DNA of 64,000 nucleotides, taken from Thalassovita mediterranea (GTDB lineage: Bacteria; Pseudomonadota; Alphaproteobacteria; Caulobacterales; Hyphomonadaceae). The stretch covers positions 1,612,001 to 1,676,000 of the forward strand of contig CP080408.1 in assembly GCA_019448215.1 (NCBI GenBank), given 5' to 3'. The notes below the pieces were generated by a model. It was not told the DNA's origin, ran no database searches, and saw only the letters and a list, made by a program, of their open reading frames with translations. This document shows positions 1-64,000 of this stretch, in pieces; within the stretch, counting starts at the first letter, position 1, and every line of letters starts with the position of its first letter. The position numbers were made by a program, and so were the translations under genes.

Positions 1-1431
1 CATCAATCTGAGCATCATCTGGTTGGCGACTTCAATGACGCGCGCATTCGCGGCATAGGCCTGCTCGATTTCCAAAAGTAGCTGCATCTGTGCGTCGACA
101 TCGACGCCTGTCTGCTTCTGCTCAGCTTCGACCATGATCGAGTGCTGGGCGGCGGTTGAAGCCTGAACGGCCTCACTGGACACGCGCATCTGTCCGGTGC
201 GTGACGCAAATCCAGCGACAAGGCCAGTTGCGGTATAGCTTCCCTGAAACCCTCCACTGCTCAGTGAGCGGTTGGAGGACATCGCGTCCAGCATCGCATT
301 GAAGAGGCGGCCATTACCGGCATCACCAGGTGCAACGGCGTCGAGGCCATCGCGCAGCAGGCTGAGCTGACCGCCCTGAAGCGGATCAATGAGCGGATTG
401 ATCGAAATGCGGGCGGCCACGCCGACGCCGGCACCGGGGTCAGGGTCGATCAGCAGGCTCGTATTCGCCCCGCCTGCAAGATCTGCATTATCGAGACGCG
501 CCAGCACATCGCTGGCGACCGTATCGAGCTGGTCCTGGAAGGCGGGCAGGTCTGTATCACGAAGCGTGAAGAGCGCTCCGAAAAGCCCGCTGGAGATCGC
601 GCCATAGGAGGCCGCACCGGGCGTGATATCCACGTTGCCGACCTTGATGCCCGAAAGAGCGCCAGTGTCGATACCGTCACCTGGGCCGACAGCTGCGGCA
701 GGCGAGAACTCAATCTCGCGCGCGCTGCCGGCCAGAAGGAAGACACCCTCCTTGGTCATTATATCAATCGCGCCTGCAGGGCGCTGGACGGTCTGGACCG
801 GAACGAACTCGGAGATCGTATCGACGTAGCGCTGGCGCTCATCCATCAGCGCAGCGGCCTTGGCCGATGATCTGTCAGTTCCCGAAAGTTGTGAGTTGAT
901 GGCCTGAATCTGCCTCAGCGCATCGTTCACGGTTTCCACGCCGTTCGCGATCTCGCGGTCTGCGTCGATACGTTCAGAGGAGACAAAATCTGAAAGACTA
1001 TTGAACTCGGATGCGAGCGCGCGAACCGAGTCGACTATGGCGTTGAGATTTGCCTGGGATTCAGGTGTCGCCGCGGCATTCGCGAGCGCGGACTCAAACC
1101 CTGACATTTTGGAGAAGAGGCCCGTCCCATCGACACTGTCGCCGAGGCGCGCCGAAAGCGACGCCCAGGTTGATGCCATAACGCTGGCCTGAGCCAGATC
1201 GCTGCCGGACGCCATACGCTGCGCCGTCAGCGGATCATTCGTTGCGCGGCCGACGCCGTCCACCCGCACGCCGGATGGATTGGTCGAGGTGATCTGTTCG
1301 CTGACAAGCACCGAGCGCCGGATATAGCCCGGCGTCGTCGCGTTCGAAACGTTCGTTGCGACCATATCCGCCCGCAAGCCGGTCACTTGGAGACCGGTGC
1401 GGGCGGTATTGATGGCGTTTGACAGACTCAA
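1..1431 (-). CDS. flgK: Flagellar hook-associated protein 1 (FlgK), 3'-truncated by the window edge
   Basis: HAP1 joins the hook to the filament outside the cell. Reading the minus strand from 1431 gives an uninterrupted frame of 477 codons that reaches base 1, so only the extreme C-terminus lies outside. The N-terminus SLSNAINTARTGLQV followed by NVSNATTPGYIRRS is the rod/hook/HAP family signature, and the last visible residues (QAYAANARVIEVANQMM) are the matching C-terminal coiled-coil motif. The start is inferred as TTG at 1431: the in-frame stop TAA lies one codon upstream (after CCC), and a GGGGG tract sits just before it. It is third in a leftward motB-flgE-flgK unit, 28 bp after flgE. 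flgL would be expected next, outside the window. Confidence 0.93.
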   Translation of the reverse strand, partial: MSLSNAINTARTGLQVTGLRADMVATNVSNATTPGYIRRSVLVSEQITSTNPSGVRVDGVGRATNDPLTAQRMASGSDLAQASVMASTWASLSARLGDSVDGTGLFSKMSGFESALANAAATPESQANLNAIVDSVRALASEFNSLSDFVSSERIDADREIANGVETVNDALRQIQAINSQLSGTDRSSAKAAALMDERQRYVDTISEFVPVQTVQRPAGAIDIMTKEGVFLLAGSAREIEFSPAAAVGPGDGIDTGALSGIKVGNVDITPGAASYGAISSGLFGALFTLRDTDLPAFQDQLDTVASDVLARLDNADLAGGANTSLLIDPDPGAGVGVAARISINPLIDPLQGGQLSLLRDGLDAVAPGDAGNGRLFNAMLDAMSSNRSLSSGGFQGSYTATGLVAGFASRTGQMRVSSEAVQASTAAQHSIMVEAEQKQTGVDVDAQMQLLLEIEQAYAANARVIEVANQMMLRLM

Positions 1432-1459
1432 GGGTTAGCCCCCGCGCTCAGCGACTGGT

Positions 1460-2764
1460 CTAGCGCTTCAGATTGGTTGTTTCCTGAAGCATCTCATCGA
1501 CGGTCTGCACGATCTTCGCATTCGACGAATAGGCGCGCTGCGTTTCGATGAGGTCGGTCAGCTCTGCAGCGATGTCCGTGGTCGACTCCATCAGGGAGTA
1601 ACCTGCGACTTCACCGACAGGACCCGTACCTGCATCCCAGAGATAGAGGTTGCCGCTTTCAGCCGAGACGGAGAAAGCCTGACCATCCTTGGCGCGAAGA
1701 CCATTCATGTTCGGCACGTCACCGACAGGGATCTGGTAAAGCGCACGGCGATAGCCGGAGTTGTACACAGCCTGCAGGAAGCCTTTTTCATCGACTTCGA
1801 CCGACTGAAGGTCACCAATCGGTGCGCCGTCCTTGGTCACATTGGTTGGCGAGAATGGTGCGGAAAGTTGCGTCACGCCGGTCGTGCCGCCTGGCCTGCC
1901 GACCATTACGTCGACATCGCCATGAGGCAGGGTGAGCGTCATGATCCCGGTCGTCTCGTCATAGACGGTTCCGGTCGCTGCCGTGACATCCTCAAGGCGC
2001 CCGCCCTGGTCGACAGCATCCGTGAAGTCGAGCGTCAGTTCTGCAATCGGGTCTGTGCCGTCCGTCGCGCTATCGAAGACCTGCACCGTCCACTGATTGG
2101 TCGCGCCGTCAGTCGGCACGTTCGGGACAAAGGACAGAGACAGGGTCTGTGCACGGCCGATATTGTCAAAATATTCGATCGGCAGATCATATGGCTGGCC
2201 GGAAGCGCCTGCGAGCGTCGCATCCGCAGGCAGGTTGATGCCAAGATCAATCCGGGAGGTCGGCGAGGCAACATACTGGGACGCCGAGATGTTCACCGGC
2301 TGAAGGTTTGCACCGCTATTGCGGCTGACTGTGCCGATGCCGCCATCGCTATCGACGGCCCAACCGAGCAGGAACATGCCGCTCTGGGTGCGAAGGTTGC
2401 CGGACTCGTCTGCATAGAAAGAGCCGGTCGGGAGCAGCATGAGCTCGCGTTCAGATGCCAGCGAACCAACACCAGCACCATCGGTCACTGGCAGGAGGCC
2501 GCGGCCGCCAACTGCGATATCGGTCGAGTTGCCCGTATTGATGAGCGACCCGGTCTGCTGGATATCCTTGAAGGTGTTCACGGTCACACCGCCAGCCGCG
2601 TAGGCGGAGGCCTGTTTCTGGATGACCATGCTGGAAAAGTCTGCGACGCTGCGCTTGTAGCCGTAAGTCGAAGAGTTCGCGATATTGTCGGAGATCGTGG
2701 ACAAACGGCTCGCGTTTGAATTCAGCCCCATTACTCCTGCATTCAGGGACGAAGAGATACTCAT
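1460..2764 (-). CDS. flgE: Flagellar hook protein FlgE
   Basis: Structural subunit of the hook, exported by the flagellar type III system. The 434-residue protein has the N-terminal motif SSSLNAGVMGLNSNASRLSTI with DNIANSSTYGYKRS, a variable central domain, and the C-terminal ETQRAYSSNAKIVQTVDEML. Both ends are the conserved axial-protein helices. The frame is open from a TTG at 2770, but an AAAGGAG ribosome-binding site directly abuts that TTG and lies 6 nt before the ATG at 2764, so the ATG is chosen. It lies between motB and flgK on the same strand, the order also known from rhizobial fla regions. Length is usual for alphaproteobacterial hook proteins. Confidence 0.95.
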   Translation of the reverse strand: MSISSSLNAGVMGLNSNASRLSTISDNIANSSTYGYKRSVADFSSMVIQKQASAYAAGGVTVNTFKDIQQTGSLINTGNSTDIAVGGRGLLPVTDGAGVGSLASERELMLLPTGSFYADESGNLRTQSGMFLLGWAVDSDGGIGTVSRNSGANLQPVNISASQYVASPTSRIDLGINLPADATLAGASGQPYDLPIEYFDNIGRAQTLSLSFVPNVPTDGATNQWTVQVFDSATDGTDPIAELTLDFTDAVDQGGRLEDVTAATGTVYDETTGIMTLTLPHGDVDVMVGRPGGTTGVTQLSAPFSPTNVTKDGAPIGDLQSVEVDEKGFLQAVYNSGYRRALYQIPVGDVPNMNGLRAKDGQAFSVSAESGNLYLWDAGTGPVGEVAGYSLMESTTDIAAELTDLIETQRAYSSNAKIVQTVDEMLQETTNLKR

Positions 2765-2824
2765 TGACAACTCCTTTGTCAGATTTCCTCTGAAAGTGGA
2801 GCTGAATGTTTAATAGACGGATAA

Positions 2825-3649
2825 TTAGCTCGCGGCGGGCCCCGGGGCATCTGTCATGATGGTGATCGAGATGCGGCGGTTGCGTGCAGCCGACGGGTCG
2901 CCAGGCACCAGCGGGTCTGTATCTGCCCGGCCGGAAACCTCTCTTACACGGTCAGCCGGGAAGCCGTTTGCCGCAAGGAGCTGACGAGCCGTGTTCGCGC
3001 GGTCAGAAGACAGGCGCCAGTTGTCATAGCCTGCCGCCCCGCGGAATGGCCTGTCATCGGTATGGCCGACAATCTTCACGTCATTCTCGAACGTGTTGAG
3101 CGAACCTGACACAGCATCGAGCAGATTTGTCATAAGCGGCGTTGGTTCGCTGCGGCCGAGTTCGAAAAGCGGACGGCTTTCGGAATCAACGATCTCAAGC
3201 ACGATGCCTTCAGGGGTCATCTTGACCATAAGATGTTCCGACAGGCGCTCTGGGTCTTCGCCCAGCTTTTCACGCATCTGCTCAAGGTCGCGCTGTATGT
3301 CGGTATGGCGCTGCTGCTCCATCGACTGGCCGTCGCCAATGCCCGTTGCGCCGGTGCCAACTTTCACCGCTGCGTCTTCAGCCATGAGCGAGCTGCCATT
3401 CAGGCCGTCGGCGCCGCCGCCGGACACACGGCTTACAGGAATGGACGGGTTGAAATAGTCTGCGATGCCCTTGCGCTGGTCTTCGGTCGTCGCGTTCAAC
3501 AGCCACATGAGAAGGAAGAACGCCATCATCGCGGTCACGAAGTCGGCATATGCGACTTTCCAGGCCCCGCCATGGTGCCCGTCGCCTTTGACGACTTTCT
3601 TGCGCTTGATGATCGTGACGTGGTGAGCGTCGGACGGCGATTGTGCCAT
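2825..3649 (-). CDS. motB: Flagellar stator protein MotB
   Basis: Peptidoglycan-anchored half of the proton-driven stator. Residues after a basic N-terminus (TIIKRKKVVK) include GGAWKVAYADFVTAMMAFFL, which contains the plug/transmembrane segment with the essential Asp of the YADF motif. The C-terminus is an OmpA-like peptidoglycan-binding domain (IVGHTDDRPF...NWRLSSDRANTARQLL). The frame is open to 3772, but the family normally begins shortly before the basic stretch, so the ATG at 3649 (274 residues) is preferred; starts at 3679 or 3772 cannot be excluded. With this start a 162-bp divergent promoter region separates it from fliM. It heads the leftward motB-flgE-flgK unit, while motA is in the opposite, rightward unit. 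Confidence 0.93.
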   Translation of the reverse strand: MAQSPSDAHHVTIIKRKKVVKGDGHHGGAWKVAYADFVTAMMAFFLLMWLLNATTEDQRKGIADYFNPSIPVSRVSGGGADGLNGSSLMAEDAAVKVGTGATGIGDGQSMEQQRHTDIQRDLEQMREKLGEDPERLSEHLMVKMTPEGIVLEIVDSESRPLFELGRSEPTPLMTNLLDAVSGSLNTFENDVKIVGHTDDRPFRGAAGYDNWRLSSDRANTARQLLAANGFPADRVREVSGRADTDPLVPGDPSAARNRRISITIMTDAPGPAAS

Positions 3650-3811
3650 GAGAAGACCCGCTTTCTGCAGTTTCAGCATCTCCAATAGCAGAGAGACGCT
3701 GACGCTTCGTCTAGGCAGGGGACGCGATTGGCGCGGCTTCTCTAACGAAACGTTTACCAAATCCATCGACACCGGACTGTGGAGAAATAGCCAATCAGCT
3801 GAGGGGCTGGC

Positions 3812-4720
3812 GTGTCGGAAACATTGCTCAAAATGATGAGGTCTGCGGGCGGATTACCCCCGTCCCTCCTGCAATGTGAGCCGCTCTGGGCCTCCATGGC
3901 GAAGGCTTGTGAGACGTGGCTGAAAGAGGCTCTGGGCTTTGAAATGAAGGCCCAGATCGGCGCCAAGTCGATGTGTGCGACCGAACAGGCCAAAGTCCGT
4001 ATTCGTGAAAAATTCGGCTATATTTGTTTACCACGCGGGACGGGCGGCCTTCACGGCATTTCGCTTGGTGCGGCCCTCGCTGAGCGTTTCGTCGCGCGCC
4101 GTCTGAAAGAAGACCTCTCCCATGTAGAGATCGCGCCGCCGCTTTTCCTGCGCCTGATGTGTGACAAGCCAGTGCGCCGGTTGATGGGGGACCTGTCGCG
4201 CGCTGTTCCGGCGGGCCTGCCGCTTCCCGATGACTTTATGGTCGCAGATCCAGCCGGGCTGCCGGAGGTCTTTGTCGACGGTCCGAAGCTCGTCTGCGTG
4301 ACGGTGAACCTGTTTGGCCGCGGCGATGTCGAACCGAGTGGGCGCCTGGACTTCTACTATGACGTCGAAAGCCTGACCGCCCACGCCGAACGCCTAGACC
4401 GGGCGGCCGCGTCGAACGCGAAACCGAAGCCTCTCGTAAACAAGTCAAACCTGATCCAGTCGATCCGGCGCTCAAGTGTTGGCCTTGATGCCGTGCTGGC
4501 AAAGCTGCCTATCACGGTGGCTGACTGTTCGCGCCTGGAGGTCGGCCAGGTTCTGCCGCTGACCGATGCAGAGGACGGCAAGCTTTACCTGCATGCCGAG
4601 ACGCTGACCGGGCCTGTGGAAATCGGTGAGGCCGAATTAGGCAACTGGAAAGACAGACGCGCCATAAAGCTGACTTCGCCCCTGCTGGAAAGTTTCGTTC
4701 AGGAGCTATCGGGCGCCTGA
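3812..4720 (+). CDS. fliM: Divergent flagellar motor switch protein FliM
   Basis: Expected C-ring component that couples FliG to CheY and FliN. The 302-residue product ends in a SpoA (FliM/FliN C-terminal) domain, roughly residues 220-295, with LAKLPITVADCSRLEVGQVL and a final IKLTSPL strand. The N-terminal two thirds are only weakly FliM-like, with a Gly-rich segment PRGTGGLHGISLG near residue 75. I do not see the N-terminal CheY-binding peptide of the LSQxEIDALL type. Starts at GTG 3812 with GAGGGG five bases upstream. It is the first gene of the rightward fliM-motA unit, next to the stator genes, as in rhizobia. The assignment rests on the SpoA domain plus context. Confidence 0.75.
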   Translation: MSETLLKMMRSAGGLPPSLLQCEPLWASMAKACETWLKEALGFEMKAQIGAKSMCATEQAKVRIREKFGYICLPRGTGGLHGISLGAALAERFVARRLKEDLSHVEIAPPLFLRLMCDKPVRRLMGDLSRAVPAGLPLPDDFMVADPAGLPEVFVDGPKLVCVTVNLFGRGDVEPSGRLDFYYDVESLTAHAERLDRAAASNAKPKPLVNKSNLIQSIRRSSVGLDAVLAKLPITVADCSRLEVGQVLPLTDAEDGKLYLHAETLTGPVEIGEAELGNWKDRRAIKLTSPLLESFVQELSGA

Positions 4721-4764
4721 ACGAGGGAAATATCCGCGCCTTTTACGGCGCGATGGAGGATGAG

Positions 4765-5631
4765 TTGAACGCAATACTGGGCATCTTGGTGACGGTCGGC
4801 ATGGTCTTTGGCGGCTATATTCTGGCTGGCGGACACATGGAGATCATCACCCATGCGCTTCCATTCGAAGGCATGATGATCGGCGGCGCGGCCATTGGCG
4901 CGCTTCTGGCGGCAAACGATTTCGGCACGATCAAGCAGACTGGCGCTGACGTGCTTGCGGCCTTCACCGGCTCCAAGTGGAAAAAAGCTGATTACCAGGA
5001 CCTTCTCTGCCTCATGTCAGAGCTTCTGAACGTCCTGCGCACCAATCCGGTCGACATCGAGCAGCATATCGAAGACCCGGCGCAATCATCGATCTTCCAG
5101 CGGTATCCGAAAATCCTCAAGGATGAGGACGCCATCAACATGATCTGCGACACGATCCGGTCGATGCTGATGAACTTCGACAATGTCCACCAGGTCGAGG
5201 AACTGCTCGAAAAGCATCTGGAAAGCCTGCACGAGGACAAGCTGGCCGGGTCACACGCCCTGCAGAACATGGCAGACGCGCTGCCCGCGCTCGGCATCGT
5301 TGCGGCTGTGCTCGGTGTTATCAAGACGATGTCATCCATCGACAAGCCGCCGGAAGTTCTGGGCGGTATGATCGGCGGCGCGCTCGTCGGGACCTTCCTC
5401 GGCGTCTTCCTTGCCTACGGACTTGTTGGTCCTTTTGCGGCGCGGGTCAAAGCCATCCGGACCGAGGAGCACTTCTTCTACTCCATGATCGGCGAGATGC
5501 TTGTCTCCAACCTTCACAAGAACCCGGTCAACATCTGCGTCGAGGTGGCGAGACGCCACGCACCGGCACGGGTGCGTCCATCCTTCAATGAAATTGAAGA
5601 AGCACTGAGGGGGCTGAAGCAGGCAGCTTGA
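4765..5631 (+). CDS. motA: Flagellar stator protein MotA
   Basis: Ion-conducting stator partner of MotB in the inner membrane. Four hydrophobic segments are visible: residues near 3-25 and 30-50, then two close to the C-terminus around ALPALGIVAAVLGVIKTM and GGALVGTFLGVFLAYGLVGP, the latter two forming the channel. The cytoplasmic loop carries the charged residues that contact FliG. An ATG at 4753 is in frame but lacks a ribosome-binding site. GGAGG at 4755-4759 sits five bases before TTG 4765, which gives the family-typical start M-N-A-I-L-G-I, so the TTG is chosen (288 residues). Its stop overlaps the TTG start of the next gene (TTGA). Confidence 0.95.
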   Translation: MNAILGILVTVGMVFGGYILAGGHMEIITHALPFEGMMIGGAAIGALLAANDFGTIKQTGADVLAAFTGSKWKKADYQDLLCLMSELLNVLRTNPVDIEQHIEDPAQSSIFQRYPKILKDEDAINMICDTIRSMLMNFDNVHQVEELLEKHLESLHEDKLAGSHALQNMADALPALGIVAAVLGVIKTMSSIDKPPEVLGGMIGGALVGTFLGVFLAYGLVGPFAARVKAIRTEEHFFYSMIGEMLVSNLHKNPVNICVEVARRHAPARVRPSFNEIEEALRGLKQAA

Positions 5632-7418
5632 GAACTTTCACGGGCATATGTCTTGGCGCTCTGTTTCTGGCGCAGGCGGCTTCTGCACAGGAGCCGCCGA
5701 TTGTGTCTGGCGAACCGGACGAGATCGAGCGGCTGCCAAGCCAGCTCGACAGTTTTGTTCAGGACGCGATCAATGAGGGCCTGCTAAGGCCTGCGCGGCC
5801 TCAATCGGAGGAAGCGCAGCCTGCGCCTGTGGCAGAGCAAGCAGCCCTGAGCGAAACCCCTCGGGACATTCGGCCTGAGCCGGTTGAAGCGACAGAAGAG
5901 ACGACGCCAACAGAGCCTCTCGCCGCTGCACAGACAAAAGTCGATTATCTCTGCCCGGAAACATCGCCTTACGACTTCTCGGAGTTCGCCGACTTCGTGT
6001 CCTATGGCGATCTGGCCCAGTGGCGCGGCTTTCTTGAAGGCGAAGAGCGCACAACCGCGCTCGGCCGCCTGATGGGGAAAGCCTATCTTTCGCTTGGCAT
6101 GATCGCTGAAGCGCGCGCCGAGATTGCCGGCGACCACGGGCAGGGCGGCGTTGCGCTCCGCCAGCTCACGGATCTTCTGGACCGGGATGGCCGGCCAAAC
6201 CTGTCATTCTTCCGCGACGTTGCGAGCTGTTCGGCCGAGGACAGCGTCTGGCTGGCTGTTGGCCAGCTGAAATCCAATGACGCCAACGGGGCTGACCTTC
6301 TGGCGCAACACTTTGCCGACTTCCGCGCGCTGCCGCTGCGCCTTCGCGCCGACGCCGCGCTCATCATCATTCCTGCCCTCGACAGGCTGGACCGGCCGAT
6401 CCTGTCCGAACGCCTGATGACGAGCTTCACCGCTGAAGAAATCGCGCAGAGCCATGAGTTACAATTCGTGAAGTCGCTCCAGCGCCTGTCCATGGGCTCT
6501 CCGAGTGCTGCCGAAGACATTCGCGGCTATCTGCGCCGGGCCCAGTACCGCAATGAAGCGGCCGCTGCGCTTCGTCGCCACGGCAAGGCGATCTCACATG
6601 ATCTCGAGCGCGAGATCGTCGACTATTATATCAATGAGCTCGGCAACCTGCCGGCAGAGGCGTCTGTCTCCCAAAATCTCGACCTGATCCTGCACGATCT
6701 GAACGATGCCGTCGGCTACGATCTCACCCTGCGCCTCGCAAACATGCCCGCTGCGGCGGCTCCAGAGGCTCGTCAGCGTCTCGCGGCACATTTCGAGGGC
6801 ATGCTCGACGCCGACCTGCAGAGCGAGGCTTTCCTCATCAATCTCAAAGCTATGGACGCGCTGCTGAAGGGCGAAAGCCTTCTCGTCGGCCGCGAAGGCA
6901 CCGAGGCGCGTTTCGCACGGGCGGCCGTTATCGCGGCCAATCTCGGCCTGCCGTCCATGTCAGCCAAGCTATCAGAGCGCCTCACGCATGACGCCGCCCT
7001 TGCGCTCGCTCGGGCAGAGCTTGCCTATCAGCTTCAGGATGCCGAAATGCTGCAACAGCTGATTGCAGAAAACCCGGACAATGCGGCGATGCGCAAAGTG
7101 GCCCTGATCGACGCGATCAGCCGCGGCGACAGCGAGGCGGTGAACCGGCTTTCGCGCAGCATGCCCGAAGATGTCGAAACCGCCCTCATGCTGATCGAAG
7201 CCGACGCCGCAGCCGGTCATTGGGTCGTGCCACAACGCTTCTACTCCATCGCCGCCCGGAGCGGTGACGAGGCCGCGCAGGTCCGGGCTCTGCGTGTGTC
7301 TGAATCGCGACCGGCACCAGAAGCGCCCGCCGAGGGCGAGATCGCCCTCACCGATGTGTCTTCAAGACTCGACCGGCTTCGCGAGTCCCTTGGGCCAATT
7401 CCGACGGAGGTTCGCTGA
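5628..7418 (+). CDS. Exported helical-repeat protein at the motC position of the flagellar cluster
   Basis: A 596-residue protein of unknown exact function. It begins with a signal peptide (GICLGALFLAQAASA, cleavage after about residue 20), then an acidic Pro/Glu-rich stretch to about residue 105, then a long alpha-helical, Ala/Leu-rich region resembling TPR/SEL-like helical repeats to the C-terminus. The mature part contains exactly two cysteines (C109, C201), suggesting one periplasmic disulfide. Start TTG 5628 overlaps the motA stop, and its TGA overlaps flgF, so it is translationally coupled in the motA-flgF unit. By position and export it could be the counterpart of rhizobial MotC, the periplasmic stator-associated protein. 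That is inference from context: I see no clear sequence signature, and it is longer than the roughly 430-residue MotC. Confidence 0.6.
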   Translation: MRTFTGICLGALFLAQAASAQEPPIVSGEPDEIERLPSQLDSFVQDAINEGLLRPARPQSEEAQPAPVAEQAALSETPRDIRPEPVEATEETTPTEPLAAAQTKVDYLCPETSPYDFSEFADFVSYGDLAQWRGFLEGEERTTALGRLMGKAYLSLGMIAEARAEIAGDHGQGGVALRQLTDLLDRDGRPNLSFFRDVASCSAEDSVWLAVGQLKSNDANGADLLAQHFADFRALPLRLRADAALIIIPALDRLDRPILSERLMTSFTAEEIAQSHELQFVKSLQRLSMGSPSAAEDIRGYLRRAQYRNEAAAALRRHGKAISHDLEREIVDYYINELGNLPAEASVSQNLDLILHDLNDAVGYDLTLRLANMPAAAAPEARQRLAAHFEGMLDADLQSEAFLINLKAMDALLKGESLLVGREGTEARFARAAVIAANLGLPSMSAKLSERLTHDAALALARAELAYQLQDAEMLQQLIAENPDNAAMRKVALIDAISRGDSEAVNRLSRSMPEDVETALMLIEADAAAGHWVVPQRFYSIAARSGDEAAQVRALRVSESRPAPEAPAEGEIALTDVSSRLDRLRESLGPIPTEVR

Positions 7419-8131
7419 TGTCGAACGCAATCTACGCTGCGCTAGCCCGCCAGTCCGGCCTGATGACTGAAATGCAGGTCGTCGCGAACAATCTCGCAAA
7501 CTCCAGCACTACCGGTTATAAGTCTGACCGCGCCATCTTCGCCGAATTTATCGCCGGCACGCGCAACAATCTGGCGGACCTGTCGATGGGGACGCTTGCA
7601 GGCCACGAATTCGATCTGGAGCAGGGCGGGCTGCGCTTCACGAATGGCAAGTTCGATGTCGCCATTCAGGGCGAAGGCTATTTCCTCATTGAGACGCCGC
7701 AGGGCCAGCGCCTCACGCGTGCGGGCCACTTCCAGCTGAATGCCCAGTCCGAACTGATTACCTCTGCCGGTTACCGCGTATTGAATGCGGGTGGCGGCAC
7801 CATCCAGATCCCGGAAGAGGCGACGAATGTCAGCATCGCTGGCGACGGCACCATCTCGTTCGATGGCCAGATTATCGATCAGCTTGGCGTCGTTCAGACA
7901 GAAGGCCAGCTCAGCCGCGAAGGCAATTCCATGTTCGCGGCAGAAGACGGCTTCCAGCAGGTTGAAGAGCCCCGCGTGGTTCAGGGTGCTCTCGAACAGT
8001 CAAACGTCGCTCCCGTGCTTGAGATCGCGCGCATGATTGAAGTGCAGCGCGCCTACGAAGCCGGGCAGGCGCTCATCGAACGTGAAGACGACCGGATTGC
8101 AAAATTCATCAGCACTTTACGCCAGCTTTAA
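7418..8131 (+). CDS. flgF: Flagellar proximal rod protein FlgF
   Basis: Rod protein of 237 residues. The N-terminal motif IYAALARQSGLMTEMQVVANN with LANSSTTGYKSD and the C-terminal EIARMIEVQRAYEAGQALIE are the rod-protein helices; the central GEGYFLIETPQGQRLTRAGHF is typical of FlgF/FlgG. Being shorter than FlgG and immediately before it marks it as FlgF. The start codon ATG overlaps the preceding stop (ATGA), and GGAGG lies eight bases upstream. Next gene flgG follows after 30 bp. Confidence 0.94.
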   Translation: MSNAIYAALARQSGLMTEMQVVANNLANSSTTGYKSDRAIFAEFIAGTRNNLADLSMGTLAGHEFDLEQGGLRFTNGKFDVAIQGEGYFLIETPQGQRLTRAGHFQLNAQSELITSAGYRVLNAGGGTIQIPEEATNVSIAGDGTISFDGQIIDQLGVVQTEGQLSREGNSMFAAEDGFQQVEEPRVVQGALEQSNVAPVLEIARMIEVQRAYEAGQALIEREDDRIAKFISTLRQL

Positions 8132-8161
8132 CGCACAGGACGTGGATCAAGGGAGGACCCT

Positions 8162-8947
8162 ATGAAATCACTGCAGATCGCAGCCACGGGCATGGCGGCA
8201 CAACAGTTACGTGTCGACGTCATCTCCAACAACATTGCCAACATGAGCACGGCTGCCTACCGGCCGCGTACGGCAGAATTCTCCGATCTCATGTATCAGC
8301 AATATCTAACGCCTGGGACGATCTCCTCTCAGGTGGGCACGGTCGTGCCAGCCGGTGTGCAGCTTGGTACCGGTGTGAAGCCATCGTCCGTCTCGATGGA
8401 AATCACGCAGGGCGCGCTTCGCCAGACGGGATCAGAGCTTGATATCGCCATTGATGGTACAGGCTTCCTTGAGGTTCAGCTGCCTTCGGGCGAGTCTGCC
8501 TATACCCGCGACGGCAAGCTGAACCGCAGCGCTGAAGGCCAGATCGTCACCAAGGACGGCTTCGAACTCGCCGATGGGATCACCATTCCACAGGATGCCC
8601 GACGTATCTCCATCAGTAGCGATGGTGAAGTGGTTGCCTACTTCGCGAACGAAGCCCAGGGTCAGGCGATCGGCACGATCTCACTGGTCCGCTTCGTCAA
8701 CGAAAAGGGCCTTGAGGCTATGGGCGACAACATGTTCCGCGAGACCGAAGCCTCGGGCGGGCCGAACAGGCTGGTCCCCGCCACCGAAGGGGTTGGCATT
8801 CTCCGTCAGGGCTATCTTGAAGACTCCGGCGTCGACGTCGTTCAGGAAATCTCCGAATTGATCGAGGCCCAGCGCGGCTATGAGCTGAACTCAAAAGTCA
8901 TCACGGCAGCAGATGAGATGCTCGCTGCAACGACGAGAGTGAGGTAG
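8162..8947 (+). CDS. flgG: Flagellar distal rod protein FlgG
   Basis: Distal rod subunit, 261 residues, the standard length. The start MKSLQIAATGMAAQQLRVDV and NNIANMSTAAYRPR are diagnostic for FlgG, as is the C-terminus SELIEAQRGYELNSKVITAADEML. A strong GGGAGGA ribosome-binding site precedes the ATG. It lies between flgF and flgA in the rightward unit and would be exported by the FlhA/FlhB/FliQ/FliR apparatus encoded at 19,916-24,109. Confidence 0.97.
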   Translation: MKSLQIAATGMAAQQLRVDVISNNIANMSTAAYRPRTAEFSDLMYQQYLTPGTISSQVGTVVPAGVQLGTGVKPSSVSMEITQGALRQTGSELDIAIDGTGFLEVQLPSGESAYTRDGKLNRSAEGQIVTKDGFELADGITIPQDARRISISSDGEVVAYFANEAQGQAIGTISLVRFVNEKGLEAMGDNMFRETEASGGPNRLVPATEGVGILRQGYLEDSGVDVVQEISELIEAQRGYELNSKVITAADEMLAATTRVR

Positions 8948-8951
8948 TCCG

Positions 8952-9356
8952 ATGAGCATTATAGCTACACTCGCAGGCGGTTTCATGCTTGCGCTCACCG
9001 CTTCCGGTTCAATCGTTGCCGAAGACGTCATCCGCTCTGGCGAGGTCATCACGCCGGGTATGCTGGTCACAGAAGACGGCACGCCGGTCTTCGATAGCCC
9101 GCTCATTGGCCGGGAAGTTCGCCGCACGGTCTATGCCGGGCGCGAAGTGTCCATGGAAAACACCCAGTCACCTCGCCTCGTGACCCGCAATCAGGTCGTC
9201 ACGGTAAAGTATATCCGGGGCGGCCTTGAGATCTCGACCACCGCCCGCGCGATGGAAGAGGGCGGCCTCAATGACACGGTCTCCCTGATCAATACGAATT
9301 CCCGCAAGATGGTGTCTGGCGTCATCCAGTCGGGTGGATGGGTGCTCGCACAATGA
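8952..9356 (+). CDS. flgA: Flagellar basal-body P-ring formation chaperone FlgA
   Basis: Periplasmic chaperone for assembly of the FlgI P-ring. At 134 residues it is a short FlgA made mostly of the SAF-type domain. A hydrophobic signal sequence (IIATLAGGFMLALTASGS) is followed by family features: VITPGMLVTED, the Gly/Arg segment IGREVRRTVYAGREV, and the C-terminal VSGVIQSGGWV. It starts 4 bp after flgG and its stop overlaps the flgH start (ATGA). The ring protein FlgI itself is not in this window, so it must be encoded elsewhere, perhaps left of position 1. Confidence 0.9.
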   Translation: MSIIATLAGGFMLALTASGSIVAEDVIRSGEVITPGMLVTEDGTPVFDSPLIGREVRRTVYAGREVSMENTQSPRLVTRNQVVTVKYIRGGLEISTTARAMEEGGLNDTVSLINTNSRKMVSGVIQSGGWVLAQ

Positions 9357-10066
9357 AAACAGCACTTCTTCTCTCGCTTGTCGCACTTGGTTGCGCGGCC
9401 TGCGCGTCGTCGCCGTCCAGCCAGCAGGCCATGACGGCGCCGCACCCAGCGAGCCCGCCCCCGGTGCAGACCATGGCGGCCTTCCCGCAAGCGCCGTTGA
9501 ACAACGATACCAACTCGCTCTGGACAACCTCTGCCAATTCGCTGCTCAGCATGCGCCGGGCAAAGTCAGTGGGTGACCTGCTGACGGTCGTCGTCGAAAT
9601 GGATGATCAGGCCAGCATGCAGAACTCGCTGCAAAGCACGCGCGGCACCAACCAGGACTTCAATCTCGATGCGCTCTTCGGCCTGCCGGAGTGGGCCAAT
9701 GGCGTGCTGCCGGGCGGAGCAAGCGTCTCGCCGGGTATCGACTACAGCCGCAACTCCGCCCTCAATGGCAGCGGCGCCATCAACCGTGCCGAGCAGGTGA
9801 CCTTCCGCCTCGCCGCCCGCGTTATTGGACTGGAGCCGAACGGCAATCTCGTCATTCAGGGCTATCAGCGCACACGGGTCAGCAATGAAGTACGTGTGCT
9901 GACGGTAACCGGCGTTATCCGCTCGCAGGACATCACCCGCATGAATACGGTGACCTATGAAAAGATTGCCGACGCCCAGCTCTCCTATGTCAGTTCCGGG
10001 CAGGCGACAGAGCCTGTGCGCGCTGGCCTTGTTCCCAAACTTCTCGACACCATCGTTCCTTTCTAG
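9353..10066 (+). CDS. flgH: Flagellar L-ring protein FlgH
   Basis: Outer-membrane lipoprotein that forms the L-ring around the rod, here 237 residues. The N-terminus MKTALLLSLVALGCAAC is a lipoprotein signal; the lipobox is slightly irregular, with two candidate cysteines. FlgH features follow: the SLWTTSANSLLSMRRAKSVGD region, VVVEMDDQA, and AEQVTFRLAARVIGLEPNGNL. The frame is open from 9338, but ATG 9353 overlaps the flgA stop and starts directly at the signal peptide, so it is preferred. fliL follows after 12 bp. Confidence 0.95.
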   Translation: MKTALLLSLVALGCAACASSPSSQQAMTAPHPASPPPVQTMAAFPQAPLNNDTNSLWTTSANSLLSMRRAKSVGDLLTVVVEMDDQASMQNSLQSTRGTNQDFNLDALFGLPEWANGVLPGGASVSPGIDYSRNSALNGSGAINRAEQVTFRLAARVIGLEPNGNLVIQGYQRTRVSNEVRVLTVTGVIRSQDITRMNTVTYEKIADAQLSYVSSGQATEPVRAGLVPKLLDTIVPF

Positions 10067-10078
10067 AGTCCGCATGAC

Positions 10079-10618
10079 ATGAAGCAGATTATCCCCGCCA
10101 TCATCGCTGCCATTTTCGTCGTCCTCGGGGCGGGCGGCGCCCTATTCATGAAGGGCGCATTCTCGTCTGGCGGAGAAGCGGCTGCCAGTTCTGACGGGCA
10201 TGGGGCCGAAGCATCCGGCCATGGTGAGGCAAAAGCGAGTGGTCACGGCGGCGGCGGTGGCCATGGCGGCAAATCGGGCGCCGGCATGTCCGGTGATGTT
10301 GAGTATTTCAAATTCAGCCGCGAGTTTATCGTGCCGCTTACGCGCGGCGAACGGGTCGACGCCCTGGTGATCATCAATCTCAATCTTGAGATCGACAAGT
10401 CCATCTCGGGTCAGATCTATGGCATGGAGCCGAAGCTGCGCGACAACATCATGAGCACGCTCATCCGCCTCTCCAACGAAGGCGTCGCCCTGGCCGATCT
10501 GACCAATCCTGAGAATTATGAGACGATCCGCTCGATGATCCTCGCAAACCTGCGTGAGCTCGTACCAACAGGTCTCGAGAATGTGCTCATTCTGGATATG
10601 GCAAAGCAGCACATCTAG
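10079..10618 (+). CDS. fliL: Flagellar basal-body-associated protein FliL with a His/Gly-rich linker
   Basis: Inner-membrane protein that associates with the stator and aids torque or stator stability. An N-terminal membrane helix (residues 5-27) is followed by a Gly-rich, histidine-bearing linker at about residues 31-70 with four His (41, 48, 56, 62). The periplasmic stomatin-like FliL domain follows (EYFKFSREFIVPL, MEPKLRDNIMSTLIRLSNEG, LENVLILDMAKQHI). It is the last gene of the rightward fliM...fliL unit and faces flgD tail to tail across 40 bp. The His/Gly linker is longer than I would expect and could bind metal or act only as a flexible spacer. Confidence 0.9.
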   Translation: MKQIIPAIIAAIFVVLGAGGALFMKGAFSSGGEAAASSDGHGAEASGHGEAKASGHGGGGGHGGKSGAGMSGDVEYFKFSREFIVPLTRGERVDALVIINLNLEIDKSISGQIYGMEPKLRDNIMSTLIRLSNEGVALADLTNPENYETIRSMILANLRELVPTGLENVLILDMAKQHI

Positions 10619-10658
10619 CGTGCTGCTCTCCAATCCAAATTTCCAGTGAAGAAGAAGT

Positions 10659-11360
10659 CTATTCAGCGACGCGGCGAACCTGGCCGAGGTCACCTGAAAG
10701 GCTCGACGATGTGCCGATGCGCAGCTCACCGTTTTCGGTGCCGACATCGGTCACTTTCGTCAGCACCTGAGGCGCGACTGTGCCAAGGAAGGTGTCGCCG
10801 GCATAGAGATCGATGCCGAACTGATAGATCTCACCAGAAGCGGCTGCCCCGCCATTTGTGAACCGGCCATCCCAGCTTTTACGCTCATCATCGATTTTGA
10901 GACGGTCGCTATAGACGGCCTCGCCAGCCGAATTTGCAATCGTCAGCACGGCGGCAGTCGCCTCGTTTGGGGCGTCGAAGGAGAAATCGACCGGGTTTCC
11001 GGAATAGGGCACCCATGAGGATTCGACCGTCACAGTCTGTCCGAGCCATTCGCTGGCGAACATGGAATGCAGATCGCCGATCATGCTCGCCATGCTCTTC
11101 AGGCTGGTATTCGACTGCACCTGTTGTTCCAGCGTCGAGAAGGAAGCGAGCTGTTCAACGAACTGCGTGGAGTCCAGCGGCGAAAGCGGGTCCTGGTGGC
11201 GTAGCTGCGCAGTCAGGAGCTTGAGGAAGTTGTTGAACTCCTCGCCGACAAACTGTGTGCTGCCGCTCTCATTTTTTTGGCTGTCTGTCGCCTGACCAGA
11301 CTGCGATGATTGCGCGGACTGTGCGATCTGTGTCGCCTGCGCAGCGTTGATAACGCTCAT
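10659..11360 (-). CDS. flgD: Flagellar hook-assembly cap protein FlgD
   Basis: Hook scaffold protein of 233 residues that caps the growing hook. The conserved FlgD N-domain is present: GEEFNNFLKLLTAQLRHQDP then LDSTQFVEQLASFSTLEQQVQ. After it comes the FlgD tudor-like/Ig-like region (WDGRFTNGGAAASGEIYQFGI). An AAGGAG ribosome-binding site lies eight bases before the ATG. It follows the fliK-type gene with a 15-bp gap on the same strand, so hook length control and hook capping are co-expressed. Confidence 0.95.
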   Translation of the reverse strand: MSVINAAQATQIAQSAQSSQSGQATDSQKNESGSTQFVGEEFNNFLKLLTAQLRHQDPLSPLDSTQFVEQLASFSTLEQQVQSNTSLKSMASMIGDLHSMFASEWLGQTVTVESSWVPYSGNPVDFSFDAPNEATAAVLTIANSAGEAVYSDRLKIDDERKSWDGRFTNGGAAASGEIYQFGIDLYAGDTFLGTVAPQVLTKVTDVGTENGELRIGTSSSLSGDLGQVRRVAE

Positions 11361-11375
11361 TTCCGAAACTCCTTC

Positions 11376-12968
11376 CTAGAGTTTGATGTTCAGGCCGCTT
11401 GCCCCGAACGTGACGGGGGCGCGGCGTGTCTGCAGCAGTGCAGCGGCCGGCATGGTTGCGGCGTCTTCATCTGCACTGTTTGTGTAGTCGATAAAGTCAG
11501 CTGGTTGCTGGTTCTGCGAACCGTTGGCCGACCCTTCGCTGAAGGTCATGTCGCGGGCCGAAAGTCCGTGCTGTTCGAGCGATTGGACGAGATCGAAGTG
11601 CAGCAGGCGAAGCTGTTTCATCGCTTCAGGTGTATCGGCGCGCACTGCGACCTGCTGAAGCCCCTGTGCATCGAATTTGAACTCGATCGACACACGGCCA
11701 AGTTCGGGCGGGTCCAGCTGGACAAGAATACGGTCAGGCTTGTCGCCGCCAGCCAGCTTGTTGCTGACGATGTCCACGATTTCCTGAGGCGCAGCGACGA
11801 TTGTCGCCTGCGTCGGTGCCATCATGGCACCAAAGCTCGCGGCACCGGCGGCGGGCGCCGGGTAGGCCGCAGGCGCGGCGGCTGGTGCTGCGCCAGCTGC
11901 GAGCGAAAGGGTGGCGGCCTGCTTGCCGCTATCACCTGCGTCCGTCGCCTGCGCACTGATCTCAAGACCCCCGCTCAGGAAAGAAGAGCTTTCCATCATA
12001 TTGTCTGCGGCATTCTGCGGGATCGTGATGGCAGGCTGATTGTCACGCTGGTCGAGGCGCGGCGTGCCAATGGCAACAGTTTCAGCGCGGGCAGCGCGCG
12101 GCGTCAGGCCAGTAGCTGGAATATCCTTCAGGCGGCCCGCTTCGCGGCCTTCTGTCTTTGCAGCCGGATTCAGAGAAGCCATGACGAGATCGGGACGGCC
12201 CGGTGCTTCATTGCCTTTAAGCTGAGTGCTCGCAGCAACTGTATTGTCGCGGCGCTCGGCCTTCTCGGCTTTCAGTTCGGCGACTTTTGCTTCATCAACC
12301 TTGGCAGCCTCAGCGTCTTCGACTGAGGCCGGGCTCACAATTCCAACGTCTGCAGTCTCTGTCTCAGCGGTTGCTGGCTGAACTTTGGGGTTCGAAGGCG
12401 CTTCAACTGTTTTAGCCACATCAGATGCCACTGCAGAGGGGCTTGCCATATCTGTCGGAGCTGCCTCTGCAGGCTTTATCTCCGCAGGTGCATCGCCCTT
12501 TGTCTCAACGGGGATATTGCCGTCCGTTGCCTGCTCTGCAGTCGCCGCTTCCGCTTTCGGGCTGACAGCTTCGCCGCTCATGGCTTTGATGACTGCAGTC
12601 TCACCTTCGCTCGCTTCATCAGCTTCGGCTTCAGCGTCGACTTCCACGTCGTTCGCCGCAGCAACGACCGGAGCGCCAGTGCTCACCGCGATCTCAGCTG
12701 TCTCGGCGCTCTCTTCGACTGGGGCGTCAGTGTTTTCGGCTTCGGTCTCTTCGTGCGATGCATGTGCGGTCGCAGAGAAGGCAAGTGCGGCAGCATTGCC
12801 AGATCCGTCAGACTGATCGCGCTCTTCTTCTGCAGAAGCGTTTCCAGCGCGGCCTGAAGTTTCAAGGATTTTGGCGAAAGCTGTGCCGCGGCCTGGCTCG
12901 GAAGGCTCACTGCGCGACTGCGCCGGTTCGGCCAGAAGCGGGCCCAATGGTCCAATGGCTGCAGGCAT
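11376..12968 (-). CDS. fliK: Flagellar hook-length control protein, FliK family
   Basis: Molecular ruler/secretion-switch protein, 530 residues. The first about 380 residues are low-complexity, Ala/Glu/Thr-rich and poorly conserved, as usual for FliK rulers. The C-terminal part carries the FliK Flg_hook domain: RILVQLDPPELGRVSIEFKF, VRADTPEAMKQLRLLHFDLV, LEQHGLSARDMTF. These match the family consensus (L-x-P-x-x-L-G-x-V). In rhizobia this function is encoded by the gene once called motD. It is the first gene of the leftward fliK-flgD unit and is divergent from the flgJ-like gene across 134 bp that contains TTAACC-type sites. Confidence 0.88.
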   Translation of the reverse strand: MPAAIGPLGPLLAEPAQSRSEPSEPGRGTAFAKILETSGRAGNASAEEERDQSDGSGNAAALAFSATAHASHEETEAENTDAPVEESAETAEIAVSTGAPVVAAANDVEVDAEAEADEASEGETAVIKAMSGEAVSPKAEAATAEQATDGNIPVETKGDAPAEIKPAEAAPTDMASPSAVASDVAKTVEAPSNPKVQPATAETETADVGIVSPASVEDAEAAKVDEAKVAELKAEKAERRDNTVAASTQLKGNEAPGRPDLVMASLNPAAKTEGREAGRLKDIPATGLTPRAARAETVAIGTPRLDQRDNQPAITIPQNAADNMMESSSFLSGGLEISAQATDAGDSGKQAATLSLAAGAAPAAAPAAYPAPAAGAASFGAMMAPTQATIVAAPQEIVDIVSNKLAGGDKPDRILVQLDPPELGRVSIEFKFDAQGLQQVAVRADTPEAMKQLRLLHFDLVQSLEQHGLSARDMTFSEGSANGSQNQQPADFIDYTNSADEDAATMPAAALLQTRRAPVTFGASGLNIKL

Positions 12969-12977
12969 TCAGTGTCC

Positions 12978-13010
12978 TTGGTTAACTCTGATTAGCGCTC
13001 TCTTAACCAA
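12978..13010. promoter_or_regulatory. TTGGTTAA/TTAACCAA dyad with a CtrA-like site in the fliK / flgJ-like divergent promoter
   Basis: An 8-bp perfect inverted pair, TTGGTTAA at 12978-12985 and TTAACCAA at 13003-13010, lies in the divergent gap. Within it, TTAG at 12992-12995, seven bases, then TTAACC at 13003-13008 matches the known CtrA consensus TTAA-N7-TTAAC with one mismatch. CtrA control of flagellar genes is established in Caulobacter; its action here is inferred. Confidence 0.45.
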
Positions 13011-13102
13011 ATCTGCCTCACCACAGGTAAAAGCGGATTTAACGCTGGCCCAAAAAAAATCGCGGCAACCGCGTAGGCCAGCCAGATGCAGGGAGGCAGA
13101 AC

Positions 13103-13546
13103 TTGATCCCTCTAAAAGTACTGACGCCGAATGCGGATCAGCTTGCGCCAGCGAGACGGAAGACGGCTGCCCCGCCGCCGCTGCCATCCTCCCGCACGCC
13201 TGAACATACCGCGCCTGCCACGTCTTCATCGACGCAGACTTCTTATACAGCGCCTGTGCAGCCCGTCCGTGCGCCAGCGGCGCAAACCGTCAGCGCTCCT
13301 GCGACCAGTGACAAGAATGCTGACGTGAATCTGCGTTTCGAGCAGATGCTCTGGGCCGAGATGCTGAAATACTCCGGACTTGAAAAAGCGTTCTCCAGTG
13401 CAGGCGGCGAGGGCGCTGCCGCTTTCACCCAGTTCGCCGTCGAAGCCATCGCCCGCGATCTCGCTGAAAAGCATCCGCTCGGCTTCAATGCCGTCGACCG
13501 GGCGGTGGAGGCATATGAGATGTCCAGAAACGTCGGAGAGACCTGA
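13103..13546 (+). CDS. FlgJ-like rod-binding protein (no peptidoglycan hydrolase domain)
   Basis: A 147-residue protein. The first about 75 residues are a disordered Pro/Ala/Ser-rich tail. The C-terminal half matches the rod-binding domain of FlgJ: RFEQMLWAEMLKYSGLEKAF and GGEGAAAFTQFAVEAIARDL. There is no muramidase domain, as is common in alphaproteobacteria, where a separate enzyme cuts the wall for the rod. Start TTG 13103 is supported by GGGAGG at 13091-13096. The stop overlaps the next start (TGATG), indicating coupling with the FlgN-like gene. Confidence 0.8.
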   Translation: MIPLKVLTPNADQLAPARRKTAAPPPLPSSRTPEHTAPATSSSTQTSYTAPVQPVRAPAAQTVSAPATSDKNADVNLRFEQMLWAEMLKYSGLEKAFSSAGGEGAAAFTQFAVEAIARDLAEKHPLGFNAVDRAVEAYEMSRNVGET

Positions 13547-13929
13547 TGAGTGCGCAAGCCAATCCAGAGTCCGTGCTGACCAGTCTGCTGGAACTTCTCG
13601 AAGCAGAACATGAAGCGCTCAAGGCTGGCCAGGCCGGCAAGGCGAGCGGCCTGCTTCAATCAAAGATGGAGGCTATGAAGGCCTTCGATACACTTGTTGC
13701 AGATCCCGCGCGCCTGCGCGGTGTGCCTGACGTGAAACTCCGTATGGAGCGCATCGTCACGCTGGCGACAGAGAATGCCGATCTTTTCTCAGCTGTACGC
13801 AATGGTGTCGGCCAGGCTGTTACGCGCGTGAGCGATTCTACAGCCCACTCCTATGTCGGCGCCTACACCGCCGCTGGGGGAAAAACAGCATTTTCCAAGG
13901 CAACGGGTGGCTACGCAAAAAAAGCGTGA
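13546..13929 (+). CDS. FlgN-like flagellar export chaperone
   Basis: A 127-residue, mostly alpha-helical cytosolic protein. The segment SVLTSLLELLEAEHEALKAG and the following QSKMEAMKAFDTLV resemble the N-terminal helices of FlgN, the chaperone for FlgK and FlgL. Overlap with the rod-binding gene upstream and the flagellin gene 148 bp downstream supports a role in late-substrate handling. The similarity is weak, so the assignment rests on size, helical pattern and place; other flagellar accessory proteins remain possible. Confidence 0.6.
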   Translation: MSAQANPESVLTSLLELLEAEHEALKAGQAGKASGLLQSKMEAMKAFDTLVADPARLRGVPDVKLRMERIVTLATENADLFSAVRNGVGQAVTRVSDSTAHSYVGAYTAAGGKTAFSKATGGYAKKA

Positions 13930-13974
13930 GCCAGTTAACCGATTGTCCATGAGTGTCCTGTAATCAGGCATCAT

Positions 13975-13988
13975 AACCAAGATTGGTT
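13975..13988. promoter_or_regulatory. AACCAA-GA-TTGGTT palindrome upstream of flagellin
   Basis: A perfect 6+2+6 palindrome lies about 90 bp before the flagellin ATG. It shares its half-site with the TTGGTTAA/TTAACCAA dyad at 12978-13010. A further TTAACC occurs at 13935-13940. This could be an operator for flagellin transcription; the regulator is unknown. Confidence 0.3.
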
Positions 13989-14077
13989 CAGGAAATACCT
14001 GCTGTCAGGATGACATGAGTTGGAACTTCGAGGTCGGGTCTCACCGGCTCGATCTGGAACTTAAAAGGGGATAACTG

Positions 14078-15667
14078 ATGTCCAGTATTCTTACGAACAA
14101 TAGCTCGATGGTTGCGCTCGAAACCCTGCGCAACATCAACCGCAATCTCGAATCCATCCAGAATGAAATCTCGACGGGTAAGAAGGTTGCGTCTGCCAAG
14201 GACAACGCTTCCGTCTGGGCCATCTCGACTGTCATGTCGACCGACGCTGCAAGCTTCGAACAAATCTCGTCCTCGTTGAACAAGGGTTCGGCGACTGTCG
14301 GCGTTGCACGCGCTTCTTCCGAGCAGATCACCAGCCTCCTTCAGGACATGAAGAACCTGATCGTTGACGCCCAGCAGGACCTCAACGACAGCGACCGCGC
14401 GAAGATCCAGAAAGACGTTGCTGCTATCCGTTCGACGATCACGAACATCGTCAACGGCGCACAGATGAACGGTCAGAACCTGCTCAAGGGCACCGATGAC
14501 CTGAAAGTCCTCGCTTCGCTTGACCGCGATGGCACCGGTGCAGTTGCACCAGCCTTCATCAACGTTTCCCGCGTTGACCTCACGACGACTGCCGCTGTCG
14601 ATGCCGCAGCCAAGGCATCTGATGATGCAGGCTATGTCTCGACTGAAGACACGATCACGGCTTCGGATGTGGACAAGGTATCAAGTGAGGCAGGCTTCCT
14701 GTCCACGTCCGCCTCGGGCACGATCCCGACCAGCGGCTCGATCACTGTCGATATCAAGGGTGGCGCCATCGCCGCAGGTGATACCTTCACGGTCAGCGTT
14801 GGCGGTTCGGACTTCACCGTGACGGCCACGTCCGGTCAGACCATCAACGACATCGCCGCAGCGCTGAAAACCGAGATTGACGGCGGAAGCATTTCTGACC
14901 TCACGGTGACGGTCACCGACGCGACCGATCCGGCAGATGGCACCGACAAAGCGGTCCTGACCCTTGCAAACGGTAACGCCAGCTCCACGATCGCCTTCGA
15001 CGAAACCAAGTTGAACGCTACCAAATCGGTCTCGCAGCTTGCAGACACTGAGAGCGTCGATGTGACTGTTGCAGGTGGCACGATTTCCACCGGCGATACG
15101 TTCACTGTCAACGTCGACAATACCGACTACACCTACACCGCACTTGAAGGTGACACGGTAAACGACGTCGCTGCTGGTATTAAGTCACTTCTTGATGATG
15201 CATCCATCACGAACCTCGTTGTTACCGTGACGGACGCAGACGATCCGACAACCGACGCCGCGACGATCAATCTTGCTGCTGATGGCGGCACCGTTGATGT
15301 CAATCTCGGCGGTCTGGCTTCCACCAACGCCGCAACGGCAGCTGGCGGCCTTGGTGCTCTTGCTGACATCGATGTGTCTGACTCCGCCGGTGCAACCGCG
15401 GCTCTGACCTCAATCGAGACGCTTCTCAACAAGGCGATCACGGCAGCGACCACCTTCGGTTCGGCTCAGAAGCAGATCGAAGGCCAGACGGAGTTCGTTC
15501 AGAACCTGGTCGACTCGATGAAGTCAGGTATCGGCGCGATGGTCGATGCAGATATCGAAGCAGCATCTGCAAAACTGCAGGCTCTGCAGGTTCAGCAACA
15601 GCTTGGTGTCCAGGCGCTTTCGATCGCGAACAGCGCACCGCAGACCCTGCTGTCACTGTTCCGCTAA
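14078..15667 (+). CDS. Flagellin, with a tandemly duplicated surface domain
   Basis: Filament subunit, 529 residues. The N-terminal D0/D1 region (LETLRNINRNLESIQNEIST, KKVASAKDNASVWAISTVM) and the C-terminal D0 (QALQVQQQLGVQALSIANSA ending SLFR) are of the alphaproteobacterial short-core type. Between about residues 180 and 410 is a large insert with two similar beta-rich units beginning near residues 220 and 325, each with a GDTFTV motif followed by a ND(I/V)AA motif and a TVTD(A) motif. Flagellins with the same core usually run 300-400 residues, so the extra length is this insert. AAAAGGGG precedes the ATG. flaF and flbT, which control flagellin translation and secretion, follow directly. 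Confidence 0.96.
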   Translation: MSSILTNNSSMVALETLRNINRNLESIQNEISTGKKVASAKDNASVWAISTVMSTDAASFEQISSSLNKGSATVGVARASSEQITSLLQDMKNLIVDAQQDLNDSDRAKIQKDVAAIRSTITNIVNGAQMNGQNLLKGTDDLKVLASLDRDGTGAVAPAFINVSRVDLTTTAAVDAAAKASDDAGYVSTEDTITASDVDKVSSEAGFLSTSASGTIPTSGSITVDIKGGAIAAGDTFTVSVGGSDFTVTATSGQTINDIAAALKTEIDGGSISDLTVTVTDATDPADGTDKAVLTLANGNASSTIAFDETKLNATKSVSQLADTESVDVTVAGGTISTGDTFTVNVDNTDYTYTALEGDTVNDVAAGIKSLLDDASITNLVVTVTDADDPTTDAATINLAADGGTVDVNLGGLASTNAATAAGGLGALADIDVSDSAGATAALTSIETLLNKAITAATTFGSAQKQIEGQTEFVQNLVDSMKSGIGAMVDADIEAASAKLQALQVQQQLGVQALSIANSAPQTLLSLFR

Positions 15668-15683
15668 GGACGATGAATTGAGG

Positions 15684-15711
15684 TCGGGCGTCCCTTGGGG
15701 CGCCCGGTTTC
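15684..15711 (+). terminator. Terminator-like hairpin after flagellin
   Basis: CGGGCG at 15685-15690 pairs with CGCCCG at 15701-15706, extended by CCC/GGG near the loop with one bulged T. The hairpin is followed by GTTT. It probably separates the abundant flagellin message from flaF-flbT, perhaps incompletely. Confidence 0.6.
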
Positions 15712-15736
15712 ACCTACCAGTTACGAGTGAGGGCAC

Positions 15737-16126
15737 ATGCATAATTTGGCGCACAAGGCATACAGCACGGTCACGAGCCGCACGGCTTCTGATAAGCAGA
15801 TCGAACTTGCCCTGTTCAGCGAAATTACGAACGCTCTCAAGGATGTGGCGGTGCAGGATGCGCCGCTTCCTGCCGTTTGGGCAGATGCGATCGATCGCAA
15901 CCTCCAACTCTGGCATCTTCTTTCCGTAGATCTTGTCAGCCCCGAAAACGGGCTCGACGACAGCCTTCGCACCAACCTTCTGACGCTCGCCGAAATGGTG
16001 CGCCGCGTCAGCTACCAGGTGCTCGCGGGCGATACCGACATCTCTGATCTTGTCGAGATCAACGAAACGATAATGAAGGGGCTTTCTGGCGAAGTTGGCC
16101 CCAGCCAGATGGAGACTGCTACCTAA
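15737..16126 (+). CDS. flaF: Flagellar biosynthesis regulator FlaF
   Basis: A 129-residue helical protein. In Caulobacter and rhizobia FlaF is needed for flagellin secretion or production and acts with FlbT. The family pattern is visible: AHKAYSTVTSRTASDKQIEL at the N-terminus, LQLWHLLSVDLVSPENGLDD in the middle, and MVRRVSYQVLAGDTDISDLV near the end. GAGGG lies before the ATG. The stop codon is directly followed by the flbT ATG with no gap. Confidence 0.93.
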   Translation: MHNLAHKAYSTVTSRTASDKQIELALFSEITNALKDVAVQDAPLPAVWADAIDRNLQLWHLLSVDLVSPENGLDDSLRTNLLTLAEMVRRVSYQVLAGDTDISDLVEINETIMKGLSGEVGPSQMETAT

Positions 16127-16567
16127 ATGTCCGGACTGATACTGAAGCTCGCCGCTGGCGAGAAAGTCGTCATCAACGGCGCGCTGCTGGAAAATGGCGA
16201 CAAACCTTCAAGCCTGAGAATTGCTGACGCAAACGCGCGCGTCCTGCGCTGCCGCGATGCGCTGCGGCCTGATGAGGTGAACACGCCCGTCAAACAGGTT
16301 TACTACGCAGTCCAGCTGCTGATCACGGGCGATCTTGAAGAAGACAATGTCCTGCCTGCGCTGTTCCGCGAAATCGACAGCCTCGAAGACGTCTTCCGCG
16401 GCATCGATCCGCAAGCGATCCCGCAGCTTCGCCAGATGCTGCGCCGGGGCAATCACTATTCCGCGCTCTGTCACATGCGCAATCTGGTCGAGCTGGAAGC
16501 CGAGCTTTTCCGTCACGCTCACCTGAAGAATGCGATGACCGAACCGCAGCAGGCGAAGGTCGCCTGA
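16127..16567 (+). CDS. flbT: Flagellin mRNA translational regulator FlbT
   Basis: Post-transcriptional regulator that in Caulobacter binds the flagellin 5' leader and limits translation until the hook is finished. The 146-residue protein has the family start LILKLAAGEKVVINGALLEN, then VKQVYYAVQLLITGDLEED and a C-terminal helical region. Together with flaF and the flagellin gene directly upstream this forms the conserved alphaproteobacterial fla-flaF-flbT module, so flagellin at 14,078 is the likely target. Confidence 0.94.
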   Translation: MSGLILKLAAGEKVVINGALLENGDKPSSLRIADANARVLRCRDALRPDEVNTPVKQVYYAVQLLITGDLEEDNVLPALFREIDSLEDVFRGIDPQAIPQLRQMLRRGNHYSALCHMRNLVELEAELFRHAHLKNAMTEPQQAKVA

Positions 16568-16573
16568 TACGCC

Positions 16574-17407
16574 ATGGTGCAGCCAGCGATCCCCATGTCG
16601 GGCCTGGCCGGCTGGAGCTTTCTCCAGTCCACTTACAACCGTCAGCTTGAAACCTTTTCGGACAGCGCGAGCGTCAAGAATGACCGCGCCTATATGACCG
16701 AAAAGCTGTCCAAGCCGGTGTCGCTGGACGATTTCATGTCCGACCGGCGGCTCCTGCGCGTGACGATGACGGCCTTCGATCTCGGCGGCGAGGAATGGAA
16801 GGGCGGGTTCGTCCGCAAGGTTCTCGAAGAAGCGGCTACTCCGGACAGCACCTTCCTCGAGCGCCTGAACAACCCCGCCTATACCAAGTTCGCGCAGACT
16901 TTCGCCTTCGAAGACGGCACGCTCTCGCTTGACGCTGACAAGATCGAGCAGCTCGGTGAGAACTTTGAAACGGCGGCCTTCCGCATCGCCGTTGGCGACG
17001 TCGATGAGAGTATGCGCCTCAGCCTGAACTATCAGCAGAAAATTGTTGATATTGCTGGCACGGGCGCGTCCAATGATGCGATCGCCTACCGCATCCTCGG
17101 CAATCCACCGGTCAAGGCGGTGCTGGAAACGGCGCTGAACCTGCCTTCGGATATTTCCAAGCAGCCGATTGAAAAGCAGGCTGAGATCCTGCGCGACAAG
17201 CTGCGTTCCTCCTTCGGCATTTCCGACCTTTCGCAGCTGACGGATCCGGACAATGTCAACGCGGTCATCCGCCGGTTCCATGTGATGGAAACGGTCAATA
17301 ATGGTCCCTCGGCAATGACCCCCGGCTACACCGCCCTTACACTGCTTGGCGGCGGGCAGGGCTTTGGCGCAATCGCCAGCCAGAACCTCTTCTTGAGCCT
17401 GCTCTAG
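16574..17407 (+). CDS. DUF1217 flagellar-cluster protein
   Basis: A 277-residue protein matching the DUF1217 family found in alphaproteobacterial flagellar regions, apparently as two copies of a helical unit of about 100 residues. The repeated elements include NDRAYMTEKLSKPVSLDDFM, LNNPAYTKFAQTFAFEDG, and later DAIAYRILGNPPVKAVLETA. No signal peptide or membrane helix is visible. An ATG seven codons in (MSGLAGWSF) is an alternative start. Its biochemical role is unknown; neighbours suggest a late-flagellar or export-related role. Its TAG stop is shared with the fliI stop through the palindrome CTAG. Confidence 0.75.
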   Translation: MVQPAIPMSGLAGWSFLQSTYNRQLETFSDSASVKNDRAYMTEKLSKPVSLDDFMSDRRLLRVTMTAFDLGGEEWKGGFVRKVLEEAATPDSTFLERLNNPAYTKFAQTFAFEDGTLSLDADKIEQLGENFETAAFRIAVGDVDESMRLSLNYQQKIVDIAGTGASNDAIAYRILGNPPVKAVLETALNLPSDISKQPIEKQAEILRDKLRSSFGISDLSQLTDPDNVNAVIRRFHVMETVNNGPSAMTPGYTALTLLGGGQGFGAIASQNLFLSLL

Positions 17408-18771
17408 CGCGGCTTTTGTGCCATGCTAGGCGGTGCGTCCTGCGGCAGCTCTTTCATCAGACCAGCACTCAGTAATTCTGCCAATCGCACATAGGCGGCC
17501 TGGGTATCGCCCTCATGGCGTTCTGACACGAACCCGTCGAGCGATGGAAAGAGATCGATGGCGCGGTCGCCCGCCATATCCTTGCCCCGCTCATAGAGGT
17601 TCGCCCTGACCATGGGTGCCAGTTCCTCATAGAGCGCCAGATTCCTGCGGTACTCGGCAAGCAGCATGTTCTCTTCGGGTGAGGCTGCGCGTGGCAGGGC
17701 GCGGGACACTGACTTCAGAACATCGATCGCCGGATAGCGCCCGCGCTCTGCAATATCGCGCGAGAGAACGATATGGCCGTCCAGAATACCGCGGATCATG
17801 TCAGCGACAGGCTCTTCCATATCAGACCCGGCCACGAGCACGGAGAAGATCGCCGTGATGTCGCCCTGGCCTTCAGGGCCGGGGCCGGCGCGCTCTGCAA
17901 GTTCGGCAATTGTGCGGACGGTCGAGGGCGGGAAAGCGTGCAGCGCGGGTGCCTCACCTCCAACCAGCGCGACTTCGCGGTGCGCCTCGGCAAAGCGGGT
18001 GATGGAGTCAAAGAGCAATAGCGTGTGGTGACCCTGATCGCGGAAGTGCTCAGCGGCCGCCATGGCGCAATAGGCTGCGCGCTTCTTGGCACCCGGCGGT
18101 TCGCTGGCAGTGGCGGTCACGATGACGGACTTTGCGCGGGCTTCTGCGGGAAGGGTGACCTTCGCAAACTCATTCAGCTCACGTGAGCGTTCCCCGATAA
18201 GGGCGATGACGATGCGGTCGGCCCGAACGCCGTTGGCGAGCGCACCAAGCAGGGTCGATTTGCCAACCCCCGAGCCCGCAAAAAGACCAAGACGCTGGCC
18301 CTGGCAGAGCGGGATGGCGGTGTCGGTGATCATTAGCCCAGTATTGAGGCGCGGGCCAAGGGCCTTGCGTACATGGCTCGGGGGCGCCTTCGAGATCAGC
18401 TTCTTGCGCATCAGGCTGCTGGGCAGTGTTTCTGGCGCGCCATTCTCTGTATCGACGATCTCGCCGCGATAATTGATGATCCGGCCGATCCAGTGGTCAC
18501 CGGGCGAGACAGACGCTTCCCTGTCGATATAGGCGCGGTCGCCAATGCGGACTTCGTCGGACTCGTCAAAGAGAAGCGCTGTGACGCGATCTTCGGTGAT
18601 GTTCAGGATCTCGCCGCGCACGGCTGCGCCGCTCTGGGTCTGGATCTCGACCTCATTGCCAAGCCCTGCATGGGCGCTGACGCCCGTAATGCCGACATTT
18701 CCGGGGCTGACATCGCTGACGCGGCCCCAGATGCGGACGAGTTCGTGTGGCTGTGCGCGGGCTGACTGCAT
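17404..18771 (-). CDS. fliI: Flagellum-specific ATPase FliI
   Basis: Hexameric ATPase of the flagellar type III export gate. The 455-residue protein has an N-terminal beta-barrel, Walker A GSGVGKST (about residues 166-173), Walker B LLLFDSITR (about 251-259), and the family stretch VTATASEPPGAKKRAAYCAM. The C-terminus includes the usual GRYPAIDVLKSVSR segment. FliH is not recognisable nearby; a FliJ-like gene lies after flhB. The gene is convergent with the DUF1217 gene (4-bp overlap at CTAG) and divergent from flgB across an 89-bp gap containing TTAACC sites. Confidence 0.97.
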   Translation of the reverse strand: MQSARAQPHELVRIWGRVSDVSPGNVGITGVSAHAGLGNEVEIQTQSGAAVRGEILNITEDRVTALLFDESDEVRIGDRAYIDREASVSPGDHWIGRIINYRGEIVDTENGAPETLPSSLMRKKLISKAPPSHVRKALGPRLNTGLMITDTAIPLCQGQRLGLFAGSGVGKSTLLGALANGVRADRIVIALIGERSRELNEFAKVTLPAEARAKSVIVTATASEPPGAKKRAAYCAMAAAEHFRDQGHHTLLLFDSITRFAEAHREVALVGGEAPALHAFPPSTVRTIAELAERAGPGPEGQGDITAIFSVLVAGSDMEEPVADMIRGILDGHIVLSRDIAERGRYPAIDVLKSVSRALPRAASPEENMLLAEYRRNLALYEELAPMVRANLYERGKDMAGDRAIDLFPSLDGFVSERHEGDTQAAYVRLAELLSAGLMKELPQDAPPSMAQKPR

Positions 18772-18860
18772 TACGTAAACAGAATCTCGCTTTTCATTAA
18801 CCTTTTATTCAACGTAGCCCGGCACCCTTTGCAAAGAGTTAACCATGATGGGCCTGTGCC

Positions 18861-19208
18861 ATGTTCTCGAATATGGATGTCTTCAAGATGTATAGCGCAA
18901 TGGCGCGTCACGCCGCCGAAGCGCAGACTCACGCCTCCAAGAATATCGCGCATGCCGACGATCCCGGCTACCGCGCGACCCAGCTGGAATCCTTTGAGGA
19001 TTTTCTCTCGCGTACCGCGCTCAGCTCCAGCCAGTCGCCGGCCTTCAAGGTTCAAGATGCAGGCACACCGACCTCGCCAAATGGCAACTCGGTGAGCATC
19101 GAGCACGAACTTTACAAATCGGCCGAAGCAATGGACCAGCATCAGATGGCGCTCACGGTTTACACCAAGTCGCTCGACCTTCTGAGAGCGGCGCTTGGCA
19201 GACGATAG
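18861..19208 (+). CDS. flgB: Flagellar proximal rod protein FlgB
   Basis: Rod subunit of 115 residues, the first gene of the rightward flgB-flgC-fliE-fliQ-flhA-fliR-flhB unit. The family motif SKNIAHADDPGYRATQLESF and the C-terminal AEAMDQHQMALTVYTKSLDL identify FlgB. Upstream DNA contains TTAACC at 18797-18802 and again just before the gene near 18840, consistent with CtrA-type control, though neither is a full consensus box. Confidence 0.92.
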   Translation: MFSNMDVFKMYSAMARHAAEAQTHASKNIAHADDPGYRATQLESFEDFLSRTALSSSQSPAFKVQDAGTPTSPNGNSVSIEHELYKSAEAMDQHQMALTVYTKSLDLLRAALGRR

Positions 19209-19220
19209 GGGGCAGGTTGA

Positions 19221-19595
19221 ATGAATTCGATCAAGGCAACAATGATGCAGGCCATGCAGGGGATGCGCGTTCAGTCTGAACGTATCGACCTGACGGCGCA
19301 GAACATCTCCAACGCCGACACGCCGGGCTATCAGCGCAAGATGCTCATCGTGGATAAGAATGGCGATGCGTTCCGCAATCTTCGGATCCAGCTCGACCAG
19401 ACCGAGGGTGATCGCAGCTACGAGCCGACCCACCCGATGGCCGACGAAAATGGCTACATCACGATGTCCAACGTGCAGGTCGTCACAGAGATGGCCGACA
19501 TGCGCGAAGCAAACCGGTCTTACGAGGCCAATCTCAACTCATTCCAGCAGGCACGTACAATGTACAAATCCCTGCTCGATGTTCTCAAGCGATAG
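19221..19595 (+). CDS. flgC: Flagellar proximal rod protein FlgC
   Basis: Rod subunit, 124 residues. The N-terminus IKATMMQAMQGMRVQSERID with QNISNADTPGYQRK, the segment SNVQVVTEMADMREANRSYE, and the C-terminal QARTMYKSLLDVL are FlgC hallmarks. It begins 12 bp after flgB with a GGGGGCAGG ribosome-binding site, and fliE follows 13 bp later. Confidence 0.94.
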   Translation: MNSIKATMMQAMQGMRVQSERIDLTAQNISNADTPGYQRKMLIVDKNGDAFRNLRIQLDQTEGDRSYEPTHPMADENGYITMSNVQVVTEMADMREANRSYEANLNSFQQARTMYKSLLDVLKR

Positions 19596-19608
19596 GGGGG
19601 CATAGAAG

Positions 19609-19905
19609 ATGTCAGGTATCGGTTTTTCGGCATATGCTGCCCTCAACAACGTAAAAGCTGCTGACGCAGCCAGCCAGGCGGCCAAGCCGCAGGGCGGTTC
19701 CAATGCGGTCTCTGATGGCTTTGCAAACTTCAAGCAGACGATGGAAGCGGCAGAGCAGACCGCGATGCAGACCGCTGTATCGGGCGCTGACCCGCATGCG
19801 ATGGTCGAAGCGCTCGCCAATGCAGAGCTCGCGCTCGATGCCGTCGTGACGATCCGCGACAAGGTCGTCGAGGCGTATCAGGAACTCCTGCGGATGCCGG
19901 TCTAG
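19609..19905 (+). CDS. fliE: Flagellar hook-basal body complex protein FliE
   Basis: Adaptor between the MS-ring and rod, 98 residues. The C-terminal half carries the FliE signature: DPHAMVEALANAELALDAVV and TIRDKVVEAYQELLRMPV. The N-terminal half is a variable Ala-rich stretch, as usual. It sits between flgC and fliQ with a GGGGGG-type ribosome-binding site and shares the direction and spacing of the rod/export unit. Confidence 0.93.
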   Translation: MSGIGFSAYAALNNVKAADAASQAAKPQGGSNAVSDGFANFKQTMEAAEQTAMQTAVSGADPHAMVEALANAELALDAVVTIRDKVVEAYQELLRMPV

Positions 19906-19915
19906 GCGGGCATAT

Positions 19916-20179
19916 ATGACTGAGCTTGCGATCTTTGAAATCCTGCGCGGCGCTTTCTGGACCGCAGCCCTAATGGCGCTGCCGATCCTTGCCGTCACGC
20001 TCATTCTTGGTTTCGCGATCGGCCTCCTGCAGGCGCTGACCTCGATCCAGGAAATGACGCTGACCTTCGTGCCGAAGATCATGGCGGTGGTCGTCGTCTT
20101 CTTCCTGACGCTTGGCTACATGACGCAGCTCTGTCTCGATTTCTTCAACAACTCTGTTCTGCCCATAATAGCGGGGTAG
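19916..20179 (+). CDS. fliQ: Flagellar export gate protein FliQ
   Basis: Small inner-membrane subunit of the type III export gate, 87 residues with two long hydrophobic helices (about 15-40 and 52-76). FliQ features include ALPILAVTLILGFAIGLLQA, the TSIQEMTLTFVPK loop and the C-terminal membrane stretch. It lies 10 bp after fliE and 7 bp before flhA. FliP, its usual gate partner, is not encoded in the window. Confidence 0.93.
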   Translation: MTELAIFEILRGAFWTAALMALPILAVTLILGFAIGLLQALTSIQEMTLTFVPKIMAVVVVFFLTLGYMTQLCLDFFNNSVLPIIAG

Positions 20180-20186
20180 GCGAGCC

Positions 20187-22265
20187 ATGCCCGCCGCGAG
20201 CCTTCTGAACCTGGCAAAACCGACCACGCTGCTGGCGATCGGTCTCATGCTGATCATCCTCGTGATGGTCCTGCCGGTCCCCGCATGGGTCATGGATATC
20301 GGCCTGACGCTGTCCTTCGCGTTCGCCATCCTGATCTTCACGACATCGATCTTCATCGAAAAGCCGCTGGATTTCTCATCCTTCCCGAGCGTGCTTCTGG
20401 CTTCGCTCGTCCTGCGGCTGGCGCTCAACGTCTCCTCGACCAAGCTGATCATTTCCGAGGGCCACACCGGCACGGGCGCGGCCGGTAACGTTATCGAGGG
20501 CTTCGCCATGTTCATCATGGGCGGAAACCTCTTCGTCGGCCTAGTTGTCTTCGGCGTCCTCATCATCGTGAACTTCATGGTGATCACGAAAGGCGCTGGC
20601 CGTATGGCAGAAGTCGGCGCCCGCTTCGCCCTCGACGCCATGCCGGGCAAGCAGCTCGCCATCGACAGCGACCTTGCTGTGGGCGCGATCAGCCATGAAG
20701 AAGCAAAGATCCGCCGCCAGAAGGAACAGGAAGAAGCCTCCTTCCTCGGGTCCCTCGACGGTGTGTCGAAATTCGTGAAGGGTGATGCGGTCGCGGGCCT
20801 TCTGATCACGGCGCTCAACCTGCTTGCTGGCATCGGCTTCGGCATTGCGGTGCATGGGCTTAGCGTCACTGAAGCGCTGAACAATTACTCGATCCTCACG
20901 GTCGGCGACGGTCTCGTCTCCCAGATCCCGGCCGTGATCATCTCTGTCTCGGCAGCGCTTCTGCTTTCCAAGGGTAAGGATGAGGGCGCGATCGATGTCG
21001 CGCTTCTCGCCCAGCTCGGTGCGAACGCATCGGTTCTCTATATCGTGGCGGGCCTGCTTGGCGTTTTCGCCCTCATGCCGGGCCTGCCATTCCTGCCCTT
21101 CATTGCAGCGGCAGGTATCTTCGGCGCCTCCGCCTACTTCATCCAGCAGCACGAGAAGCGCAAGGAAGCTGAGAAGGCGCAGGAAAGCGCCTATGATGCG
21201 CCCGAGCCTGTCGTAATCGGCGACAGCATCCATTCTGATGAAATCCACCTGGAGGTCGCGCCTGACCTCGTCGCGCTCGTGCTTCAGGGCGCCGACGGGT
21301 TTGAGAACCGCGTCGACAAGATCCGCCGCTACATCGCCGAAGAGTACGGCTTCGTCCTGCCGTCGATCCGCATGACGGACAATCCGACGCTGGCCAAAAA
21401 TTCCTACCGTGTCCGCATCCAGGGCGTGAAGGTTGATGGCGGCACGCTTCGCCCCGGCAATGTGCTTGCGCTGATGGAAGACAAGCAGCTGCCGCACCTT
21501 CAGGGCGAGCGCGTGAAAGAGCCTGTCTATCAGGCTTCTGCGCGGTGGTTGCCATCTGGCAAGAGCGCAGAGCTCGCCGCTGCGGGTGTCCCGGCAATCG
21601 AGGCGACAGAAGTGCTCGCCACGCACATGCTGGAAATCATCCAGAACAATTTCTCGCTGATCTTCTCGCGCCTTGTGATGATGGACACGCTGGACGCGCT
21701 GACCCGCCTCACCGACGCAGAGCGCGCGGCCGCCAACAAGCGTTTCCTCGACGAGTATATCCCCGGCAAGGTCACGCCGGAGCTGCTGCTCGCCGTGCTG
21801 CGCCTCCTCCTCGAAGAGCGCGTCTCTATCCGCAACATGTTCCTCATCATCGAGACGGTCGGCGAAGCGAAAGCCCGCACCTCCAGCCCGCCGCAGCTCG
21901 CAGAGCTCGTGCGCCAGCGCCTCGGCTTCCAGATCGTGGACCGCCTCCAGGACGGCGATGGCCGCCTGCCGCTGCTACAGCTTGGCCCGACCTGGGAAGA
22001 ACAGTTCTCCGCCCATGAGATCACCAAAGAAGACGGCGCATCTGACATCGCACTGCCGCCAGATATCTTTGGCGACCTCACCACCTCGATCCAGAAGAAG
22101 CTGAACGAGTACGCGCAGAAAGGCGTTACGCCGTCGATCGCGACGACATCCCGTCGCCGCCGCTTCATCCATACGGTCCTGTCGAGCAAAGGCATCCGCA
22201 ACTCTGTCCTCGCCTATGAGGAGATCGGGTCGAGGAGCAAACCCTACATCGTCGGGGTCGTTTAG
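20187..22265 (+). CDS. flhA: Flagellar export gate protein FlhA
   Basis: Large export-gate component, 692 residues. The N-terminal half has about eight membrane helices and the conserved cytoplasmic FHIPEP-family loop (VITKGAGRMAEVGARFALDA, PGKQLAIDSDLAVGAISHEE, RRQKEQEEASFLGSLDGVSK). The C-terminal cytosolic platform begins about residue 330 and includes NTPTLAK-like DNPTLAKNSYRVRIQGVKV. Translation of fliR begins on the last base of the flhA stop. Length matches the family. Confidence 0.98.
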   Translation: MPAASLLNLAKPTTLLAIGLMLIILVMVLPVPAWVMDIGLTLSFAFAILIFTTSIFIEKPLDFSSFPSVLLASLVLRLALNVSSTKLIISEGHTGTGAAGNVIEGFAMFIMGGNLFVGLVVFGVLIIVNFMVITKGAGRMAEVGARFALDAMPGKQLAIDSDLAVGAISHEEAKIRRQKEQEEASFLGSLDGVSKFVKGDAVAGLLITALNLLAGIGFGIAVHGLSVTEALNNYSILTVGDGLVSQIPAVIISVSAALLLSKGKDEGAIDVALLAQLGANASVLYIVAGLLGVFALMPGLPFLPFIAAAGIFGASAYFIQQHEKRKEAEKAQESAYDAPEPVVIGDSIHSDEIHLEVAPDLVALVLQGADGFENRVDKIRRYIAEEYGFVLPSIRMTDNPTLAKNSYRVRIQGVKVDGGTLRPGNVLALMEDKQLPHLQGERVKEPVYQASARWLPSGKSAELAAAGVPAIEATEVLATHMLEIIQNNFSLIFSRLVMMDTLDALTRLTDAERAAANKRFLDEYIPGKVTPELLLAVLRLLLEERVSIRNMFLIIETVGEAKARTSSPPQLAELVRQRLGFQIVDRLQDGDGRLPLLQLGPTWEEQFSAHEITKEDGASDIALPPDIFGDLTTSIQKKLNEYAQKGVTPSIATTSRRRRFIHTVLSSKGIRNSVLAYEEIGSRSKPYIVGVV

Positions 22266-23020
22266 TGCCCGATACGCTGCTCGCATCTGGACAGGCCGTC
22301 TACTGGATCGGCGCTGTGATGCTGATCATGGCGCGGGTGGGGTTCATCATCTACTTCATGCCAGGCGTTGGCGAGCAGGCCGTGCCAGTTCGCGTGCGGG
22401 CGATGATCATCCTCGTCTTCGCCATCTCGCTGGCCGCCAGCGGCGTGGTGGAGCTTCCGGTCCTCTCAGGCCTTGGTGAGTTCTTCCGCTACCTCGCCCT
22501 GGAAGCGACGATCGGCCTTTTCTTCGGCTTGCTCCTGCGGCTTGCGATCTGGATGCTGTCGATCACGGGCACGATCATCGCTCAGGTGATCGGCCTTGCG
22601 CAGATGCTGGGTATTGCGCTGGAGACCGAAGCCCAGACCATCACGGCAAACGCACTCGCCATGGCGGGCGCGGCCCTGCTGCTCAGCATGGACTATCATG
22701 TCACCGTCTTCGCGCGGGTGGTGACGCTATACAGCGATATTCCAGCCGGCGCGCTGGGCCTGATCGACCCGATGTTCTTCGTCATGCGCGGCTTCGAAGC
22801 GTTTGGCATTGCCATTATGCTTGCCTGGCCATTCGTGGCGGTGAACCTGCTCTACAACATCTGTCTTGGCTTCATAAACAAGGCGCTTCCATCGCTCATG
22901 GTGGCCTTTGTCGGCGCACCTTTCATGATCGGGGCTGGTATCATGCTGCTCGCCTTCTCAATCACAACAATGCTGTTGGTTTGGGGCGACCGCGTCCCGT
23001 CCATCATCGGCTGGCTATAG
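22265..23020 (+). CDS. fliR: Flagellar export gate protein FliR
   Basis: Export-gate membrane protein, 251 residues with about six hydrophobic helices. Typical stretches are ARVGFIIYFMPGVGEQAVPV, QVIGLAQMLGIALETEAQT and AVNLLYNICLGFINKALPS. It starts at GTG 22265, sharing one base with the flhA stop, so the two are translationally coupled. flhB follows after 12 bp. Confidence 0.94.
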   Translation: MPDTLLASGQAVYWIGAVMLIMARVGFIIYFMPGVGEQAVPVRVRAMIILVFAISLAASGVVELPVLSGLGEFFRYLALEATIGLFFGLLLRLAIWMLSITGTIIAQVIGLAQMLGIALETEAQTITANALAMAGAALLLSMDYHVTVFARVVTLYSDIPAGALGLIDPMFFVMRGFEAFGIAIMLAWPFVAVNLLYNICLGFINKALPSLMVAFVGAPFMIGAGIMLLAFSITTMLLVWGDRVPSIIGWL

Positions 23021-23032
23021 GGAGACTGCCGG

Positions 23033-24109
23033 ATGGCTGAAGACCAGAATAGCGGTGGCGGCGAGAAGGAATTCGAGGCCACAGAGCAGAAGAAACGCCA
23101 GGCCCGAAAAGAAGGTAATGTCGCCCAGTCGAAAGAGGCGACCAGTTTCTCTCTCATGCTGGGCATGGTCATCGCGTCTGCCGTGTTCGGCACCGTGCTT
23201 GCCGGCGGTATCTTCAACGACTTCTCGGCCATGTTCTATCATGCCGACAGCTATGCACAGGACATCTTCGCCGGGACGGGCGCGCAGTCGCGCCGCTGGC
23301 TGACCAGCGTGCTCATGCAGATCCTGCCGCTCTTTGGAATTCTGGTCGTGCTGGTGCTGGCAACAGTCATCGTTCAGGGCGCTGTGGCCTTCTCGACCAA
23401 GTCGATCAAGCCGGACATGAACAAGCTAAACCCGGCTGAGAACCTCAAGAAAAAGTACGGTCCAAAGGGCCTGATCGACTTTGGCAAGGACACCGCAAAG
23501 ATGCTGTTTGCGGGGCTTCTGGCCTCGCTGTTTCTCTATCATTTCGTCGAAAACTATTACGCCAGTAGTGCGGTCCAGCTGTCGCAATTCTTCCAGTTCA
23601 CCTTCAGCCAGGTGACGGCGATCATCATTATCTTCTGCGTCTTCCAGTTCGCGCTCGGCGGCGCTGACTTCTTCATCCAGCGCCAGCTTCACGCCAACAA
23701 GCTGAAGATGACCCGCCAGGAACTGAAGGACGAGATGAAGCGCAGCGAAGGCGACCCGCACCTGAAGCAGCAACGCCGCGAGAAGGGCCAGAAAATCTCC
23801 AAGGGCCAGATGCTGCAGAATGTGAAGGACGCCACGGTCGTGATGGTCAACCCGGAGCACTATGCCGTCGCCCTGAAGTGGGAGCCCGATAGCGACCGTG
23901 CGCCAATCGTCGTTGCCAAGGGCGTCGACCATATGGCCGCCCGCATCCGTGAGGTGGCGCACGCCCATGACGTGCCGATCTACCGCGACCCGCCAGCGAC
24001 CCGGTCCATCTATCGCCTCGTTGAGATTGACGAGGAAATCCATACCGAGCACTTCGCTGCTGTGGCCGCGGCCATCAGCTTCGTCGATCGCCTGCGTCAG
24101 CATCTCTAG
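23033..24109 (+). CDS. flhB: Flagellar export switch protein FlhB
   Basis: Substrate-specificity switch of the export apparatus, 358 residues. A cytosolic N-terminus (EFEATEQKKRQARKEGNVAQ) leads into four membrane helices. The C-terminal autocleavage site N-P-E-H (standard NPTH, here with E at the third place) appears in TVVMVNPEHYAVALKW, followed by YRDPPATRSIYRLVEIDEEI. FliK, whose gene is at 11,376, would act on this protein to switch export from hook to filament substrates. NPEH variants occur, so cleavage may still take place. Confidence 0.97.
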   Translation: MAEDQNSGGGEKEFEATEQKKRQARKEGNVAQSKEATSFSLMLGMVIASAVFGTVLAGGIFNDFSAMFYHADSYAQDIFAGTGAQSRRWLTSVLMQILPLFGILVVLVLATVIVQGAVAFSTKSIKPDMNKLNPAENLKKKYGPKGLIDFGKDTAKMLFAGLLASLFLYHFVENYYASSAVQLSQFFQFTFSQVTAIIIIFCVFQFALGGADFFIQRQLHANKLKMTRQELKDEMKRSEGDPHLKQQRREKGQKISKGQMLQNVKDATVVMVNPEHYAVALKWEPDSDRAPIVVAKGVDHMAARIREVAHAHDVPIYRDPPATRSIYRLVEIDEEIHTEHFAAVAAAISFVDRLRQHL

Positions 24110-24121
24110 GGGAGGGATGCC

Positions 24122-24469
24122 GTGAAACCGATGAAGAAGAAAACGGCGGCGGACTTGAAGAAACTTGTCGGACTGAAGCGTCAGCGGGCCGAGCAGGACA
24201 TGGCCGAAGCGCAATTCGCACTGGAGCGTGCGCAAACAGACCTTGCTGCCATGCGCGCCGCACTGCAGGCACCAGCCGAGCCGATGGATTTTGCTGCGAT
24301 CAGCCTCGCGGAGCGGAATGGAAGTTCGCGCCGTCTCGTTGAACAGCTCCGCGCGCAGGAGGCGCTTGTCGCAGAGCGCCGCACCGCGCTCGCCGAAGCG
24401 ACAGACCGGCTCCGCCTCGCCTTCGGCTCGCAACAGGTTCTTGAACGATCCCTGCGCCAGGGCGGTTAG
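24122..24469 (+). CDS. FliJ-like coiled-coil flagellar protein
   Basis: A 115-residue, highly charged, almost wholly helical protein beginning at GTG 24122 behind GGGGAGGGA. It starts with a lysine-rich segment (KPMKKKTAADLKKLVGLKRQ) and continues as heptad-like coiled coil (AEAQFALERAQTDLAAMRAA; VEQLRAQEALVAERRTALAE). Size and coiled-coil pattern suit FliJ, the central stalk of the FliI export ATPase, and it lies 12 bp after flhB as the last gene of the export unit. Sequence similarity to FliJ is too weak to be certain. Confidence 0.55.
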   Translation: MKPMKKKTAADLKKLVGLKRQRAEQDMAEAQFALERAQTDLAAMRAALQAPAEPMDFAAISLAERNGSSRRLVEQLRAQEALVAERRTALAEATDRLRLAFGSQQVLERSLRQGG

Positions 24470-24506
24470 GCGCGATACACATGGCTTGCCTTTCGTCGCA
24501 TGGACA

Positions 24507-24524
24507 ATCATGTCACGGCATGAT
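24507..24524. repeat. ATCATG-N6-CATGAT inverted repeat upstream of the NDUFA9-like gene
   Basis: Two perfect 6-bp half-sites separated by six bases lie 50 bp before the start of the next gene, in the 105-bp gap after the flagellar cluster. It may be an operator or chance; no T-tract supports a terminator. Confidence 0.25.
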
Positions 24525-24574
24525 GAAAGGCGCAGATCATTTCAAACAGGCTGCGGAATAGAGGTTCAGCGCTC

Positions 24575-25579
24575 ATGTCGACAGGTCTTGTTACTCTTTT
24601 TGGTGGCTCCGGTTTTATCGGTCACTATGCGGCCCGCGCACTTGTCGAGGCAGGCTACCGCGTCCGCATCGCGGTGCGCCGTCCGCACCTTGCTGGCGAT
24701 GTCCGTCTCGCGGGGCCTCCGGGCTGGATCGACATTGCGCAGGCCAACGTTCGCAACCGTCTCTCGGTCGAGCGCGCCATCGAAGGCGCCGACGCCGTCG
24801 TGAATCTTGTCGGTATCCTTTACGAAAAAGGCCGCCAGAGTTTTGAGTCCGCTCAGCTTGGCGGTGCACAGACCGTGGCCGAGTGCGCAGCTGCCGCGGG
24901 CATTAAGCGCTTCGTCCAGATTTCGGCGATTGGCGCGGATGAAAATTCCGAGTCCGATTATGCGCGCACAAAGGCGCTGGCCGAACAGGCCGTGCGCGAC
25001 GCGATCCCCGAAGCTGTCATCCTGCGCCCGTCCATCGTGTTCGGGCCTGAGGATGACTTCTTCAACAAGTTCGCCGGCATGGCAGCCCATCCGGTATCGA
25101 ACGTTGCGCCTTTCCTGCCGGCCATCGGCGGCGGCAAGACGAAGCTCCAGCCTGTCTATGCGGGCGATGTCGCCGAAGCTATCGCGGCCGCTGTGAGCCG
25201 CGACGATGTTCAGGGCAAGACCTTTGAGCTCGGCGGCCCGCGCACCTATACGTTCAATGAGCTTTACGACTTCATCGGCGAGACCATCGACCGCAAGCGC
25301 TATGCGCTGCCGCTGCCATACTTCGTCGCCAAGCCAATGGGCCTGACCTTTGGCGCGATCTGGAAGATCCCGTTCCTGCCGCTGCACACTGTTCTCGGCC
25401 CGCCGCCGATCACGGGCGATCAGGTCGATATGCTGAAGACAGACAATGTCGTTGCCGACGATGCGTTGACGCTGAAAGACCTCGGCGTTCAGGACATTGA
25501 AAGCATCGAAGCCATCGTGCCGACCTATCTGTGGCGCTACCGTGCCTATGGTGAATTCCACCAGAAGGGCGAAGCGTAA
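24575..25579 (+). CDS. NDUFA9-like complex I-associated NAD(P)-binding protein
   Basis: Atypical short-chain dehydrogenase/reductase of 334 residues, of the family that includes the NDUFA9 subunit of complex I. The dinucleotide-binding motif GGSGFIGHYAARALVEAG is at the N-terminus. The usual YxxxK appears as DYARTKALAEQAV, and HPVSNVAPFLPAIGGGKT with VYAGDVAEAI is typical of the NDUFA9 subgroup. It is expected to bind NADPH as a structural cofactor at the inner membrane rather than act as a free enzyme. It is a single gene between the flagellar cluster and the convergent uppP. Confidence 0.82.
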   Translation: MSTGLVTLFGGSGFIGHYAARALVEAGYRVRIAVRRPHLAGDVRLAGPPGWIDIAQANVRNRLSVERAIEGADAVVNLVGILYEKGRQSFESAQLGGAQTVAECAAAAGIKRFVQISAIGADENSESDYARTKALAEQAVRDAIPEAVILRPSIVFGPEDDFFNKFAGMAAHPVSNVAPFLPAIGGGKTKLQPVYAGDVAEAIAAAVSRDDVQGKTFELGGPRTYTFNELYDFIGETIDRKRYALPLPYFVAKPMGLTFGAIWKIPFLPLHTVLGPPPITGDQVDMLKTDNVVADDALTLKDLGVQDIESIEAIVPTYLWRYRAYGEFHQKGEA

Positions 25580-25612
25580 GCTTCCCCCTTCAGCTTTGCC
25601 GGGAGCTCTGGA

Positions 25613-26449
25613 TCAGAGGCCGATGAGCGGGATCGCTGCCAGAATGGCGATGCCGAGCAGCACCCGGTAGATCACGAAGGGCAGGAAGCTCATCCGGTTG
25701 AGGAGCGCCATCAGTGCCCAGATGGACGCAAAAGCCGTCACGAAGCTGAGGCCCGCCACGATCAGGCCGTCGGAGAGCGGCACCGTCACTTCGCCGGCAT
25801 CTGCGGTGGCGAGCTTGAGGCAAGCATAGCTGCCCGCGATCAGTAGCACCGGCGCACCGCACAGCATGCCAAAGCGAGCTGCCTCCGTCCGCGACAGGCC
25901 GAGGGCGCGCGCCGCCGTCATCGTGACGCCTGAACGGCTGACGCCCGGGATCATGGCAAGCGCCTGCGCGAGGCCGATCAGTATGCCGTCACGAAGCGTC
26001 ATGTCGGCTTCGGTCCGATGGCGCGGGCCTTTCACGTCTGCCCACCAGAGAAGCAGGCCGAATACAATCGTCGTGCCGGCGATCACATAGGCGCTGCGCA
26101 GGACATCAAGTCCGGGGACAAGCTCATGTGCCAGTCCGGCCAGAAGGGCAGGCGGCGTCGCCACAAGGATGAGCAGGGCAAGTTTGCCGCCATCTGTCAG
26201 ACGGCCATTTTCGCGGCCAATGCCGACCAGTTCGAAACTGCCCTTCACGACGCGGCCAGTGTCTCTCCAGAAAAATGCGAACAGCGCGAAGAGCGTGCCT
26301 AGGTGGGCCATGGCGTTCACCATCAGCTCGTCTTCGCCTGAAACGCCAAAGATATTCGCGGTCAGCAGGACATGCGCAGACGACGAGATCGGAAGCCATT
26401 CCGATATGCCCTGCACGATAGAAATGATGACAAGCTGGAGAAGCGACAT
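25613..26449 (-). CDS. uppP: Undecaprenyl-diphosphatase UppP (BacA)
   Basis: Integral membrane enzyme that recycles undecaprenyl pyrophosphate to the phosphate carrier for peptidoglycan and polysaccharide synthesis; it also gives bacitracin tolerance. Family motifs are visible: SIVQGISEWLPISSSAHVLL near the N-terminus and LAMIPGVSRSGVTMTAARAL with catalytic Glu/Ser/Arg residues. The protein has about eight hydrophobic segments. The frame is open up to 26587, but residues before MSLLQLVII are not family-like, so ATG 26449 (278 residues) is chosen. Confidence 0.95.
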   Translation of the reverse strand: MSLLQLVIISIVQGISEWLPISSSAHVLLTANIFGVSGEDELMVNAMAHLGTLFALFAFFWRDTGRVVKGSFELVGIGRENGRLTDGGKLALLILVATPPALLAGLAHELVPGLDVLRSAYVIAGTTIVFGLLLWWADVKGPRHRTEADMTLRDGILIGLAQALAMIPGVSRSGVTMTAARALGLSRTEAARFGMLCGAPVLLIAGSYACLKLATADAGEVTVPLSDGLIVAGLSFVTAFASIWALMALLNRMSFLPFVIYRVLLGIAILAAIPLIGL

Positions 26450-26549
26450 AGTTCTAGTCCCGGCGGTCTGTTGGACGCTCAAACCTATGTCACGCTTCGA
26501 GCGCGAAAGCACCCGCGCAAAATGTATATCGATATGATATGCGTTAAAT

Positions 26550-26578
26550 TTGCCAAACTTGGATTTTGGCGCTATATT
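26550..26578 (+). promoter_or_regulatory. Candidate sigma-70-type promoter for gltD-gltB
   Basis: TTGCCA at 26550-26555 and TATATT at 26573-26578 are separated by 17 bp, in an unusually AT-rich 240-bp gap between uppP and gltD. This is the best hexamer pair found by eye and would give a leader of roughly 105 bases. Confidence 0.4.
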
Positions 26579-26691
26579 GATGATCAAACCAAATAAAATA
26601 TATCATCACGATATGTGGTGAATGAATCTGCCTTGCAAAGCTGCTGAAAAGCGCCGATAGGGCACAAACTTGCACGAAAAGGATGGGCGCC

Positions 26692-28146
26692 ATGGCCAGC
26701 CGCATGCTGAAATTCACGTCGATCAACCCGACCATGCCTGAAAAACGCGCGGCCGAAGCGCGCCGCAGCGACTTTCAGGAAATCTATGGCGACTACGCCC
26801 AGACGGTTGCCGAAGATCAGGCGGCGCGCTGTTCGCAGTGTGGCGTCCCGTTCTGCCAGCAGGGCTGCCCGCTCTCCAACAACATTCCTGACTGGCTGAA
26901 GCTCGCTGCCGAAGACCGGATGGAAGAGGCATACCAGGTCTCCTCTGCCACCAACAACATGCCCGAAATCTGCGGACGTATCTGCCCGCAGGATCGCCTA
27001 TGCGAAGGTATCTGCACGGTTGAGCAGTCCGGCCACGGCACGGTCACCATTGGCGCGATGGAACGCTACATCACCGACAATGCGTGGGAGCAGGGCTATG
27101 TCACCCCGATCAAGCCTCCGCGTGAGCGCGAACAGTCCGCCGGTATCATCGGTGCAGGGCCGGGCGGCCTCGCCGCCGCAGAACAGCTCCGCCGCAAGGG
27201 CTATCAGGTCACTGTCTATGACCGCTATGACCGCGGCGGCGGCCTGCTCGTCTATGGCATTCCGGGCTTCAAGCTCGAGAAGCACATCGTTGAGCGTCGC
27301 ATCAAACGGCTTGAGGAAAGCGGCGTACGCTTTGAGTTCAACGCCTCAATCGGTGAGACACACAAGCTGTCAGACCTTCGCGACGAGCATGACACGCTGC
27401 TGATCGCGACGGGCGTCTACAAGGCGCGCGATTTGATGGTGCCGGGCGCAGGTTGCGAAGGCGTCCACAAGGCGCTCGACTTCCTGACCACGTCGAACCG
27501 CAAGGGGCTCGGCGATGACGTGCCTGAATTCGAGAACGGCACGCTCGACGCAAAAGGCCGCAAGGTCGTCGTCATCGGCGGCGGCGATACGGCCATGGAC
27601 TGTGTGCGCACAGCCATCCGTCAGGGCGCGACATCTGTCTCCTGTCTCTACCGCCGTGACCGCGCCAATATGCCGGGCTCACAGCGCGAAGTGGCAAATG
27701 CTGAGGAAGAAGGCGTCGTCTTCGAATGGCTCGCCTCTCCTGAAGCGCTGATCGATGACGAAGGCGGCAAGCTGAAAGCCGTGCGCGCCGCGCGCATGAA
27801 ACTGGGCGCACCTGATCCATCTGGCCGTCAGTCCCCTGAGAAGACCGGCGAGACGTTCGACATTGAAGCCGACATGGTAATCAAGGCGCTGGGCTTTGAC
27901 CCTGAAGACCTGCCGCAACTCTTCAATGAGCCTGCTCTCACCGTGAACCGCTGGGGCGCCATCAAGGTTGATTTCGCAACGCTCGAAACGAGCCTGCCGG
28001 GCGTGTTTGCCGCTGGCGACATCGTTCGCGGTGCCTCGCTCGTCGTCTGGGCCATCAAGGATGGACGCGACGCAGCCGACAGCATGCACAAGCGTATGAA
28101 ACAGATGGCCCGCACGGCCTCCGCTGCCCCCGTCGCCGCTGAATAG
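26692..28146 (+). CDS. gltD: Glutamate synthase (NADPH) small subunit GltD
   Basis: Beta subunit that takes electrons from NADPH via FAD and passes them through 4Fe-4S clusters to GltB. The N-terminus has the cysteine cluster pattern ARCSQCGVPFCQQGCPL and ICGRICPQDRLCEGIC. Two nucleotide-binding motifs follow: GAGPGGLAAAEQLRRKG for FAD and VVIGGGDTAMDCVRTAIRQG for NADPH. The frame is open from ATG 26683, but AAAAGGA overlaps that codon and is eight bases before ATG 26692, so the latter is chosen (484 residues). gltB follows 50 bp downstream, giving a gltDB order reversed from Escherichia coli. Confidence 0.97.
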   Translation: MASRMLKFTSINPTMPEKRAAEARRSDFQEIYGDYAQTVAEDQAARCSQCGVPFCQQGCPLSNNIPDWLKLAAEDRMEEAYQVSSATNNMPEICGRICPQDRLCEGICTVEQSGHGTVTIGAMERYITDNAWEQGYVTPIKPPREREQSAGIIGAGPGGLAAAEQLRRKGYQVTVYDRYDRGGGLLVYGIPGFKLEKHIVERRIKRLEESGVRFEFNASIGETHKLSDLRDEHDTLLIATGVYKARDLMVPGAGCEGVHKALDFLTTSNRKGLGDDVPEFENGTLDAKGRKVVVIGGGDTAMDCVRTAIRQGATSVSCLYRRDRANMPGSQREVANAEEEGVVFEWLASPEALIDDEGGKLKAVRAARMKLGAPDPSGRQSPEKTGETFDIEADMVIKALGFDPEDLPQLFNEPALTVNRWGAIKVDFATLETSLPGVFAAGDIVRGASLVVWAIKDGRDAADSMHKRMKQMARTASAAPVAAE

Positions 28147-28196
28147 ACCGGCCTGACCGACAGCGCTCCAAGACAAACCCTTCCAGGGATACCGAC

Positions 28197-31100
28197 ATGA
28201 CCGACACGATCGAAAAATACCTCAAAGAACGCCAGAAGCTGATCGAGGCGCACGCCTATGATGAAGAGTTCGAGAAAGATGCCTGCGGCGTCGGCCTCGT
28301 TGCTTCTCTTGATGGCAAGCCCAAGCGCGAAATCGTCGAGATGGGCATCAAGGCGCTCAAGAATGTCTGGCACCGGGGCGCCGTCGACGCAGACGGCAAG
28401 ACCGGTGACGGCGCTGGTATCCGGATCGAGGTCCCGCAAGACTTCTTCCGTGAGCAGGCAGAGCGCACCGGCCATAACCCGACAGATGACCCGATCTGCG
28501 TCGGCCAGATTTTCCTGCCACGTACTGATCTTGGCAATCAGGAAGCGGCCCGTGCCATTGTGGAGACCGAAATCCTCCACTTCGGCTTCTACATCTATGG
28601 CTGGCGCCAGCCTCCGGTCGACATCTCGGTCATCGGCCAGAAGGCAGCTGATACCCGCCCTGAAATCGAGCAGGTCATGTTCCGCGACAGCCGCGGCCGG
28701 ACCTCTGATGAGCTGGAACGCGCGCTCTATCTCTGCCGTCGCCGGATTGAGCGCAAGGCACGCGAGGCTGGTATCCCGAGCTTCTATATCTGCTCGCTCA
28801 GCCACAAATCGCTGATCTACAAGGGCATGTTCCTCGCCCAGGACATCGACAACTTCTATCTCGACCTGAAAGATGAGCGCTTCGTTTCGCCGATCGCCAT
28901 CTATCACCAGCGCTATTCGACCAACACCTTCCCGCGCTGGGAGCTGGCACAGCCCTTCCGGATGCTTGCCCATAATGGCGAGATCAACACGCTGCGCGGC
29001 AACCTCAACTGGATGAAGAGCCATGAGATCAAGATGGTCTCCGGTGCGTTCGGTGATGATGTCGAAGACGTGAAGCCCGTTGTGCCGAAGGGCCTCTCTG
29101 ACTCTGGCGCGCTTGATTCGGTCTTCGAAATCCTCTGCAAGGCCGGCCGCACCGCGCCGATGACCAAGGCGCTTCTCATTCCGGAAGCCTGGTCCAAGCG
29201 CGCGTCGATCATCCCGGACGAGCATGCTGCGCTCTACGCCTACTGTAACTCCGTGATGGAGCCGTGGGACGGGCCTGCCGCCATCTGTGCCTATGACGGT
29301 CGCTGGGCTGTCGCCGGTCTTGACCGGAACGGCCTGCGCCCGCTGCGCTATGCGCTGACCTCCGATGGCATTCTTGCTGTCGGCTCCGAGACTGGGATGT
29401 GCCCGCTCAGTGGTCATGATGTCGTCCGCCGCGGCCATGTGCGCGCTGGCGGCATGATCGCGGCCAACCTCGAAGAAGGCCGCTTTTATGAGCATGACGA
29501 GATCATCGACGAGCTGGCTGGCGAGCACCCGTATTCGGACTGGCTGAAGAACGTCAAAGAGCTCGAAGTCGACATCATGAACGGCGAAGAGCCGCGCCTC
29601 TTCGACAAGGAGGCGCTGCTGCGCCGCCAGATGGTCGCCGGCTTCACGCTGGAATCCTCAGAACTAATCCTCGCGCCGATGGCAGAGGACGGTAAGGAAG
29701 CCATCGGCTCGATGGGCGATGATACGCCGGTTGCGGTGCTCTCGCAGGAATGCCGCCCGCTCTCGCACTTCTTCCGTCAGAACTTTAGCCAAGTGACAAA
29801 CCCGCCCGTCGACCCTCTGCGCGAAGACCGCGTCATGTCGCTGAAGACGCGGTTCAAGAACCTCGGCAACATCCTCACCACGGACGAGACCCAGCAGAAC
29901 GTCTTCGTTCTGGAAAGCCCGTTCCTTTCGACCGGCATGTACCACCGGCTGATGGACGTGCTTGATGAAGGCGTCGAGCATATCGATTGCACCTTCCCGA
30001 TCGCCAGTGTGAAACATGACGGTCGCGCCCTGAAAGAGGCCCTCTCACGTATTCAGCGTGAGGCAGAAGAGGCTGTTCGTGCCGGTCGTGAGCACATCGT
30101 CCTGTCTGATGAGAACCAGGATCCTGAGAACGTCGCGATCCCGATGATCCTCGCGACGGGCGCGGTGCATAGCCATCTCGTCGCGCAGGGCCTGCGTACC
30201 TTCTGTTCGCTTACCGTACGGTCGGCTGAATGTCTCGACACGCACTACTTTGCCGTGCTCGTCGGTGTCGGCGCGACCTGCGTTAACGCCTATCTCGCGC
30301 AGGAAGCGATTGCTGACCGCCACGCGCGCGGCCTGCTCGGTGACGAGCCGCTCAACTACTATGTCCAGAACTACAAGAAAGCGATCGAGGCAGGTCTCCT
30401 GAAGATCATGTCCAAGATGGGCATCTCGGTCATCTCTTCCTATCGCGGTGGCTATAACTTCGAGGCGCTCGGTCTCTCGCGCGCCCTTGTGGCGGACTAC
30501 TTCCCGGGCATGACCAGCCGCATCTCTGGCATTGGTCTCGCTGGCCTTGAGGACAATGCTGTCGAACGCCACGAGCTTGCCTTCGACGAGGACGTCATCT
30601 CGCTTCCGGTCGGCGGCTTCTATCGCCTGCGCGCATCGGGTGAGCCGCATGCTCTCGATGGCAACCTCATCCACATGCTGCAGGCGGCCTGCGACCGCGG
30701 TGACTACGCCCTTTATGAGCGTTATGTCGACGCGCTGAGCGGCCGCGCGCCTATCCAGCTGCGCGACCTGATCGACTTCAAGACCCGCAGCCAGACCTCG
30801 ATCCCGCTTGAGCAGGTTCAGTCGGTCAATGAGATCCGCAAGCGCTTCGTGACGCCGGGCATGTCGCTTGGTGCGCTCTCACCTGAGGCGCATGGTACGC
30901 TCAACGTTGCCATGAACCGGATCGGCGCGAAATCCGTGTCCGGCGAGGGCGGTGAAATCCGTGAGCGTTACCGTCCCCTTCCGAACGGCGACAATATGAA
31001 CTCCGCCGTCAAGCAGGTCGCTTCCGGTCGCTTCGGCGTGACCGCGGAATATCTCAATGAGTGCCGCGAAATCGAGATCAAGATCGCCCAGGGTGCAAAG

Positions 31101-32726
31101 CCTGGTGAGGGCGGCCAGTTGCCTGGTTTCAAGGTGACGGAGCTGATTGCGAAGAACCGCCACGCCACGCCGGGTGTGACGCTCATCTCGCCGCCGCCGC
31201 ACCACGACATCTACTCGATCGAGGATCTGGCCCAGCTCATCTACGACCTGAAGCAGATCAACCCTGAATGCCGCGTCTGCGTGAAGCTCGTCGCGCAGTC
31301 AGGCGTCGGCACGGTGGCCGCAGGCGTCGCGAAAGCCAAAGCCGACGTGATCCTCATCGCTGGCGGTGTTGGTGGTACGGGCGCAAGCCCGCAGACCTCT
31401 ATCAAATATGCAGGCCTGCCATGGGAAATGGGCCTCGCAGAAGCCCATCAGGTCCTCTCGCTCAACAATCTTCGCGACAAGGTCACCCTGCGGACCGATG
31501 GCGGCCTTCGCACTGGCCGCGACATCGTCATCGCGGCAATGCTGGGCGCAGAGGAATACGGCATCGGCACGGCATCGCTCGTCGCCATGGGCTGTATCAT
31601 GGTGCGTCAGTGCCACTCCAACACCTGCCCGGTCGGTGTCTGCGTGCAGGACGAAGCGCTGCGCAAGAAATTCACGGGCACGGCCGAGAAGGTCGTGAAC
31701 CTCATGTCCTTCCTCGCCGAAGATGTCCGCCACATCCTCGCAAGCCTTGGCCTCTCATCTCTCGATGAAGCCGTCGGCCGCACCGATCTTCTGGCGCAGG
31801 TCAGCCGCGGTGCCTCGCACCTTGATGACCTCGACCTCAACCCGCTCCTGGTGAAGGTCGAGACCACCAAGCCGGTCGTCTACCGTCCTGACCACCGCAC
31901 CGAAGTTGTCGAAACGCTCGATGCGCAAATACTGCGCGATGGTGAGCCCTTCTTCACGCGCGGTGAGAAGATGCAGCTCGAATATGACGTTCAGAACGTG
32001 CAGCGCTCCATCGGTGCACGCTGCTCGTCGGCCATCGTCCGCAAGTTCGGTGAGCGCGCGCTGCCTGAGGGGCGCCTCCGTATCCGCCTGACAGGCAGCG
32101 CCGGTCAGTCACTCGGTGCCTTCTCGGTGCAGGGCCTCCTGCTCGACGTTTATGGCGACGCGAACGACTATGTCGGCAAGGGCCTGTCTGGAGCAACGAT
32201 CCAGCTACGCCCGCGCCGTGATGCGCAGCTGGAGGCGTCCGAAAACACCATCATCGGCAATACCTGCCTCTATGGTGCCACCAATGGCCGCCTCTTTGCG
32301 GCGGGTCAGGCGGGCGTGCGCTTCGCCGTTCGCAACTCCGGTGCAGAGGCGGTGGTTGAAGGCTGCGGCGCGAATGGCTGCGAGTATATGACGGGTGGCC
32401 GCGTTGCGATCCTCGGTCCGGTCGGTGACAATTTCGGCGCTGGCATGACGGGCGGCATGGCCTGGATCTGGGATCCGAAAGGTAACTTCGCCCGCGTCGC
32501 CAACCCGGACTCCATCGACTGGTACCCGCTCGCCGACATGTCGGAAGAGTATATCGGGCGCTATCAGACGCTGCTCGAAATGCATGCCGAACGCACCGGT
32601 TCGAAGCGCGCGAAAGAGCTCTTGGAGAACTGGGACAAGACGCTGGAACAGACGCACTTCATCGTCCCGAAAGAGGTCGCTGACCGCATCCTTGGCAGCA
32701 AGCTGCCAGAGCTGCAGGCGGTCTGA
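28197..32726 (+). CDS. gltB: Glutamate synthase (NADPH) large subunit GltB
   Basis: Alpha subunit making two glutamates from glutamine and 2-oxoglutarate, the GOGAT half of ammonium assimilation. It has 1509 residues, the usual size. Cys30 in KDACGVGLVA is the expected mature N-terminal nucleophile of the amidotransferase domain, so a 29-residue propeptide is removed. The FMN-binding synthase domain contains the 3Fe-4S cysteines in CIMVRQCHSNTCPVGVC (about residues 1133-1149). The C-terminal beta-helix domain has repeated G-x-x-G strands. It forms a two-gene unit with gltD. Confidence 0.98.
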   Translation: MTDTIEKYLKERQKLIEAHAYDEEFEKDACGVGLVASLDGKPKREIVEMGIKALKNVWHRGAVDADGKTGDGAGIRIEVPQDFFREQAERTGHNPTDDPICVGQIFLPRTDLGNQEAARAIVETEILHFGFYIYGWRQPPVDISVIGQKAADTRPEIEQVMFRDSRGRTSDELERALYLCRRRIERKAREAGIPSFYICSLSHKSLIYKGMFLAQDIDNFYLDLKDERFVSPIAIYHQRYSTNTFPRWELAQPFRMLAHNGEINTLRGNLNWMKSHEIKMVSGAFGDDVEDVKPVVPKGLSDSGALDSVFEILCKAGRTAPMTKALLIPEAWSKRASIIPDEHAALYAYCNSVMEPWDGPAAICAYDGRWAVAGLDRNGLRPLRYALTSDGILAVGSETGMCPLSGHDVVRRGHVRAGGMIAANLEEGRFYEHDEIIDELAGEHPYSDWLKNVKELEVDIMNGEEPRLFDKEALLRRQMVAGFTLESSELILAPMAEDGKEAIGSMGDDTPVAVLSQECRPLSHFFRQNFSQVTNPPVDPLREDRVMSLKTRFKNLGNILTTDETQQNVFVLESPFLSTGMYHRLMDVLDEGVEHIDCTFPIASVKHDGRALKEALSRIQREAEEAVRAGREHIVLSDENQDPENVAIPMILATGAVHSHLVAQGLRTFCSLTVRSAECLDTHYFAVLVGVGATCVNAYLAQEAIADRHARGLLGDEPLNYYVQNYKKAIEAGLLKIMSKMGISVISSYRGGYNFEALGLSRALVADYFPGMTSRISGIGLAGLEDNAVERHELAFDEDVISLPVGGFYRLRASGEPHALDGNLIHMLQAACDRGDYALYERYVDALSGRAPIQLRDLIDFKTRSQTSIPLEQVQSVNEIRKRFVTPGMSLGALSPEAHGTLNVAMNRIGAKSVSGEGGEIRERYRPLPNGDNMNSAVKQVASGRFGVTAEYLNECREIEIKIAQGAKPGEGGQLPGFKVTELIAKNRHATPGVTLISPPPHHDIYSIEDLAQLIYDLKQINPECRVCVKLVAQSGVGTVAAGVAKAKADVILIAGGVGGTGASPQTSIKYAGLPWEMGLAEAHQVLSLNNLRDKVTLRTDGGLRTGRDIVIAAMLGAEEYGIGTASLVAMGCIMVRQCHSNTCPVGVCVQDEALRKKFTGTAEKVVNLMSFLAEDVRHILASLGLSSLDEAVGRTDLLAQVSRGASHLDDLDLNPLLVKVETTKPVVYRPDHRTEVVETLDAQILRDGEPFFTRGEKMQLEYDVQNVQRSIGARCSSAIVRKFGERALPEGRLRIRLTGSAGQSLGAFSVQGLLLDVYGDANDYVGKGLSGATIQLRPRRDAQLEASENTIIGNTCLYGATNGRLFAAGQAGVRFAVRNSGAEAVVEGCGANGCEYMTGGRVAILGPVGDNFGAGMTGGMAWIWDPKGNFARVANPDSIDWYPLADMSEEYIGRYQTLLEMHAERTGSKRAKELLENWDKTLEQTHFIVPKEVADRILGSKLPELQAV

Positions 32727-32749
32727 TATCCCGCAATCAGGTTGAATCA

Positions 32750-32788
32750 GGTGCGCGCGCAGGCCAGCACTTGCGCAGCGCGCGCACC
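32750..32788. repeat. Perfect 11-bp GC-rich inverted repeat between gltB and dnaJ
   Basis: GGTGCGCGCGC (32750-32760) and GCGCGCGCACC (32778-32788) flank a 17-nt loop. The hairpin would be very stable but has no following T-tract, so it is not a typical intrinsic terminator. It may stabilise the gltB 3' end or act in Rho-dependent termination. Confidence 0.6.
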
Positions 32789-32840
32789 GCGCCCACCTGT
32801 CACCGCAATGCCAGACAGAGAAACCAGTTGATCGCCTGAC

Positions 32841-34004
32841 ATGAGTAAACAGGATTATTACGAAGTATTGGGCGTCTCGAAAGACGTCGACGCAAAGGCC
32901 CTCAAGAGCGCCTATCGCAAGCTTGCGCTGAAATACCACCCTGACCAGAACCCCGGCGACGATGCCGCCGAGGCGAAGTTCAAGGAAGTCGGTGAAGCCT
33001 ATGCGATCCTCTCCGACCCGGAAAAGCGCGCTGCCTATGACCGTTTTGGCCACGCAGCCTTTGAAGGCGGCGGTGCAGGCCCCGGCGGCGGCAACCCCTT
33101 CGGTCAGGGCGATCCCGGCGACATCTTCGAGAATATCTTCAGCCAGGTCTTCGGTGGCGGTTTTGGCGGCGGCCGTCGGCGCAATGGTCCCGCACGCGGC
33201 AATGACCTTCGCTATGATCTGGAAATCTCGCTCGAGGACGCCTTTACCGGCAAGGACACCGAGATCACACTGCCAACGGCGGTCGATTGCGGCACCTGCG
33301 ATGGTAGCGGCGCAGAGCCCGGCACCAGCCCGGAAACCTGCCCGACCTGTCAGGGCGCAGGCCGCGTCCGCGCCCAGCAGGGCTTCTTCACCATGGAGCG
33401 TACCTGCGCGCGCTGTTCAGGCCGCGGCAAGGTCATCCCAAACCCCTGCAAGACATGCGGCGGTGCCGGTCAGGTCCGCGAAGAGCGCACGCTTCAGGTC
33501 AAGATCCCTGCAGGTGTCGAGAGCGGCATGCGTATCCGCCTCGCTGGTGAGGGTGAGCCAGGCCTCAATGGCGGTCCAAAGGGCGACCTCTACATCTTCA
33601 TTGACGTTTCAGAACACGACATCTTCGAGCGCGACGGGCCGAACCTCTATTGCCCGGCACCTGTGCCGATGGTGACTGCGGCCCTTGGCGGCGAGATCGA
33701 AATCCCGACCATCGATGGCGGCCGCGCTCGCGTCACCGTGCCGGAAGGCGCGCAGACGGGCCGCAAGCTGCGCCTGCGCGGCAAGGGCATGCCATCGCTT
33801 CGCGGCTCCGGCCATGGCGGCGACCTCTTCGTCGAGATGATCGTTGAAACCCCGCGCAACCTGTCTGCCCGCCAGAAAGAGCTGCTGCGTGAGTTCTGCG
33901 AATGCTCAGGCGCTGATTGCAATCCGGAAAGCGAAGGCTTTCTCGGCCGCGTCAAGAAGTTCTGGGACGGCATGACCGGCGAGGATGGCCAACGCCCGAA
34001 CTAG
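32841..34004 (+). CDS. dnaJ: Chaperone protein DnaJ
   Basis: Hsp40 co-chaperone that stimulates DnaK ATPase and delivers unfolded substrates. The 387-residue protein has the J domain with HPD at residues 33-35, a Gly/Phe-rich region (about 75-115), and four zinc-binding CxxCxGxG repeats ([32 protein letters not shown]). It then has the substrate-binding C-terminal domains and a dimerisation tail. dnaK is not in the window; alphaproteobacteria often have dnaKJ together, so this is either a detached dnaJ or a second copy. The stop is shared with the convergent hydrolase gene through CTAG. Confidence 0.96.
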
Positions 34005-34762
34005 GCGCTGGCACCCACAGCCTCAGCGATTTCCGCGCAGGTCGCTTTCAGCCGCGCAATATCCTGCGGGCGTGACAGGCGGTGGTCACCATCCTTGATG
34101 AGGTGGAAGACGAGGTCTTCGCTCGTCATGGCGCTGACCAGCCGCTCGGCATGTTTCCATGGCACATCCGGGTCCTGCATCCCCTGCAGGATGCGCACAG
34201 GGCCGTTAAAGCTGATCGCTTCGTCCAGTATCGACCAGGTCTTGCCGTCCTCGATTAGCGCACGTGTAATCGGGTATGGGTCGCCATAGTCCGACGGGCG
34301 AAGGTGCATCCCCTTTTCCATGATCTCGGCCTGCGCCTCGCTTGAGAATTCAGGCCACATCAGTTTTTCGGTGAAGTCTGGCGCTGGCGCGATGAGGACC
34401 AGCCCCTTCACGCGGTCCGGCAGCGCCATCATCGACAATAGCGCCATCCATCCGCCCATGCTGGAGCCGACAAGGATGAGGTCGCCGTCTGTCTGCTCGG
34501 TGATCGCCGCCAGAGCGTCTTCGCGCCAGGCGCTGATTGTGCCGTCCTCGAATGCGCCGCCCGACTGGCCATGCCCGGAATAGTCAAAAGCAAGGAAGCT
34601 GTGGCCCTGCGAAGCAGCCCATGCTTCCAGTTCGGTGACCTTGCCGCCCATCATGTCGGACTTGAAACCGGACAGCCACACAAAGGTGAGGTCCGTCTTT
34701 CCGTGACTGCGGCGGAAGGCGATACGGCGGCCTTGCGGTGTTTCGAAATACTGTGTCGTCAT
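34001..34762 (-). CDS. Alpha/beta hydrolase (ABHD10-like)
   Basis: A 253-residue serine hydrolase. The nucleophile elbow G-S-S-M-G is in [15 protein letters not shown]. The early [15 protein letters not shown] and [11 protein letters not shown] segments are characteristic of the ABHD10/YcfP-like subgroup. The catalytic Asp is probably in MQDPDVPW and the His in [12 protein letters not shown]. The substrate is unknown; mammalian ABHD10 is a thioesterase/deacylase. It converges with dnaJ, sharing the CTAG stop overlap, and is divergent from the glycosyltransferase gene. Confidence 0.8.
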
Positions 34763-34894
34763 GGCAGGAAGGCGTTGCGCGGGCTGCAGGTCTTGTCAAC
34801 CAAGTCCCTTGGCGAACACCTTGCTTCCGCGCTAGAGCGGCTGTGAATTGCTGCATTCACGCCAGAACGGGTGCGAGAGAAAGATCCTGTACGC

Positions 34895-36082
34895 ATGACA
34901 GAGACGGCGCTGCCAGACCTTGGCGGCAAGACCATACTCCAGGTGATCCCCGAAATGTCGGCCGGTGGGGCTGAGCGCACGACGCTGGAAGTCGCCGAAG
35001 CCATCATCGAAGCGGGCGGGCGCGCCATTGTCGCCAGTGAAGGTGGCCGGCTTGTCAGCGCCCTGGAGGTAGCAGGCGGCGAACATGTGCCCTTCGCCCT
35101 GAAAACTAAGAACCCGCTCAGCATCTATTCCAATGCGGGCAAGCTGGCAGACCTGATCGAGGCGTGCGGCATCGACCTCGTCCATGCACGGTCACGCGCC
35201 CCGGCATGGAGCGCGCTCTGGGCTGCGCGCCGCACAGGCCGCGCATTCGTGACCACCTATCACGGTGCCTATTCCGGCAAGTCTGCGCTGAAAAAGGTCT
35301 ACAATTCAGTGATGGCGCGCGGCGACGTCGTCATCGCCAATTCCGAATGGACCGCAGATCATGTCCAGTCCGTCCACGGCACACCTGGTGAGCGCCTCGT
35401 CACCATCCCGCGCGGGGTGGACTTTGACGTGTTCGATGAGGCTGCCGTCAACCCGGACCGGATCGAGGCGATCCGCAACAACTGGCAGATCGAAGCGGCA
35501 AAGCCGACAATCCTGCTGCTGCCCGGACGTTTGACGAGCTGGAAAGGCCAGCTTGTGGCGATTGAGGCCTTTTCCAAACTGGATGAAAGCTTGCGCGCTG
35601 GCACCATCCTGATCCTCGCTGGCGACGCGCAGGGGCGCGACAAATACCAGGAAGAGCTGGAGCAGGCGATCGAGACATACGGGCTCGGCCATGCCGTGCG
35701 AATCGTCGGTCATACCGATGACATGGCCGCGGCCTATGCTGCCTCAGATATTGTCCTTGCACCATCCACGCGTCCTGAGGCGTTCGGCCGGGTCGCCGCC
35801 GAGGCCTCTGCCATGGGCAAACCCGTCATTGCGGCAGATCATGGCGGCCAGCGTGAGATCGTTGAGGACAGGCGGACAGGACTACGGGTTGAGCCGGGAA
35901 ACCCTGCGTCACTGGCCACCGCAATCGGCGCGCTCCTTGCATTGGACGGGCCAGAAAGACACGCGATTGGGGCAGCTGGCCGTACCCATGTGCGTGAGCG
36001 GTTTTCCAAACGGGGTCTGCAGGTCGCAACCCTGTCGGTTTACAAACGCGTCTTCGAAGCGCGTGAGGAGCAGTCGAATTGA
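34895..36082 (+). CDS. Glycosyltransferase, family 4 (GT-B fold)
   Basis: Predicted cell-surface polysaccharide or LPS glycosyltransferase of 395 residues. The N-terminal acceptor domain includes VIPEMSAGGAERTTLEVAEA and LVHARSRAPAWSALWAARRT. The C-terminal donor domain has the GT4 elements LLPGRLTSWKGQLVAIEAF and PEAFGRVAAEASAMGKPVIA, with the E-x7-E type pair for the nucleotide sugar. A GTG at 34871 is in frame, but ATG 34895 starts just before the fold and is preferred. The stop overlaps the next gene (TTGA), so the two transferases are probably co-expressed. Confidence 0.85.
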   Translation: MTETALPDLGGKTILQVIPEMSAGGAERTTLEVAEAIIEAGGRAIVASEGGRLVSALEVAGGEHVPFALKTKNPLSIYSNAGKLADLIEACGIDLVHARSRAPAWSALWAARRTGRAFVTTYHGAYSGKSALKKVYNSVMARGDVVIANSEWTADHVQSVHGTPGERLVTIPRGVDFDVFDEAAVNPDRIEAIRNNWQIEAAKPTILLLPGRLTSWKGQLVAIEAFSKLDESLRAGTILILAGDAQGRDKYQEELEQAIETYGLGHAVRIVGHTDDMAAAYAASDIVLAPSTRPEAFGRVAAEASAMGKPVIAADHGGQREIVEDRRTGLRVEPGNPASLATAIGALLALDGPERHAIGAAGRTHVRERFSKRGLQVATLSVYKRVFEAREEQSN

Positions 36083-37113
36083 GCAGAAGCGCTAATCCTG
36101 GAGAGAAAGCCAGGCGCGTCCTCGTCATCAAACTCAGCGCTCTGGGCGATTTCGTCCTGGCGCTTGGGGCCATGCGCGCCATCCGCGCGGCCCATCCAAA
36201 GGCGAGCATCACGCTCCTGACGACGCCGCCCTATGAGGGCCTCGCCAAGGCGACCGGCTTTTTCCAGAAGATCGAGACCGATGGACGCCCCGAAGGCCTG
36301 AAGGCGACGCGCGCGCTCCTCAAACGCATCCGCGAGCAGAAATACGACATCGTCTACGACCTCCAGACGTCGGGCCGTACGGCGAACTATTTCAAGGCGC
36401 TGAACATGCCGATGCGCAAGCCGCCGCTCTGGTCGGGTCACGCTGCCGGTGCTGCATTTGAACACAAGGGGCCTGAGCGCGAGCGCATGCACAGCATCGA
36501 CCGGTTCGGCGCTCAGCTCGAAATCGCGGGTCTCGGGCCAGAGACGACCGGCGGGCAATGGCCGCCCATGCCGGACATGTCGTTTGTGCGCCGTGCGCTC
36601 GGCGACTCGCCGTCGCTCCTGCCGGAATACTTCTCGATTTACGGGCCCTATGCGCTGATTATCCCGGGCGCCTCCAGCCATCGCAGCGCCAAGCGCTGGC
36701 CACCTGAGCGCTATGCAGCCCTTGCCTCACGCATCGCGGAAGCTGGCGTTACGCCAGTCCTGATCGGGTCCAAGGCCGAAGCAGAGATCGCGCAGACGAT
36801 CTGTCAGGCCGAGCCGCGCACCAAGAATCTCGTCAATCGCACCAGCCTTTTCCAGATCGTGACGCTGGCCGATCAGGCGCTTTTCGCTGTTGGCAATGAC
36901 ACTGGCCCCATGCATATGGCGGCACTTTCCCGGTGTCCGGGCGTTGCCCTTTTTGCCACAAGCGAGAGCGACCCATCAAAGGCCGCGCCGCGCGGCGCGC
37001 AGATGATTATCTGTCAGGCGCCGACGCTCGATGAGCTTAGCGTGCGTGACGTCTGGCAGGCCGTTCAGATGCTTGGTGCAATTCCCGGGCGCGATAAAGT
37101 CGCCCAAACTTGA
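36079..37113 (+). CDS. Glycosyltransferase family 9 (heptosyltransferase-like)
   Basis: A 344-residue GT9 protein, the family of LPS core heptosyltransferases. The start VLVIKLSALGDFVLALGAMR is the classic N-terminal motif. The C-terminal donor site contains LIIPGASSHRSAKRWPPERY and AVGNDTGPMHMAAL, matching the ADP-heptose transferase pattern. Start TTG 36079 overlaps the stop of the preceding GT4 gene. The actual sugar is not predictable. The pair is most likely for LPS core or a related surface glycan. Confidence 0.85.
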   Translation: MSRSANPGEKARRVLVIKLSALGDFVLALGAMRAIRAAHPKASITLLTTPPYEGLAKATGFFQKIETDGRPEGLKATRALLKRIREQKYDIVYDLQTSGRTANYFKALNMPMRKPPLWSGHAAGAAFEHKGPERERMHSIDRFGAQLEIAGLGPETTGGQWPPMPDMSFVRRALGDSPSLLPEYFSIYGPYALIIPGASSHRSAKRWPPERYAALASRIAEAGVTPVLIGSKAEAEIAQTICQAEPRTKNLVNRTSLFQIVTLADQALFAVGNDTGPMHMAALSRCPGVALFATSESDPSKAAPRGAQMIICQAPTLDELSVRDVWQAVQMLGAIPGRDKVAQT

Positions 37114-37173
37114 AAATTCGGCCGGAAATCGGCATATTCCGGTTCGCTTTAATTTGCTCAAAGGAGAAGAGCC

Positions 37174-37716
37174 ATAGCACGTAGACCGCATGCGGCACCG
37201 CCATCCAAAAGAAACACAGGGCCGCGCATCAATCGGGACATCAAGGCAGAGAAAGTTCTGCTGATCGACGAAGAAGGCGAAAAGCAGGGTGTAATGCCGC
37301 TCATGGCTGCACTGGATGCCGCCGCTGAGGCCGGCCTCGACCTGGTGGAAGTGTCGCCTAACCAGGAAGTCCCGGTCTGCAAGATCATCGACTATGGTAA
37401 GCTCCGCTACGAAGAGCAGAAGAAGAAGGCGGCTGCCAAGAAGAAGCAGAAGTCGGCTGAGCTCAAAGAAATCAAGATGCGTCCGAACATCGACACCCAT
37501 GACTATGAGGTGAAGACGAAATCGATGACGCGTTTCTTCGAAGATGGCGACAAGGTGAAAGTCACGCTCCGCTTCCGCGGCCGCGAAATGGCGCACCAGC
37601 ATCTCGGCATGGAGCTCCTCCAGAGGGTCAAGGAAGAGTTCGCCGAGACTGCCAAGGTCGAGCTGGAGCCAAAGCTCGAAGGCCGCCAGATGACCATGGT
37701 GATGGCACCGCGCTAG
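37174..37716 (+). CDS. infC: Translation initiation factor IF-3, starting at a rare ATA codon
   Basis: IF-3 dissociates 70S ribosomes and proofreads the start codon. The first ATG in the frame is at 37294, which would remove most of the N-terminal domain. The frame continues upstream to ATA 37174, which has AAGGAG at 37161-37166, seven bases before. The extra residues ([20 protein letters not shown]) are exactly the conserved IF-3 N-terminus, giving a normal 180-residue protein ending in the C-domain ([19 protein letters not shown]). No ATG, GTG or TTG exists between. Non-canonical starts (AUU in Escherichia coli) allow IF-3 to repress its own mRNA, so autoregulation is expected here. Confidence 0.93.
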
Positions 37717-38016
37717 GGCGCGGTCGCTTTCAGCGTTCACGTAATTGCCAGTCCGCCGCCTCCCCACCGAAGGGTGGGGTCCATGGCGGCTGCGGCGTGA
37801 GTGCTCAACCGCCATGGGGCCCAGCTTTCGCTGGGAATGTTGGGGGATAGATGTGCTGCAAAGTTTCGCTGCAGTGGCATGTCCTGACGCCTTGATTTAG
37901 GCGCGTCTTTCCGTCATAAGCCCCCTCTTTCGAGCACTGCGGGCCAAAACGGCATGCCTGCGGGCTCATGAACGACTAGACAGTGGTCGCCTTGTGCGTC
38001 CCGACAGGAGATCGAA
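37717..38016. other. Palindrome-rich 300-bp intergenic region between infC and rpmI
   Basis: No gene is seen. Visible structures: CCCCACC-gaag-GGTGGGG (37762-37779); CCATGGCGG (37781-37789) pairing with CCGCCATGG (37809-37817); CCCAGC-tttc-GCTGGG (37820-37835); and CGCCT-tgattt-AGGCG (37888-37903). The first three form a compact cluster like repetitive extragenic palindromes. The last may be a terminator for infC or part of the rpmI leader, where L20 autoregulation is known in other bacteria. Confidence 0.6.
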
Positions 38017-38217
38017 ATGCCGAAGATGAAGACCAAGAAGGCCGCTGCGAAGCGGTTCAAGTTCACGGCCACAGGCAAGCTCAAGCACGGCGTCGCCGGC
38101 AAGCGTCACCGCCTGATCAGCCACAACGCGAAGTACATCCGTCAGAACCGCGGCACCAAGCCGGTTGCTGATGCGGACGTCGCACGCGTCAAGAAGTACC
38201 TGCCCTACGGCCTCTAG
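38017..38217 (+). CDS. rpmI: 50S ribosomal protein L35
   Basis: A 66-residue, strongly basic ribosomal protein with the family start [20 protein letters not shown] and the [14 protein letters not shown] region. AGGAG precedes the ATG. It is followed by rplT after 50 bp and preceded by infC, the conserved infC-rpmI-rplT order, here with an unusually long structured gap before rpmI. Confidence 0.98.
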
Positions 38218-38267
38218 GCCGGACGCAGATCGAACTCGAACCGTATTTGAACTAGCAGGAGGCCAAG

Positions 38268-38633
38268 ATGCCCCGTTCACGTAACAAAGTGCCGGCACAC
38301 GCCCGCCACAAGAAGATCATCAAGGCAGCCAAAGGTTATTATGGCCGCCGCAAGAATACTTTCCGCACGGCAAACGCTGCTGTCTGGAAAGCTGGCCAGT
38401 ACGCCTATATCGGCCGCAAGCAGAAGAAGCGCACCTTCCGTTCGCTCTGGATCCAGCGCATCAATGCTGCTGTCCGCATCCATGACGAAGAGCTGACCTA
38501 TTCGCGCTTCATCGACGGCCTCACCAAGGCTGGCGTCGAAGTTGACCGTAAGGTCATGGCTGACCTTGCCGTCCACGAACCAGAAGCTTTTGGCGCACTG
38601 GTGGAGAAGGCCAAGGGCGCGCTCGCAGCTTAA
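38268..38633 (+). CDS. rplT: 50S ribosomal protein L20
   Basis: A 121-residue assembly protein of the large subunit, with the basic helix [35 protein letters not shown] and the globular part [21 protein letters not shown]20 represses rpmI-rplT in several bacteria by binding the leader mRNA; the structured gap upstream of rpmI could be such a target. AGGAGG precedes the ATG. The stop TAA is followed by 91 bp containing the nested hairpins before pheS. Confidence 0.98.
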
Positions 38634-38668
38634 GCGTTCCGCTTTTCGCATTTCTCCGCTATTTCCGA

Positions 38669-38724
38669 CCGCCAAGGCGGGGCGGAAAAGCCCCGTTCGG
38701 CCTTAAACCCAACGGGGCTTTTTC
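38669..38724 (+). promoter_or_regulatory. Attenuator-like nested hairpins directly before pheS
   Basis: Four ordered segments can pair alternately. Segment 1 CCGCC (38669-38673) pairs with GGCGG (38676-38680). CGGGGC (38678-38683), overlapping segment 2, pairs with GCCCCG (38690-38695). GCCCCGTT (38690-38697) pairs with AACGGGGC (38711-38718), and outer A/T pairs extend this stem to 12 bp. T tracts follow at 38719-38723. The last stem is a textbook intrinsic terminator ending one base before the pheS ATG, and its 3' arm is the only ribosome-binding-site-like sequence. Escherichia coli has a pheM-coded attenuator at this same place. A Phe-rich leader ORF with a normal start codon was not found here. 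Confidence 0.7.
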
Positions 38725-39798
38725 ATGTCTGAACTCGATAAGATCGAAAAAGAAGCGCTCGACGCGCTGGCTGCAGCAGGCGACCTTGCTGCGCTCGACG
38801 CGGTACGCGTGGCCGAGCTCGGCAAGAAGGGCCGCATCTCTGGCCTGATGAAGACGCTTGGCGGCATGAGCCCGGAAGAGCGTCAGGACATGGGCCCCAA
38901 GCTCAATGGCCTGCGCAACCGTGTTCAGGACGCCGTAGAGGCGCGCAAGTCAGAGCTTGAAGAAGCCGAGCTGGAGAAGAAACTCCAGACCGAGCGTATC
39001 GACATGACCCTGCCGCCGGTTGCCGCGCCTGAGGGCAAGCTGCACCCGGTCATGCAGGTCTTCGAAGAGATCGCTGCCATCTTCGGCGATATGGGCTTCA
39101 CCGTCGCTGAAGGCCCGGACATTGAAGATGACTGGCATAACTTCACGGCGCTGAACTTCCCTGAAGGCCACCCGGCGCGCGAAACGCACGACACCTTCTT
39201 CTTCCACCCGCAGGAAGGCGCGGCGCCGAAGGTGCTGCGCACCCATACCAGCCCCGTCCAGGTGCGCGTGATGGAGGCCCAGAAGCCGCCAATCCGCATC
39301 CTCGTGCCGGGCCGCGTTTACCGCAATGACTGGGACGCAACCCACACGCCGATGTTCCATCAGGTCGAGGGTCTGGTCATCGAGAAGAACATCCATATGG
39401 GTCACCTCAAGGGCTGCCTGATCGACTTCGTGCGCGAGTTCTTCGAGGTCGACAATGTCGAGGCACGCTTCCGCCCGCACTTCTTCCCGTTCACCGAGCC
39501 ATCGGCCGAGATGGACGTGAAATATACCAAGGTCGGCGACTCGATCGAGATCGGGGCAGGCGACAGCTGGATGGAAATCCTCGGTTCCGGCATGGTCCAC
39601 CCGAACGTGCTGCGCAATTGCGGCATCGACCCGGATGAGTATCAGGGCTTCGCCTTCGGTATGGGCGTCGACAGGCTCGCCATGCTGAAATACGGCATGC
39701 CGGACCTTCGCCCCTATTTCGAAGCCGATGCAGGCTGGAGCCGTCACTATGGCTTCCGGCCATGGGCTACGCCCAGCGTCTCCGGCGGGCTGAGCTAG
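38725..39798 (+). CDS. pheS: Phenylalanine-tRNA ligase alpha subunit
   Basis: Catalytic subunit charging tRNA-Phe, 357 residues. Class II motifs are visible: [20 protein letters not shown] leading to motif 1, [13 protein letters not shown] with [20 protein letters not shown] (motif 2), and [16 protein letters not shown] (motif 3). The N-terminal coiled coil binds tRNA. The start ATG abuts the T-tract of the upstream terminator hairpin. The beta subunit gene is separated from it by an unrelated membrane-protein gene. Confidence 0.98.
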
Positions 39799-39813
39799 AA
39801 GGCGGGACAGGCC

Positions 39814-40434
39814 ATGGGTAACGGCAACAAGGCAGAAATGCTGATTGCGATCTGCGCGGTGATCACCAGCGCGATTGCAGTCTTCATTGCTTGGGACCAG
39901 GGACGCGTCATGCGTGCCCAGCAGCATGGCGCCGTCTTCCCTGTCGTCCAGATCGAGGGCTTCGTCTCGGAGACCCCCACAACTTCTGCAATGGGTATCC
40001 GCCTTACCAATAGCGGTGTCGGCCCGGCCCTGATCGAGCGGGTCGAAATGCTGAAGGATGGCGAGATCGTCGAGGACCTGACGCCCTATGCGGACACATT
40101 CCCGCCCGGCTATCAGCAATCCTGGTCGAGCTTGATTGGACGCGCTGTTGCGCCCGGCGACACCATCATGCCCCTGCGTGTCGACTGGCCGCGCGGGCAG
40201 GTGACGCTCGAACAGCGCAATGCAGCCGCTGCAGCGTGGAGCGAGCTTGATGTGGAAATCTGCTACTGCTCTGTCTTCGACCGCTGCTGGACGGCGCGCG
40301 GCCTTGGTATGGGCGTCAGCATGAGCCGTGCCGAGCCTGTAAAACGCTGCCAGCGCAGCGAAAAAGATATTTTCGAGGACCTCGCGGACGATGTGCGCGC
40401 CCCTCAAACCGAACCGACCCCGGAAGTGGAATAG
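39814..40434 (+). CDS. Unknown membrane-anchored protein inserted between pheS and pheT
   Basis: A 206-residue protein not recognised as a named family. Residues about 9-27 form one membrane helix (MLIAICAVITSAIAVFIAW); the rest is predicted extracytoplasmic or cytoplasmic beta-rich. The segment IRLTNSGVGPALIERVEMLK looks like an Ig-like strand pair, and EICYCSVFDRCWTARG is a Cys-rich, probably conserved motif, with another Cys in KRCQRS. The tail is acidic and Pro-rich. It starts 15 bp after pheS with AGGCGGGAC upstream and ends 3 bp before pheT, so it is co-transcribed with both. Base composition matches its neighbours. A link to tRNA charging is not implied by sequence. Confidence 0.8.
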   Translation: MGNGNKAEMLIAICAVITSAIAVFIAWDQGRVMRAQQHGAVFPVVQIEGFVSETPTTSAMGIRLTNSGVGPALIERVEMLKDGEIVEDLTPYADTFPPGYQQSWSSLIGRAVAPGDTIMPLRVDWPRGQVTLEQRNAAAAAWSELDVEICYCSVFDRCWTARGLGMGVSMSRAEPVKRCQRSEKDIFEDLADDVRAPQTEPTPEVE

Positions 40435-40437
40435 ACG

Positions 40438-42834
40438 ATGAAGTTCACACTCTCATGGCTGCAGGACTATCTCGCGACCAAGGCGCCGCTGGATGATATC
40501 CTTGCGACGATGCTGAAGGCCGGCCTCGAGGTCGAGCATGTCGAAGATCCGGGCGAGAAACTGTCCGAGTTCACGGTCGCTCACGTCACCGCGGCCGAGC
40601 CGCATCCGGATGCCGACCGCCTGCGTGTGTGCACGGTAGAGACTAAGGACGGCACCAAGCAGATCGTCTGCGGGGCGCCGAACGCGCGCGCCGGTATGAC
40701 CGCCATCTACGCGCCGCTCGGCACCTATATTCCCGGTCTCGACTTCGCGCTCGACAAGAAGCCGCGCAAGATCCGCGGCATCGAGAGCCACGGTATGCTC
40801 TGCTCCACCAAGGAGATTGAGGCAGGCGAGGACCATGACGGCATTGCGGACCTCAAAGGCGACTGGAAAGTCGGCACGCCAGCCGCCGAAGCCCTCGGCC
40901 TGACCGACAAGGTCATCGATTTCGAAGTTACCCCGAACCGCCCAGACTGGCTCGGTGTGCAGGGCATCGCCCGCGACCTCGCCGCAGCCGGGGCAGGGCG
41001 TTTCCTCGAAAACCCGATCAAGAAAGTCGAAGGCAGCTTCGACTGTCCTGTCGATATCCAGCTCGAAGCCCCGCAGGCCTGCCCGGTCTTTGCCGGTGCG
41101 CTTGTGCGCGGTGTCACAAACGGCCCATCGCCGGACTGGATGCAGCAGCGTCTCAAAGCGCTCGGCATCACGCCGCGTTCGCTGCTCGTCGACATTACCA
41201 ATTATATCTCGTTCGACCGCGCCCGTCCGCTTCACGCTTATGACGCGGCTAAGCTCAAGGGCGCTGTCGTTGCCCGTCTCGGCCGCGAGGGTGAGAAGCT
41301 GGAAGCCATCGACGGCAAGACCTATGAGATCGGCACAGAGATGTGCGTCATCGCTGACGATAGCGGCCCGATCGGCCTCGGCGGCGTGATGGGCGGCCAG
41401 TCCACGGCTGTCAGTGCAGAGACGACCGACGTCTTCATCGAGAGCGCCTGGTTCGACCCGCTTCGCACAGCCCGTACGGGCCGTGACACCGGCATCATTT
41501 CCGATGCCCGCTACCGCTTCGAGCGCGGTGTGGATCCGCAAAGCTGTGTCGATGGCCTCAACTTCGCGCTCATGCTCATCAAGGAGTATGGCGGCGGTGA
41601 GGTCTCGGTCAGCCGTATTGCGGGCCAGCCTCCGGCGCCGCACGCCAAGGTCCTGTTCGACAAGCGCGACGTTGCGCGCCTCACAGGGCTCGAAATCAAG
41701 CCGGCCGATCTCAAGAAGATGCTGAAGGATCTCGGCTTCGGCCTCGAGGATACGGGCGAGGCCTGGTACCTCACCGTGCCAAGCTGGCGCTTCGATATCG
41801 AGCAGTCCGCCGACATCGTCGAGGAGGTCGCCCGCCTCACCGGCTACGACAAGCTGCCGACCCAGTCGCTGCCGCCGCTCGAAGGCGGACGCACCGCAGT
41901 TATCACGCCGACGCAGGCCCGCATCCGTGCGGCGCGCCGTGTCATGGCGGCTCGTGGTTTTCTTGAGACGGTGACCTGGTCCTTCATGCCGAAGGAGCAG
42001 GCAAAACTGTTCGGCGGCGGCAGTGATGCGCTCACCCTCTCGAACCCCGTCGCCAGCGAGCTCAACCAGATGCGCCCGAGCATCCTCGCCAACCTCGCCG
42101 TTGCCGCTCAACGCGGCGCAGACCGCGGCGAGCGGGAGATGCGCCTGTTCGAAGCTGGCCCCGTCTATCTCGGCGACGGCCCGAAGGATCAGCGCAACGT
42201 GGTCGCTGCGCTCGTGCGCCCTGTGACGGCCCGTCACTGGAGCGGCGCGCTCGCCCCTTATGATGCCATCGCTGCCAAGGCGGATCTCTTCGCCCTTCTG
42301 GCAGAGCTCGACCAGCCGCCAGAGCGTTTCCAGATCGAAGCCCCGCGCCAGGATCACTGGCATCCGGGCCAGTCGGCCTGCCTGAAGCTCGGGCCCAAGG
42401 TCACGATCGCGCATTTCGGCGCGCTGCACCCGCGCGTCCTGAAAGAGCTGGATGTCGACGGTCCTGTCTATGGCTTTGAGCTCAATCTTAACGCCCTGCC
42501 GATGATGAAGGCGAAAGCCACGAAGACGCGTCCGGTGCTACAGCGCGCTGACCTGACGCCGATCCGCCGCGACTTTGCCTTCGTTGTCGATGAAGGCGTG
42601 CCAGCTGGCGATATCGTCCGTCAGGCCCGCGCCGGCGACAAGAAGCTCATCACGGCGGTCGATGTTTTCGACGTCTATCAGGGCAAGGGCATCGACCCGG
42701 GTAAGAAGTCCGTCGCCATCGAAGTCACGATCCAGCCGGAAGGCGAAACGCTGAAGGACAAGGAGATCGACAAGATCGCCGAAGCCATCATCGCCAACGT
42801 GACCAAGGCCACCGGCGGTGTGTTGCGGGGATAG
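40438..42834 (+). CDS. pheT: Phenylalanine-tRNA ligase beta subunit
   Basis: A 798-residue partner of PheS that supplies tRNA binding and editing. Domains in order: N-terminal segment (KFTLSWLQDYLATKAPLDDI), tRNA-binding EMAP-like fold at about 40-150, B3/B4 editing domain, B5 DNA-binding-like domain, the catalytic-like core, and the C-terminal anticodon-binding domain beginning near residue 700 (DLTPIRRDFAFVVDEGVPAG). It begins three bases after the small membrane-protein gene, so a separate promoter is unlikely. Confidence 0.98.
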   Translation: MKFTLSWLQDYLATKAPLDDILATMLKAGLEVEHVEDPGEKLSEFTVAHVTAAEPHPDADRLRVCTVETKDGTKQIVCGAPNARAGMTAIYAPLGTYIPGLDFALDKKPRKIRGIESHGMLCSTKEIEAGEDHDGIADLKGDWKVGTPAAEALGLTDKVIDFEVTPNRPDWLGVQGIARDLAAAGAGRFLENPIKKVEGSFDCPVDIQLEAPQACPVFAGALVRGVTNGPSPDWMQQRLKALGITPRSLLVDITNYISFDRARPLHAYDAAKLKGAVVARLGREGEKLEAIDGKTYEIGTEMCVIADDSGPIGLGGVMGGQSTAVSAETTDVFIESAWFDPLRTARTGRDTGIISDARYRFERGVDPQSCVDGLNFALMLIKEYGGGEVSVSRIAGQPPAPHAKVLFDKRDVARLTGLEIKPADLKKMLKDLGFGLEDTGEAWYLTVPSWRFDIEQSADIVEEVARLTGYDKLPTQSLPPLEGGRTAVITPTQARIRAARRVMAARGFLETVTWSFMPKEQAKLFGGGSDALTLSNPVASELNQMRPSILANLAVAAQRGADRGEREMRLFEAGPVYLGDGPKDQRNVVAALVRPVTARHWSGALAPYDAIAAKADLFALLAELDQPPERFQIEAPRQDHWHPGQSACLKLGPKVTIAHFGALHPRVLKELDVDGPVYGFELNLNALPMMKAKATKTRPVLQRADLTPIRRDFAFVVDEGVPAGDIVRQARAGDKKLITAVDVFDVYQGKGIDPGKKSVAIEVTIQPEGETLKDKEIDKIAEAIIANVTKATGGVLRG

Positions 42835-42849
42835 CCGTATCGCGCTTAA

Positions 42850-42876
42850 GCTTGCCCTCTAAGGCGGGGGGCAAGC
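42850..42876 (+). promoter_or_regulatory. Hairpin covering the ribosome-binding site of the ion-channel gene
   Basis: GCTTGCCC (42850-42857) pairs with GGGCAAGC (42869-42876). The 3' arm and adjacent loop contain the purine tract GGCGGGGGGC used as the ribosome-binding site, five bases before ATG 42881. It might also act as a weak terminator for pheT, but there is no T-tract. Confidence 0.4.
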
Positions 42877-42880
42877 AGCC

Positions 42881-43756
42881 ATGGCGATGCATCACATCAT
42901 GACGCAGATGGGGCTGCGCAAGCGTCTCTACACGCAGATGGAGCCCACGGCGCGCGAAAAGACGGGCCTGTCGCCCTTCAACCTTTTCATCGTCATCCTC
43001 GTCCTGCTCAGCTTTCTCGCGCTCGCGCTGGAGACAGAGCCGACCATGGGCGAGGCGTGGATGCGCGCCATCGATGTTTTCAATGTCGCGATCATCATCA
43101 TCTTCGCGCTGGAATACCTCCTTCGGCTCTGGGTGGCAGGTGAAAACCCTGAATATCGCGGCTTACGTGGCCGCGTGCGTTACATCTGTTCTGGCTACGC
43201 CCTTGCCGACCTTGTCGCCTTCCTGCCAGAGCTTTTGTGGATCCTGCTCGCACCCGATGATGCCAGTGCGCAGATCGTCATGGTGCTGCGGGTGCTGCGG
43301 CTAGCGCGCCTTGCCAAGATCTCTCGCTTCATCCCGGCTTTTGACGTTCTAGGCGCCACGCTCTCGCGCGCAGGAACGCAGCTCTTCACCACGCTCGCCA
43401 TGGCGATGGCGCTGGTCTACATCTCGGCTGTGCTGCTCTATTTCGTCGAGGGCGTTGGCGGCCAGCAGCAGGAGAGCTTCGCGTCCATTCCGCGTGCCAT
43501 CTGGTGGGCCATCGCAACCCTCACCACGGTTGGCTATGGCGACGTCTATCCCGTGACACCGCTTGGACGGTTCTTCGCGTCCGTCATCGCGATTGCCGGC
43601 ATCGGCATGGTCGCCCTGCCTGCCGGCGTGTTCGCCAGCGCCTTCTCAGATGAGATACGAGAGCGGGAAAATGCCAAGCAGGAGCGCCGCGAACGCGCCC
43701 TTGAACGTCGCGTCGCGCGGATCGAGGCTGCCGAACTGGAGGAAGAGGGCGACTAA
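42881..43756 (+). CDS. Voltage-gated-type potassium channel (six-helix ion transporter)
   Basis: A 291-residue Kv-like channel subunit. Six hydrophobic helices are apparent. The fourth has regularly spaced Arg/Lys (VLRVLRLARLAKISRF), typical of a voltage sensor. The pore loop carries the K+ selectivity filter TVGYGD at residues 216-221. The C-terminus is a charged coiled coil (ENAKQERRERALERRVARIE) that probably drives tetramer formation. It is downstream of pheT but has its own structured leader. A start a few codons later (MTQMGLRKR) is possible. Confidence 0.92.
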   Translation: MAMHHIMTQMGLRKRLYTQMEPTAREKTGLSPFNLFIVILVLLSFLALALETEPTMGEAWMRAIDVFNVAIIIIFALEYLLRLWVAGENPEYRGLRGRVRYICSGYALADLVAFLPELLWILLAPDDASAQIVMVLRVLRLARLAKISRFIPAFDVLGATLSRAGTQLFTTLAMAMALVYISAVLLYFVEGVGGQQQESFASIPRAIWWAIATLTTVGYGDVYPVTPLGRFFASVIAIAGIGMVALPAGVFASAFSDEIRERENAKQERRERALERRVARIEAAELEEEGD

Positions 43757-43824
43757 GCCTTTGATGAAGTGGGCGAAGGTTGGAGTGTGGCAGCATTGGC
43801 GCGGCGTCGACGCCTACGTCTAAA

Positions 43825-43898
43825 TGGTTCGACTTCGCTCACCATGCGGGCATTTCTAGCGTCGGCAATAGACCCGCATGGTGAGCGAAGTCGAACCA
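43825..43898. repeat. Perfect 26-bp inverted repeat (REP-like palindrome)
   Basis: The left arm 43825-43850 begins TGGTTCGACTTCGC and ends CATGCGGG. The right arm 43873-43898 is its exact reverse complement, beginning CCCGCATGGTGAGC. A 22-bp spacer separates them. It lies in the 198-bp gap between the convergent ion-channel and M20 peptidase genes, so it could terminate both. Similar TTCGACTTCGCTC-type palindromes are, to my knowledge, scattered in other alphaproteobacterial genomes, consistent with a repetitive extragenic element. No second copy was seen in this window. Confidence 0.9.
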
Positions 43899-43954
43899 CA
43901 GGGTTGCTGGCAGAAAGTGACGGATAGTGCGGTTCTGTAGCGCGCTCGCTTTCT

Positions 43955-45457
43955 CTACTCGCCATCCTCCGGCGTATCCATGGCCATCACGATCTGCGCA
44001 TAGCTGCGTGACAGGTGCCCCATATTCTCGACGCTGAGGCGCTCATTGGTGCCGTGAAACCCTGCAAGGTCCGCCGGGCCGACAATGCTCGGCGCAAAGC
44101 GATAGACGCTGTCGGTGATCGCGCTGGCATAACGCGCATCGGTCGCCCCGATAACGAGGGCAGGGGTGACGGGCGCGCCGCCGCCAACTTCGGTCGCCAC
44201 GGCGTGCAGCACGCCATAGGCCCGGTTGTCAGTCGCGCTGACGCCAGACGCTTCGCTGCCAATGCCGCCCGCAACAGGTGCGTATTCGAGGCCCTCAATA
44301 TCAGAGGTCACCTCACCAATATGGTCCAGAATATCCTGCACCGTATTGTTCGGATGAACCCGGAAATTGACGATGGCGGTTGCCCGCTGCGCCAGCACGT
44401 TTTCCTTGGCGGAGCCGGACAGCATGGTTGGTGCCGTCGTTGTGCGGATCATCGCATTGCCTTGCGGTGACGCTGCAAAGCCGCTCTCGACCATGCCGCC
44501 CAGCAGCCACTGGTTTGCAAGCGCCATGCGCTGGACAAAGCCCATCTCGCTGGCAACGACCTGCATCATCTCGGAGGTTGGTGAGGCGGAGAGATCCGCG
44601 TCCATCTGGTTCTCATCCAGCGCGATCAGCGCCCGCGACAGGCGCACCGTGGCACTATCGCGCGGCGGTGCAGATGAGTGCCCACCCTCCGCCGTGACGG
44701 TGATCTGGACGGTGACATAGCCCTTCTCGGCCACGCCGATCAGGCCCAGCGTGCCGCCTGTGACCGGGTTGTCCTGAACGACCATGAAACCTTCATCAAG
44801 CGCCATGACAGGCGACACCCCGCGCTCTTTCAGAAGCGCGATCCCTGCCTCGGCGCCAGAGCCGGACACCTCTTCATCATGTCCGAGCTGCACCAGGATG
44901 GTACGTTGCGGCTCAAACCCATCGCGGGCCAGCGCATCAAGGCCTTCCATGATGGCGACGAGAGAGCCCTTATCGTCCATCGCGCCGCGTCCATAGACAT
45001 AGCCATCGACGATCTCGCCCGCGAAAGGCGCGCCGGTCCAGTCGCCTTCGGTGCCGATGTTCACCGGGACAACATCCTGGTGCGCCATGAGGAGAAGCGG
45101 ATCGAGCGCGGGGGCAGACCCTTCCCATGTGTAAAGGACGGTATAGCCGCCGGGCACGGTCTCTTTCGATGCGGCGGCATGGAAAGCCGGATAGGTCTCT
45201 TCCAGCCAGGTTTGCAGCTCAAGCCACGGGCCTTCCTGACCGGGCCGTGGGTCGCCGGATGACAGCGTGATCGTGCGGAACTGGATGGCTTCAGAGAGGT
45301 GCCGGGCGGCTGTATCGGCCGAAATCGCTGGCGGCTCTGGCAGCTCGACTTTCTGCACCGTGTCCGGCACGCCGCCATAGTTGAGCGTGCGGATGACCAG
45401 AACAGCGATCAGGGCCAGAAAAGCAACGCCTACCCCAAGCAGGATTTTCTTGAACAT
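43955..45457 (-). CDS. M20 family metallopeptidase, membrane-anchored (carboxypeptidase S-like)
   Basis: A 500-residue zinc peptidase of the carboxypeptidase S/PM20D1-like branch. The N-terminus (KKILLGVGVAFLALIAVLVI) is an uncleaved signal anchor. Metal-binding motifs are present: LLMAHQDVVPV with the first His and the catalytic Asp, YGRGAMDDKGSLVAIMEG with the bridging Asp, and LGHDEEVSGSGA with the general-base Glu pair. The dimerisation domain follows (VTAEGGHSSAPPRDSATVR). It probably cleaves peptides or N-acyl amino acids in the periplasm. GGAGGG precedes the ATG. Confidence 0.88.
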   Translation of the reverse strand: MFKKILLGVGVAFLALIAVLVIRTLNYGGVPDTVQKVELPEPPAISADTAARHLSEAIQFRTITLSSGDPRPGQEGPWLELQTWLEETYPAFHAAASKETVPGGYTVLYTWEGSAPALDPLLLMAHQDVVPVNIGTEGDWTGAPFAGEIVDGYVYGRGAMDDKGSLVAIMEGLDALARDGFEPQRTILVQLGHDEEVSGSGAEAGIALLKERGVSPVMALDEGFMVVQDNPVTGGTLGLIGVAEKGYVTVQITVTAEGGHSSAPPRDSATVRLSRALIALDENQMDADLSASPTSEMMQVVASEMGFVQRMALANQWLLGGMVESGFAASPQGNAMIRTTTAPTMLSGSAKENVLAQRATAIVNFRVHPNNTVQDILDHIGEVTSDIEGLEYAPVAGGIGSEASGVSATDNRAYGVLHAVATEVGGGAPVTPALVIGATDARYASAITDSVYRFAPSIVGPADLAGFHGTNERLSVENMGHLSRSYAQIVMAMDTPEDGE

Positions 45458-45537
45458 ACTGGCCCTCCCTCAATCGCCATTATTTTGCGGGCCACTCTGG
45501 TGCGCGCGGCGCGCGTGGGCAAGAGGGAGTGCCAGCC

Positions 45538-45939
45538 TCAGTTCACGAGCTGGCAGAAATAAACCCTGTTCTCGCCGTCGTCCCGGTCTTCGCTGAGGCG
45601 CAGGACGTCCCCTTCGCGAATGATATGCACATGGAAGCGATCAAGGGTGGAGGTATTGGTGAATTCGGCGAGATGGTCCTCGCCGCTGAAGACATAGCTG
45701 CGATCGTCCAGCGTCAGCCGTCCATTGAAGAAGACCTTGCCTGCGCCGCTCGCGATAAACTCGTTGATGTTCTCGCGGACAGGCGCGACGCCTGCGCCGC
45801 TCACGTCAACAGTATCGTATTCAGCCTCCAGTATCGCGGGAGAGCCACCGAGATCACACGACCAGGCAACCTGCGTGCGGTCACGCGGAGACGCGGGAAG
45901 GGCAAGTGCCAGGGTGAAGGCGAGCGCGAGAAGCTGCAT
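45538..45939 (-). CDS. Small secreted protein of unknown function
   Basis: About 133 residues starting at the ATG giving MQLLALAFTLALALPASP, a signal peptide. The mature protein contains two cysteines (SCDLGG near the N-terminus and FCQLVN at the C-terminus), suggesting a disulfide, and beta-rich sequence such as GKVFFNGRLTLDDRSYVFSG. The frame is open upstream to 45990, but that segment is not signal-like. I do not recognise a family. It lies between the M20 peptidase and ccr genes on the same strand, 81 and 93 bp away. Confidence 0.65.
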   Translation of the reverse strand: MQLLALAFTLALALPASPRDRTQVAWSCDLGGSPAILEAEYDTVDVSGAGVAPVRENINEFIASGAGKVFFNGRLTLDDRSYVFSGEDHLAEFTNTSTLDRFHVHIIREGDVLRLSEDRDDGENRVYFCQLVN

Positions 45940-46031
45940 TGGGGTGAGGTCTCCGCTGGCAAAGCGCCAGCAGAGACGACGGTACACCATTTAGTGGTGC
46001 GTACCTAATGAATTGCGGCCTGTGCGTGCGT

Positions 46032-47303
46032 TCAGGCCTGGCCGGAAACGGCGAGCACGTCCTCGACGGTGCGCAGACCCGGCTTCGGCGATGTCACCAG
46101 CACGGCCATGTTGCCCGGCAGGTGCTTGTTATCGAGCATCTTCTCATGCGCGGCCGGGATATCTGCCCAAGGGAAGACTTCCGACATGCACGGATCGATG
46201 CGGCGGTCGATGACCAGCTGGTTCGCCGCCGAAGCTTGCGCAAGGTTTGCAAAGTGCGAACCCTGCACCCGCTTCTGGCGCATCCAGAGGAAGCGCGCAT
46301 CCATGGTCAGGTTGAAGCCGGTCGTACCCGCACAAATGACGACCATGCCGCCGCGCTTCACAACGAAGACAGAGACCGGGAAAGTGCTTTCGCCCGGATG
46401 TTCGAATACGATGTCGACATCCTTCTTGCCGGTGATCTCCCAGATCGCCTTACCGAACTTGCGGTTTTCGCGCATATAGTCGGAGAATTCAGGGCCGTTC
46501 ACTTTCGGCAGCTGGCCCCAGCAATTATAGTCCTTGCGGTTCAGAACGCCCTTGGCGCCCATCGAATAGACAAAGTCGAACTTGTCATTGTCGGAGACGA
46601 CGCCGATCGCATGCGCGCCGGTGACGGCACAGAGCTGGACGCCGAAGCTGCCAAGACCGCCGGATGCGCCCCAGACGAGGACGTTATTGCCCGGCTTCAC
46701 AATATGCGGACGGTGGCCGAACAGCATGCGATAGGCGGTGGCGAGCGTCAGCGTGTAGCAGGCGCTCTCTTCCCAGGTGAGGTGCTTTGGACGCGGCATG
46801 CACTGGCGCGCCTGAACGCGGCAGAACTGCGCGAACGAGCCGTCTGGCGTTTCATAGCCCCAGATGCGCTGGGACGGGGAGAACATCGGGTCGCCGCCAT
46901 TGCATTCCTCATCGTCGCCATCATCCTGGTTACAATGGATAACGACCTCGTCGCCCGGCTTTACGCGGGTAACTTTGCGGCCAACGGCCCAGACGATACC
47001 GGACGCGTCAGAGCCTGCGACATGGAAATCGGCCTTGTGCACATCGAAGGGCGAGATCGGCTCGCCGAGACCGGCCCAGATACCGTTATAGTTGACGCCA
47101 GCGGCCATGACGAGCACGAGCACTTCGTCGGAATCGATCTCCGGCACGGGCACCTGCTCGACCTGCATGGCCGTATTCGGGCGGCCATGGCGCTCACGGC
47201 GAATTGCCCAGGCATGCATGAATTTCGGCACGTGGAACTCAGGTGGAATCTCACCGACTTCGTAAATATCTTTCTTCTCACGCGCGATTGTCGCAACACT
47301 CAT
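46032..47303 (-). CDS. ccr: Crotonyl-CoA carboxylase/reductase
   Basis: Key enzyme of the ethylmalonyl-CoA pathway: reductive carboxylation of crotonyl-CoA with NADPH and CO2 to ethylmalonyl-CoA, allowing growth on acetate-yielding substrates. The 423-residue medium-chain dehydrogenase-type protein has FHVPKFMHAWAIRRERHG and MAAGVNYNGIWAGLGEPISP at the N-terminus, and the NADPH motif VWGASGGLGSFGVQLCAVTG. It has no zinc-binding cysteine cluster, as expected of Ccr. GGAGG lies before the ATG. It is divergent from the aminotransferase gene, and the next pathway gene meaA lies 2 kb away. Confidence 0.97.
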   Translation of the reverse strand: MSVATIAREKKDIYEVGEIPPEFHVPKFMHAWAIRRERHGRPNTAMQVEQVPVPEIDSDEVLVLVMAAGVNYNGIWAGLGEPISPFDVHKADFHVAGSDASGIVWAVGRKVTRVKPGDEVVIHCNQDDGDDEECNGGDPMFSPSQRIWGYETPDGSFAQFCRVQARQCMPRPKHLTWEESACYTLTLATAYRMLFGHRPHIVKPGNNVLVWGASGGLGSFGVQLCAVTGAHAIGVVSDNDKFDFVYSMGAKGVLNRKDYNCWGQLPKVNGPEFSDYMRENRKFGKAIWEITGKKDVDIVFEHPGESTFPVSVFVVKRGGMVVICAGTTGFNLTMDARFLWMRQKRVQGSHFANLAQASAANQLVIDRRIDPCMSEVFPWADIPAAHEKMLDNKHLPGNMAVLVTSPKPGLRTVEDVLAVSGQA

Positions 47304-47413
47304 TCTACAAATCCTCCGATAGTCCTCTTGTGAGCAATATTTTTGTTTTGCTTCACAAATCTCCTCAATGGCGGGACACTGACCAAATCATTGACGCTAA
47401 GGCAAGGAAAAAT

Positions 47414-47427
47414 TTGCTGCAGCGCAA
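47414..47427. promoter_or_regulatory. TTGC-N6-GCAA dyad in the ccr / aminotransferase divergent promoter
   Basis: TTGC (47414-47417) and GCAA (47424-47427) flank TGCAGC, inside the 158-bp divergent gap. A related TTGCG-C-CGCAA palindrome lies before meaA. A common regulator for the pathway is conceivable, but the spacing differs, so this is a weak candidate. Confidence 0.25.
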
Positions 47428-47461
47428 CATCCCGGATCGAAAGAATGAGAGTTTTCCTGCC

Positions 47462-48352
47462 ATGCAGCCTGCTGAGATCGTCTATCTGAACGGTGAATTC
47501 GTGAAGAAGGATGAGGCCTGCCTGTCGCCATTCGACCGGGGCTTTCTTTTCTCACACGCCGCCTATGAAGTGACCGCCGTCTTCGATGGTAACCTCATCG
47601 ATTTCGACCCACACATGGCGCGCCTTGGTCGCACGCTGGACGGCATCGATATCCCGCGTGAGGGCCTCGCTGAGCGCCTGAAAAGCCTGCACGAAGAGCT
47701 GATCGCCCGAAACGGCGTCACTGAAGGCTTCGTCTATCTTCAGGTCACCGGCGGGGCCTATGGACGCCGGGACTTTGGTGGGCCAGAAACGCTCACGCCG
47801 GGCCTTTTCATGTTCTGCGAGACACGCAATCTCATCGGCGAGAAGGCACAGCACGGCGTCTCGGCCATCACGGTCGAGGACCAGCGATGGAAGCGCAGGG
47901 ACTTCAAGACAACCCAGCTTCTCTCGCAGGCACTTGCCTATCGTGAGGCGGAGCGCGGCGGTGCGTTCGGCGCTATTCTCCACGAAGACGGCATGGTGAC
48001 CGAAGGCGCATCGGCGAATCTCTGGGTCGTGCTGGACGCAGATACGCTTGTGACCCGCAACCTCGGCCGTCAGATCCTGCCCGGCATTACCCGCCAGTCT
48101 GTCCTCGCCCATCTCGCCCGCGAAGGCATCACGGTAGAGGAACGCGCGATCAGCCTCGATGAACTCCTGACCTCGCAGGAAGTGTTCACCACGTCTGCGA
48201 CAGGTCTCATCCTGCCTGTGGTGCAGCTGGATGGAAAACCGGTTGGCATGGGCAAGCCTGGGCCAGTGACGCGCCGGGTGCAGGGCCAGTACTATCGCGG
48301 GATTGGCGCAGATCTCGATGCCCGCGCGTCGTGGCTCAACGCGAACGGATAA
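47462..48352 (+). CDS. PLP-dependent fold-type IV aminotransferase (D-amino acid / branched-chain type)
   Basis: A 296-residue transaminase of the class IV fold, closest in pattern to D-amino acid transaminases. Visible features: YLNGEFVKKDEACLSPFDRG at the N-terminus, the PLP lysine in RRDFKTTQLLSQALAYREA, and the cofactor phosphate loop region VTEGASANLWVV with ILPGITRQSVLAHLAREG. The frame is open from 47243, but family sequence begins at ATG 47462. Branched-chain aminotransferase or aminodeoxychorismate lyase are alternatives. It ends 17 bp inside the convergent SemiSWEET gene. Confidence 0.85.
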   Translation: MQPAEIVYLNGEFVKKDEACLSPFDRGFLFSHAAYEVTAVFDGNLIDFDPHMARLGRTLDGIDIPREGLAERLKSLHEELIARNGVTEGFVYLQVTGGAYGRRDFGGPETLTPGLFMFCETRNLIGEKAQHGVSAITVEDQRWKRRDFKTTQLLSQALAYREAERGGAFGAILHEDGMVTEGASANLWVVLDADTLVTRNLGRQILPGITRQSVLAHLAREGITVEERAISLDELLTSQEVFTTSATGLILPVVQLDGKPVGMGKPGPVTRRVQGQYYRGIGADLDARASWLNANG

Positions 48353-48617
48353 TCGCGCGCCGGGCAGACATCGTATTCATCAGCTTCACGGTCAGGATCA
48401 TGGAGGCGAGCACGACAGTGATCAGATTGGCGATGATGATGGGCAGGCTTTCGATCAGCACGCCATAGACCAGCCAGAAGGCGACGCCTGTTGTGAAGAG
48501 CAGGTACATGTAAAGCGACAGGCCATCGGTGTTGCGCGTCCGAAGCACGAGGATCGCCTGCGGCACAAAGCTCGCCGTTGTCAGGCACGCAGCCACCAGT
48601 CCCAGAAAGTCAGCCAT
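48336..48617 (-). CDS. SemiSWEET family sugar transporter
   Basis: A 93-residue protein with three membrane helices, one half of a eukaryotic SWEET; it works as a dimer to move small sugars by facilitated diffusion. The family PQ motif is in LTTASFVPQAILVLRTRNTD, and LYMYLLFTTGVAFWLVYGVL is the second helix. An ATG two codons upstream (48623) directly abuts the GGGGG tract, so ATG 48617 is preferred. A CCCCGTC/GACGGGG hairpin (48625-48648) overlaps the ribosome-binding site. It overlaps the aminotransferase 3' end by 17 bp. Confidence 0.88.
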   Translation of the reverse strand: MADFLGLVAACLTTASFVPQAILVLRTRNTDGLSLYMYLLFTTGVAFWLVYGVLIESLPIIIANLITVVLASMILTVKLMNTMSARRAIIRSR

Positions 48618-48681
48618 TCCCATCCCCCGTCTGCGCCGAAGGACGGGGAAATACCACGTTCTAGAACGCGCTGTCTCTGAC

Positions 48682-49212
48682 TTAATCGCGACCGTCCGGC
48701 TTGCGCGGGCCGCGCCCGATCACTTCGCCCTCAATGATCTCACCGCCATCGTCGCCGGGCGATGTCCCATCCGGGCTTATGGCAAACGGACCGACTTTCA
48801 GGCCCGCGCCTGACGTGTCGATCACCCCGTCCAGCAGCTTCACCGGAATGGCGAGGCAAATCGCCGCAAATGCGCCCCAGAACCCAAGGATGGCTGCATC
48901 GGCCATCGTCAGACGGCTCTCGAGGTCGACTTCGGTAAACAGCGCCGCAATCCCGGCAAAGGCAACGAACAGGATGCCGCCCAGAACGACCATGCCGACA
49001 AACTTCGGCGCAAGCTTCTGAAGCCCGGGCCATGGCGGTGGGCGCTGCTTGACGGCGCGAAGGACGACAGGGCGCACTGCCGTCATCACCGCGGCGATCA
49101 GCACGACCATGATGGCGCTGCGCTCCATGACCACAGCCGTAAGAATCGCGAGCGGCAGGGCAAGCAGGGCAGCCAGCCGCAGGGCAAGGCTCAGTCGGAT
49201 AAGGCCGGTCAT
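48682..49212 (-). CDS. Predicted membrane protein of unknown function
   Basis: A 176-residue protein with about four hydrophobic segments: residues 8-28 and 31-50, a third around FVGMVVLGGILFVAFAGIAA, and a fourth around AILGFWGAFAAICLAIPV. The C-terminal tail is acidic/basic and ends with EIIEGEVIGRGPRKPDGRD, a pattern common in small alphaproteobacterial membrane proteins. No family was recognised. GGAG precedes the ATG. It sits between the SemiSWEET gene (same strand, 58 bp) and divergent meaA. Confidence 0.7.
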   Translation of the reverse strand: MTGLIRLSLALRLAALLALPLAILTAVVMERSAIMVVLIAAVMTAVRPVVLRAVKQRPPPWPGLQKLAPKFVGMVVLGGILFVAFAGIAALFTEVDLESRLTMADAAILGFWGAFAAICLAIPVKLLDGVIDTSGAGLKVGPFAISPDGTSPGDDGGEIIEGEVIGRGPRKPDGRD

Positions 49213-49395
49213 GTGTTCTGCTCCAGACTGCGCCGCACCGCGCCAGTGCGCCTCGGCTCTCTCGCGTGGCGGCTTGCCTGCCCCTGTGAGCAGACACGCC
49301 CGCCGGGCGCCTTCTCAGCGCAAGATTGTTTTGCGAGCGGCGTGATGCAATCCCCCAACTGGTAGAACTTGCCCTGACGCTACGTTCGGTACATG

Positions 49396-49406
49396 TTGCG
49401 CCGCAA
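49396..49406. promoter_or_regulatory. TTGCG-C-CGCAA palindrome before meaA
   Basis: A perfect 11-bp palindrome ends 20 bp before the meaA ATG, overlapping the region just upstream of the AAGGAGG ribosome-binding site. It is a candidate operator for an ethylmalonyl-CoA pathway regulator, or simply leader sequence. Confidence 0.3.
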
Positions 49407-49425
49407 TATAAGGAGGAGCGTATAA

Positions 49426-51414
49426 ATGAGTGAACGCGATTACCAGCACGATGCCGACAGGCCGTGGATTTTCCGTACCTATGCAGGCCATTCCACCGCG
49501 GCGAAATCCAACACGCTCTACCGCTCCAACCTCGCGCGTGGCCAGACGGGCCTCTCCATCGCCTTCGATCTGCCAACACAGACCGCCTATGACAGCGACC
49601 ACGTTCTCTCGCGCGGCGAGGTCGGCAAGGTCGGCGTGCCGGTCAGCCATCTTGGTGATATGCGCACCCTGTTTGAGGGGTTGCCGCTGGAGGAAATGAA
49701 CACCTCCATGACGATCAATGCGCCTGCGGCCTGGCTGCTGGCTCTCTATGTGGCGCTCGCCGATGAGCGCGGCGATGACCGCAAGAAGCTGCGCGGCACC
49801 ACCCAGAACGACATCATCAAGGAATACCTCTCACGCGGCACCTATGTGTTCCCGCCGGAGCCATCCATGCGCCTCATCGCCGACATGGTCAGCTGGTGCT
49901 ACACCGAAGTGCCGAAGTGGAATCCGCTGAACGTCTGCTCCTACCACCTGCAGGAGGCCGGCGCGACGCCAGAGCAGGAGCTCGCCTACGCGCTCGCGAC
50001 CGCCTGCGCCGTGCTCGACAAGGTAAAGGCTGGCGGCCAGGTGCCTGATGAGGACTTCCCGACCGTCTTTGGCCGCATCTCCTTCTTCGTGAACGCAGGC
50101 GTGCGCTTCGTGACAGAGCTCTGCAAGATGCGCGCATTCACTGATCTCTGGGAAGAGATTGGCCGCGAGCGTTACGGCGTCGATGACGAGAAAGCGCTCC
50201 GCTTCCGCTATGGCGTACAGGTCAACTCGCTTGGCCTGACGGAGCAGCAGCCGGAGAACAATGTCTACCGCATCCTGCTCGAGGCCCTCGCCGTGACCCT
50301 CTCCAAGCGCGCCCGCTGCCGCGCGCTCCAGCTGCCCGCCTGGAACGAGGCGATGGGCCTGCCGCGCGAATGGGACCAGCAATGGTCGCTGCGCCTCCAG
50401 CAGATCCTCGCCTATGAGACAGACCTTCTGGAATTCGAGGACCTGTTCGACGGCAGCCACGTCGTCGATGCGAAGACCAATGAGCTGAAAGAGGGCGCGC
50501 GCGCCGAACTTGCCCGCCTCGATGAGATGGGCGGCGCTGTCGATTCCGTGCCTTACATGAAGGAAAGCCTCGTCGGCGCCCATGTTGAGCGCATCCTCGC
50601 CATTGAAAGCGGCGCGCAGACCGTGGTCGGTGTGAACCGCTATCAGGAAACAGCCGACAGCCCGCTTAGCGCAGGCGAGAAAATGATCGAGACCGTCGAT
50701 CCGATGGTTGAGGCGGGCCAGGTAAAAGCCTTGAAGGACTGGCGCAAATCCCGTGATGAGGCCGCTGCTCAGGCCGCGCTCTCAGCCCTTCAGGAAGCGG
50801 CCCGGTCCGGCGAAAACATCATGGAGCCGTCCATCGCCGCCGCCAAGGCAGGCGTCACCACAGGTGAGTGGGGCGGCGCGCTGCGCGAAGTCTTTGGTGA
50901 GTATCGCGGGCCGACCGGCGTCGCGCTGACCGTCGAGACGCGCGGCGACGAGGACATCGAAAAGACCCGCGCGCGGGTTGAGAAAGTGTCCGAAGCGCTC
51001 GGCCGCAAGCTCACCTATGTACTCGGCAAGCCCGGCCTTGATGGACATTCGAATGGCGCCGAACAGATTGCCAGCCGCGCACGCGCCTGCGGCATGGATG
51101 TCGTCTATGAAGGCATCCGCTTTACGCCGGCGGATATCGCCGCGCAGGCCAAGGAGGCCAACGCCCACGTCGTCGGCCTCTCCATCCTGTCGGGCAGCCA
51201 TCTCGACCTCGTCCGCGACACGATTTCAGAGCTGCGCAAGATTGGCCTTGAGAATGTGCCCCTCATCGTTGGCGGCATCATCCCGCCAGAGGATGAGCGC
51301 GCGTTGAAACAGATGGGCGTGCGCCGCGTCTACACCCCAAAAGACTTCAAGATCACGTCGATCATGAGCGATGTCGTCGACACGGTAGAGGATGCCTGGC
51401 TGGAAAAGGTTTAG
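49426..51414 (+). CDS. meaA: Ethylmalonyl-CoA mutase (MeaA/Ecm)
   Basis: Adenosylcobalamin-dependent mutase converting ethylmalonyl-CoA to methylsuccinyl-CoA, the step after Ccr and epimerase. It has 662 residues, single-chain and shorter than methylmalonyl-CoA mutase. The N-terminal RPWIFRTYAGHSTAAKSNTL and GLSIAFDLPTQTAYDSDH are typical of the family. The C-terminal B12-binding domain has the base-off motif DGHSNG, with its cobalt-ligating His at residue 541, preceded by LGKPGLDG. GGAGGAGC precedes the ATG. With ccr at 46,032 this marks the glyoxylate-bypass-independent acetate assimilation route. Confidence 0.95.
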   Translation: MSERDYQHDADRPWIFRTYAGHSTAAKSNTLYRSNLARGQTGLSIAFDLPTQTAYDSDHVLSRGEVGKVGVPVSHLGDMRTLFEGLPLEEMNTSMTINAPAAWLLALYVALADERGDDRKKLRGTTQNDIIKEYLSRGTYVFPPEPSMRLIADMVSWCYTEVPKWNPLNVCSYHLQEAGATPEQELAYALATACAVLDKVKAGGQVPDEDFPTVFGRISFFVNAGVRFVTELCKMRAFTDLWEEIGRERYGVDDEKALRFRYGVQVNSLGLTEQQPENNVYRILLEALAVTLSKRARCRALQLPAWNEAMGLPREWDQQWSLRLQQILAYETDLLEFEDLFDGSHVVDAKTNELKEGARAELARLDEMGGAVDSVPYMKESLVGAHVERILAIESGAQTVVGVNRYQETADSPLSAGEKMIETVDPMVEAGQVKALKDWRKSRDEAAAQAALSALQEAARSGENIMEPSIAAAKAGVTTGEWGGALREVFGEYRGPTGVALTVETRGDEDIEKTRARVEKVSEALGRKLTYVLGKPGLDGHSNGAEQIASRARACGMDVVYEGIRFTPADIAAQAKEANAHVVGLSILSGSHLDLVRDTISELRKIGLENVPLIVGGIIPPEDERALKQMGVRRVYTPKDFKITSIMSDVVDTVEDAWLEKV

Positions 51415-51513
51415 GTGCAACGCGGCGCGCACGTTGCGCGTTACGCGCAGGGACCTATCTCAAAACCCAGCCTGACAAAGGAGACCTCACGGGCCTGACG
51501 GCCCGACAGCACC

Positions 51514-52593
51514 ATGACCCTACTTCTTGTTTATCTCGCGATTGCGATCGGCGTATCGTTCTTCTGTTCGGTGGCCGAAGCCGTCCTTCTCTCAGTCCGG
51601 CCGTCCTACATCGCAACACTGGAGCAGCAGAAGAAGCCGGGGGGCAAGGTGCTCGCCAAGCTGCGCAAGCGGATCGACCGGCCGCTTGCAGCCATCCTGA
51701 CGGCTAACACGATTGCCCACACTGTGGGCGCGGCGGGTGTTGGCGCGCAATCGGCCGTGGTATTCGGCAACGCCTATCTCGGTGTGACGTCGGGCGTTCT
51801 GACCCTGCTCATCCTCGTCTTTTCTGAGATCATCCCGAAATCGATTGGCGCGGCCTACTGGCAGAAGCTGGCTCCGCTGATGGGCACGCTCATCTGGTGG
51901 CTCACCATCCTGCTGACGCCTTTCGTCATCATTTTCGAACAGCTGACCAAACTAGTTTCGGCTGGCGCACATGGTCAGCCGACTTTCAGCCGCGACGAGC
52001 TGCAGGCCATGGCCCGCATCGGCGCAGAAGAAGGCGCGATCAATGCGCGTGAGCACCGCATCCTTTCGAATGTGATGAAGCTCAACCGCCTGTCGGTCCG
52101 CGATATCATGACCCCGCGCCCGGTCATCTTCTCGGTCCCCGCGACCATGAATGTCGACGAGTTCTTCCAGAAGCATTCTGAAAAGCCATTTTCGCGCATC
52201 CTCGTATCGGCTGGCGATACGGATGACATGACGGGCTATGTCCTGAAAAACGATCTTCTCGTGGCGCAGGCCCGCGATGAGTTCGACGCCGCGCTTGGCA
52301 CCTTCAAGCGCGATATCCTGACCATCCCGGACAGCAAAACGGCATCGGCCACATTCGGTCTCCTCATGGAGGACAAGAGTCATATCGCCGTTGTCGTGGA
52401 TGAGTTTGGCACCGTCCTCGGCCTCGTCACGCTCGAAGACATTGTCGAGACCCTGCTCGGCCTCGAAATCATTGATGAGCAGGATGTCGTCGAAGACATG
52501 CAGAAGCTTGCCCGCCAGCGCTGGAAAGAGCGTATGGGCAGCATGGGCATCAATGCTGACCTGATCGACGACGCATCGAAGAAGTCGACCTAG
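51514..52593 (+). CDS. CNNM/CorC-type membrane protein with CBS pair
   Basis: A 359-residue protein with a DUF21 (CNNM) transmembrane domain of about 170 residues (FFCSVAEAVLLSVRPSYIAT; SEIIPKSIGAAYW) followed by two CBS domains (VRDIMTPRPVIFSVPATMNV; IAVVVDEFGTVLGLVTLEDI). Such proteins are linked to Mg2+ or Co2+ efflux and were formerly called hemolysin-like. The C-terminal CorC/HlyC domain is missing or very short. Before the ATG, AAAGGAG at 51477-51483 is 30 bases away, with a CGGGCC-TGAC-GGCCCG hairpin (51490-51505) between; folding would bring it closer to the start. Confidence 0.88.
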   Translation: MTLLLVYLAIAIGVSFFCSVAEAVLLSVRPSYIATLEQQKKPGGKVLAKLRKRIDRPLAAILTANTIAHTVGAAGVGAQSAVVFGNAYLGVTSGVLTLLILVFSEIIPKSIGAAYWQKLAPLMGTLIWWLTILLTPFVIIFEQLTKLVSAGAHGQPTFSRDELQAMARIGAEEGAINAREHRILSNVMKLNRLSVRDIMTPRPVIFSVPATMNVDEFFQKHSEKPFSRILVSAGDTDDMTGYVLKNDLLVAQARDEFDAALGTFKRDILTIPDSKTASATFGLLMEDKSHIAVVVDEFGTVLGLVTLEDIVETLLGLEIIDEQDVVEDMQKLARQRWKERMGSMGINADLIDDASKKST

Positions 52594-52621
52594 GCCAGCA
52601 GAGTGGGAAAGTGCCGGTCGA

Positions 52622-54004
52622 TCAGACCGGCACGTTCGCCCGCAGCATGTTGTAATAGTCGCGGATCCGCTCGACATAGCGCACCGGCTCATAGCCGCGC
52701 GCATAGCCGTGATTGACTGAGTTGTAGTATTTCGGGCGCGTCAGAAGCGGCAGCATCCGCTCGATATTCTGCCAGTCATTCGGGTTGAGACCCTGCCTTC
52801 GCGCCAGCGTGCGGGCATCGTAAACATGGCCCATCCCGACATTATATGCCGCAAGCGCAAACCAGAGGCGGTCCTCGCCCTGGATGGCGTCGGGCAGCCT
52901 GTCATAAAGCCGCGCAAGATAGCGTGCGCCGCCATCCACACTCTGGGCAGGGTCAGTCCGGTCCTGGATACCGACTTCCTGCGCCGTCGGCCGCGTCAGC
53001 ATCATGATACCGCGAACGCCTGTTGGACTGACGGCGTCAGGATTCCAGTGCGATTCCTGATAGGCCTGCGCAGCCAAGAGTAGCCAGTCGAACGGCTTCT
53101 CTTCAGCGGCGGCTTCGAAATAATTTCGATAGAGTGGCAGGCGATCTTCTACCCGCTCGACGAAGCGAAGGACTTCGACATAGTCAAACTCATCCAGATG
53201 GCCGAACCAGTGTTCGTCCAGCTCTTCCAGATATCCGTTGGCGTGAGCTTCCATGAACCAGCCGGCCAGCGCCTGATCCATGCCCGCGATCTCTGAATTA
53301 TAGACCCAGCCGAGCGGCCTTGCCTCGGTCAGTGTCATTGGAATCACGAGGTCGGGATATAGCCGCCTTGCATATTCGGCGAGGTGGGAGTCAGCCACCG
53401 TGCAATCCACCCGCTGCTCGGCTACATCGCGCAGCATAGGCAGGGCCGAGCCTGCAATTTCTGTTTCAAAGGACAGGGCCGGATAATCTTCACTCAGGCC
53501 TTCGAGCGTTTCGGCATAGGTGGAGCCCCGGACAACCGAGAGGCTGACTTGCGATAGCGCTTCAAGCGTCTGCGGGGCAGGTCCACTCTGGTGGCAGACC
53601 ACGCTCTCTTCAACGTTGCGATAGGCCGGACCAAAGGACAGCCTCGATTTGCGGGCGTCCGTAATTGTCAGATTGGCAGCGGCCAGATGCGCCCGGCCAT
53701 CCTCCATGGCATCCAGTATCTCATCGATACTGTCCATCTGGATGAAGCGGGGCGTCACGCCGAGGTCTTCGGCGAAGGCTTTCATTAGGTCTGCTTCATA
53801 GCCGATCGCGCCGGCGCGCGATGCGCTGAACGTCGTCGGGCCTTCGAGCGTCAAAACGATCAGATCTCCATCCTCTCGGATGGTCTCGACAGACCCGCCC
53901 TGAACGACATTGGTCGTCTCTGGCGCGGAGTTACACCTCGTTGTGCTAAGCCCTGCCAGGATCGTCGCGCCAGCTATCAAGCTAATGCGAACTTTCTCAT
54001 GCAT
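52622..54004 (-). CDS. mltF: MltF-like membrane-bound lytic murein transglycosylase
   Basis: Cleaves peptidoglycan glycan strands. The 460-residue protein has an N-terminal signal/anchor, a solute-binding-protein-3-like domain (about residues 45-270; GAIGYEADLMKAFAEDLGVT, AAANLTITDARKSRLSFGPA), and a C-terminal SLT domain. In this the catalytic Glu is at about residue 317 in AQAYQESHWNPDAVSPTGVRG-type sequence, followed by GIMMLTRPTA and AAYNVGMGHV. A cysteine at about residue 24 (STTRC) is a poor lipobox, so lipid anchoring is doubtful. GTG at 54010 is in frame, but ATG 54004 is chosen. It converges with the CNNM gene. Confidence 0.9.
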   Translation of the reverse strand: MHEKVRISLIAGATILAGLSTTRCNSAPETTNVVQGGSVETIREDGDLIVLTLEGPTTFSASRAGAIGYEADLMKAFAEDLGVTPRFIQMDSIDEILDAMEDGRAHLAAANLTITDARKSRLSFGPAYRNVEESVVCHQSGPAPQTLEALSQVSLSVVRGSTYAETLEGLSEDYPALSFETEIAGSALPMLRDVAEQRVDCTVADSHLAEYARRLYPDLVIPMTLTEARPLGWVYNSEIAGMDQALAGWFMEAHANGYLEELDEHWFGHLDEFDYVEVLRFVERVEDRLPLYRNYFEAAAEEKPFDWLLLAAQAYQESHWNPDAVSPTGVRGIMMLTRPTAQEVGIQDRTDPAQSVDGGARYLARLYDRLPDAIQGEDRLWFALAAYNVGMGHVYDARTLARRQGLNPNDWQNIERMLPLLTRPKYYNSVNHGYARGYEPVRYVERIRDYYNMLRANVPV

Positions 54005-54152
54005 ACCCACACAATAGTTGAACGAGGCGTCAGTTCAAATTTTCGCCGGGATTCTTTCGCTTAGCGAAAATCCTGCAACCATGGCGTGCCTCACGGACTC
54101 TGGCGGGACGGATTTTTAATAACCTGTCCCGATTCTGCAGAGCTTGAGAAAA

Positions 54153-55415
54153 TCAGTCTTCGTATTCGGGATCGTCGCGGCTGCCAAACAGGCGGCCCTT
54201 CTCGGTGAAGAGGACGATCAGGAGGCAGGCAAGGCCAAGCCCGACATAGCCTTCAAGAATAGGCACGACCGACCCATTGAAACGGCTCGCCACCAGCCAG
54301 CCGAAAAAGCTCGCCACGGTGGTCGTCATGAAGCCATAGGCGGCGCTGCCCGTCCCGGCGATCTTGCCCAGCGGCTCCATGGCGAGCGCCGAGAAGTTCG
54401 CGCCGATAAGACCAAAGCAGGCAAAGGTCAGGGCGAAGAGCGGGTAGAAGATGATAAGCCGCTCGCCGAACTGGATCATGGCCAGTGTGTTGATGCCCGC
54501 AAGCACGATGAAACCAAGCAGGACCGTATGGCTCACCCGGCGCATGCCGATCCGCTCGACAATGCGAGAGTTCATGAAGTTTGCGATGGAGAGCGCGCCT
54601 GCGATCCCCGCAAACCAGAGCACGAATGTGTCAGCCTTGTCGAAGACGTCACGGAAGACCTGTTCGGACGATGCGACATAAGAAAAGAGCGCCCCGAAGA
54701 TGACGCCGCTCGCGCACATATAGCCAAGCGTGACGCGCGTGGTCAGGACCTGCTTGTAGGCCTTGAACGAGCCACCGAGATTGAGGGGAGGGCGGTTCTC
54801 TGCCGGGAGCGTTTCGGGCAGGCGCAGGCTGATCCAGACCATCATGAGCAGGCCTGCAATCCCGAGGACGCCGAAGGTCCACTGCCAGGGGGCAAACAGC
54901 ATGACGCCCTGGCCGAGAGACGGCGCAAGGATCGGCACCACCATGAACACGGTCATCACAAGCGACATCAGCCGCGCCATGGCCCGCCCGCCCATAAGGT
55001 CACGAACGACAGAGACCGCGATGACGCGAATGCCAGAGGCTGCGATCCCCTGCAGGAAGCGCGTCACCAGCAGCATGGAAAAGCTCGTCGCCGCCATGCA
55101 GGCAAAGCCCGTAATCGTGTAGAAAGCGATGCAGCCAAGCACGATCTTCTTGCGCCCGACACTGTCGGAGATTGGCCCGAACACCAGTTGCGGCGCCCCG
55201 AAGCCAAGCACATAGGCAAAGATCACCAGCTGCTGGTCATTGGCCTCCTGCAGCCCATAGGATTGCGCGATGTCGTGCAGCGCAGGCAGCATCGTGTCGA
55301 TGGCCAGCGCGTTCAGCGCCATCATCGCGGCAATCATGCCAACGAATTCCCAGAGTGGCATTGGGAGGGCAGGGCGGACGGCCGGTGCGATTGTCTTTAC
55401 TGTTTCACTCTGCAT
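54153..55415 (-). CDS. MFS multidrug exporter, Bcr/CflA family
   Basis: A 12-helix drug/proton antiporter, about 420 residues. The family stretch MMALNALAIDTMLPALHDIA at the first helix and PQLVFGPISDSVGRKKIVLG (motif A) are visible, as is RFLQGIAASGIRVIAVSVVR (motif B-like with Arg). Frame is open to 55487, but the extra N-terminal residues are low-complexity and hydrophilic; ATG 55415 (MQSETVKTIAP) is the more likely start. A 142-bp non-coding gap with weak inverted repeats separates it from mltF on the same strand. The substrate is unknown. Confidence 0.9.
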   Translation of the reverse strand: MQSETVKTIAPAVRPALPMPLWEFVGMIAAMMALNALAIDTMLPALHDIAQSYGLQEANDQQLVIFAYVLGFGAPQLVFGPISDSVGRKKIVLGCIAFYTITGFACMAATSFSMLLVTRFLQGIAASGIRVIAVSVVRDLMGGRAMARLMSLVMTVFMVVPILAPSLGQGVMLFAPWQWTFGVLGIAGLLMMVWISLRLPETLPAENRPPLNLGGSFKAYKQVLTTRVTLGYMCASGVIFGALFSYVASSEQVFRDVFDKADTFVLWFAGIAGALSIANFMNSRIVERIGMRRVSHTVLLGFIVLAGINTLAMIQFGERLIIFYPLFALTFACFGLIGANFSALAMEPLGKIAGTGSAAYGFMTTTVASFFGWLVASRFNGSVVPILEGYVGLGLACLLIVLFTEKGRLFGSRDDPEYED

Positions 55416-55530
55416 CGGGCCACTCGTCCATCGTCCAGCACGGCTATCTGGCCCGCCAGGTTTCAATTGCAACCACCGCTCGCGCATAGCTGCAAGTCTG
55501 ACTTAGCGAGAGGGGCGCCCGTCTGGCTGC

Positions 55531-56133
55531 CTAGAAGCCTGCGCCCGGCTCAGAAAGATACTTCTCTTCAGCCGGCGTAGACGTGCGTTGCAGAAGCTTA
55601 TTGCGGTGCGGGAAACGACCAAACCGCTCGATCACTTCGCGGTGCTTGTAGGCATAATCGAGCGTCGTCTTGCAGAACTCTTTATAGTCCGGGCGGGCGT
55701 CTTCGCTGAGTTTCTCGAACAGAGAGACAGAGAGATTCTGGTCCGCCATTTTCTCTGAATGCTCAGCCGGCAGGTAGAAAAAGACGCGCTCGGTTTCCGA
55801 CAGCGTCCTGTCCTGGCCAAGGTCGAGGCCGACCTGCATCAGGTGGCGGCTCAGCGGATCGTGCATGAAGCTGTAGCGGTGACCGCGAAAGATGTTCCGG
55901 CTGAACTGATCCAGCGCAATGATGGCCGCCAGTCGCCCTCGTGCGCCGCGATTTGCCCAGTCGGCGGCGAGACCTGCTGCAAGCGCGCCGATAATATCGG
56001 TAAAGCGGCTCGCGATTTCCTCGTCCGTCTCGAAGCTCTTGGCGAACCAGAGCTTGTTCTTTTCCTTCAGCTGTCCGGTCGATGTGGCCGTATCGCCGAT
56101 CCAGTAAGACAGGACATCTTCAGGTGTGATCAT
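55531..56133 (-). CDS. DUF924 family protein
   Basis: A 200-residue, helical cytosolic protein of the DUF924 (TPR-like) family. The characteristic motifs are LAAIIALDQFSRNIFRGHRY and VFFYLPAEHSEKMADQNLSV, with FGRFPHRNKLLQRTSTPAEE near the C-terminus. Its function is unknown. It begins within the ubiG stop (TAATG) on the same strand, so it is translationally coupled to ubiG. Confidence 0.88.
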   Translation of the reverse strand: MITPEDVLSYWIGDTATSTGQLKEKNKLWFAKSFETDEEIASRFTDIIGALAAGLAADWANRGARGRLAAIIALDQFSRNIFRGHRYSFMHDPLSRHLMQVGLDLGQDRTLSETERVFFYLPAEHSEKMADQNLSVSLFEKLSEDARPDYKEFCKTTLDYAYKHREVIERFGRFPHRNKLLQRTSTPAEEKYLSEPGAGF

Positions 56134-56921
56134 TAACCGCCTCCAGGCGATACAGGCCGCCGCGCGACGAGCATGTAGTTGACCTTCGTGTCATTCGAAA
56201 GGCGCCAGCTGTCCGAAACCGGATTGTAGGACACACCCTGCGGGCGGTCGGTTTCAAGCCCTGCCATCTGCAGCGGTGCGGCGACCTCTGCAGGCGTCAG
56301 GAACTTCGAAAACTCATGCGTGCCGGGCGGCAACCAGCGCAGTACATATTCAGCTCCGACAATGGCCAGCGCAAACGCTTTCGGGGTCCGGTTCAGCGTC
56401 GCAGCGATCATCAGCCCTCCCGGACGCAGCAGCGCGGCCGTGTCCTTCATGAACTGCGCCGGGTCGGCGACATGCTCGACGACTTCAAGGTTCAGCACGA
56501 TGTCGAAGGGTTCGGCGCCTGCCTCCAGCAAACCTTCTGCGGTTCCCGCGCGATAGTCGATGTCGAGGCCGCCTTCGCGCGCATGGGTCAGCGCTGTCTT
56601 GATATTTGCTTCGCTGGCATCGACGCCTGTGACGCTTGCGCCAAGCCGGGCCATAGGCTCACTGACGAGACCCCCGCCGCAACCGATATCAAGCACGCGC
56701 AGCCCCTCAAGCGGCTTCCGCGCCGTTCCATCCAGTCCGAAATGGGCGCAGGCCGTATCGCGGATGAAGCCGAGGCGCACCGGATTGAACTTGTGCAGCG
56801 GTTTGAACTTGCCCTTCGGGTCCCACCATTCTGCCGCCATGGCAGAGAATTTGGCGACCTCGTCGGGGTCGATGCTCGGCTGGCGGGGTTCCGCTACGGT
56901 ATTCTCTGAGAATTCATCCAT
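56133..56921 (-). CDS. ubiG: Ubiquinone biosynthesis O-methyltransferase UbiG
   Basis: SAM-dependent methyltransferase for both O-methylation steps of ubiquinone synthesis, 262 residues. N-terminal [20 protein letters not shown] and [10 protein letters not shown] are UbiG-specific. The SAM motif [20 protein letters not shown] and [14 protein letters not shown] follow, and [20 protein letters not shown] is the family membrane-associating region. It is divergent from lysC across a 132-bp gap that holds a 16-bp palindrome. The ubiG/lysC/ptsP arrangement is common in alphaproteobacteria. Confidence 0.96.
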
Positions 56922-57001
56922 CTCTTTAGCAATCCTGTTTGCGCTCGCATCCTGACACGACTAAAGCTGCGCGCGGGACATCCGGGCATATCCTGATGCC
57001 C

Positions 57002-57017
57002 CCGATCATATGATCGG
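57002..57017. promoter_or_regulatory. Perfect 16-bp palindrome in the ubiG / lysC divergent promoter
   Basis: CCGATCATATGATCGG is its own reverse complement and lies 36 bp before lysC and 80 bp before ubiG. Length and symmetry suit a dimeric DNA-binding regulator. No T-tract follows, so a terminator is unlikely. Identity of the regulator is unknown. Confidence 0.45.
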
Positions 57018-57053
57018 TCTTATCTCTATTTGGGAGGGCCAGGCGGCGAGGCA

Positions 57054-58301
57054 ATGCAGCGCACGGTTCTGAAATTTGGCGGTACGTCGGTGGGCGATCT
57101 TGATCGGATCGCGCATGTCGCCGATCTTGTGTCCTGGCGGGCAAGCCAGGGCGAGAAGCTCGCAGTGATCGTTTCGGCCATGGCCGGTGAGACAAACAAG
57201 CTCGTCGGGTTCGCGCGCGGCGCGGCTGGCGACAATCTCAGCGGCCCGTCTTTCGATGATGAGTACGACGTCGTCGTTTCCTCTGGAGAGCAGGTCACCA
57301 GCGGACTTCTTGCGCTCGCCCTCCGCAAGCGCGGCCTCAAGGCACGCAGCTGGCTCGGCTGGCAGCTCGCCATGAAGACCAGCTCTGCCCACGGCAAGGC
57401 GCGTATCATGGGCTTTGAGAATTCAGGCCTCCTGGACGCTGTCGATGGCGGCGAGATCGCTGTCATCGCCGGTTTTCAGGGCGTGACCGATGAAGGCCGT
57501 GTCTCGACACTCGGCCGGGGCGGGTCCGATACCAGCGCCGTGGCGGTTGCCGCCGCGCTCGGTGCAGAAAGCTGCGATATCTATACCGATGTGGACGGGG
57601 TCTACACGACGGACCCGCGCATCGTTCCGCAGGCGCGCCGGCTCGACAAGATTTCCTATGAAGAGATGCTCGAAATGGCGTCGCTGGGCGCAAAGGTCCT
57701 CCAGACGCGCTCGGTCGAGCTCGCCATGAACCACCAGGTGCGCGTGCGTGTGCTGTCGAGCTTCGCGCAGCCCGGAGAAGACAATCCAGGCACCTATGTC
57801 TGCAGTGAGGATGAAATCGTGGAAAAACAGATCGTCAACGGCGTCACCTATTCGCGCGACGAAGCCAAGGTCACTCTCTATGGCGTAGAGGACAAGCCGG
57901 GCGTCTCGGCCCGCATCTTCTCCATGCTGGCAGACGCAGGCGTGAATGTGGACATGATCGTGCAGGCCAATGCGCGCGGTCCTGAGCGCGCCAACATGGT
58001 TTTCACCTGCACCAGCGCTGACAGCGAAAACGCAGAGAAACTGCTGCTCAATTCCAAGGCAGATATTGGCTTTGAATCGCTCAGCGTGTCGCGCGATGTC
58101 GCCAAGGTTTCGGTGATCGGCGTCGGCATGAAAAGCCATACCGGCGTTGCTGGCACAATGTTCGATGCCCTCTACAGGAAGGGGATCAATATTGACGTGA
58201 TCTCCACCTCCGAAATCAAGATTTCGGTCCTCATCGATGCGGCCTACACCGAACTCGCCGTACGTGCACTCCACACTGCCTTTGGACTTGACGCTACGTA
58301 G
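57054..58301 (+). CDS. lysC: Aspartate kinase
   Basis: Phosphorylates aspartate, the first step to lysine, threonine, methionine and diaminopimelate. The 415-residue protein has the kinase domain start VLKFGGTSVGDLDRIAHVAD, the motif LGRGGSDTSAVAVAAALGAE, and DVDGVYTTDPRIVPQARRL. Two C-terminal ACT domains (VTLYGVEDKPGVSARIFSML; VSVIGVGMKSHTGVAGTMFD) imply feedback control by lysine and/or threonine. A TTG at 57030 extends the frame, but ATG 57054 directly precedes the fold, with AGGCGG seven bases before it. ptsP follows 25 bp downstream. Confidence 0.96.
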   Translation: MQRTVLKFGGTSVGDLDRIAHVADLVSWRASQGEKLAVIVSAMAGETNKLVGFARGAAGDNLSGPSFDDEYDVVVSSGEQVTSGLLALALRKRGLKARSWLGWQLAMKTSSAHGKARIMGFENSGLLDAVDGGEIAVIAGFQGVTDEGRVSTLGRGGSDTSAVAVAAALGAESCDIYTDVDGVYTTDPRIVPQARRLDKISYEEMLEMASLGAKVLQTRSVELAMNHQVRVRVLSSFAQPGEDNPGTYVCSEDEIVEKQIVNGVTYSRDEAKVTLYGVEDKPGVSARIFSMLADAGVNVDMIVQANARGPERANMVFTCTSADSENAEKLLLNSKADIGFESLSVSRDVAKVSVIGVGMKSHTGVAGTMFDALYRKGINIDVISTSEIKISVLIDAAYTELAVRALHTAFGLDAT

Positions 58302-58326
58302 CCACGCGCGCCAAGAGCGGCTTGCT

Positions 58327-60606
58327 ATGCCCCAAAGTTTTTCGGTCCCTCGACTCCTGATCAATCGCCTGCGCAATGTCATGGCGGGCGACATGGAGGC
58401 TGACACCCGCCTCCAGAAGGTGGTGACCCTTATTGCGGGCACGATGGTCGCTGATGTGTGCTCCATCTACAAACGCACCGACACTGATGAGCTAGAGCTT
58501 GTCGCCACCGAAGGTCTTGCCGCAAGCGCTGTGCACCAAACCCGCATGGCCTTCGATGAAGGTCTTGTCGGCCAGATTGCGCTGTCAGGAGAGCCGCTCT
58601 CCATTCAGGATGCGCCGCGCCATCCAGCCTTCTCCTACAGGCCGGAGACGGGCGAAGACCCGTATCACGCCTTTCTCGGTGTGCCGATCCTGCGCGGCGG
58701 ACGCGTCATCGGCGTTCTCACCGTGCAAAACCGGACAGAGCGGCTTTACGACGAAGACGAAGTCGACAGTCTGCAGACCATCGCCATGGTGCTGGCTGAG
58801 GTCGTCGCTTCTGATGTGCCGACGCAGCCATCTTCGTCCGACCCGCGCGAAAGCCGCCCGATCACGCTGAAAGGGCGCATCCTCGGTGAAGGCCTTGGCC
58901 TTGGCACCGCACGGCTGCATGACCCAATCGTCTCGCCAGCGCGCTATTTCACAGATGACCCGGACGCCGAAGCGCGCCGCCTTCGCGCGGCCCTCAAGCA
59001 GCTGCAGGCCTCACTCGACCGCATGCTCACCAATGATGTGAGCGCCATATTCGGCGAACCGCGTGAGGTTCTGGAAGCCTACAAGATGCTCGCCAGCGAT
59101 CCGATGTGGGCGGTCCGCCTGGAAGAAACCGTCCGCTCGGGCCTCTCGGCTGAGGCTGCGGTGGACCGCTCGCGCCGCGAGCACCGGGTCAAGCTAGAGA
59201 ACGCTGCCGACCCATATCTGCGCGAACGCCTGCATGACCTTGAAGATCTCGATAACCGGCTCCTGCGTGTCCTGGCAGGCAGTGACGGCTCGGCGGTAAG
59301 CGATGATGGAGCAGAGCCGGGCGCCGCAAGCGAAGTCCTGATCGCGCGCCGGCTCGGCCCGGCTGAACTCCTCGAATATCGCAATTCCGGTCTGGCCGCG
59401 ATCATCCTTGAGGAGGTCGCCCCCTCAAGTCACGCAGCAATCGTCGCCCGCGCGCTCGGGATCCCCACCCTTGGCGGCGTGGCCGGGATCAGCAATGCGG
59501 TCGCGCAGGGCGATCAGGTGATCGTCGATGCGGAGCAGGGCACGCTCCATGTGCGTCCCGACCAGGACCTGCTGACGGCCTATGAGACGCGGCGGTTGAT
59601 GCGCACAGAGCGTCAGGCCGCCTTCCAGGCCTTAAAGGACCAGCCCTCCCGCACGCGCGACGGCGTCGATATCAAGCTGATGCTGAATGCCGGTCTCGCC
59701 CTCGATATGGACGCGATGGACAAGACGGGCGCCGAGGGCATCGGTCTCTTCCGCACCGAATTCCAGTTCCTCGTCTCTGACACGCTGCCAAAGATGGAAT
59801 CGCAGATCGGCCTTTACCGGCAGATCCTCGACTATGCAGGCAACCGTCCGGTCCATTTCCGCACGCTCGATCTTGGCGGCGATAAGATGCTGCCAAACGC
59901 GAACAAGGGTGAGGAAGAAAACCCCGCCCTCGGCTGGCGGTCCATCCGCTTTGCGCTGGATCGACCGGGCCTCTTCCGCCGCCAGCTGCGCGCGCTTGTC
60001 AGGGCCGCCGATGGCGGTCCATTAAGCGTCATGTTCCCTATGGTGACGAAGGCCGAAGAGTTCTTCGAGGCCAAGGCGCTCCTCATGGAAGAAATTGAGT
60101 GGAGCGCGGCGCGCGGCTTTCAGGCACCGTGCGAAGTGCGTACCGGCGCCATGCTCGAGGCGCCTGCACTCGCCTTCTCGCTCGGCGAGCTTGCCTCAGA
60201 AGCAGACTTTATCTCGGTCGGGACGAACGACCTTCTACAATTCTTCTTTGCGGCAGACCGCATGGTTCCAGCTGTCTCGGAACGATACGATTTCATCTCC
60301 CGGCCTGCTCTGCGGTTCCTCGATATGGTCCGCCAGGAGTGCGAGCGATATCAACTTCCGGTATCCGTATGCGGAGAAATTGCCTCCCATCCACTGGAAG
60401 CCTTGTGCCTGATCGGGCTTGGTTTCCATACACTTTCCATGCCCGCATCGGGCATCGGACCGGTGAAGCGCATGCTCAGAAGCCTCGATATTTCTACCTT
60501 TGGTCCTGAATTTCGCGCCGCAATTTATGAATCCAATGCCAATTTGCGTAACGAAGTATTATCCATTGCCGCGATACAGAAAATTGCCTTGAAAGATCAT
60601 GGATAG
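58327..60606 (+). CDS. ptsP: Phosphoenolpyruvate-protein phosphotransferase PtsP (EI-Ntr)
   Basis: First enzyme of the nitrogen-related PTS: it autophosphorylates from PEP and passes phosphate to NPr. The 759-residue protein has an N-terminal GAF domain (about residues 20-150; RMAFDEGLVGQIALSGEPLS), the EI N-terminal domain, and the phosphohistidine at about residue 369 in PSSHAAIVARALGIPT. The PEP-binding barrel includes TLDLGGDKMLPNANKGEEEN and CEVRTGAMLEAPALAFSLGE. A frame open from 58237 is disregarded because homologous sequence begins at MPQSFSVPRLL (ATG 58327). It is co-directional with lysC. Confidence 0.96.
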   Translation: MPQSFSVPRLLINRLRNVMAGDMEADTRLQKVVTLIAGTMVADVCSIYKRTDTDELELVATEGLAASAVHQTRMAFDEGLVGQIALSGEPLSIQDAPRHPAFSYRPETGEDPYHAFLGVPILRGGRVIGVLTVQNRTERLYDEDEVDSLQTIAMVLAEVVASDVPTQPSSSDPRESRPITLKGRILGEGLGLGTARLHDPIVSPARYFTDDPDAEARRLRAALKQLQASLDRMLTNDVSAIFGEPREVLEAYKMLASDPMWAVRLEETVRSGLSAEAAVDRSRREHRVKLENAADPYLRERLHDLEDLDNRLLRVLAGSDGSAVSDDGAEPGAASEVLIARRLGPAELLEYRNSGLAAIILEEVAPSSHAAIVARALGIPTLGGVAGISNAVAQGDQVIVDAEQGTLHVRPDQDLLTAYETRRLMRTERQAAFQALKDQPSRTRDGVDIKLMLNAGLALDMDAMDKTGAEGIGLFRTEFQFLVSDTLPKMESQIGLYRQILDYAGNRPVHFRTLDLGGDKMLPNANKGEEENPALGWRSIRFALDRPGLFRRQLRALVRAADGGPLSVMFPMVTKAEEFFEAKALLMEEIEWSAARGFQAPCEVRTGAMLEAPALAFSLGELASEADFISVGTNDLLQFFFAADRMVPAVSERYDFISRPALRFLDMVRQECERYQLPVSVCGEIASHPLEALCLIGLGFHTLSMPASGIGPVKRMLRSLDISTFGPEFRAAIYESNANLRNEVLSIAAIQKIALKDHG

Positions 60607-60690
60607 GCAGCGTATACCCTAAGGGCTGCATGGCACGGGGTATGCAGTTTCCAAAATTCATCCGCCAGTCACCGATTGGATAATCGCGTC

Positions 60691-61659
60691 ATGAACGACG
60701 ACGAGCGTAAAGAACAAATTGCGTCTTCCGAAGCCGAACAAATTTCGGACCAACCAGTTTCAACTGGCGATGAAAATCCTGATTCCCAAGCTAGCGAAAC
60801 CTCAGGCGAACCGCACGTCATCGAAGACGCCGCCGTCGCCTCGACACCCCGCGAAAGCCTGATCGACAATTTCACTGCTGGCGGCATTCTGCGCGCGGCG
60901 CGCGAACGCCAGGAGCTGAGCATCGCGGCTGTCTCCAGCGCGCTCCACCTGAACCAGCGGGCCATTGATTGCCTTGAGCGCACAATGCAGCCGCCCGGCT
61001 ACGATATGAGCCGTACGCGGATTGCTGCGAAAAGCTACGCCAAATATCTCGGTATCCCGCCAGAGAACGTCCTTGCCGACTTCCCGATGGATGACAATCC
61101 GAAGCTGGCCACGGCCGTCCCGCGTTCGTCTGTCGCTGAAGTCCAGCCGCGCCGCGGCAGCCGGGTGGCTATCCCGGCCGCTGTCATGGCCTGCGTCGTC
61201 GCAGCCGGTGTTGGTATTGCCTTCCTTATGGCGCCGGGTGACAGCGTCACAGGTCGCTCTGCCCCGTCCGTCGCCGAGCGCGTTGTTGCAGTGAATACCG
61301 CGCAGGAAAGCCTCTTTGCGCGCTCGCCGCTTGAGACAGCGCAGATTGATGCCCCTGAGCTCTCCATCATCGCGAACCGCCCTGAATGGATTGAGGTGCG
61401 CGGGCCTGATGGCACGATCTTCCGTAGCCGGACGATGGCACGCGGTGAAATCTATTACCCGCGCGTCGGCGCTGACTGGACCGTGACCGTGCGTGACGGC
61501 ACCGCATTTGAGTGGCGGGTCGATGGACGCGCAATCGGCACGCTGTCGGATATCGCTGCGCCCGTCTATTCTGCCAGCATCGATGAAGCCGCTGCTGTCG
61601 CGGCCGCCCAGAGCCAGCCAACCCTCGCATCGGCGACCAATAGCCGGCCGAGCCGCTAG
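60691..61659 (+). CDS. RodZ-like helix-turn-helix membrane protein
   Basis: A 322-residue protein with the RodZ layout. After an acidic disordered N-terminus comes a cytosolic HTH (about 64-135; AARERQELSIAAVSSALHLN, IAAKSYAKYLGIPPENVL), then one membrane helix (IPAAVMACVVAAGVGIAFLM), and a periplasmic beta domain of the DUF4115 type (PEWIEVRGPDGTIFRSRTMA; DGTAFEWRVDGRAIG). RodZ links MreB to the cell-wall machinery and influences cell shape. A TTG at 60676 is in frame; ATG 60691 is preferred. A bidirectional terminator follows. Confidence 0.82.
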   Translation: MNDDERKEQIASSEAEQISDQPVSTGDENPDSQASETSGEPHVIEDAAVASTPRESLIDNFTAGGILRAARERQELSIAAVSSALHLNQRAIDCLERTMQPPGYDMSRTRIAAKSYAKYLGIPPENVLADFPMDDNPKLATAVPRSSVAEVQPRRGSRVAIPAAVMACVVAAGVGIAFLMAPGDSVTGRSAPSVAERVVAVNTAQESLFARSPLETAQIDAPELSIIANRPEWIEVRGPDGTIFRSRTMARGEIYYPRVGADWTVTVRDGTAFEWRVDGRAIGTLSDIAAPVYSASIDEAAAVAAAQSQPTLASATNSRPSR

Positions 61660-61684
61660 GCCCATTCCTTTAAGGTAAATCGAA

Positions 61685-61717
61685 AAAGCCAGCCCCACGA
61701 GGAGGCTGGCTTTCTTT
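61685..61717. terminator. Bidirectional intrinsic terminator
   Basis: AAAGCCAGCC (61685-61694 region) pairs with GGCTGGCTTT (61704-61713), loop of nine bases, followed by CTTTT on the plus strand and TTTTTCG on the minus strand. It lies between the convergent RodZ-like and pilus-assembly genes and can serve both. Confidence 0.85.
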
Positions 61718-61741
61718 TGTTCTATACTGGAGCAGCGACCT

Positions 61742-62179
61742 CTAGTTCGTGAGGCGCTTCAGCTGCTCTGCCTGGTCCAGTGAGCGGGAGAAGTGATCCT
61801 CATTGTCGCCAAGGACCGGCGCATCACGGCAATCGCCCGCGCAGTCATAGGTAAAAGAGCTGCCACCGCGATTGATGGTTACCAGATTGGCGGCATTCGT
61901 CGTCACGACCACATCGGTCTCGACGATGATGTTGTTGTTGGCGTCGAGGACGACGAGGTTCGTCGTGCCGAAACTCTTGCCCGTCAGGAAAATCATGTGT
62001 GGGTCCGCAACGGCGACATCGGCAATGTTCTGGTTGCCGATCACGACATTGGCAGCGGCGCGCGACAGGCGCAGCGGCTTGGTCGTACCGGTCTCGACCG
62101 TCATTTGCTGTGCAGCTGCGGTCATGGTTACTGCGCCAGCCATGAGACAGGCGGCGGCGAGCCTGGAAATCAGTTTCAT
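61742..62179 (-). CDS. Pilus assembly N-terminal-domain protein (CpaC N-domain-like)
   Basis: A 145-residue exported protein: signal peptide KLISRLAAACLMAGAVTMTA followed by the short secretin-associated N-terminal domain (T2SS/T3SS pil_N). Typical residues are LRLSRAAANVVIGNQNIADV and PHMIFLTGKSFGTTNLVVLD. There is no secretin domain, so it is not CpaC itself. The C-terminal tail has two cysteines (DCAGDC). Location next to flp/cpaA/cpaB suggests a periplasmic role in the Flp pilus. It is divergent from flp across 253 bp. Confidence 0.82.
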   Translation of the reverse strand: MKLISRLAAACLMAGAVTMTAAAQQMTVETGTTKPLRLSRAAANVVIGNQNIADVAVADPHMIFLTGKSFGTTNLVVLDANNNIIVETDVVVTTNAANLVTINRGGSSFTYDCAGDCRDAPVLGDNEDHFSRSLDQAEQLKRLTN

Positions 62180-62288
62180 TGCAGACGCTCCTATAAGGTA
62201 TAGTGTCTTTGGTAAGACTTACCCTGTAGAAGGTTTCACGAAGCCTAACGGGTCTGCGGGGGCGGGTCCGCCTCAAGCGTTCTGAACT

Positions 62289-62298
62289 TGGTTAACGG
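62289..62298. promoter_or_regulatory. TTGGTTAACG site upstream of the Flp pilin
   Basis: TTGGTTAAC repeats the sequence seen at 12978-12986 before the fliK / flgJ-like genes. GTTAAC contains the CtrA half-site in both directions. The remaining part of the 253-bp gap is AT-richer and holds no ORF; GGAG lies eight bases before the pilin ATG. Confidence 0.3.
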
Positions 62299-62432
62299 CT
62301 CTGTTCGAAGTGTTCAGAAATTTCATTGACCGGTTTACGTGATATTTATTTGCACGCTGTAGAAGCATCCATGTTCCGGCAAAAACAAATGCAATTCGGA
62401 ACGTCATAAATGCATGATGATGGAGCCTCCAA

Positions 62433-62591
62433 ATGCAAAAGCTTGTACGTTTTTTCAAGAATGAGTCGGGTGCAACCGCTATCGAGTATGGTCTCATTGC
62501 TGCCCTGATCGCCGTCGCGATCATCAGCGCTGTTTCCGCCCTCGGCACCAGCACCTCCGACACCTTCAACACGGTCGCCAACGCCCTCTAA
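62433..62591 (+). CDS. flp: Flp/Fap-type pilin
   Basis: A 52-residue type IVb pilin found by reading the gap. The basic leader QKLVRFFKNESG ends at the prepilin peptidase site, then the hydrophobic mature helix starts with the family motif ATAIEYGLIAALIAVAIISA, including the Glu at position 5 of the mature chain. A short Ser/Thr-rich tail ends the protein. GGAG precedes the ATG and a strong terminator follows. cpaA, the processing peptidase, is 150 bp downstream. Confidence 0.96.
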   Translation: MQKLVRFFKNESGATAIEYGLIAALIAVAIISAVSALGTSTSDTFNTVANAL

Positions 62592-62610
62592 GGCTGGCCC
62601 GTGAAGGGAC

Positions 62611-62668
62611 GTCCGGCCTGACCGGACGAACGATACAAGAGCCGCCCGGGCGCCCGGGCGGCTCTTTT
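62611..62668 (+). terminator. Double hairpin ending in a perfect 15-bp terminator palindrome
   Basis: First hairpin GTCCGG-cctga-CCGGAC (62611-62627). Second, the arm 62637-62651 beginning AAGAGCCGCC pairs perfectly with 62652-62666, followed by TTTTC. The second is a strong intrinsic terminator isolating the pilin message from cpaA. Confidence 0.9.
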
Positions 62669-62740
62669 CATTAGCGCGGTGTCAAACTTTACCCGCTAGT
62701 TCAGAATGGCAATGCAAGATCCCGACGGGAGCAAACTCTT

Positions 62741-63238
62741 ATGATCGCTGAGCTTTTTGCCATTCTCTTCCTGTTGCTCTGCGTCTACGCGGCGGTCCGC
62801 GATATCGAGACGCTGACCATTTCGAATGGCCTCAACGCAATCATCGCTTTCCTTTTTGTCCCGGCGGTCATCATCTCTGCGCCGGGCTGGGACGTTGCGG
62901 GCGAGCACCTGCTTGCAGGCGTCATTGCTTTCGTCGTCTCGGTGCTTCTCTTCACTTTCGGCGTCTTTGGCGGCGGCGATGCAAAGATGATCCCGGGCGT
63001 CATGCTCTGGCTCGGTCCGGAAGCGGCCATGCCATTCGTGACCGCCATGGCCGTCGTCGGCGGTCTACTTGCCGCCACAGTAATCGTCGCGCGAAAACTT
63101 GTCCCGGCTGATGCCGCGCCTGGCTTTGCCCGGGGCACGATGCAGCATGGTGCAGGCGTGCCCTACGGCGTCGCGATCGCAGGCGGCGCTTTCTATGCCA
63201 TCCCTTTCTCCCCGCTGCTGTCAGGACTGGGCGCATAG
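62741..63238 (+). CDS. cpaA: Prepilin peptidase CpaA
   Basis: Inner-membrane aspartyl protease of the A24 family that trims the Flp pilin leader. The 165-residue protein has about five to six helices. The catalytic Asp residues are in YAAVRDIETLTISNGLN and in the GxGD-like motif FGGGDAKMIPGVMLW. It is short, lacking the methylase domain of PilD, as usual for CpaA/TadV. It follows flp after its terminator and precedes cpaB. Confidence 0.94.
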   Translation: MIAELFAILFLLLCVYAAVRDIETLTISNGLNAIIAFLFVPAVIISAPGWDVAGEHLLAGVIAFVVSVLLFTFGVFGGGDAKMIPGVMLWLGPEAAMPFVTAMAVVGGLLAATVIVARKLVPADAAPGFARGTMQHGAGVPYGVAIAGGAFYAIPFSPLLSGLGA

Positions 63239-63251
63239 CGATTTCGGCAAG

Positions 63252-63266
63252 TTAACTATGCCTTAG
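63252..63266 (+). promoter_or_regulatory. CtrA-like box upstream of cpaB
   Basis: TTAA (63252-63255), seven bases, then TTAG (63263-63266) matches the known CtrA consensus TTAA-N7-TTAA with one mismatch, 70 bp before the cpaB ATG. In Caulobacter CtrA controls pilus genes; whether it acts here is inferred. Confidence 0.45.
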
Positions 63267-63336
63267 TCTGTGGATGCAAAATTGTCGGATGAGGGGCTCC
63301 GGTTCGCGGGGCTGGTTCGAGCCGGAAAGGTATCCG

Positions 63337-64000
63337 ATGTCTCCCATTCGTCTGATCATCCTGATCGTCGCCGCCATTGCTGCGATCGGCGCTGCCTTTC
63401 TCGTACGCGGCATGTCCAGCGCGCCGGTCCAGCAGGTCCAGATGGAGCCGCAGGTTATCGAGCGCGAAGTTGAGGTCTCGTCCACCAAGGTTCTTGTCGC
63501 CCGCAGCAGCATGCGCACCGGCGCCCTGCTCACCCCTGATGATTTCCGCTGGGCCGACTGGCCAGAGCGCGCCCTCAACTCGGCCTATTTCATTCAGGAA
63601 CAGTCTCCTGACGCGGTTGAAGAGCTGTCCGGCAGCGTCGTGAAAACCCCGCTTCTCGAAGGCGAGCCAATTGTCGACCAAAAAATCGTCAAGAAGGGCG
63701 AGACCGGTTTCATGGCCGCGCTCCTGGCACCTGGCATGCGCGCCATTGCGGTCGAGATTTCACCAGAGTCCGCGTCTGCCGGCTTCATCCTTCCGGATGA
63801 CCGCGTCGACGTGATCCTGACCTATGACGTCGAAGTGATGAGCGACCGCGGCATGAGCGACACCACGCTCACCAAGACGGTGATCCGCAATGCCCGCGTC
63901 CTCGCCATCGACCAGATGTTCGGTGAGATGGACGGCGTCCCGACGCTGACCGGCTCGACCGCAACGCTTGAGCTTGAGCCACGTCAGGCAGAGCTGCTCG
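63337..64000 (+). CDS. cpaB: Flp pilus assembly protein CpaB, 3'-truncated by the window edge
   Basis: The first 221 codons of an RcpC/CpaB-family protein. It has an N-terminal membrane anchor (PIRLIILIVAAIAAIGAAFL), then the SAF domain (VLVARSSMRTGALLTPDDFR), GFMAALLAPGMRAIAVEISP, and the family motif SAGFILPDDRVDVILTYDVE. CpaB is thought to help gate the outer-membrane secretin in pilus assembly. The start is fixed by ATG 63337 with GGAAAGG before it. The rest of the cpa/tad operon presumably follows beyond the window. Confidence 0.93.
   Translation, partial: MSPIRLIILIVAAIAAIGAAFLVRGMSSAPVQQVQMEPQVIEREVEVSSTKVLVARSSMRTGALLTPDDFRWADWPERALNSAYFIQEQSPDAVEELSGSVVKTPLLEGEPIVDQKIVKKGETGFMAALLAPGMRAIAVEISPESASAGFILPDDRVDVILTYDVEVMSDRGMSDTTLTKTVIRNARVLAIDQMFGEMDGVPTLTGSTATLELEPRQAELL

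What the first reader, a model, noticed from the sequence alone, without database searches (positions are those of the whole stretch)
38669..38727. pheS leader: overlapping terminator/antiterminator stems that also bury the start site
Seen directly: GGCGG/CGGGGC can pair either with CCGCC or with GCCCCG, and the same GCCCCG pairs with AACGGGGC in a 12-bp terminator whose T-tract ends one base before the pheS ATG. The only Shine-Dalgarno-like sequence is inside the 3' arm. This is the 1:2 / 2:3 / 3:4 logic of attenuators, at the position where Escherichia coli uses pheM. The right reading frame after the rplT stop is Phe-rich (TTC, TTT, TTC within seven codons) but has no normal start codon. 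The sensor may therefore be something other than a translated leader peptide, such as rplT ribosome release or a protein.
Basis: partly seen in the sequence, partly recalled or inferred. Interest (0 to 1): 0.7.

Follow-up and report, generated by a model that had tools for sequence, protein, structure and literature searches.

The report
Three-way RNA switch before pheS
A short RNA stretch between the genes for ribosomal protein L20 and phenylalanyl-tRNA synthetase can fold in competing ways that hide or expose the synthetase gene's start site; the folding is conserved in relatives, but the usual phenylalanine-counting leader peptide was not found, so what it senses is open.

Summary
The 91-nt gap between rplT (stop 38631-38633) and pheS (ATG 38725) holds arms that pair 1:2, 2:3 or 3:4; 0 of 500 shuffles and 0 of 500 genome segments score as high. 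33 loci of the window's family carry it before pheS, and 2:3 and 3:4 covary. Genus g12 of a second family keeps the layout with other letters; of six g12b loci all keep 1:2 and 2:3 and five keep 3:4, with compensatory changes. The only Shine-Dalgarno-like GGGG lies in arm 4; a T-run follows in 20 of 33, so start-site hiding is the constant feature. No leader peptide fits. Genus g13 has predicted Phe-leader attenuators on pheS in 7 loci with distant rplT, against 1 of 7 with adjacent rplT. In the window's family a promoter-like -10 overlaps arm 1, suggesting that RNA origin sets the switch: read-through RNA off, own-promoter RNA on. Energy estimates allow this only kinetically, shuffled upstream sequence does nearly as well, and g12 mostly lacks the promoter. 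Verdict: a leader-peptide-less switch on pheS, a new variant of attenuation; input unproven.

The parts
38268..38633 (+). rplT (ribosomal protein L20), upstream gene
   Evidence: Pfam PF00453, E 1.9e-43
38637..38642 (+). weak -35-like TTCCGC, 17 nt before the -10-like TATTTC (TTCACA at this place in the clade2 relatives)
   Evidence: best window score 9 of 13 (the scored hit used the overlapping GTTCCG), shuffle p 0.050
38651..38659 (+). conserved TTTCTCCGC (majority consensus in relatives TTTYTCCRC), complementary to arm 2
   Evidence: alignment; relatives; pairing 38654-38660:38676-38682; TTTCTCCGCTA occurs once in the genome
38658..38665 (+). -10-like GCTATTTC (Caulobacter RpoD consensus GCTANAWC), overlapping 1' and the first bases of arm 1; predicted transcription start near 38672, the end of arm 1
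   Evidence: consensus seen in PMC8144410 passages; start site inferred
38663..38672 (+). arm 1 (5' side of the 1:2 stem)
38676..38683 (+). arm 2; pairs with arm 1/1' or with arm 3
38686..38697 (+). arm 3 (core 38690-38697); pairs with arm 2 or arm 4
38711..38722 (+). arm 4, contains the only SD-like GGGG (38714-38717)
38719..38723 (+). T-run (5 T) after the GC part of arm 4; optional in relatives
   Evidence: run of 4 or more in 20 of 33 carriers
38725..39798 (+). pheS, the gene presumably controlled
   Evidence: Pfam PF01409 and PF02912

Best explanation
The gap is a cis-acting RNA switch on pheS without a leader peptide. OFF: arm 1 (or 1') takes arm 2, so arm 3 pairs with arm 4, which hides the SD-like GGGG and, where a T-run follows, can also end transcription. 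ON: arm 2 takes arm 3 and arm 4 stays free. Shown: the arms, their mutual exclusion, conservation with compensatory changes, the SD in arm 4, and that no leader ORF is kept. Inferred: that it regulates pheS, and the input. The input I favour for the window is the origin of the RNA: transcripts running in from rplT carry arm 1 and fold OFF; transcripts begun at a promoter that overlaps arm 1 lack it, form 2:3 first and are ON. The switch would keep pheS expression independent of the ribosomal-protein operon. I put about 0.8 on the switch itself and about half of that on this input.
For: Three-helix score: 0 of 500 shuffles, 0 of 500 genome segments. 2:3 and 3:4 covary in 31 distinct elements from 33 carriers: 2:3 outward position 2 is standard in 28 of 31 with four pair types (GU 6, UA 2, AU 10, CG 10); 0 of 2000 permutations, 24 and 21 of 2000 on 13 representatives. 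Six g12b loci: 1:2 all 7 pairs in 6 of 6, 2:3 all 9 in 6 of 6, 3:4 8 of 9 in 5 of 6, with paired changes in L273. Model R1: 35 strong hits (E<=2e-5) in 398 genomes of the order, one per genome, each found before pheS. Promoter: 32 carriers mean 9.38 against 5.92 in shuffles (17 at p<0.1); relatives without the element have similar boxes before pheS, e.g. f4 TCGACA-GCTAAATC (p 0.01-0.02) and L239 TTCACA-GCTAATCC (p 0.109). In 29 carrier gaps no terminator-like hairpin other than the arms was found, whereas 7 of 12 element-less gaps of the family (two of these inside a GNAT gene) and 27 of 38 outside it have one. Barrier into 2:3: mean 13.2 kcal/mol in read-through RNA, 4.6 in promoter-start RNA, higher in 33 of 33.
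Against: The promoter in the window is weak (p 0.050; nine Henriciella-like loci 0.05-0.43); L100 and L103 lack one, and only L276 of 14 g12 loci has one, so the origin idea cannot be general. At equilibrium 3:4 wins in both kinds of RNA in the window (p34 1.00), and before arm 4 is made 2:3 wins even in read-through RNA (0.74-1.00 in 32 carriers), so the gate would have to be kinetic. Shuffled upstream sequence gives much of the shift (-4.57 against -5.98 kcal/mol; 6 of 33 in the lowest tenth) and of the barrier (10.8; 11 of 33 in the top tenth). L096 and L098 have no clear P1 and no consistent shift. In eight clade2 loci the best terminator-like hit is the 2:3 hairpin itself, followed by TTTG, TTGT or similar, which would make 2:3 a weak stop rather than an antiterminator. 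The pair count of 1:2 plus 3:4 on A1 is only mildly above its shuffles. SD pairing is weak in several g4 loci (-1.8 to -3.0).
Confidence: 0.4

Rival explanations
1. Same three-helix switch, but acting on rplT-pheS read-through RNA and thrown by a bound factor (PheRS itself, L20, tRNA-Phe or another RNA-binding protein) at the conserved UUUYUCCRC / 1:2 region.
For: The T-rich motif and 1:2 stem are kept in six g12b loci that show no promoter, so arm 1 must be transcribed there. CCGC:GCGG in the window's family has a CCAC:GUGG counterpart in 4 of 8 g12a loci (read by eye; not in the minimum-energy folds). PMC2965389 passages name ThrRS and ribosomal proteins as autoregulators.
Against: No aptamer-like conserved core beyond the arms; no Rfam family reached its threshold; no direct evidence for any ligand.
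Confidence: 0.3
2. Ordinary: the hairpin is just the rplT operon terminator (or a structured start site) placed at pheS, and 2:3 is incidental complementarity.
For: In 20 of 33 carriers a T-run follows; no terminator-like hairpin other than the arms is in 29 carrier gaps; 3:4 is the most stable single helix in the window.
Against: 2:3 covaries where 3:4 does not, e.g. U-A in L001 where 3:4 has a mismatch; a 9-bp 2:3 is kept in 6 of 6 g12b loci; 13 of 33 carriers have no T-run yet keep arms 2-4.
Confidence: 0.2
3. Classical Phe leader-peptide attenuator like pheM.
For: Position between rplT and pheS; helix logic; a genus of the same order (g13) has such predicted leaders.
Against: No start codon with a consistent frame in carriers; the motif falls in all three frames relative to rplT; no kept Phe codon run.
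Confidence: 0.05
4. The ribosome ending rplT masks arm 1 and so couples pheS to rplT translation.
For: In g13 loci L317 and L323 (rplT adjacent) arm 1 starts 8 nt after the rplT stop.
Against: In the window arm 1' starts 20 nt past the stop; L114, L141, L175 and L178 have insertions of about 30-107 nt but keep the element.
Confidence: 0.05

Closest known systems
Escherichia coli pheM-pheST attenuator (classical leader-peptide attenuation)
   Same: Same gene, same place after rplT, alternative helices that terminate or read on (passages of PMC5371410)
   Different: No Phe-rich leader ORF found; SD hidden in the last arm; T-run optional in relatives; a promoter-like -10 overlaps arm 1
Predicted Phe-leader attenuator of genus g13 (same order), found here
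   Same: Arms 2, 3, 4 before pheS with T-run
   Different: Seven g13 loci with rplT 478-905 nt away carry leaders such as MPKFEFFFGSAH ending 2 nt before arm 2; six of seven rplT-adjacent g13 loci do not; arm letters unrelated to the window's
IS10 transposase and phage T4 gene e: RNA from outside promoters hides the start site, RNA from the inner promoter does not (recalled; searches gave no passage on it)
   Same: Logic of the favoured input: read-through RNA carries an extra 5' arm
   Different: As recalled, those use one hairpin; here a three-way competition, on a housekeeping gene
T-box leaders of aminoacyl-tRNA synthetase genes (recalled)
   Same: Leader RNA controlling a synthetase gene by terminator or SD hiding
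   Different: No T-box or other Rfam match at gathering score in the window

Membership tests
Classical leader-peptide attenuator (pheM type) | mutually exclusive 1:2, 2:3, 3:4 helices | tested here: met
Classical leader-peptide attenuator (pheM type) | translated leader ORF with cognate (Phe) codons | tested here: not met
   no start codon in a kept frame, no kept Phe run; a comparable scan finds leaders in 7 of 14 g13 loci, 8 counting a TTG-started one
Classical leader-peptide attenuator (pheM type) | intrinsic terminator before the gene | tested here: inconclusive
   window has a 12-bp stem and 5 T; 20 of 33 carriers have 4 or more T; termination itself not measured
Classical leader-peptide attenuator (pheM type) | response to charging of tRNA-Phe | not testable with these tools
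   needs expression data
T-box and other Rfam leader families | match to the family covariance model | tested here: not met
   0 matches at gathering score in the 64-kb window; best-scoring sub-threshold match 21.3 of 46 bits
Translational SD-hiding leader | SD-like sequence inside one alternative helix | tested here: met
   GGGG, GAG(G) or GGAGG in arm 4 of 33 of 33 carriers; pairing with a recalled anti-SD -5.0 in the window, only -1.8 to -3.0 in some g4 loci
Origin-dependent gate (IS10 / T4 e type) | promoter inside the 5' arm | tested here: inconclusive
   supported in clade2, weak in the window, not found in g12b
Origin-dependent gate (IS10 / T4 e type) | read-through and promoter-start RNA fold differently | tested here: inconclusive
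   shift in 30 of 32 but much of it also with shuffled upstream sequence; window itself 3:4 in both at equilibrium

The most novel reading that the evidence does not exclude
An attenuator-type RNA that reads where its own transcript began: pheS RNA from its own promoter folds open because the promoter overlaps arm 1, while read-through from the L20 operon carries arm 1 and folds shut. No ligand, peptide or protein is needed, and in a genus of the same order the role passes to a Phe leader peptide in loci where rplT is far away.
Probability: 0.3. Interest if true: 0.72.

Novelty: new variant of a known kind. Interest (0 to 1): 0.5.

Why it matters
Aminoacyl-tRNA synthetase genes are textbook attenuation targets, usually with a leader peptide or a T-box as sensor (recalled). 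Here the helix logic is conserved in two families without a detectable leader peptide or T-box, in the same order as a genus with the textbook version. That makes a direct comparison possible of how an attenuator gains or loses its sensor, and offers a testable case of an RNA switch set by transcript origin.

Tried and rejected
Leader peptide: frames and start codons around the element, rejected; the recurring string AFLR-stop follows from the conserved nucleotides. Learning the genome's own promoter motif by expectation maximisation on 464 kb failed: three starting points ended in three different motifs, and TTGAC-anchored profiles were flat; I fell back on the published Caulobacter consensus. 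My first barrier estimate had a faulty 'no 2:3' state that also lost the 1:2 stem; redone. The pair count on A1 is limited by MAFFT placing the lower 1:2 stem differently between clades (my reading). The six weak R1 hits (E 0.001-0.01; two in genus g5 of the same family, four in other families) have no pheS in the roughly 2.1 kb fetched around them and were dropped. The three-helix scan missed several g12 loci, e.g. those whose 3:4 has a mismatch; 39 of its 47 hits are carriers or g12, 2 are the g13-type attenuators L122 and L117, and 6 (L138, L140, L075, L011, L031, L015) are probably chance, since 47 of 830 shuffles also score above zero and 14 reach 50. The element-less promoter set (60 regions) holds four regions that are element-bearing (L213, L103, L133, L135) and some duplicates of one genome. 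Literature: 10 searches; judged from titles and abstract starts, none listed a paper on a pheS leader in these bacteria; only open-licence papers were searched and some lists were capped. Papers seen as passages only: PMC8144410, PMC5371410, PMC4265352 (nothing useful), PMC2965389, PMC1262725, PMC1273637.

Full report
What is there. The window comes from a Henriciella-like genome (best named L20 hits are Henriciella; window = G000:C1:1612001-1676000). Order of genes: L35, L20 (rplT), 91-nt gap, pheS, an ORF without Pfam match, pheT. The gap holds arms 1 (38663-38672) or 1' (38654-38660), 2 (38676-38683), 3 (38686-38697) and 4 (38711-38722). Energies of single helices in the window: 1:2 -14.2, 1':2 -8.9, 2:3 -15.8, 3:4 -17.1 kcal/mol. 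The three-helix score is 70.0; 0 of 500 dinucleotide shuffles and 0 of 500 random segments of the same genome reach it.

Who has it. L20 loci were taken from 61 genomes and 80 named loci, and the gaps read where pheS follows. Of 29 genomes of the own genus, 25 are hit by model R1 and a further one, G026, carries it (L108); the other three have a GNAT acetyltransferase gene (L085, L094; Pfam run on L085 and on L002, whose ORF is identical to L094's) or a long inverted repeat (L101) in the gap. R1 over 398 genomes of the order gave 41 hits at E<=0.01: 35 strong ones (E<=2e-5), in family f1 only (g1 25, g4 9, g22 1) and before pheS, and 6 weak ones without pheS nearby. In L182 the element precedes a divergent PheS-like ORF. 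Over 385 genomes of the class at E<=0.001 only the own genome was hit. The own genome has one strong match; the next (E 0.08) is the same place on the other strand.

A second family. Genus g12 of family f4 has the same layout with different letters in the gap (17 loci from 16 of 18 genomes; pheS was not confirmed by BLAST in L267; L269 and L271 have a degraded 3:4; L265 and L269 carry insertions). In six g12b loci: 1:2 CGUCCCC:GGGGACG (CAUCCCC:GGGGAUG in L273) in 6 of 6, 2:3 CCCGUGGGG:CCUCGCGGG with variants in 6 of 6, 3:4 ACGUCCUCG:CGAGAACGU with one mismatch in 5 of 6. In eight g12a loci 3:4 has 7 uninterrupted pairs, while 2:3 is shorter (4 to 8 pairs, with a G-U). An annotation-free scan of 166 distinct pheS upstream regions flags 47, 39 of them carriers or g12, against 47 of 830 shuffles.

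Covariation. In 31 distinct elements, position 2 beyond the 2:3 core is G-U, U-A, A-U or C-G (28 of 31 standard), position 3 A-U or G-C (29 of 31). Mean extension 3.10 against 2.10 when arms are swapped between species (0 of 2000); 3:4 2.45 against 1.68 (0 of 2000); with 13 representatives 24 and 21 of 2000. Relatedness of the sequences weakens these numbers; four pair types in separate lineages are the stronger point. The pair count of 1:2 plus 3:4 on A1 is only mildly above its shuffles (covariation score reached by 32 of 500).

Start-site hiding is the constant. A T-run of at least 4 follows arm 4 in 20 of 33 carriers; in g4 and g22 it is gone but arm 4 keeps GAG or GAGG before the ATG, and L100 has GGAGG in arm 4 with one bulged A. 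SD strength in the window (-5.0) is like that of 19 element-less relatives (mean -4.4), using a recalled anti-SD; some g4 loci are weak, -1.8 to -3.0. In 29 carrier gaps the only terminator-like hairpins are the arms themselves (5 gaps have none); in eight clade2 loci the best-scoring one is 2:3 with a short T stretch, a point against reading 2:3 purely as antiterminator.

No leader peptide. Frames, starts and Phe codons are not kept. By contrast, in genus g13 of family f5, 14 of 24 loci show an attenuator-like hairpin before pheS; the ten others, none with rplT close by, do not match that pattern. The seven of the 14 with rplT 478-905 nt away have Phe leaders (MPKFEFFFGSAH, MTFFKFFFRSVD, MTFFEFFFRSVD and others) ending 2 nt before arm 2; of the seven with rplT at 162-207 nt only L317 has a TTG-started MSFFRPRPTPD. 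In four of these seven (L308, L311, L317, L323) the RNA before arm 3 folds an arm 1 near rplT against arm 2 (e.g. CGUC-CCCGG with CCGGG-U-GACG), and its letters resemble g12b arm 1. So next to rplT the peptide is mostly absent, and present in the hairpin-bearing loci away from it.

Promoter. The -10-like GCTANNNC overlapping arm 1 fits the Caulobacter consensus quoted in PMC8144410. Scores: 32 carriers mean 9.38 against 5.92 in shuffles, 17 at p<0.1; 60 other regions (four of them in fact element-bearing) 8.30 against 5.15, 21 at p<0.1. The window itself is at p 0.050; L100 at 0.96. Of 14 g12 loci only L276 scores. If real, transcription would start near 38672, so pheS's own RNA would lack nearly all of arm 1.

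Energy tests of the origin idea. The preference for 3:4 over 2:3 is stronger in read-through RNA by 5.2 kcal/mol on average (30 of 32; -1.1 for the window with 75 nt and -4.8 with 30 nt upstream); the barrier into 2:3 is 13.2 against 4.6 (33 of 33). But shuffled upstream sequence gives -4.57 against -5.98 and a barrier of 10.8, so arm 1 is not clearly tuned. At equilibrium the window folds 3:4 in both RNAs; in the eight g4 loci tested the promoter-start RNA favours 2:3, while read-through RNA has 3:4 at 0.01 to 0.75; g22 (L178) folds 3:4 in both. The idea therefore rests on kinetics and stays a hypothesis.

Conclusion. A conserved three-way switch on pheS without leader peptide is well supported; its input is not. 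It works like an attenuator but fails the leader-peptide criterion, so I file it as a new variant and not as a member of the pheM class.

Noticed in passing
L309, L310, L313, L315, L318, L319, L324 (within 200 nt upstream of pheS): Genus g13 has predicted Phe-rich leader peptides (e.g. MPKFEFFFGSAH, MTFFKFFFRSVD) ending 2 nt before the antiterminator arm of a T-run hairpin upstream of pheS: a textbook-like Phe attenuator in Alphaproteobacteria.
   Followed up: partly
L002:3372-3827, L094:1872-2327, L085:1036-1491 (between rplT and pheS): A GNAT-family acetyltransferase gene (Pfam PF00583 for L002 and L085) sits between rplT and pheS, an SD-like GGAG precedes pheS, and the switch is gone.
   Followed up: partly
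L006 and L101, rplT-pheS gap: The switch is replaced by an inverted repeat of about 28 bp (read by eye) whose 3' arm runs up to the start-site region.
   Followed up: no
L097, 100-nt rplT-pheS gap: CGGCCCTGCT upstream of a predicted pheS promoter is complementary to AGCAGGGCCG beside the start codon: possibly a second, unrelated way to shut read-through RNA.
   Followed up: no
L131, L138, L214, L216 (family f2): Predicted -10 boxes (CTAGACG) lie only 9-10 nt before the pheS ATG (shuffle p 0.01-0.26), suggesting leaderless pheS mRNA there.
   Followed up: no
L269, rplT-pheS gap: An insertion of well over 100 nt separates arms 3 and 4 of the g12 switch, which looks degraded.
   Followed up: no
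window 39814-40434 +: A 206-aa ORF without Pfam match lies between pheS and pheT, which are usually adjacent (recalled).
   Followed up: partly
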